A stretch of DNA of 20,852 bases from the IMG/VR virus record IMGVR_UViG_3300037119_004188, positions 1 through 20,852 of that record; one strand, written 5' to 3'. The notes under the pieces are model-generated. The model made no database searches, was not told where the DNA came from, and saw only the letters and a list, made by a program, of their open reading frames with translations. Source of the DNA: a virus. The position numbers were made by a program, and so were the translations under genes. Shown here one piece after another: positions 1-20,852 of the stretch; the first letter of the stretch is position 1; the number at the start of each line of letters is the position of its first letter.

Positions 1-4
1 GAAC

Positions 5-787
5 TCAGTTGATGTTGTGCTGCGCGTGATGCTCCCACAGTTCGTGCTCGACCTCGTCAAGCGTGCCGGTCGTGTCCCACTGCCCCAGCGGGGCCCAATA
101 GGAGGTTCCGTCGCGCTCCTCCACCAGCCACGAGCCGTCGTGGTAGACGTAGCCCCGGATGATGCGGCCTTGATCCTCCTCGTCGGGGAACATGTCCGCG
201 ACATGGGGCGCTGCGGCCACGAGGTCGGCGCACCAGACACGAGTCGAGGCCCACTGCGAGAGCGGGTCGAAAGCCTCCTCATCCGCCTTCAGCGCATTGA
301 GGCGAGCCGACTCGATGGTTACCGCCGTCTGAGCAATGCTCTTGGCCCTTGCCTCGGCCAGCTTGGCAGCCTTCTCAGCCGCCAGCCTCTCAGCCTCCTC
401 GGCCTGCTCACGGGTCTCGGCCGCCTCCCACCGCATGATGAAGCTGGACAGATACGGGATGGCCGCTTGGCACGTCAGCAGCAAGTCCTCTGCGTCCGTC
501 CCCGGAAGCTTCGTCTCTTCCAGAAAGCCCTCATACTCGGCCGTCAGTTCCTCCAGCCCCGGACCCTCGACCACATCCACCAGCGTGTCACACGCCAGCG
601 TATTGCCACGCAGCGCGACATACGCCGCAACCGCACCCTCTGGCGTGGCACCGCCCGCCACATGGTCCGTCCGACTATCGAGCACCCAATAGGCGTGCTG
701 CATCACGTCAGCCGGGATGGTGTCATCCCCCTCCCTGAAGGCCTCTCTGGCCCAGCATTCGTAGTTCTTGGGCAATCTCACTTGCAT
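5..787 (-). CDS. Hypothetical protein, 260 aa, central coiled coil
   Basis: I do not recognise this protein. It is acidic, with an Ala/Glu/Lys-rich stretch at residues about 119-155 that should form a coiled coil, and a Trp/Asp/Glu-rich C-terminal part. The start was placed at MQVRLP because GGAGG (plus 794-798) lies 6 nt upstream; the ATG two codons earlier abuts the SD, and a further upstream ATG would place the SD inside the gene. It lies downstream of a second minus-strand gene (887-1150) that shares its start region, so the two may be co-transcribed leftwards, opposite to the late genes. The stop codon is 4 nt from the window edge. A regulatory or early role is possible but nothing in the sequence shows it. 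Confidence 0.75.
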   Translation of the reverse strand: MQVRLPKNYECWAREAFREGDDTIPADVMQHAYWVLDSRTDHVAGGATPEGAVAAYVALRGNTLACDTLVDVVEGPGLEELTAEYEGFLEETKLPGTDAEDLLLTCQAAIPYLSSFIMRWEAAETREQAEEAERLAAEKAAKLAEARAKSIAQTAVTIESARLNALKADEEAFDPLSQWASTRVWCADLVAAAPHVADMFPDEEDQGRIIRGYVYHDGSWLVEERDGTSYWAPLGQWDTTGTLDEVEHELWEHHAQHNIN

Positions 788-831
788 CTGCATCCTCCAT
801 CCGGGCGGCACCACGCCCCCCGCAACGCCCT

Positions 832-864
832 AAGCCCGCTCTGCTTCTCAGGGCAGGCGGGCTT
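832..864 (-). other. Hairpin between the two minus-strand genes
   Basis: AAGCCCGC (832-839) pairs with GCGGGCTT (857-864): an 8-bp stem with a 17-nt loop. No T-run follows on either strand, so it is not a standard intrinsic terminator. It could be an RNA processing or stability element between the two minus-strand genes. Confidence 0.4.
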
Positions 865-886
865 GTCGGGACTATGGATGGATGGA

Positions 887-1150
887 CTAGGCGGCGGCCT
901 GCTCCGCAAGCCATGCCTTCAGCACACCCTCAAGCTTGGGAGCGCACGCCACTTGCCGCGACCGCGCCAGCATACGGAAAGCCCCCGTAGGCTGGTCAGC
1001 AGGCCGAGTGCCAATGCTACGCGCATTGCTGCCGTCCGGGTCGCTGGTGAAACAATAGGTCCGACCTACCGGAAGGATCACAACGGTGGTCCGATAGCCG
1101 GGATCGGCATCATGGCCCCCAGCGTAGAACGTCGAGAATCTCACTTGCAT
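887..1150 (-). CDS. Hypothetical protein, 87 aa
   Basis: This is a small unrecognised protein beginning MQVRFSTFYAGG. The start is set by GGAGG (plus 1159-1163) with 8-nt spacing; the longer in-frame version from 1180 would put the SD inside the gene. The middle (VVILPVGRTYCFTSDPDG) looks like beta strands and the end is an Ala-rich helix. Its first five codons and the bases before them match those of the 260-aa gene downstream on the same strand over 18 nt, although the rest of the proteins do not look alike. The two probably form a leftward transcription unit read from a promoter near 1198-1227. Confidence 0.7.
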   Translation of the reverse strand: MQVRFSTFYAGGHDADPGYRTTVVILPVGRTYCFTSDPDGSNARSIGTRPADQPTGAFRMLARSRQVACAPKLEGVLKAWLAEQAAA

Positions 1151-1197
1151 CTGCTTAACCTCCAGCGCCCAAACCACCACGGCTCAAGCTAATGTCC

Positions 1198-1227
1198 CTC
1201 ATACCGGACAACGCAACACCACGTCAA
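1198..1227 (-). promoter_or_regulatory. Possible sigma-70-type promoter for the leftward genes
   Basis: On the minus strand TTGACG (plus 1222-1227) is followed after 18 bp by TATGAG (plus 1198-1203), about 48 nt before the start codon at 1150. The -35 is good and the -10 is weak. This is motif reading only. Confidence 0.35.
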
Positions 1228-1349
1228 TACAATTGCAACAATCCCCTGCGACATCTTAGCCATAGTGAAAACACCCCAGACACCACCAGCAATTCACACT
1301 AAAACCAGGTTAAATGCAGGAATAACCCACAACAGCCTGCAACAGATGC

Positions 1350-1691
1350 ATGCCAAACCCACAGCGCAACGCATCAACCCCAAGCAATAGACCACACCCC
1401 GTGACCGTCACCCGCCTCAACCCACCCATCGCCGTATCAGTGGTCGCCAACACCATGCCAGAACACATGCAATCAAAGGGCGGAAGCGCATGGGCCTACG
1501 CTTGGATAGACGCACACGGCAGTGACGCCCACACACTGTGGAGATGCTGCATGGATGATACCGGGGAATGGGTGGATGTACCCAACCCCTACATCCGGGG
1601 AGAAATCAACTGGAGCGCAGGCCGAATAGCGCAGACTACAATGGCCCGAGGAAGCCCAGACTTGCCTGCCAGACGCAGGCCATACGGGTGA
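1350..1691 (+). CDS. Hypothetical phage protein, 113 aa
   Basis: The C-terminal half (residues about 45-95) is rich in Trp, Asp and Gly and has the pattern WAYAWID...HTLWRCCMDDTGEW...VPNP.IRGEINWSAGR. This resembles a small uncharacterised protein that I recall from many proteobacterial phages, in which a WxxxxID strand is followed by TGE and NPxIR; I know no function for it. The start is uncertain. No convincing SD precedes ATG 1350, and GTG 1401 or ATG 1455 are alternatives that keep the conserved part. The gene stands alone, with non-coding DNA on both sides. Confidence 0.6.
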   Translation: MPNPQRNASTPSNRPHPVTVTRLNPPIAVSVVANTMPEHMQSKGGSAWAYAWIDAHGSDAHTLWRCCMDDTGEWVDVPNPYIRGEINWSAGRIAQTTMARGSPDLPARRRPYG

Positions 1692-2207
1692 GGGTGTTAT
1701 GTGTCATCCGGGCGGGGCGCAGCGTAGCGGGCAGATACGGGGCAGGGGGAGGGGGTGGGGGTTGCGGATACGGCATCCGCGCATCTGACACCATAACCCA
1801 CTGACAGGACTACATAACCGGGGATAGGCGATAGTCCTACCCACCGCGCTACCCACCATTGGCACAGGGGCAGGGCTGGCGACCAGTGGTATCCGCACGG
1901 TATGTGCAGGCGACGAATCGAGCCGGCGGCACGAGGACCAGGGACCCCTCTGTCTCGAGCCCGAGGCCCCTCTTTCGCGCGCGGCCGCGAGTCGGTCCCC
2001 GCAGTTCCACATCCCCATGGTTTTCTCGCTACGATTTTGGGCCCCGGTTTTCCGAAAATCCTGGCGTTCGGCCGGTTTTTCCGGTTTCCGGGTAATATTG
2101 TTTCGCCTCGGGGGCGAGGCTCATTTCTGTGGGGTTAGCGATATTCTCTGAGTTTGGGGCAGATATTGGTGATTTTCCCTACGCGCTGGCGGCCTCGGTA
2201 GTGTGGA
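1692..2207. other. Non-coding stretch with G-quadruplex and inverted repeats
   Basis: No convincing gene is seen; the open frames here are low-complexity Pro/Arg/Ser or Gly-rich. It holds a G-quadruplex motif (1739-1761), GCGGAT/ATCCGC (1764-1769 and 1775-1780), AGGACTA/TAGTCCT (1806-1812 and 1832-1838) and a tight GCCTCG/CGAGGC hairpin (2105-2120). The flanks of the G-tract, GGGTGTTATG near 1692 and its imperfect complement CCATAACCC near 1790, could close a large stem-loop around it. Confidence 0.5.
1739..1761 (+). other. G-quadruplex motif
   Basis: Four G-runs (GGGG, GGGGG, GGGGG, GGGGG) are separated by loops of 2, 1 and 1 nt on the plus strand. Such short loops predict a very stable quadruplex in DNA or RNA. 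It begins 48 nt after the stop of the 113-aa gene. Confidence 0.75.
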
Positions 2208-2342
2208 ATGCCGGGGCCTCACCGAGTCGAAGAGTGGAATCCTCTAATGGCGGAAAATCTCTGTCAGAAATCTATGCGGGAATTTCTGCGGGAATGTCAG
2301 AAATTAACCGGCAAGGCTGCGGAGATTATTCGACGGGGTTAA
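2208..2342 (+). CDS. Small ORF, 44 aa (or 31 aa from 2247)
   Basis: This is a short open frame reading MPGPHRVEEW and then MAENLCQKSMREFLRECQ, ending KAAEIIRRG. The second ATG at 2247 gives a 31-aa amphipathic, helical-looking peptide. There is no strong SD for either start, so support comes from its protein-like composition only. It ends in a TAA that overlaps, on the opposite strand, the TAA of the convergent minus gene (shared TTAA at 2339-2342). The internal repeat of CGGGAAT is partly a repeat of the codons for Arg-Glu. It may not be real. Confidence 0.35.
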   Translation: MPGPHRVEEWNPLMAENLCQKSMREFLRECQKLTGKAAEIIRRG

Positions 2343-2566
2343 GCGCCTTCTGAGGTCGCGTCGTCCGGGGTTTCGGGGGGTGGCTCGAGGCGGACGGAGA
2401 ACCAATGGCCGGGGGCGATGACGAGGGTTGTCTGGGGGCCGTTGGAGAAGATGAGGGTGTTGGTGTCGGTAACGTCGAATTCCTGGGCGGTAATGGTGAT
2501 TGATGTGTTGGCGTCGATGGTGACGGTCCAGGTTTGGGCTGTGGCGGGTGGTTTGGTTTTGGCCAT
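2339..2566 (-). CDS. Hypothetical protein, 75 aa, beta-rich
   Basis: The frame reads MAKTKPPATAQTWTVTIDAN, followed by alternating Thr/Ile strands, a GPQTTLVIAPGHW segment and an acidic Pro-rich tail. The composition is that of a small beta-sandwich-like protein; I cannot name a family. The start is chosen at 2566 because GGAG (plus 2573-2576) sits 6 nt upstream; the frame is open further upstream, but that part is a low-complexity Pro/Ser/Arg run. Third codon positions are strongly C/G, as in the other phage genes. It is on the minus strand, convergent with the 44-aa ORF, and its leader has two terminator-like hairpins. Confidence 0.65.
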   Translation of the reverse strand: MAKTKPPATAQTWTVTIDANTSITITAQEFDVTDTNTLIFSNGPQTTLVIAPGHWFSVRLEPPPETPDDATSEGA

Positions 2567-2585
2567 GGTGAGCTCCGGACGAAGA

Positions 2586-2621
2586 AAGGGATCCGAGGCG
2601 GGGGAGGTGCCTGGATCCCTT
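2586..2621 (-). terminator. Terminator-like hairpin just before the 75-aa minus gene
   Basis: AAGGGATCC (2586-2594) and AGGC (2596-2599) pair with GCCT (2609-2612) and GGATCCCTT (2613-2621), leaving one bulged G and a 9-nt loop. On the minus strand the stem ends in CCCTTTCTT and lies 10 nt before the SD of the 75-aa gene. It could be an attenuator or could limit translation. Confidence 0.5.
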
Positions 2622-2625
2622 GGGG

Positions 2626-2647
2626 AGATTGCATCAGAGATTGCATC
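2626..2647. repeat. Tandem 10-bp direct repeat, 12-bp period
   Basis: AGATTGCATC occurs at 2626-2635 and 2638-2647. It lies upstream of the 75-aa minus gene, between the two terminator-like hairpins, which is a plausible place for an operator. Confidence 0.5.
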
Positions 2648-2706
2648 GGGTAGACGGGCCGATGGGTGAACGGGGAGTTTGGGGGGTGAGTTGCGTGGGA
2701 GGCAAC

Positions 2707-2745
2707 AAAAAAGGGGACGCCTGCTTGGGATGTGGCGACCCCTTT
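2707..2745 (-). terminator. Intrinsic terminator (minus; weaker on plus)
   Basis: AAAGGGG-A-CGCC (2710-2721) pairs with GGCG-A-CCCCTTT (2734-2745), with one internal A-A mismatch and a 12-nt loop. On the minus strand the stem is followed by T6 (plus 2707-2712). On the plus strand the trailing T-run is short (TTTCT). It would stop leftward transcripts before the 75-aa gene. Confidence 0.6.
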
Positions 2746-2837
2746 CTGTGTGTGGGTAGGACCCGCAGGGTGCGGGGAGGGGAAGTATAGCGGATGTTGG
2801 AGGGGTGGGGTGTATCGCTAATGGCGGGAGGCGGGTG

Positions 2838-3089
2838 ATGGCTGGGCGCAAGGGTGGGCATCGGTGGTCGAACGTGTTGTCGATGGACAACGTCGAGTGT
2901 GTGGGCGGGGACGAGAGTGTGCTGATGCTGAAGAAGCGGGATGGGACGCCGCTGCTTCAGTTGCCGCGGTTACCGGGGGAGGGGGAGGTATCGGGGATCC
3001 GGGTGGGCGAGCACGGGATTGACGCACTGCGGGATGGGCGGTGGTACTTCCTGTCGTACCAGGCTCTGGATTGGATCGAGGCGGCGTAA
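2838..3089 (+). CDS. Hypothetical protein, 83 aa
   Basis: The protein starts MAGRKGGHRWSNVLSMDNVE and ends WYFLSYQALDWIEAA. It has a basic N-terminus, a middle with short beta-strand-like runs (SVLMLKKRDGTPLLQLP) and an aromatic C-terminus. No family is recognised. ATG 2838 is preceded by GGGAGG with 6-nt spacing, which favours it over the upstream in-frame ATG at 2805. A minus-strand frame over the same DNA is low complexity and is rejected. A weak terminator-like hairpin follows at about 3099-3125. Confidence 0.7.
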   Translation: MAGRKGGHRWSNVLSMDNVECVGGDESVLMLKKRDGTPLLQLPRLPGEGEVSGIRVGEHGIDALRDGRWYFLSYQALDWIEAA

Positions 3090-3140
3090 GTGTAGCAAAG
3101 TCCCCGTGTCGGGCTGTTCTTCTTTGGTTGCCTCTTCGTT

Positions 3141-3182
3141 TGTGGGGAGGTGGGAGCAGGTTTCGTTTGCGACCTCCCCACA
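3141..3182. repeat. Perfect 11-bp inverted repeat
   Basis: TGTGGGGAGGT (3141-3151) and ACCTCCCCACA (3172-3182) are exact complements around a 20-nt loop. No T-run follows on either strand, so it is a structural or protein-binding element and not a terminator. Confidence 0.65.
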
Positions 3183-3225
3183 GTCGCGGTCATCCCTGAT
3201 TAAAACGCTGGCCCGTCTGGAACGG

Positions 3226-3387
3226 ATGAAAAAGGAAACAATTCACCCTGATTGTTTCCCTGATTTAAGGAAACAACTTGTGTCGTTGTTTCCGTGGACA
3301 GAGCGGGAACGCTGGGCGCTGGATATCGCTGGCTTGGTCAGCGGTCTTTTCAGCGATGCGTTGGCAGGCTGGCCCTGGCGGCGATGA
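3226..3387 (+). CDS. Doubtful small ORF, 53 aa
   Basis: The frame begins MKKETIHPDCFPDLRKQLVS and ends with a Trp-rich, mildly hydrophobic region (IAGLVSGLFSDALAGWPW). It has only a weak SD (GGAA, 3-nt spacing). Its 5' part coincides with the GGAAACAA/TTGTTTCC array, so the frame may be open by chance. No family is recognised. It is listed because it is the only protein-like frame in the interval. Confidence 0.3.
   Translation: MKKETIHPDCFPDLRKQLVSLFPWTERERWALDIAGLVSGLFSDALAGWPWRR
3234..3293. repeat. Four alternating GGAAACAA half-sites
   Basis: GGAAACAA occurs at 3234-3241 and 3269-3276, and its complement TTGTTTCC at 3252-3259 and 3286-3293. Gaps are 10, 9 and 9 bp, so centres are 17-18 bp apart. 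This looks like two tandem operators for a dimeric regulator, or two tandem hairpins in RNA. Confidence 0.7.
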
Positions 3388-3425
3388 CTCCGCTGTACCG
3401 ACAGGGGCGGGTTGGTGAGCCGCGT

Positions 3426-3483
3426 CTGCCTAACCTCGGGAGGTGCCCGCGTGACGCCCACGCGCACGCGCTTGGGAAGGCAG
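3426..3483 (+). other. Nested stem structure
   Basis: CTGCCT (3426-3431) pairs with AGGCAG (3478-3483) and encloses two hairpins: ACCTC/GAGGT (3433-3437 and 3440-3444, a very tight 2-nt loop) and CGCGTG/CACGCG (3448-3453 and 3459-3464). This outlines a three-way junction by eye. Confidence 0.4.
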
Positions 3484-3570
3484 CGGTGGACGGTTGAGCC
3501 TACCAAATGTTGCGTGCCGCAGTAATGGGGCAGAGGATGTTACCGCAATAGAAACTTGGAGGGAGCGGTC

Positions 3571-3726
3571 ATGGCCAAGGATGCAGGCAAGGGCGGCAAG
3601 CCGATGCGCGGCGTGGCGGTTGGCGGGCGGATCGGCAAGACCACGGCAGCGGTCGCGGTGAAGGCCAAGGGCGGCACTGATCGGCAGAAGGGCGGCAAGG
3701 GCAAGGCTGCCCCACGCGGCTACTGA
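3571..3726 (+). CDS. Small basic Gly/Lys-rich protein, 51 aa
   Basis: It reads [20 protein letters not shown] and ends [11 protein letters not shown]. It is very basic, with repeated Lys-Gly-Gly motifs, no membrane segment and probably no stable fold, and may bind nucleic acid by charge. The start is clear: GGAGGGAG lies a few bases before ATG 3571. It opens the plus-strand small-gene cassette and its TGA overlaps the ATG of the next gene (TGATG). It is too small for family assignment; similar short basic proteins sit next to the next gene type in other phages as far as I recall. Confidence 0.65.
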
Positions 3727-3857
3727 TGCCGCTGAAGAAGGGTAGCAGCCGCAAGGTCGTCTCGGCCAACATCAGGACCGAGATGAAAGCGGGCAAGCCA
3801 CAGAAGCAGGCCATCGCGATTGCCATGTCGAAAGCCGGGAAGGCCAAGGGCAAATGA
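3726..3857 (+). CDS. Small basic protein, 43 aa (DUF6496-like)
   Basis: The sequence [20 protein letters not shown] followed by [19 protein letters not shown] matches a very common small phage and bacterial protein type with the pattern MPLKKGSS(R/K)...N(I)...G.P.KQAVAIA..KAG. I recall it as DUF6496 or close to it. Function is unknown. It is basic and helical at the C-terminal half. The start overlaps the stop of the previous gene and its own stop overlaps the next start (ATGA), so all three are translationally coupled. Confidence 0.75.
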
Positions 3858-4039
3858 CGATGTACGTGAACGATCCGCTGGAGCGCACCATCGCCTGGAA
3901 CGAGGACTGCCTGCGCTGGCGCGGCCGGGTGCTGACGGGAGAGAAGGCGCACTGGTGCATGGATTGGGACGGCCTGCCGGTCGATGAGACGACGCCTGAG
4001 TGGGCGTCCTGCAAGTGCTTTAAGATTGCGGACAGATGA
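3854..4039 (+). CDS. Hypothetical protein, 61 aa
   Basis: The protein is rich in Trp and acidic residues ([32 protein letters not shown]) and has four Cys, two of them in a C-x-C pair near the end; a metal site or disulphide is possible but not shown. The start at 3854 overlaps the previous stop as ATGA; ATG 3860 is an alternative two codons on. Its stop overlaps the next ORF at 4036. Small proteins with a WDGLPVDE-like segment occur in phage genomes, with no function known to me. Confidence 0.7.
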
Positions 4040-4275
4040 ACGACCAGGAGCGTACCGCCCTCGATGTGAGCGTTGCCTTTGAAGCGCAGCGGCGAATAGC
4101 AAGGAATATCGAAGAACAGCAGGTAACAGCGAGTAACAGCGATGGCATGGACCGTTGTGATCGTGCTCTCGGCAACCGCTCTCTGGATGCTCTTCGTGCT
4201 GGTGCCGTGATGCAGTGGCTCAAAGATTTCTGGCAGCGGATCAGGAAGTGGTTCTGGCCCAAGCCTGAAGACTAG
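4036..4275 (+). CDS. Open frame of 79 aa, probably a composite of shorter genes
   Basis: The frame runs from [20 protein letters not shown] to RKWFWPKPED. The first third looks like a soluble helical peptide. Between 4142 and 4207 the third codon positions in this frame are T-rich, unlike the rest of the phage, while the +1 frame there is G/C at third positions and encodes a membrane peptide (4142-4210). From ATG 4210 this frame again looks coding: a Trp/Lys/Arg-rich 21-aa amphipathic tail starting MQWLKDFWQR. So the true layout may be a short gene from 4036, a nested membrane peptide and a short gene 4210-4275. The start at 4036 overlaps the previous stop. Confidence 0.45.
   Translation: MNDQERTALDVSVAFEAQRRIARNIEEQQVTASNSDGMDRCDRALGNRSLDALRAGAVMQWLKDFWQRIRKWFWPKPED
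4142..4210 (+). CDS. Putative 22-aa membrane micropeptide
   Basis: ATG 4142 opens a frame reading MAWTVVIVLSATALWMLFVL and ending VP, a single transmembrane helix. Its third codon positions are nearly all G or C, as in the real genes around it, while the overlapping longer frame is not. Its TGA overlaps an ATG (TGATG at 4208-4212) that begins MQWLKDFWQR in the other frame, a typical coupling signal. The SD is weak (GAG about 9 nt upstream). A 10-bp tandem repeat, GTAACAGCGA, precedes it. It could be part of a lysis or membrane function; there is no direct evidence. Confidence 0.4.
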   Translation: MAWTVVIVLSATALWMLFVLVP

Positions 4276-4300
4276 CGTCGGGAGACGCCAGGAGGACGCC

Positions 4301-4495
4301 ATGGTCGAGACGCTTATTCTGACACTGGTCTACATCGTCGTGATCGTCGCCGCTGTCTGGCTGGTGATCTGGGTGCTGGGCATGATCGGCGTGCCGCTGC
4401 CCGAGATGGTGATCAAATGCATGTGGGTGATCGCCGTGCTGCTCATCATCCTGTTGCTTTGGAGAATGCTGGGACCGCTGCTGCGGCTGGGCTGA
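4301..4495 (+). CDS. Small membrane protein, 64 aa, two TM helices
   Basis: The protein is almost entirely hydrophobic: one helix at about residues 4-30 and another at about 36-60, joined by a short loop (VPLPEM), with a single Lys at the loop end and Arg near the C-terminus. AGGAGG lies 7 nt before the ATG. The pattern resembles the small Thivi_2564-type membrane proteins and class II holins; size and topology would suit a holin, and a beta-helix gene follows, but no endolysin is seen nearby to confirm a lysis cassette. Membrane location is secure, function is not. Confidence 0.75.
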   Translation: MVETLILTLVYIVVIVAAVWLVIWVLGMIGVPLPEMVIKCMWVIAVLLIILLLWRMLGPLLRLG

Positions 4496-4527
4496 TGAAT
4501 TGAACGACTAACATTTGGGAGAAAGTG

Positions 4528-5742
4528 ATGGCGACCTACTACATCGATCCGTCAGCCGGCGGTAACGGCAACGGTACGCAATCGAGCCCCTACAACTCGT
4601 GGTCTCGGGCCGGCACCTTGCGCGGCGGCAACACGTACTTGCAAAAAGGCGGGTCGTCATCGAGCGCCATGCTGATCGTCGGCACGCAGGCCACCAATGC
4701 GCAGCCGCTCAAGCTGGGCGTCTACGGCAGCGGCAAGGCCAAGATGACCAATGCATTAATTTTGCAAGGATGCGCCTACGTCTCCGTCACCGGATTTGAA
4801 TTGAGCGGCCACAGATACGCCGGCGTGACGATCCAGCAGCGGGCCCACCATTGCACGGTGGAGGACTGCGACATCCACGACTGCGGTGCGGGAATTTGGA
4901 TTGGCGACGCGGCGGGCGGCAGCCATCGCATCATCGGCAACATGATCCGCGCGAACAAAGGCAACGGCATCGCCGTCTCTCTCGTCAATCTTCAGGAAGG
5001 CGACGAGAGCGTGTTCGATTCCAACGAGATCAAAGACAATCATACGCATGGCATCGAGCTCAGCGGCAATCATTACATCGTCACGCGCAACATCATCAGC
5101 GGCAACGGAAGAGTGACTCCAGGGACCAGCGGCATTCATATGTATGCTGGAGGATTCCAGGGATCGGCGTTTGTCGATGCCGGATCATACAATCTTGTTG
5201 AAGGCAACGTGTGTTGTGATCAGCGTTGCAATACAACCGATGGCAATGGCATCCAGGCGGATCAAGCGTGCCACCACAACACCATCATCAACAACTTGAG
5301 CTACAATAATGATGGCGGCGGGATCGTATTGTTTGACGCCTGGAATAATACGATGACGAACAACATCTGTTTCAGCAATGCACGCGATCCGGCCCGCAGC
5401 CATCCCTACAAAGGCGAGTTGGTTTTGCATGCCGATAACAACAAGACGTATTCAAACGTGGCGAGAGACAATCAGTTCTGTCCGAGCGATCCCGCGAAGG
5501 CTCCGGCGATCAACATAACCAATCAGGTCGACAAGCCCAACGATTGCGAGGTCGAGAACAACGCCGTCCATCTCACGGTGTCGGCTGGTGCGCCGCCGCA
5601 CTTCTATACGTTCCCCGCCGGCACGAGAGCGGATGGCAAGACGCTGACTGCATGGTCGCCGCAGAGCGAGGGAGGTGGCACCACGCCGCCGCCCCAGCCT
5701 GAACCCGACGACAAGGAAGGTGGATTGGTGGGAACGCAATGA
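4528..5742 (+). CDS. Right-handed beta-helix protein (tailspike/depolymerase-like), 404 aa
   Basis: The N-terminus MATYYIDPSAGGNGNG followed by SSPYNSW is the classic opening of pectate-lyase-like right-handed beta-helices. Residues about 80-340 are successive coils of the PbH1 type, with repeated short strands, N-I/N-x-I turns and Gly (RIIGNMI, IVTRNIISGNG, NTIINNLSYNNDGGGI, NTMTNNICFSN). The last 23 residues are a Pro/Gly-rich tail. Such proteins bind or cleave polysaccharides; in phages they are tailspikes or capsule depolymerases. GGGAG lies 6 nt before ATG 4528; the GTG one codon upstream is less well spaced. No N-terminal virion-binding domain is present, which is unusual for a tailspike. 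Catalytic residues cannot be assigned by eye. Confidence 0.8.
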   Translation: MATYYIDPSAGGNGNGTQSSPYNSWSRAGTLRGGNTYLQKGGSSSSAMLIVGTQATNAQPLKLGVYGSGKAKMTNALILQGCAYVSVTGFELSGHRYAGVTIQQRAHHCTVEDCDIHDCGAGIWIGDAAGGSHRIIGNMIRANKGNGIAVSLVNLQEGDESVFDSNEIKDNHTHGIELSGNHYIVTRNIISGNGRVTPGTSGIHMYAGGFQGSAFVDAGSYNLVEGNVCCDQRCNTTDGNGIQADQACHHNTIINNLSYNNDGGGIVLFDAWNNTMTNNICFSNARDPARSHPYKGELVLHADNNKTYSNVARDNQFCPSDPAKAPAINITNQVDKPNDCEVENNAVHLTVSAGAPPHFYTFPAGTRADGKTLTAWSPQSEGGGTTPPPQPEPDDKEGGLVGTQ

Positions 5743-5755
5743 TTGGAGGACGCCG

Positions 5756-5911
5756 ATGATCAGACACTGGTCGAAGGGGCCCGAGCCACCGGAATGGTAT
5801 GACACCATGCTGGATACCGTTCCCCCGGTGGGCGTGATCCTCATTCTCTGCATCGGCTGCTGGGCGATGTTCATCCTGGCAGGCTGGGGCCTGTGGAGTT
5901 TGATCGAATAG
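5756..5911 (+). CDS. Small membrane protein, 51 aa, one TM helix
   Basis: A short polar N-terminus (MIRHWSKGPEPPEWYDTM) is followed by one long hydrophobic helix at about residues 25-48 (VILILCIGCWAMFILAGWGL). GGAGG lies 6 nt before ATG 5756; an in-frame longer version from 5675 would overlap the end of the beta-helix gene in another frame and is not preferred. It may be a membrane partner in lysis or entry, or an accessory membrane peptide; no family is recognised. Confidence 0.65.
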   Translation: MIRHWSKGPEPPEWYDTMLDTVPPVGVILILCIGCWAMFILAGWGLWSLIE

Positions 5912-5922
5912 CAAGGGGGCAT

Positions 5923-5957
5923 AATAGGCGCGGCCTATTTCGCCTATTTCGCCTGGG
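5923..5957. repeat. Palindrome plus direct repeats upstream of the 104-aa gene
   Basis: AATAGGC (5923-5929) and GCCTATT (5933-5939) flank 3 nt. The right arm runs into a direct repeat of CCTATTTCG. A similar palindrome built on CTATTCGG occurs at 11455-11474. It could be a weak terminator after the 51-aa gene (TTTCGCC tail) or an operator. Confidence 0.45.
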
Positions 5958-5963
5958 GGCAGA

Positions 5964-6278
5964 ATGAGCAAAGAGTGGGACGAATGGGCAAGCCGCACGG
6001 CCGAGGAACTGGCCCAGCGCGTGCTCGTGCTGACCGAGCGCGTCGAGAACCTCGAGGACGCCATCTTCCAGATCGAGCAATGGTGCGAGGCCTATCCCGA
6101 GGATGTCTTCACGCCGTTGAGCGATTTTGATGTGACGCGAGCCGGGTTGTTGTTGAAGTCGGGCAACATCGACGTGGGCGCACTACATGCCCAGTGGGCG
6201 CGGCATCTGCTTGGAGGAATCTCCAAGATCGCGCAGAGTACAAGAGTTGGCGAACACGAACAGGGAGAAGAACCATGA
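5964..6278 (+). CDS. Hypothetical protein, 104 aa, helical
   Basis: The N-terminal 40 residues (MSKEWDEWASRTAEELAQRV and on to ENLEDAIFQIE) have a heptad pattern suggesting a coiled coil, then an acidic middle and a helical C-terminus. It is soluble and acidic. No strong SD precedes ATG 5964, though the frame and composition are convincing. Its stop overlaps the start of the next gene (ATGA at 6275-6278). No family is recognised. Confidence 0.65.
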   Translation: MSKEWDEWASRTAEELAQRVLVLTERVENLEDAIFQIEQWCEAYPEDVFTPLSDFDVTRAGLLLKSGNIDVGALHAQWARHLLGGISKIAQSTRVGEHEQGEEP

Positions 6279-6490
6279 TGATCCCAAGCTTTGAAACCCC
6301 CGCCGATGCCTTAGCCTGGATGCAGCGCCGTCACGGTCTGGCCAAGGGCACCATCGAAGCGGCCAGCGAGCCGGACCCCAAGGACAAGCCGGTCGAGCCG
6401 GAAGAGGGCGAGGACGAGCCGGTGCCCGAGAAGGTCGAGGTCGTAACGCCGCCCGATCCCAAGCCTGTTGAACCGCCGAAGCCCGCGTGA
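6275..6490 (+). CDS. Hypothetical acidic Pro/Glu-rich protein, 71 aa
   Basis: The first 25 residues (MMIPSFETPADALAWMQRRH) form a short helical motif; the rest is a low-complexity tail of Pro, Glu, Asp, Val and Lys, likely disordered. GGGAG lies 7 nt before ATG 6275; ATG 6278 would also serve. The overlap with the previous stop (ATGA) and with the GTG start of the next gene (GTGA) puts it inside a coupled operon. A linker or scaffolding-type role is possible; nothing proves it. Confidence 0.6.
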   Translation: MMIPSFETPADALAWMQRRHGLAKGTIEAASEPDPKDKPVEPEEGEDEPVPEKVEVVTPPDPKPVEPPKPA

Positions 6491-6951
6491 TCGAAAGCTG
6501 CGGCACCTGTCGGTTCTTCGCGCCGGGGCTCATGGGCGGTGACGGCCAGGATCGAGGCCGCTGCCGCCGCCATCCCCCCGGTATCGGAGCGATCGACCAC
6601 TTCCCCGGCGTGCGCCGCGCTTCCTGGTGCGGGGATTTCCAACCCCATACCGTGAGCGATCAGCACGATGTCGACCCGCTGCGCTCGCCGCACGAGATCG
6701 TGGAAAAGGAAGTCACCGCCCGCCTGATGAAGAAGCTGCTCGACGCCCTGGTCGAGGGCAACAAGCCGCCTCCCGGCAAGCGATGGTCGGACGAGCAGCG
6801 GCTCGATGCGGAAATAGACGAGTTGGGAGAAAAGGACGACCAGGAGGATCTCTTCGCTCCCGTACCGCCCAAGCGAACCTACAAGAAACGCGGGCTCAAA
6901 AAGCGGCGCGGTCGACCCCCAGGCAAGGGGAAGAAACACCGTGCCTCCTAG
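6487..6951 (+). CDS. Four-Cys protein with AT-hook-like tail, 154 aa
   Basis: The N-terminal domain has Cys5, Cys8, Cys26 and Cys48 in the pattern C-x2-C-R-F-F...C-x-R-H-P-P...W-C-G-D-F. It resembles a small Cys-rich protein type common in phages and may bind a metal. Residues about 75-110 are helical and charged. The C-terminus is very basic with a GRPPGKG core (142-148) inside a Lys/Arg-rich run, an AT-hook-like DNA minor-groove motif. The start is GTG 6487, overlapping the previous TGA as GTGA. The next gene repeats the Cys domain. I infer a nucleic-acid-binding role; function is unknown. Confidence 0.65.
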   Translation: MIESCGTCRFFAPGLMGGDGQDRGRCRRHPPGIGAIDHFPGVRRASWCGDFQPHTVSDQHDVDPLRSPHEIVEKEVTARLMKKLLDALVEGNKPPPGKRWSDEQRLDAEIDELGEKDDQEDLFAPVPPKRTYKKRGLKKRRGRPPGKGKKHRAS

Positions 6952-7198
6952 CCCTGCCAACTGCGCCACCTGTCGCTTCTACCTCGGCACCGGCCAGACT
7001 GGGCTCTGCCTGCGCTATCCGCCGCTGCCCGAAGCGCATCCCACGCCCACCGCCCTCAACAACTTCCCGCCGGTCAGCCCGGAAATGTGGTGCGGCGAAT
7101 ACAAGGGCGGCACGGCCACGCCCACTGAATTGGAAGACCCCATCAACCCATCGGTCGAAGTCGGCACCGGCTTGTCCCGCCGCCGCGTCCATCGTTAG
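6941..7198 (+). CDS. Four-Cys protein, 85 aa, paralogue of its neighbour
   Basis: Cys8, Cys11, Cys23 and Cys51 follow the same pattern as the preceding protein: C-x2-C-R-F-Y...C-x-R-Y-P-P...F-P-P-V...W-C-G-E-Y. It lacks the basic tail. The start is GTG 6941, which overlaps the preceding gene by 11 nt and has an AGGGGAAG-type SD. The pair probably arose by tandem duplication. The Cys arrangement suggests zinc or another metal, but this is only pattern reading. It ends 24 nt from the stop of a convergent minus gene. Confidence 0.6.
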   Translation: MPPSPANCATCRFYLGTGQTGLCLRYPPLPEAHPTPTALNNFPPVSPEMWCGEYKGGTATPTELEDPINPSVEVGTGLSRRRVHR

Positions 7199-7222
7199 CG
7201 GGATAGGGTTCGGGCTAGCCCC

Positions 7223-7465
7223 CTAGCTCGCAGCCTGCCGCTCCTTCTCGCGCCGCTTCTTCTGGCCACCCGACCGCGCATCCCAGTGCCGGAACGGCGG
7301 CACCGCCCGCAACTCGGCCGCCGTCACCTCGATGTGGAAGACCCCCTTGCACTCGACCGCTACCACCCGGTGCCACCCGCCGTTGACCTTGATGGAAAGG
7401 ACTGCGTCTTTACCGTCTCGCCATAAGACCATGCGATCGAAGTGAAAGGGCGGTGGCCTGCTCAT
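7223..7465 (-). CDS. Hypothetical protein, 80 aa, opposite to the late genes
   Basis: It reads MSRPPPFHFDRMVLWRDGKD, then a beta-strand-like region (AVLSIKVNGGWHRVVAVECK) and a basic C-terminus (QKKRREKERQAAS). It is the only minus-strand gene inside the plus-strand module. There is no strong SD. A 14-bp palindrome (7497-7510) lies about 32 nt upstream of its start and could be an operator for it or for the plus-strand gene at 7557. The two genes diverge, with about 90 nt between them. No family is recognised. A plus-strand alternative over the same DNA is not convincing. Confidence 0.55.
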   Translation of the reverse strand: MSRPPPFHFDRMVLWRDGKDAVLSIKVNGGWHRVVAVECKGVFHIEVTAAELRAVPPFRHWDARSGGQKKRREKERQAAS

Positions 7466-7496
7466 GGGCCCACCATAGCGACCGCCTACCATCCAT

Positions 7497-7510
7497 GGTA
7501 TCCAGATACC
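7497..7510. promoter_or_regulatory. 14-bp palindrome in a divergent intergenic region
   Basis: GGTATC (7497-7502) and GATACC (7505-7510) flank CA. It lies between two divergent genes, a typical operator position. A related palindrome (ACGGTAT/ATACCGT) occurs at 12100-12117. Confidence 0.5.
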
Positions 7511-7556
7511 GCTCTGCCCGCGTCGTGAGACGCCATAGCCCAGGAGGGATAGACCC

Positions 7557-7976
7557 ATGGCACTTGCCCCCGCACCCATGCCGCCGCCGGGTGGCCCCGC
7601 CGGAATGGCCCCGCCCGATATGGGCGCACCGCCCGAAGACATGGGCATGGATGCAGAAGCTCCCGTCGAAGAGGAAGATCCCGGCGAAGTCGTCGCCACC
7701 ATCCTCAAGAAAGCCGATGGCTCTTTCGTGCTGGAAGGCGCTGCCGCCCCCATGGAAGCAGGTGCTCCTCCCGAGATGGGCATGGAAGGCATGGCTCCCG
7801 GCGGCGAGCCGCAGACTTTTACGCCTGACGAGACAGGCATCGGTGATCTGCTCACCGCCATTCACAACATCATCGATCCCGAGAATCCCGAAGGCCCTGC
7901 GGCCCAGGCGAATTTCGAGGAAGGTTTTGGTGGCGAGGAAGAGGAAGCCCCCGCCGAGCCGATCAAAGCCATGTAG
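7557..7976 (+). CDS. Acidic Met/Pro/Gly-rich protein, 139 aa
   Basis: The first 40 residues are Pro/Met/Gly/Ala-rich (MALAPAPMPPPGGPAGMAPP), followed by an acidic run, a short hydrophobic helix (EVVATILKKADGSFVLEG), a second Met/Gly/Pro run, a helix (TGIGDLLTAIHNIID) and an acidic C-terminus (GEEEEAPAEP). AGGAGGG lies about 8 nt before the ATG. It sits directly upstream of terS. Its composition resembles disordered scaffold-like or DNA-mimic proteins, but no family is recognised. Confidence 0.65.
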   Translation: MALAPAPMPPPGGPAGMAPPDMGAPPEDMGMDAEAPVEEEDPGEVVATILKKADGSFVLEGAAAPMEAGAPPEMGMEGMAPGGEPQTFTPDETGIGDLLTAIHNIIDPENPEGPAAQANFEEGFGGEEEEAPAEPIKAM

Positions 7977-7982
7977 GCCGCC

Positions 7983-8591
7983 ATGCGCGCAAAAGATAAA
8001 CCCCAGCCGCCGAAGCTCGATGCGGCCCGCCGCCAGCGCGTCCTGTTCGCTCGCGCCTATCTCACCAACGGCTTCAACTCGCACCGCGCCGCCCTTGCTG
8101 CAGGCTTCGCTCCCAAGTGGGCGAACACCAAGGGCTCGACCCTGTTGAGGGATCCCTACGTCAAGCTGCTCCTCGAGGAAGGCTCGCGCCGCGCTGCCGT
8201 CCGTGCCGAGCTCACGGTCGAGCGCATGCTGCGCGAAGTCATGGACGTGGCGTTCGTGGACCCGCGCAAGTTCTATCGCGACAACGGCACGCTCGTGCCG
8301 CCATCGGAATGGGACGATGCCATGGCCGCTGCCGTCTCAAGCTTTCAGGTCACTGAACTGTGGAGCGGCAAGGGCGACGACCGCCACCTCGCAGGCCACA
8401 CCACCAAGGTGAAGTTCTGGCCCAAGCTGGAAGCTTCCGACAAGCTGATGAAACACTTGGGCCTGTTTGAGCGCGACAACCGCCAGCGTCAGGAGAACAT
8501 CGCCATCCAGGTCAACCTCGTCGGACCCGATCCCGTTACCGGCCGACAGACCGTCGTGAAGGCCAACCTTCTGGAGGGCAGGCGGGTGTAG
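7983..8591 (+). CDS. terS: Terminase small subunit, 202 aa
   Basis: TerS binds the packaging start site in the concatemer and hands the DNA to TerL. Residues about 20-65 (RVLFARAYLTNGFNSHRAAL and on to STLLRDPYVKLLLEE) are the helix-turn-helix module of Terminase_2-type small subunits, where new residues follow an A-A-x-x-A-G pattern and the module ends R-x-P-x-V. The middle (about 70-155) is the helical oligomerisation region and the C-terminus is basic. Length is normal for the family. The start at 7983 follows the previous stop by 6 nt; the SD is weak. Gene order terS - small genes - terL supports the call. Confidence 0.85.
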   Translation: MRAKDKPQPPKLDAARRQRVLFARAYLTNGFNSHRAALAAGFAPKWANTKGSTLLRDPYVKLLLEEGSRRAAVRAELTVERMLREVMDVAFVDPRKFYRDNGTLVPPSEWDDAMAAAVSSFQVTELWSGKGDDRHLAGHTTKVKFWPKLEASDKLMKHLGLFERDNRQRQENIAIQVNLVGPDPVTGRQTVVKANLLEGRRV

Positions 8592-8600
8592 GAGCGACTG

Positions 8601-8708
8601 ATGGATTGGGAAAGCGCCATCTGGGGCCTGTCGATTGGCTTCCTTGTCGGCCTCGCCTTTGGCCAGTGGGCCGAGAGGCGTAAGCCCAAGCTCAGGATCG
8701 ACAAATGA
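8601..8708 (+). CDS. Small membrane protein, 35 aa
   Basis: A short acidic N-terminus (MDWESAIW) precedes one transmembrane helix (GLSIGFLVGLAFGQWA) and a basic tail (ERRKPKLRIDK), which predicts a cytoplasmic C-terminus by the positive-inside rule. GGAG lies 6 nt before ATG 8601. Its TGA overlaps the next start (ATGA at 8705-8708). Function is unknown; a one-TM peptide inside the packaging module is unusual, and holin or superinfection-exclusion-type peptides have this size. Confidence 0.6.
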   Translation: MDWESAIWGLSIGFLVGLAFGQWAERRKPKLRIDK

Positions 8709-8995
8709 TCCCGTTCCTCTATGCCGTCACTGATGATGGCAACACCGTCGAAGTCATGGAGATCGATGCCCCGGCTGAACTCGAGGCATTGGCCCATGGC
8801 TTCATCAATCGTGGTGGCCGCTACATCATTACCGATCACAGCGACCCGCTGGCGGTGCGGATCGCCGCCGTGGTCGAGGGCGTCAATGGCGGCATCTGTG
8901 AACTGACCTCGGAGATGGCGGTGCGCGGTTCGGAGCAGAACACGGTCGCCCGCCTGATCTTCGATTCTGTCCGCCTCATCGCTCCGGTGAACTGA
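8705..8995 (+). CDS. Hypothetical protein, 96 aa
   Basis: The protein reads MIPFLYAVTDDGNTVEVMEI and continues with mixed alpha/beta-like sequence (LEALAHGFINRGGRYIITDH, VRIAAVVEGVNGGICELTSE). It is soluble and acidic. The start overlaps the previous stop (ATGA) and the stop overlaps the next start (TGATG at 8993-8997), so it is translationally coupled between the 35-aa membrane peptide and the HExxH protein. No family is recognised. Confidence 0.7.
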   Translation: MIPFLYAVTDDGNTVEVMEIDAPAELEALAHGFINRGGRYIITDHSDPLAVRIAAVVEGVNGGICELTSEMAVRGSEQNTVARLIFDSVRLIAPVN

Positions 8996-9801
8996 TGGCC
9001 GATCCTGTTCCCAGGTATCCCACCGAAGACCTCAAGGAACGTCCGCCCGGACTGATCAATTCCCTGACGTTCGGCCTGCTTGGCGGCGGCGATTCGCAGA
9101 CCGCCCGCGACATCGGCGTCGTGCCGGAAAGGAAGTATCCGGGTGAAGAGGAACTGAGGCTTGGCCGTTCGGTCGACCAGTTCTACGGCGATCCCAGAGG
9201 TGGCGGCCTTGAGGCTGGCTCCAAGGCTTACTCGGTCGACATTCGCCGCGCTCCCGAGATCGTCAACGACAAGCGTTTCGACGGCGTGAACTGGGAGAAG
9301 ATCGATGAGGCCAAGGCCGACCGGCTCTATACCGCCGCCATCGCCGCCAACAAGTCACCGCTCGCAGGCCTGGGCTTTGATCCCCGGCACTTCGTCGCCA
9401 CCGCACCACAGGACGAAAAGCGCATGACGGCAGCGGGTGCCTACATGACCAAGCCCGACATGTCGTGGATTGATGAGAAGTTTCCCAGTACCTACGTCCA
9501 CGAATCGGTCCATCGCGGACTCGAGATGTTGACCAAGGCAGGTTACCTGGCAGCCACGCCGCAGGAAGCCAAGACGAGCGGCAAGATCTATGTCGCAGGC
9601 GACGGCGAGGAGATGATCGTGCGCGGCATCATGCTGCGTAATTTCGGAGACGCGGAGAAGACCGGCTACAAGCTTGGCGACGAGCAGATCGAACAGGCCC
9701 GGAAACTGTTTGAGAATCCCAAGAACATGGCTCTGATCGACAAGCTTGAGGGTATGGCCGCTCGCCTCGTGCAGGAGCGCACGCCGATGGGGCCGCGATG
9801 A
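8995..9801 (+). CDS. Putative zinc-metallopeptidase-like protein, 268 aa
   Basis: The segment STYVHESVHRGLEM contains H169-E170-S-V-H173, the HExxH zinc-binding and catalytic motif of gluzincin/metzincin-type peptidases, placed in a helix as expected. A Glu-rich segment (GDGEEMIVRG, E205/E206) about 32 residues on could give the third ligand of a gluzincin. The N-terminal 60 residues (LINSLTFGLLGGGDSQTARD) are different and may serve as a localisation domain. No signal peptide is visible. It is coupled on both sides, just before terL (ATGA overlap at 9798). A role in maturation, packaging or cell-wall attack is conceivable. HExxH also occurs by chance, so enzyme activity is an inference. Confidence 0.6.
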   Translation: MADPVPRYPTEDLKERPPGLINSLTFGLLGGGDSQTARDIGVVPERKYPGEEELRLGRSVDQFYGDPRGGGLEAGSKAYSVDIRRAPEIVNDKRFDGVNWEKIDEAKADRLYTAAIAANKSPLAGLGFDPRHFVATAPQDEKRMTAAGAYMTKPDMSWIDEKFPSTYVHESVHRGLEMLTKAGYLAATPQEAKTSGKIYVAGDGEEMIVRGIMLRNFGDAEKTGYKLGDEQIEQARKLFENPKNMALIDKLEGMAARLVQERTPMGPR

Positions 9802-11186
9802 CCCCCCATGTGATGGATGGCCTGGAGGATCCCTACAGCGTTGGCGACATCGAGAAGGAAGACGCCCGCGAGATCGGCATCGATCTGCCACGCAAGCTGG
9901 ACTTCCTGCTGGGAGCCCACCGCTACAAGGTGGCCTACGGCGGCCGGGGATCAGCCAAGTCGTGGTCGTTCGCCAATGCGCTGCTGATCCTGGGAGCGCA
10001 CCACCGCCTCCGCATCCTGTGCGCCCGAGAGATCCAGCGGTCCATCGAGCATTCGGTCTACGCGCTGCTCAGTGATCGTATCGCCGCTCTCGGCTTGAGC
10101 GGCAACTACACCGTCAACGACACTGACATCGTCGGCGGCAACGGCACGCGCTTTATCTTCACCGGCCTCGCCTCGCACACCGTCGACAGCATCAAATCTT
10201 TCGAGGCTGTTGATATCGTGTGGGTGGAAGAGGGACAGACTGTGAGCAAACGCTCGTGGGACATCCTCGTGCCCACAATCCGTGTGCCCAACTCCGAGAT
10301 CTGGGTAACTTTTAATCCTGACATGGAAGACGATGAGACGTACCAGCGTTTCGTGGTCAACCAGCGGCCCGATGCCATCGTCGTTAAGATGAATTTCTCC
10401 GACAATCCATGGTTTCCTGACGTGCTCGAGGGCGAGCGCGCGTACATGGAAAGGACCAGCCCCGAGGACTACGACAACATCTGGCTGGGCAACTGCCGCT
10501 CCATCGTAGCCGGTGCCATCTTCGCCAAGGAGATCGGGGAGATGATCAATTCGGAGCGTTACCGCTCCGTGCCCTACGATCCCCGGCTGCCTGTGCATAC
10601 CGTGTGGGATCTTGGCTACAACGATGCCATGGCCGTCATTCTGCTGCAGCTACCGGCCCCCGGCGTCTTTAACCTGATCAACTACTTTGAGGATTCGTAC
10701 CGCTCCTACGCCGAATTCGCCGCTGAGTTCGACAAGCTGCAATACCGCTGGGGCACCGACTACCTCCCGCATGACGGGAAGAACAAGAACCCCATCACCA
10801 AGACCAGCGCCTACGATGAGCTCCGCAGACTCGGCCGCCAGAAGGTCAAGGCGCTGAACAAGCCGGTCCCGGTCGAGGACACCATCCGGTCGTGCCGCAT
10901 GCTCTGGCCACGGGTCTACATCGACAACTCAGCCCGCAAGGCGGCCACCGGCTACATCGGGGCCAAGCGGCTTTTCGAGTGCCTGAAGCACTACGCCCGC
11001 AACATCACCATGACGACCGGCGAACCGGGCGAACCCAAGCACGACCAGTACAGCCATGGGGCCAGCGCCTTCCGTCTCCTTGCGGTGTTTGCCGAGCAGA
11101 TCAGGAACGAGGCCGACCGTCCGTACCGTCCGCCGCACCGCACCATCGAGAACGCCGATCCCGGCCTCGGCCCGCTGGGCATGTAG
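9798..11186 (+). CDS. terL: Terminase large subunit, 462 aa
   Basis: TerL is the packaging ATPase and headful or cos nuclease. The ATPase half has Walker A GGRGSAKS (48-55), the hydrophobic Walker B strand ending in acidic residues VDIVWVEE (138-145) and the coupling motif TFNP (171-174). The nuclease half has the RNase H-like acidic residues D271 (VWDLGYNDA), D326 (YLPHDG) and D416 (HDQYSHGASA). Length and motif order fit Terminase_3/PBSX-type large subunits. The start overlaps the previous stop. A tandem 9-bp repeat and a strong terminator follow the stop, so the packaging operon probably ends here. Confidence 0.95.
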   Translation: MTPHVMDGLEDPYSVGDIEKEDAREIGIDLPRKLDFLLGAHRYKVAYGGRGSAKSWSFANALLILGAHHRLRILCAREIQRSIEHSVYALLSDRIAALGLSGNYTVNDTDIVGGNGTRFIFTGLASHTVDSIKSFEAVDIVWVEEGQTVSKRSWDILVPTIRVPNSEIWVTFNPDMEDDETYQRFVVNQRPDAIVVKMNFSDNPWFPDVLEGERAYMERTSPEDYDNIWLGNCRSIVAGAIFAKEIGEMINSERYRSVPYDPRLPVHTVWDLGYNDAMAVILLQLPAPGVFNLINYFEDSYRSYAEFAAEFDKLQYRWGTDYLPHDGKNKNPITKTSAYDELRRLGRQKVKALNKPVPVEDTIRSCRMLWPRVYIDNSARKAATGYIGAKRLFECLKHYARNITMTTGEPGEPKHDQYSHGASAFRLLAVFAEQIRNEADRPYRPPHRTIENADPGLGPLGM

Positions 11187-11190
11187 TTCC

Positions 11191-11214
11191 GACAGTTGCG
11201 ACAGTTGCGACAGT
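11191..11214. repeat. 9-bp tandem repeat after terL
   Basis: GACAGTTGC occurs at 11191-11199 and 11200-11208, followed by GACAGT (11209-11214). It starts 5 nt after the terL stop and abuts the terminator. Confidence 0.75.
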
Positions 11215-11249
11215 GAAAAACAGGGGCTGACTGCCTGCCTGTTTTTCTC
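11215..11249 (+). terminator. Intrinsic terminator after terL
   Basis: GAAAAACAGG (11215-11224) pairs perfectly with CCTGTTTTTC (11238-11247) around a 13-nt loop, with five T in the 3' arm. The A-run in the 5' arm makes it work on both strands. It closes the terS-terL transcription unit. Confidence 0.8.
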
Positions 11250-11254
11250 ATTGG

Positions 11255-11317
11255 CTGCCAATAACTGCCATTAACTGCCAATTACTGCCTTGCTGCCAGG
11301 TTTTGCCAAGCCTGCCA
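11255..11317. repeat. Helically phased CTGCCA array
   Basis: Seven hexamers of CTGCCA, with two one-base variants (CTGCCT, TTGCCA), start at 11255, 11265, 11275, 11285, 11293, 11303 and 11312, mostly 10 bp apart, so they face the same side of the helix. The first three are followed by AT-rich spacers (ATAA, TTAA, ATTA). It resembles an iteron or a multi-site protein-binding array. Confidence 0.75.
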
Positions 11318-11698
11318 GGGCGCTCAAAACCGCTCAGAAGGTGAGCGCCATTTCGAGCGGCTATTATGCCGATCCTATGCACTGTTAAGATTCTTGCCTA
11401 GCAAGGATGAGCAATATCAATGGGTTAGCCTTGCCTAATTCGGTTTGGCGCTAACCGAATAGCGGCCTATTCGGCCACGCGGGGAAAAAGCCGGTGTTAT
11501 TGACCCCCTTAATTCCCCCCACTTTTGTCGGCTGACCAGCCCTCTGCCAGGCAGAGGACAGGTGCGGCAATAATTGGGAACTGTTATTTGCCGCACGATT
11601 CAGGGGGTATTTCTGTCAAAAACAGGCAGATTTCAGCGATTCCTGTGAAATGCGGGAATCGTTGCGGGATTTATTGATCTTTGTCAGGGTGCCCACGG

Positions 11699-11748
11699 GC
11701 GGCTAGGGCTTCCGGCCCGAAAACCCTGTCTTGCGACAGGGCCGCCGC
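11699..11748 (+). ncRNA. Three-way-junction unit 1
   Basis: Outer stem GCGGC/GCCGC (11699-11703, 11744-11748); hairpin 1 GGGC/GCCC (11706-11709, 11715-11718); linker GAAAA; hairpin 2 CCCTGTC/GACAGGG (11724-11730, 11735-11741) with loop TTGC. It shares GCGGCTAGGG and GCCCGAAAA with unit 2. Its class is unknown to me, and whether it acts as RNA or DNA is inferred. Confidence 0.5.
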
Positions 11749-11762
11749 TGTATACTTGCCGA

Positions 11763-11818
11763 GCGCGGCTAGGGACTCCAAGCCCGAAAAGCCCTTCTAA
11801 AGCGGGGGACTGCCGCGC
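11763..11818 (+). ncRNA. Three-way-junction unit 2
   Basis: Outer stem GCGCGGC/GCCGCGC (11763-11769, 11812-11818, 7 bp); hairpin 1 GGG/CCC (11772-11774, 11783-11785); linker GAAAA (11786-11790); hairpin 2 is weaker, CCC/GGG around a TTCTAAAGC-type loop. The primary motif CGGCTAGGG...GCCCGAAAA matches unit 1. Confidence 0.5.
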
Positions 11819-11841
11819 CACCTTCCGGTAGGCTGCCGATC

Positions 11842-11895
11842 GCGCGGCTAGGCTGATCCCCGAATCCCCTGTCCGCATCACAGGGCCCGCCGCGC
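11842..11895 (+). ncRNA. Three-way-junction unit 3
   Basis: Outer stem GCGCGGC/GCCGCGC (11842-11848, 11889-11895, 7 bp); hairpin 1 GG/CC after CTA; linker beginning GAA (11862-11864); hairpin 2 CCCTGT/ACAGGG (11867-11872, 11880-11885) with a 7-nt loop. The 5' motif GCGCGGCTAGG matches unit 2 exactly. Confidence 0.5.
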
Positions 11896-11912
11896 ACTCA
11901 CCCACCCCACAC

Positions 11913-11961
11913 AAAAAGACGCCGGCTACGAAAGGGTGACTAGTCCTGTTCGCGGCCGGCG
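11913..11961 (-). terminator. Minus-strand terminator-like stem
   Basis: CGCCGGC (11920-11926) pairs with GCCGGCG (11955-11961). On the minus strand the stem is followed by TCTTTTT (T5 at plus 11913-11917). The loop is long (28 nt) and contains the palindrome GACTAGTC. On the plus strand there is no T-run. Confidence 0.45.
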
Positions 11962-12056
11962 CTTCATGTTCGATCGTCCACGACCCCCTCTAAGAGCCGA
12001 GGCCCGAGGCTAATCCCTCACGGTGTGATTCGTCTATAGGGCGACCCACCAGATGT

Positions 12057-12249
12057 GCGTCGAACCGCAGGCCAATTCTACAATCCATTGAAGGGGAATA
12101 CGGTATTGGTATACCGTGCCGCCTCATAACGCACTGGCAAGCGTTTGCCGCGTCGGATGACGCCGCTTACCTCTTGAATGGAGCCCTCGGATGGATGGGG
12201 TCACCTTTTCATCTGCGTCGAACGCACCGGGCTGCGTGCCGTTCGACGC
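12057..12249 (+). promoter_or_regulatory. Leader with alternative pairing partners
   Basis: GCGTCGAAC occurs at 12057-12065 and again at 12215-12223; its exact complement GTTCGACGC is at 12241-12249. Either upstream copy can pair with the single complement, so two exclusive folds are possible in the leader of the head operon. A small hairpin CCTGTG/CACAGG (12262-12267, 12273-12278) then covers part of the SD of the 12289 gene. Confidence 0.4.
12100..12117. promoter_or_regulatory. Palindrome related to 7497-7510
   Basis: ACGGTAT (12100-12106) and ATACCGT (12111-12117) flank TGGT. It sits about 170 nt upstream of the head operon and shares GGTAT...ATACC with the palindrome at 7497-7510; an operator is possible. 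Confidence 0.45.
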
Positions 12250-12288
12250 GAGAGCGACTTGCCTGTGCCCAGCACAGGGACGCTCCAC

Positions 12289-12696
12289 ATGAAACTGACC
12301 GCCGCACAGGTCTTCGTCGCCCACCAGATCGTTCGCCAGATCGTTGAGGAAAAGCGGCCTTTGCCGCTCAAAGGCGCATACCGCCTCGGCCGCCTGCTCA
12401 CCAAGCTCCAGCCGGAATTCGAGGTCATCGCCAAGAAGCGCGACGAACTGATCACGGCCTACGACTACAAGACCAAGGTCAACGGCGGCGACGAGGAGCA
12501 ACTCAGTGTCCCGCCCGACAAGATGGGCGAGTTCCTCGCCAACTGGCGGCAGATCGCTGACGAGACGATCGAGGTCGCCGTCGAGCCGGTGCCGCTTTCC
12601 CAACTGGATACCGGAAAAGCCGAAGTGGGCCCGCTCACGGTTGGCGAACTCATCGGCCTGGGCGACCTCGTGGCCGACGATGCAAAGGCCGACTGA
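12289..12696 (+). CDS. Hypothetical protein, 135 aa
   Basis: The N-terminal half is helical (MKLTAAQVFVAHQIVRQIVE, then AYRLGRLLTKLQPEFEVIAK) and the C-terminal half is acidic with short strands (ETIEVAVEPVPLSQLD, PLTVGELIGLGDLVADD). It resembles small proteins that I recall upstream of portal genes in phages, whose function is not known to me. ATG 12289 is preceded by AGGGA at 8 nt; a longer in-frame start at 12178 would translate through two strong inverted repeats and is not preferred. Its TGA overlaps the next ATG. It opens the head operon after the gene-free interval. Confidence 0.65.
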   Translation: MKLTAAQVFVAHQIVRQIVEEKRPLPLKGAYRLGRLLTKLQPEFEVIAKKRDELITAYDYKTKVNGGDEEQLSVPPDKMGEFLANWRQIADETIEVAVEPVPLSQLDTGKAEVGPLTVGELIGLGDLVADDAKAD

Positions 12697-13082
12697 TGCT
12701 CTTGCCCCGCAACTTCGCTCGCGAATTCGTGAAAGGCCATCATGCTGGTGGCCGCGCAGCAGCCAATGGCTGGCGTGTGCGTGTCTGGGACAAGGCTGTT
12801 TTCGTACCACGCTCTACCGTTCAGAGGCCGGGAGCGGTTCGCAAGCTCCTCGAGCACATCCTCAAGCTGAAGCCCAAGCCAACGGCGGAAGACAGGCTCG
12901 TCTTCAAGAGCAGGCTGCGGGCGCAAGGCCAGCGCAACGTCAAGAACCGGATAGCCGCCGGCCATGACATGAGGCCGCCGTGGTCCCGCTGCGCGGATCG
13001 CTCGCTCAGAACGATCAAGGCTGAAGAGCGGCTGCTGAATATCGTCACCCGGTGGCAGCGCATGGGCGAGTACAGGCGCTGA
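12696..13082 (+). CDS. Hypothetical basic protein, 128 aa
   Basis: The protein is rich in Arg and Lys throughout (MLLPRNFAREFVKGHHAGGR, KLLEHILKLKPKPTAEDRLV, TIKAEERLLNIVTRWQRMGE), suggesting contact with nucleic acid or the acidic portal region. No enzyme motif or membrane segment is seen. It is coupled to both neighbours by TGATG overlaps, lying immediately before the portal gene. A long frame in another register over the same DNA (12506-12967) is Ser/Arg/Pro-rich and is a shadow. Confidence 0.6.
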   Translation: MLLPRNFAREFVKGHHAGGRAAANGWRVRVWDKAVFVPRSTVQRPGAVRKLLEHILKLKPKPTAEDRLVFKSRLRAQGQRNVKNRIAAGHDMRPPWSRCADRSLRTIKAEERLLNIVTRWQRMGEYRR

Positions 13083-15589
13083 TGGCCCACACCAAGCTTC
13101 CTCGCAACATCTCTCCCCGGCTGCGGGCCCTGATGGAGCCGCGCCTGGATCCAGACCCGCAGAAGCTGGACACGATCAGCCGGGTGATTGCCGATCTGCG
13201 CGAGGAAGCCAAGGAAGCACGCAAGGCCAGCGGCATCGAGGAAATCTGGCTGGCCTGCGAGGAAGCCTATGTCGGCATCGATGCTGCGAACCGGCACGAG
13301 TTCGGGCATAATCGATGGGCCAAGCCGATGAGCCCGGATGGGCCATTGACGCGGAACATCACGCCGCCTTCCGATGGCCGATCCAATATCTTCATCCCGA
13401 TCACGGCCCGCTATGTGGACGCGGGCACGTCGAAGCTCACAGAGATCTTGCTGCCGATGGACGACAAGGCGTTCTCCTTCTCGGAGTCGCCGCTGCCCGA
13501 TGTCATCGAACTCAAGAAATCAAACAAACAGGTTGTCAGCCCCGAGCTAGGGGTTCCCCTCACTCGTGACGCCCGCAAGGGCGAGCTACCCCCTCCGAAT
13601 CCGGTAGCAGGCCCGCAGCCTCCGTCAGTCCCTGGCGGTATGCCTGTTCCCGAGGTGCCGGCCCCGGCGGGTGGTGCCCCTATTCCCCCTGCTGGGGCCG
13701 TTGCACCTCCCGGTGCTCCACCCCCCGGCCCTGCGCCCGCTCCCGGCGCACCGCCGATGCCCGGTATGGAACCGCCCATGCCGCCCCAGGTTCCGCTCAC
13801 CGCCAAGGATCTTGCCGAGGAACAGGTCCAGATGGCGCGTGAGAAGGCCAAGAAGGCCGAGACGCGCATCTACGACTGGATGGTCGAGTCCTGCTACACG
13901 GCCGAAGCGCGCAAGGTCATCTTCGATAGCTGCCGTCTCGGTGTCGGCGTGCTCAAGGGTCCGTTCCCGATGAGCAAGCGGGACATCGTCGCCAACAAGA
14001 CCGCCAACGGCGTCGAGGTCATCATCCGCAACAAGGTGTTTCCCGGCACACGCTGGGTCGACGCTTGGAATTTCTTCCCTGATCCGGCGTGCGGGGAGAA
14101 TGTTCACGAAGGCGGCCACTGTTTCGAGCGCGACTTCTTCTCCGAATATCAGGTCCGCAAGCTGCTCGATGAACCGGGCTACATCGCAGCCGAGATCGAG
14201 GCGGTGATCGAGGAAGGTCCGGGCGGCATCAAGAGCGAGGAAATCGACAAGCCCAACAAGGTTTCAGAAGAGCAGCGCAAGAACCAGTACGAGATCTGGT
14301 ACTTCCACGGCGTCCTGTCGCGCGACGATTACTGGTGCATCTGTCACGCTGCAGGCCAGAAGACCCGCAGCGACACGCTTGCCCCCCAGGTCTTCGCCAT
14401 CATCACGATGATCAACGATCATGTGGTGAAGGCATCTTTCAACCCGCTCGACAGCGGCGATCTCTCTTACCATGCCGTGCCGTGGCGACGGCGTCCCGGC
14501 CACTGGGCAGGCATCGGCGTTGCCGAGCAAGTCAGCCCAGCGCAACGCATCACCAACGGCGCGATGCGGGCCATGCTCAACAATGCAGGCAAGAGCGCGG
14601 GCACCCAGATCGTGGTCAACCGCGATGCCATCCAGCCTGCCGATGGCCTGTGGCGCGTCACGCCAGATAAGATCTGGGAACTGCAATCCGATGCCAACCT
14701 GACGGTCGATCAGGCGTTCGGCATGTTCACCGTGCCCAACACCACCGGCCCGCTCAACGAGATCGTGCAGATCGGCATGAGGATGGCCGAGGAAAGCACG
14801 AACATCCCGCTGGTGACGCAGGGCCAGAGCGGCCCGACACAGCCCGAGACACTCGGCGGCATGCAGTTGCAAAACAACAACGCCAACCAATTGCTGCGCC
14901 AGGTTGGCAGCGCCTACGACGATTACATCACCGAGCCGCTGGTGCGGCAGTACTACGAATACCTTCTCCTGGATCCCGATGTTTCCGAGGATGAGAAGGG
15001 CGACTTCGCCATCAACGCCCACGGTTCGGCTGCGTTGGTCGAGCGCAGCATCCAGGACCAGATGCTCAATCAGATGCTGATGGTGTCGAAGGATCCGGCC
15101 TACGGCCTGTCGCCGCGTAAGACGATGAGGGAATTCCTCAAGAGCAAACGCTTCGACCCTCGCCTGCTGGAGAACAGCGAGGAGGAGCAGGCGCAGATCG
15201 ACCAGCAGCCGCCGCCTGCACCGCCGCAGCTTGAGGTCGCCAAGATCAGGCAGCAGACCGATGCCGAGCGCATCAAGCTCGAGGCGCGGCGTATCTCGGT
15301 TGAACGCGAGGATGTGCTGAGTGATCGCACGGTCGCGCTCCATGAACTGGAGCTCAAGCGCGAACTGGCGGTCATGGAATATGCCGCGATGCATCGACTG
15401 AGTATCGAGCAAGTGAAGGCCAAGCTGGCCGAGACGGCGATGAAGCTCGACGTGCAGCAGCGCATGAGCGTCGACAAGAATGGTGGGGGTGGCGGCGGCC
15501 GCGTGCGTTCGTCGCGTGTGCCGCAGATCACGTCAGCCCCGGCAGAGCCTGCGGGCACAGCGCCCAACGGCCAGGCGTTTGAAGCATGA
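13082..15589 (+). CDS. Portal protein (P22-type), 835 aa
   Basis: The portal forms the dodecameric DNA channel at one capsid vertex and docks TerL and the tail adaptor. The sequence has the long helical body typical of P22-like podovirus portals: the N-terminal helix (residues 25-60), the SNIFIPITARYVDAGTSKLTE segment, SAGTQIVVNRDAI, and the MQLQNNNANQLLRQ helix characteristic of portal clip/stem regions. Its C-terminus is a long Gln/Glu/Lys helix (barrel-like, about 690-805) followed by a Gly/Ser/Pro tail. Unusual is a Pro/Gly/Ala-rich insert at about 169-239 between helical regions. The start at 13082 overlaps the previous stop (TGATG); the in-frame ATG at 13052 is inside the previous gene. 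Confidence 0.88.
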   Translation: MAHTKLPRNISPRLRALMEPRLDPDPQKLDTISRVIADLREEAKEARKASGIEEIWLACEEAYVGIDAANRHEFGHNRWAKPMSPDGPLTRNITPPSDGRSNIFIPITARYVDAGTSKLTEILLPMDDKAFSFSESPLPDVIELKKSNKQVVSPELGVPLTRDARKGELPPPNPVAGPQPPSVPGGMPVPEVPAPAGGAPIPPAGAVAPPGAPPPGPAPAPGAPPMPGMEPPMPPQVPLTAKDLAEEQVQMAREKAKKAETRIYDWMVESCYTAEARKVIFDSCRLGVGVLKGPFPMSKRDIVANKTANGVEVIIRNKVFPGTRWVDAWNFFPDPACGENVHEGGHCFERDFFSEYQVRKLLDEPGYIAAEIEAVIEEGPGGIKSEEIDKPNKVSEEQRKNQYEIWYFHGVLSRDDYWCICHAAGQKTRSDTLAPQVFAIITMINDHVVKASFNPLDSGDLSYHAVPWRRRPGHWAGIGVAEQVSPAQRITNGAMRAMLNNAGKSAGTQIVVNRDAIQPADGLWRVTPDKIWELQSDANLTVDQAFGMFTVPNTTGPLNEIVQIGMRMAEESTNIPLVTQGQSGPTQPETLGGMQLQNNNANQLLRQVGSAYDDYITEPLVRQYYEYLLLDPDVSEDEKGDFAINAHGSAALVERSIQDQMLNQMLMVSKDPAYGLSPRKTMREFLKSKRFDPRLLENSEEEQAQIDQQPPPAPPQLEVAKIRQQTDAERIKLEARRISVEREDVLSDRTVALHELELKRELAVMEYAAMHRLSIEQVKAKLAETAMKLDVQQRMSVDKNGGGGGGRVRSSRVPQITSAPAEPAGTAPNGQAFEA

Positions 15590-15810
15590 TCGCGCCCCGC
15601 TCCGAGGACCATGTTCTGTCATCCATCGAGCGGACCTCTCCGCTCTGGATCAAGATCGAATTGTTCCTGAAGGAGCGCCTCGAGAAGGCGCGAGCACGAA
15701 ACGACACCGCCCTGTCGCCGGATGAGACGGCACGGGTGCGTGGAGAAATAGCGGCCTTGAAGGCGCTCGCCCGCCTCGGTCGCGAACCAATGCCGCCGAT
15801 CGACGGCTGA
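15586..15810 (+). CDS. Hypothetical helical protein, 74 aa
   Basis: The protein is highly charged and helical (SSIERTSPLWIKIELFLKER, DETARVRGEIAALKALARLG). The second half, with DE/QT-A-x-x-RGEIxxLK, matches the pattern of small proteins often found next to portal genes in phages; none has a function that I know of. It is coupled to the portal by an ATGA overlap. An interaction with the portal or scaffold is possible. Confidence 0.7.
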   Translation: MIAPRSEDHVLSSIERTSPLWIKIELFLKERLEKARARNDTALSPDETARVRGEIAALKALARLGREPMPPIDG

Positions 15811-15851
15811 CACCCGGAACGCTGGGAAGCGCCCCGGATTGAGAGGAGCAC

Positions 15852-16727
15852 ATGCCTGAAGCAGAAGTAGTCGAGCAGACGGAAGCTGAGATCGCGGCTG
15901 CACAAGCAGCCTTCGATTCTGGTTTTGATTCGGATGCGCCCCCTGCAAAGGAGACGCCGCCACCGGCTGCAGCCGCTGAAGCGCCACCGCCTGTGCGAGA
16001 GCCGCCAAAGGCCCCAGTGCCCCCGGCACCCAAATACGTCCGACTCACCGAAGACGAAGCGCAACGCCTGAGATCAGCCGCCGACGAGACGGTGAACCTC
16101 AAGCAGCAATTGTCCAAGGCGTTCGGAACGCTTGGCAACATGCAGCAGGTAATCAATCAGATACGAAACCAGACGCCGGCAGGCGCGACAGTGGAGATCA
16201 CTGACGCGGACTTTGCCGAGTTAAGGGAAGACTTCCCTGAACTGGAACAGCGTCAACGTGTAGGCCTCGAGCGCATTCTCAAACGGGCAAATCTAAGGGG
16301 CACCGCGCAAGTGGCGACTCCGACGATCGATCCAGAGCATGTGCGTTCCGTCGCCGCCACGATCATTCATGGTGAGGGGCTCAAGGATCTTGATGACCTC
16401 CATCCCGGTTGGCGTGAGTTTGTCGGGCAGCCTGGAGATACCGACAACGTCTACCGTCGATGGCTGGCCACTCAGCCGCCTGAGTACCAGCACTTGCTGG
16501 CTAATACCTACTCTGCCGCGATCACCAAACGCTCGATCGACAAATGTTATGCCGATATGGCCAAGGCTCGCGCCCCTGCTGCAGTACGCCAACAGACACC
16601 GGCTCGCACTGATACGGCCCGCAGGGACCGCATCCAGGCAGCCGTCGCCCCTAGAGGAAACGGCCATGCGCCCGCTCCTCGTTCACCCACGCCCGAGGAA
16701 CTCTTCCGACAGGGCTTCAACGAGTAA
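15852..16727 (+). CDS. Scaffolding-like protein, 291 aa
   Basis: It lies between portal and major capsid genes, the usual scaffold position. The N-terminus is acidic, residues about 28-62 are Pro/Ala-rich and disordered (KETPPPAAAAEAPPPVREPP), then comes a coiled-coil-like helix (DEAQRLRSAADETVNLKQQL), a helical middle and a basic C-terminus (ARRDRIQAAVAPRGNGH) ending PEELFRQGFNE. Basic C-terminal ends bind coat protein in known scaffolds. AGGAG lies just before ATG 15852. No protease is fused, so assembly scaffolding without self-cleavage is likely. The role is inferred from position and composition. Confidence 0.7.
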   Translation: MPEAEVVEQTEAEIAAAQAAFDSGFDSDAPPAKETPPPAAAAEAPPPVREPPKAPVPPAPKYVRLTEDEAQRLRSAADETVNLKQQLSKAFGTLGNMQQVINQIRNQTPAGATVEITDADFAELREDFPELEQRQRVGLERILKRANLRGTAQVATPTIDPEHVRSVAATIIHGEGLKDLDDLHPGWREFVGQPGDTDNVYRRWLATQPPEYQHLLANTYSAAITKRSIDKCYADMAKARAPAAVRQQTPARTDTARRDRIQAAVAPRGNGHAPAPRSPTPEELFRQGFNE

Positions 16728-16783
16728 CCCATAAGACAGACGCCGCGCAGCGATGCGCCGCCTGCCCATAGAAGGATAACGAA

Positions 16784-17863
16784 ATGGCTCTTCAAACCTA
16801 TAGCCTGCAACCTGGCCGAATCGACAAGTACAAAGGCCAGATTCTCAAGCACGCCGTGCCTCGTGAGTGTCTCGGTCGCGCGGGCCGTCAGGTCCAGATG
16901 CCGAAGAATCAGTCCGACACTTACGTCGCACGGCGCTTCGTGCCCTACGGCGCGACAGCCACGAACCACAATACGGTGAATCAGTTCTTTCAGAATGCTG
17001 ACGGCGACCGCTCGCTCGCGATGGCCGCTGCCAATCAGATCTCGGAAGGTGTGACCCCATCGCCGGAAAGCATCACGGCGCAGGACATCACGGTCGTCAT
17101 CCAGCAGTACGGATGTCTCTACGGGTTCTCCGACAAGACCTACAATCTGTACGAAGACGACATCCCGGCCGAGATGATCAAGCAGGTTGGCGAGCGCGTA
17201 ACGCTCGTTAACGAGCAGATCGCTTACGGCCAGCTTCGTGCCTGCACCAACCAGTACTACGGCGGCACCGGCACCACGATCGCCACCGTCAATGGCACCA
17301 TGTCGCTCAACATGGTTCGCAGGATCTCGAAGAACCTCCAGGCCAACCACGGCACGCCGGTCAACAAGATCCTCAAGGCAAGCGGCGATTTCGGCACCGA
17401 TGCGGTGTCGGATGGCTACACCGTCTACTGCCACACCGATCTCGAGCCCGACATCCGCGACATGGTGGGCTTCACCCCCATCGAGCGGTACGCATCCGGC
17501 AAGCCGATGGAACACGAGATCGGCAAGGTCGAGCGGTTCCGCTTCATCACCTCACCGGACCTGCCTGCGCTGCAGAATGCGGGTGCCACGGTCGCCTCGA
17601 CCGCGAGCCAGTACGCCTCGACCACCGGCACCAACATCGATGTCTATCCGTTCATCGTGACGGCACAGGATGCGTGGAGCCAGATCGCCGTGCGTGGCCT
17701 GTCCTCGCTCGACCCGACCTATCTCGCCCCTGGTGAGAAGAGCAAGAGCGATCCGCTTGGCCAGCGCGGCTATGCGGGAACTAGCTGGTGGAAGGTCGTG
17801 ATGATTGAAAATCACGGCTGGATGGCAGTCGGAAACGTCGCGTCCAAGGTTCTGGCCAACTAG
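16784..17863 (+). CDS. Major capsid protein (N4-gp56-like), 359 aa
   Basis: This should be the HK97-fold coat subunit. It has the N4-gp56 family pattern: an N-terminal segment KGQILKHAVPRECLGRAGRQ followed by the basic MPKNQSDTYVARRFVPYG strand, the E-loop-like region, the YGFSDKTYNLYEDDIPAEM helix, and a C-terminal TSWWKVVMIENHGWM strand. Length is within the family range. AAGGA precedes ATG 16784 at 7 nt. It follows the scaffold-like gene and precedes decoration-like genes. No N-terminal delta domain or cleavage site is evident. Confidence 0.85.
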   Translation: MALQTYSLQPGRIDKYKGQILKHAVPRECLGRAGRQVQMPKNQSDTYVARRFVPYGATATNHNTVNQFFQNADGDRSLAMAAANQISEGVTPSPESITAQDITVVIQQYGCLYGFSDKTYNLYEDDIPAEMIKQVGERVTLVNEQIAYGQLRACTNQYYGGTGTTIATVNGTMSLNMVRRISKNLQANHGTPVNKILKASGDFGTDAVSDGYTVYCHTDLEPDIRDMVGFTPIERYASGKPMEHEIGKVERFRFITSPDLPALQNAGATVASTASQYASTTGTNIDVYPFIVTAQDAWSQIAVRGLSSLDPTYLAPGEKSKSDPLGQRGYAGTSWWKVVMIENHGWMAVGNVASKVLAN

Positions 17864-17877
17864 GGAGAACCGCACAC

Positions 17878-18372
17878 ATGGCAACTCTATTTCAATTGCT
17901 TTCACCGATGGCGGCGGCCCAGGACAAGGAGGCGGTTTACAAAGCCCTCTCTCAGTCCACTGGCACGGCGTCGGCGGTGTCGCTCAAACCCGCAGGCCTT
18001 GTCATCAAGGCAGGCGCAAGCCCTCTCGCGAAGATCGGGGCGACCGACTACTACGCTGCCGTTGGCGGGACGCTCGTGCGAATCCCAGCCAGTACCGACA
18101 TGCCGGCGCTTACCGGCATTAACGTAGGCGCAGGCCGTTCCAGGTATGTGTCGTTCTACGTTAATGCAGCGGGCGTCGTCACGGCGGTTGCTGGAGCCGA
18201 GGGTGCAACGTCAGCAACGGTTGGCTTTCCAACCGGGCCGGCGGGCACAGCTCTTGTCGGCTCGATCCTGATCAACGCCTCCGGTGCATTTACAGGCGGC
18301 ACGACCGCTTTGGATGCCACCACCTCCACCGTTTATTTCGACGGCAACTCGTTCAATCCGGCGGCTGCCTAG
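17878..18372 (+). CDS. Virion (decoration-like) protein, 164 aa
   Basis: After an N-terminal helical segment (MATLFQLLSPMAAAQDKEAV) the protein is a Gly/Ala/Thr-rich beta-sandwich-like chain (LVIKAGASPLAKIGATDYYA, VSFYVNAAGVVTAVAGAEGA) ending in the GSILINASGAFTGGTTALDA segment. I recall this ending from proteins that often follow capsid genes in phages. It has no Cys. The GGGAG SD overlaps the capsid stop. A head decoration or head-fibre role is inferred from position and composition. Confidence 0.7.
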   Translation: MATLFQLLSPMAAAQDKEAVYKALSQSTGTASAVSLKPAGLVIKAGASPLAKIGATDYYAAVGGTLVRIPASTDMPALTGINVGAGRSRYVSFYVNAAGVVTAVAGAEGATSATVGFPTGPAGTALVGSILINASGAFTGGTTALDATTSTVYFDGNSFNPAAA

Positions 18373-18387
18373 GAAAGGAATTCAGAT

Positions 18388-18867
18388 ATGGATGTCTATG
18401 CTCAAGCCCCTATCACTCTGTGTTTGGGGAATGCGACCCTGGTGGCGGGGACGACCTCGACCATTACCAACTCTGCCGTGGCCTACACCATCAACGGTAA
18501 GACCTACAGCAAGGCGGGTGTCAGCAATGGTGCCACGCCGACGACCGATGCGGCGACCGGGCTCGCGTTCGTTCCTCTCACGGCGAACAAGGGCTGCACC
18601 TTTCTCATTGGCTACAATGCGGCCAACGTGATGCTTGTCACGCAGGGGGATCTTGTTGATCTCAGCCCTGCTGGCAACTTTATGTACGCGCCCAACTTTG
18701 GGCCGGTCCCCAACGATTTCTGCCCGGTGGGCTACGAAGTGGTTAAGGCGGGATCGACTGCTGTTGGTAGCTGGACATTCGGTACGTCCGTCCAGACGCC
18801 GCTGACGGGCATGACCTACACCTTCACCAACATTACGACCCTGCCGGATCGGCCGCAGGTAAGCTAA
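18388..18867 (+). CDS. Virion-associated beta-rich protein, 159 aa
   Basis: The chain is beta-rich, with Thr, Asn and Gly throughout (NATLVAGTTSTITNSAVAYT, LAFVPLTANKGCTFLIGYNA, GSWTFGTSVQTPLTGMTYTF). The middle segment GKTYSKAG followed by ANKGCTFLIGYN resembles surface proteins that follow the capsid gene in other phages. AAAGGA lies before ATG 18388. With the 164-aa gene before it, it may form part of the capsid surface. No family assignment is claimed. Confidence 0.65.
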   Translation: MDVYAQAPITLCLGNATLVAGTTSTITNSAVAYTINGKTYSKAGVSNGATPTTDAATGLAFVPLTANKGCTFLIGYNAANVMLVTQGDLVDLSPAGNFMYAPNFGPVPNDFCPVGYEVVKAGSTAVGSWTFGTSVQTPLTGMTYTFTNITTLPDRPQVS

Positions 18868-18874
18868 AGGAATG

Positions 18875-18915
18875 GGTCGCTGGGGGAGGTTCATCCAAAC
18901 CCGGCGACCAACCTC
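18875..18915 (+). other. Two exclusive hairpins before the 207-aa gene
   Basis: GGTCGC (18875-18880) matches GCGACC (18904-18909), and GAGGTT (18886-18891) matches AACCTC (18910-18915). The pairs cross and leave no linker for a full pseudoknot, so they are more likely alternatives. The last arm abuts the SD (AAGGAG, 18916-18921). Confidence 0.35.
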
Positions 18916-18927
18916 AAGGAGAAATCC

Positions 18928-19551
18928 ATGGCTGCAAAGTACTTCATCGTGCAGGGGTACGAAGTCGACCCCAATCAGTTGCCGCATCCTGACCAAGGGC
19001 TTCCGGGTCCACAGCCGGGTTGGCCTCGGCCCCCGACCGGGCCGGTTGATCCCGGCTATAGCCCACCGTGGGCAACGCCACGGCCGCCGCAGCCCGGTTG
19101 GCCGACTGTGCCGGGATGGCCGGGTGGCAGTCTGCCGGGTGGCGCGGGTGGCTGGCCACATCCCGACAATACGTTGCCGGGGTCACAGCCACGACCGGAT
19201 CACGGTCTTCCGCCGTTCCCCTCGCATCCGATCTACATTCCGATTACCCCACCGCCGGAATCGGGCCTCGAGCCGACGCATCCGATCTACATCCCGGTCT
19301 ATCCTGATCAGGGTCTGCCGGGACCGCAGCCTTCTCCGGGCTGGCCCACGGTGCCGGGTTGGCCGGGTGGTTCACTGCCAGGGGGTGCAGGGGGCTTCCC
19401 GCATCCCGACAACACGCTGCCGGGACCGCAGCCGGGTAGGCCGCCGATCACGCCGGAACAGATTCAGAAGCTGAAAGCGTTTGTCGGCTTCCTGTTCGGC
19501 AACCTACCGCCGGGACCAGAGACTCCGCCGACACCGACGCCGGTCGCGTAA
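18928..19551 (+). CDS. Pro/Gly-rich repeat protein, 207 aa
   Basis: Most of the chain is Pro, Gly and Trp. There are two near-identical blocks: GWPTVPGWPGG and the following HPDNTLPG at about residues 57-85 and again at 138-166, plus PDQGLPGPQP at 21-30 and 126-135 and HPIYIP at 100-105 and 118-123. The C-terminus has a short helix (PEQIQKLKAFVGFLFGNL). The first ten residues form a short strand (AAKYFIVQGY). AAGGAG lies 6 nt before the ATG. Similar HPDQGLPG-type proteins occur, as I recall, next to capsid genes of alphaproteobacterial prophages. It is probably an extended virion surface element; a terminator follows. Confidence 0.65.
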   Translation: MAAKYFIVQGYEVDPNQLPHPDQGLPGPQPGWPRPPTGPVDPGYSPPWATPRPPQPGWPTVPGWPGGSLPGGAGGWPHPDNTLPGSQPRPDHGLPPFPSHPIYIPITPPPESGLEPTHPIYIPVYPDQGLPGPQPSPGWPTVPGWPGGSLPGGAGGFPHPDNTLPGPQPGRPPITPEQIQKLKAFVGFLFGNLPPGPETPPTPTPVA

Positions 19552-19558
19552 CCGATAC

Positions 19559-19584
19559 ACGGGGGCCTCATGCCCCCGTTCTTT
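19559..19584 (+). terminator. Intrinsic terminator after the Pro/Gly-rich gene
   Basis: ACGGGGGC (19559-19566) pairs with GCCCCCGT (19572-19579) around CTCAT, followed by TCTTT. It sits 8 nt after the stop at 19551 and would end the head transcript. Confidence 0.7.
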
Positions 19585-19633
19585 CCCGCGAGCGTCGTGA
19601 TGACGCCCGCTAGCCCACTAGAAGGAGGCGTTC

Positions 19634-20125
19634 ATGCCGCGAACTGCGCTGCATACCGACGAGATCCCGCTCGATCCGGTCAACACCATCACCGACGACA
19701 ATCAAGTCAACGACATTGTCGAGGTCGATGCCTACGCGCTCGCAAACCAAGATTATATGAATGATCTGAAGATGGCCGAAGAGCCGGTCACCATCGAGAT
19801 CTATCCGAGCTCAGACCGCAACGCACCGACGCACTACCATTGCCAGGTCAACGGCTCGCATCCTGAAGTGCTCGATCAGAGCGGACGCTGGGTCAGGCTT
19901 ATCCATCCGTACATCCAGGTTGGCCAGCAACTGACCGTAAAGAGAAAGTATGTCGAGGTGCTGGTGCGGGCCAAGACGTTTGCCATCCAGACCCGGCATG
20001 ACGACATTGGCAGCTTCAATCATATCATTCGCACGCCCTCGGCGGTCGCCAACGTCCAGATCATCGAGGACAAAAATCCTCGCGGCATCGTTCAGTTCTC
20101 CACTCTGCGGCGGCAGGCCTATTAG
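19634..20125 (+). CDS. Hypothetical virion-associated protein, 163 aa
   Basis: The protein is mixed alpha/beta with a strand-rich middle (PVTIEIYPSSDRNAPTHYHC, VRLIHPYIQVGQQLTVKRKY) and a C-terminus ending VQFSTLRRQAY. AAGGAGG lies 5 nt before the ATG, a strong SD, right after the terminator. Its place between capsid-surface genes and the adaptor suggests a structural part of the head or neck. No catalytic motif is visible and no family is recognised. Confidence 0.65.
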   Translation: MPRTALHTDEIPLDPVNTITDDNQVNDIVEVDAYALANQDYMNDLKMAEEPVTIEIYPSSDRNAPTHYHCQVNGSHPEVLDQSGRWVRLIHPYIQVGQQLTVKRKYVEVLVRAKTFAIQTRHDDIGSFNHIIRTPSAVANVQIIEDKNPRGIVQFSTLRRQAY

Positions 20126-20127
20126 CC

Positions 20128-20844
20128 GTGACTCGCCTCGAGCTCGTCCGCGCCTTGGGTCGTGAGTGCGGCGTGTCGGGCGTTGTCGCCTCGACCGAAA
20201 GCACGCCGGCAGGCGAGGACTCGCGCTTGATTGGCTGGATCGATCGGGCGTGGGAGGCCATCCAGACCAAACAGGACGATTGGCAGTGGATGCGCTCGTC
20301 CAATCTGGTGGGCTTGGGCGTGTCGTTCACCACGATCGCGGGCGACTACGACTATCCGCTTGGCACCGGCCCCGGCACGGTGGGTGTTCCGGCCGACAAT
20401 TTCGGCAAGTGGGATCCCTTCAGCTTCCGCTGCTACACCACGGCCTTTGGCTTCAACGACGAGGATCCGCTGGGTCCAATCGGCTACGATGCATGGCGCG
20501 ACGGTTACATGCTGGGGGCCCAGCGCACCGTGCAAACCCGGCCGACTGTGGTGGCGATCGGCCCCAACGACACGGTTGTCGTGGCACCGCCGCCGACTGA
20601 CCAGTACACGATCACAGCCGACTACTACATCGCGCCGACAATAATGACGCTCGATGACGACAGGCCCACCGGCCTGCCGGTGCAGTATCACATGCTGATC
20701 GTCTATCTCGCGATGACCTACTACGCGGGATACGAATCTGCCCCGGAGGTTCTCGACCGCGGGCAGGCTGGCTATTCCCAGATGCTGCGCCAGCTTGCAC
20801 GCAGTCAGGCGCAGGGGATCAGCATCGCGGAGGCGCTCGCATGA
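20128..20844 (+). CDS. Putative head-tail adaptor protein, 238 aa
   Basis: Adaptor proteins of this type attach under the portal and prolong the channel. The N-terminus (MTRLELVRALGRECGVSGVV) and the segment RLIGWIDRAWEAIQTKQDDW followed by WMRSS match the helical start of podovirus adaptor-type proteins, and the rest has the mixed strands and a terminal helix (YSQMLRQLARSQAQGISIAE) expected. It starts with GTG 20128, 2 nt after the previous stop. The next ORF overlaps its stop (ATGA). The call rests on remembered patterns and gene order. Confidence 0.6.
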   Translation: MTRLELVRALGRECGVSGVVASTESTPAGEDSRLIGWIDRAWEAIQTKQDDWQWMRSSNLVGLGVSFTTIAGDYDYPLGTGPGTVGVPADNFGKWDPFSFRCYTTAFGFNDEDPLGPIGYDAWRDGYMLGAQRTVQTRPTVVAIGPNDTVVVAPPPTDQYTITADYYIAPTIMTLDDDRPTGLPVQYHMLIVYLAMTYYAGYESAPEVLDRGQAGYSQMLRQLARSQAQGISIAEALA

Positions 20845-20852
20845 CCGCCGAT
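20841..20852 (+). CDS. Partial CDS running off the window
   Basis: ATG 20841 overlaps the adaptor stop (ATGA) as in the other coupled pairs and reads MTAD before the window ends. The product is unknown; a tail or neck gene is expected here. Confidence 0.4.

Follow-up and report, generated by a model that had tools for sequence, protein, structure and literature searches.

The window analyzed here is a viral sequence of 20,852 nucleotides (IMG/VR record IMGVR_UViG_3300037119_004188), in which a gene-free gap follows the gene terL. The explanation favored for this gap, with somewhat more confidence than doubt, is a lineage-specific insertion that carries an orphan array of three modules of the int-alpA type, where the array probably works as a short RNA or an attenuator. 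The tandem array of three copies without a gene of its own is a variant occurrence of the known int-alpA module. Any specific function proposed for it from the sequence would be considerably less certain, and is better doubted than assumed.

Extent and coding content of the gap

The terL gene, encoding the terminase large subunit (Terminase_3; Pfam PF04466, E 6e-36; PHROG 3717), occupies positions 9798-11186 of the plus strand. With the end of terL at 11186 and the ATG of the next gene at 12289, the gap spans 11187-12288 and is 1,102 nt long. An earlier note on this DNA had described a gene-free interval at 11250-12288; the absence of genes was upheld, while the extent proved slightly longer. 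The downstream gene (12289-12696, plus strand) encodes a lineage-specific protein of 135 amino acids and of unknown family, for which no match was found in the Pfam and PHROG searches and which is 94% identical in the closest relative, the phage L003. The portal gene, which directly follows terL in most relatives, is located at 13052-15589 of the plus strand.

The claim of the earlier note that the interval holds no coding-like frame was borne out, as no frame in the gap is conserved with L003. A frame of 172 amino acids opening at 12178 is not kept upstream of 12289, and it stops there in L003. A block of iteron-like repeats and CGCTCA motifs matches L003 in all three frames, which indicates conservation of the DNA. 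The frame-by-frame comparison otherwise yielded weak short matches, none of them full-length, and a hidden conserved protein was rejected. The gap DNA had no match in a collection of annotated phages, and its base composition is unremarkable. Elsewhere in the window, the GC skew climbs sharply (+0.48) at 2501-3000, beside a region of negative skew.

Comparison with related phages

Besides the same virus (L001), the only relatives found with the gap were L002 and L003, which are identical over it. The terL protein of L003 is 84% identical to that of the window. Between terL and the next gene, L003 keeps short blocks only and most of the gap is unalignable; what survives includes the direct repeats, a block of 50 nt, one three-way junction with its hairpin, and the sequence GGTATTGGTATACCGTGCC. 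About 80 more distant terL loci were drawn from collections of viruses, phages, and genomes. In nearly all of them, the following gene was adjacent or within 200 nt, with a handful spaced longer. Because there is little or no space after terL in these distant relatives, the gap is best regarded as a lineage-specific intergenic insertion of about 1 kb between terL and the portal region. A search of the approximately 80 related terL loci with R1, the covariance model introduced below, gave no match.

In a separate observation, a stretch of 31 bp that encodes WALDIAGLVSG in an open reading frame of the window (3314-3344) was found to recur in the non-coding gap of L003 (7223-7253), which suggests recombination into the gap.

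Three-way junctions related to int-alpA

Three three-way junctions of the int-alpA type (Rfam RF02996) lie in tandem on the plus strand, with copy 1 at 11696-11751, copy 2 at 11762-11818, and copy 3 at 11841-11897. They were identified with R1, whose 32 source elements all came from phages outside this lineage. The elements came from a scan of IMG/VR with the core pattern GCGGCTAG...CCGAAAA, where about 40 of the returned loci had the same P1/P2/P3 architecture. Since 13 of 18 scanned source loci scored above the Rfam cut-off for int-alpA, R1 is a model of that family. This independent model recovered all four copies of the lineage, with 35.3 bits for copy 1 (31.1 bits unfiltered), 43.2 bits for copy 2 (the top score, E 7e-9), 31.4 bits for copy 3, and 29.7 bits for the single copy of L003, which is the orthologue of copy 3 as judged by its flanks (shared with L003 7656-7726). 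The next best match scored 14.4 bits, leaving a clear gap below the lineage copies.

The Rfam model itself was the best family for copy 1 (28.6 bits, E 0.0014) and for the L003 copy (24.9 bits, E 0.0021), while copies 2 and 3 were not listed; all four copies fall below the gathering cut-off of 35.8 bits. Copy 1 folds as a three-way junction, and copy 2 has a weak P3 and a minimum-energy fold that differs from the junction. The P1 helix and the CUAG motif were present in all four copies, and the junction strand reads CGAAAA exactly in copies 1 and 2, CCGAAU in copy 3, and CGAAAC in L003. The covariation of the int-alpA family was 0.384 in alignment A3, which had been fitted to the structure and contains the copies of this lineage, compared with 0.109 +/- 0.012 after shuffling and 0.087 or less in slid controls. 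This value describes the family; the gap itself is known from two independent lineages only.

The P2 hairpin of copy 3, GGCTGATCCCC, is identical in four other phage elements and in several bacterial ones, and that of the L003 orthologue, GGGCGACGGCCC, is the same as in the phage element L088. The presence of two different P2 types, each matching other phages, amid a mostly unalignable gap suggests selection. The three related three-way-junction elements that the earlier note had pointed out were confirmed by R1 and Rfam as homologous to a known RNA family, and it is highly probable from these sequence comparisons that they are divergent relatives of int-alpA. Formal membership is withheld because the scores do not reach the curated cut-off and the copies lack the family's context features. 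The likeness to int-alpA covers the three-way junction, the CUAG...CGAAA core, the two hairpins, P1, and the neighboring phage genes, whereas the window differs in its scores below the cut-off, its three tandem copies, and the absence of both a P3-loop target and a downstream start codon.

int-alpA elements in other phages and bacteria

The other int-alpA elements examined were viral (L011-L130) and bacterial (L425-L444). Across 47 elements of other phages, some of them near-identical, the P3 loop was complementary to sequence located 8-14 nt downstream of P1, with a mean score of 15.4 against 10.3 +/- 0.35 when the partners were permuted. With 39 distinct loops, this proximal pairing scored 15.1 against 10.1 +/- 0.4. 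For the same loop, a weaker distal site, which includes the ribosome-binding region, scored 13.1 against 11.1 +/- 0.4. In 44 of the 47 elements, an open reading frame began 30-55 nt downstream, as counted from the start of P1'. When an ATG-initiated frame with a ribosome-binding site was demanded 15-75 nt downstream, 31 of 51 elements still qualified, compared with 6.7% of positions taken at random from these loci. As read directly from the sequences, a small hairpin whose loop contains the ribosome-binding site often stood ahead of the start codon. On the upstream side, a -10-like box was present 9-16 nt before P1 in 59% of elements and in 9% of control windows.

Similar relations were observed in twenty int-alpA loci from the family to which a Variovorax genome belongs, which were found with the model of Rfam and hence independently of the core pattern. 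Here the proximal pairing scored 14.6 against 11.9 +/- 0.5, the weaker distal pairing 14.1 against 12.6 +/- 0.5, and ATG or GTG starts occurred at similar distances in most loci. The genes that follow int-alpA encode HNH endonucleases, an integrase, helicases, KilA-N proteins, capsid proteins, methyltransferases, and primase-like proteins.

Because the P3-loop pairing is accompanied by a start codon 30-55 nt downstream, the comparisons argue that int-alpA is a cis-acting translational leader of mRNAs, though it is typed as an sRNA in Rfam; priority for this reading is not claimed. In L018 (4561-4670), an int-alpA element is followed by an intrinsic terminator and no nearby start, and this element is possibly a transcription-attenuator version of int-alpA. 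The C4/CI antisense RNAs of P1/P4-type phages are likewise small phage RNAs whose loops pair with ribosome-binding regions. They differ in that they have no Rfam match in the window, and the int-alpA pairing was found in cis.

Features and surroundings of the array

The features that accompany int-alpA in other phages are missing from the array. A partner for the P3 loop just 3' of P1 was not found in the lineage copies (scores of 10, 7, 10, and 9), no open reading frame starts 30-55 nt after P1' in any of the four, and the genomic context is not that of int or alpA genes, as the array sits between terL and the portal gene. In addition, neither a cis pseudoknot partner nor a pairing with an anti-Shine-Dalgarno role is conserved for the window copies. 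Two candidate pairings were rejected. The P3 stems of copies 1 and 3 contain CCCTGT, which could form 6 bp with the ribosome-binding site of the 135-aa gene, but this does not hold in L003. A pairing of 7-8 bp in L003, between its P3 loop and sequence preceding P1, is absent in the window.

Copy 2 is preceded at a distance of 11 nt by a -10-like box, TATACT (11751-11756, plus strand). This offset is the commonest among the other phage int-alpA elements. The box matches TATAAT at five of six positions, occurs before copy 2 only, and is suggestive only. Directly after the array, a strong hairpin is found at 11919-11962 of the plus strand (z -4.3 and -3.9). The L003 hairpin (7743-7782) has a stem of 11 bp and a UCUUUUG tail and is terminator-like, and the window hairpin has no clear U-run. 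With int-alpA and R1 as search models, no other tandem array came to light in complete phage contigs, nor among the candidates listed for bacterial genomes. The orphan, non-leader status of the array in this lineage is considered probable.

The main rival explanation starts from the same missing features. It regards the array as a decaying remnant, in which the modules were leaders of cargo genes such as a moron or a homing endonuclease, the genes have been lost, and the leaders are functionless. The window copies without a pseudoknot partner or start codon would be expected under such decay, phage genes for HNH endonucleases, among other single genes, often follow an int-alpA leader, and the gap shows mosaic recombination, as seen in the 31-bp stretch within the L003 gap and in the changed order of blocks. 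However, P1, the core, and a canonical P2 are intact in two diverged phages, where the neighboring non-coding sequence is mostly unalignable. Decay is judged unlikely, though it deserves to be kept in mind.

Hairpins and folding of the gap

The gap contains six perfect inverted repeats with arms of at least 8 bp (loops of 3-60 nt), compared with a mean of 1.03 and a maximum of four in 100 dinucleotide shuffles and with zero to three in coding stretches of equal length, in agreement with the hairpin density noted earlier. They include a terminator-like hairpin after terL (11215-11247, plus strand), formed by the 10-bp exact inverted repeat GAAAAACAGG/CCTGTTTTTC and flanked on each side by A and T tails. 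This hairpin is absent from the listing of a terminator consensus scan, and L003 has a similar yet different one after its terL (GAAAAACAGC/GCTGTTCTTC, 7027-7061). Two overlapping 8-bp inverted repeats at 11438-11474, whose sequence is not conserved in L003, and a 9-bp inverted repeat at 11562-11596 were also recorded by the inverted-repeat scan. At the right end of the gap, the hairpin CCTGTGCCCAGCACAGG (12262-12278, plus strand; z -3.4) holds the ribosome-binding site of the next gene and has a smaller counterpart in L003.

The RNA fold of 11320-12288 (969 nt) had a z of -4.9 against 20 shuffles, while single windows of 120 nt were mildly below coding controls (mean z of -1.2 and -0.6, respectively). 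Together with the gene-free state of the gap, the global fold speaks for one large structured RNA over the whole gap, comparable to GOLLD or ROOL, which also occupy gene-free gaps in phage genomes. However, the gap differs from these in having modules of about 57 nt, no family match, and no long conserved RNA. A terminator-like hairpin opens the gap, and L003 retains short blocks only, of which one of 18 nt stands in another order. A single RNA of this kind is hence regarded as highly improbable, and the RNA reading of the earlier note survives in its structured modules, about 200 nt of int-alpA-type units of 57 nt, but not as one large molecule. The Rfam search returned nothing at gathering score, in line with the observation of the earlier note that hallmarks of GOLLD and ROOL are lacking, and GOLLD, ROOL, or any other curated large RNA was rejected.

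DNA repeats and conserved blocks

The left part of the gap is rich in short repeats. The iteron-like array reported earlier was reproduced as 10-bp direct repeats, CTGCCAATAA, in about 3.5 copies at 11255-11289 of the plus strand (TRF score of 56). It shares an exact block of 25 nt with L003 (7179-7203), where the array is partly kept. The most conserved block, at 11312-11361, contains CGCTCA twice followed by TGAGCG/CGAGCG and is 94% identical to L003 over 50 nt; its exact core was found in no other IMG/VR lineage. The block resembles a set of four half-sites for a DNA-binding protein, and it is possibly an operator or a site of replication; as RNA it might form an H-type pseudoknot.

Further blocks are spread over the gap on the plus strand. 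The 18-nt block GCAATATCAATGGGTTAG (11411-11428) occurs in L003 at 7154-7171 in a different order, GCGGGATTTATTGATCTTTGTCAG (11664-11687), upstream of the three-way junctions, aligns with L003 7604-7627 and is conserved in both, and GGTATTGGTATACCGTGCC (12102-12120) is identical in L003 over its 19 nt. The last of these, below the threshold of a promoter scan, might be a weak promoter or operator of the downstream genes.

Scans of IMG/VR with GGTATTGGTATACCG and ATATCAATGGGTTAG gave numbers of matches within chance reach of a 15-mer. The sequence ATATCAATGGGTTAG (11411-11428 of the window; loci L271, L276, L278, L286, L289, L290, L304, and L309) was preceded by ATG in 32 of 132 matches in phage contigs and was sometimes repeated in tandem or inverted, suggesting a separate family of repeats. 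A 9-bp tandem repeat, AGTTGCGAC, in 3.3 copies at 11185-11214 overlaps the terL stop and is absent in L003.

The best conserved parts of the gap are the 10-bp repeats and the CGCTCA/TGAGCG block, as would be expected if the gap served mainly in packaging or in the control of replication and transcription, with the inverted repeats as DNA sites. In the left third of the gap, such a hub, which the earlier note had offered as its alternative, is plausible. As an account of the whole gap it leaves the int-alpA homology of 11696-11897 unexplained, the family covaries as an RNA structure, and this reading is considered quite unlikely.

Interpretation of the array

In the favored reading of an orphan array within a lineage-specific insertion, the rightward tandem array at 11696-11897 would descend from int-alpA leaders of mRNAs. 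In other phages, such leaders would often start near a promoter, with the P3 loop pairing with a site resembling a ribosome-binding site and the start codon following after 30-55 nt. The array would have lost the P3-loop target and the start codon and retained P1, the CUAG/CGAA core, and recognized P2 loop types. Its likeliest working form would be either a short RNA that stands alone or a leader of the attenuator type, with its start near copy 1 or copy 2 and its end at the hairpin at 11919-11962. Whatever binds int-alpA leaders may still recognize this RNA through the conserved junction. The hairpin after terL, the 10-bp repeats, the half-site block, and the sequence at 12102-12120 would serve the genes on either side as DNA control sites of an ordinary kind. 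An action in trans, where the array titrates a protein or ligand that controls the int-alpA leaders of co-resident prophages or phages, is very unlikely.

The int-alpA family is an sRNA in Rfam and received little mention in the literature searched. The comparisons point to a cis-acting leader that serves many unrelated phage genes, with alternative pairing of its P3 loop, and the orphan tandem array separates the role of the junction from that of the pairing loop. If the reading in trans were true, an RNA from the late region of one phage would switch the leader-controlled genes of others.
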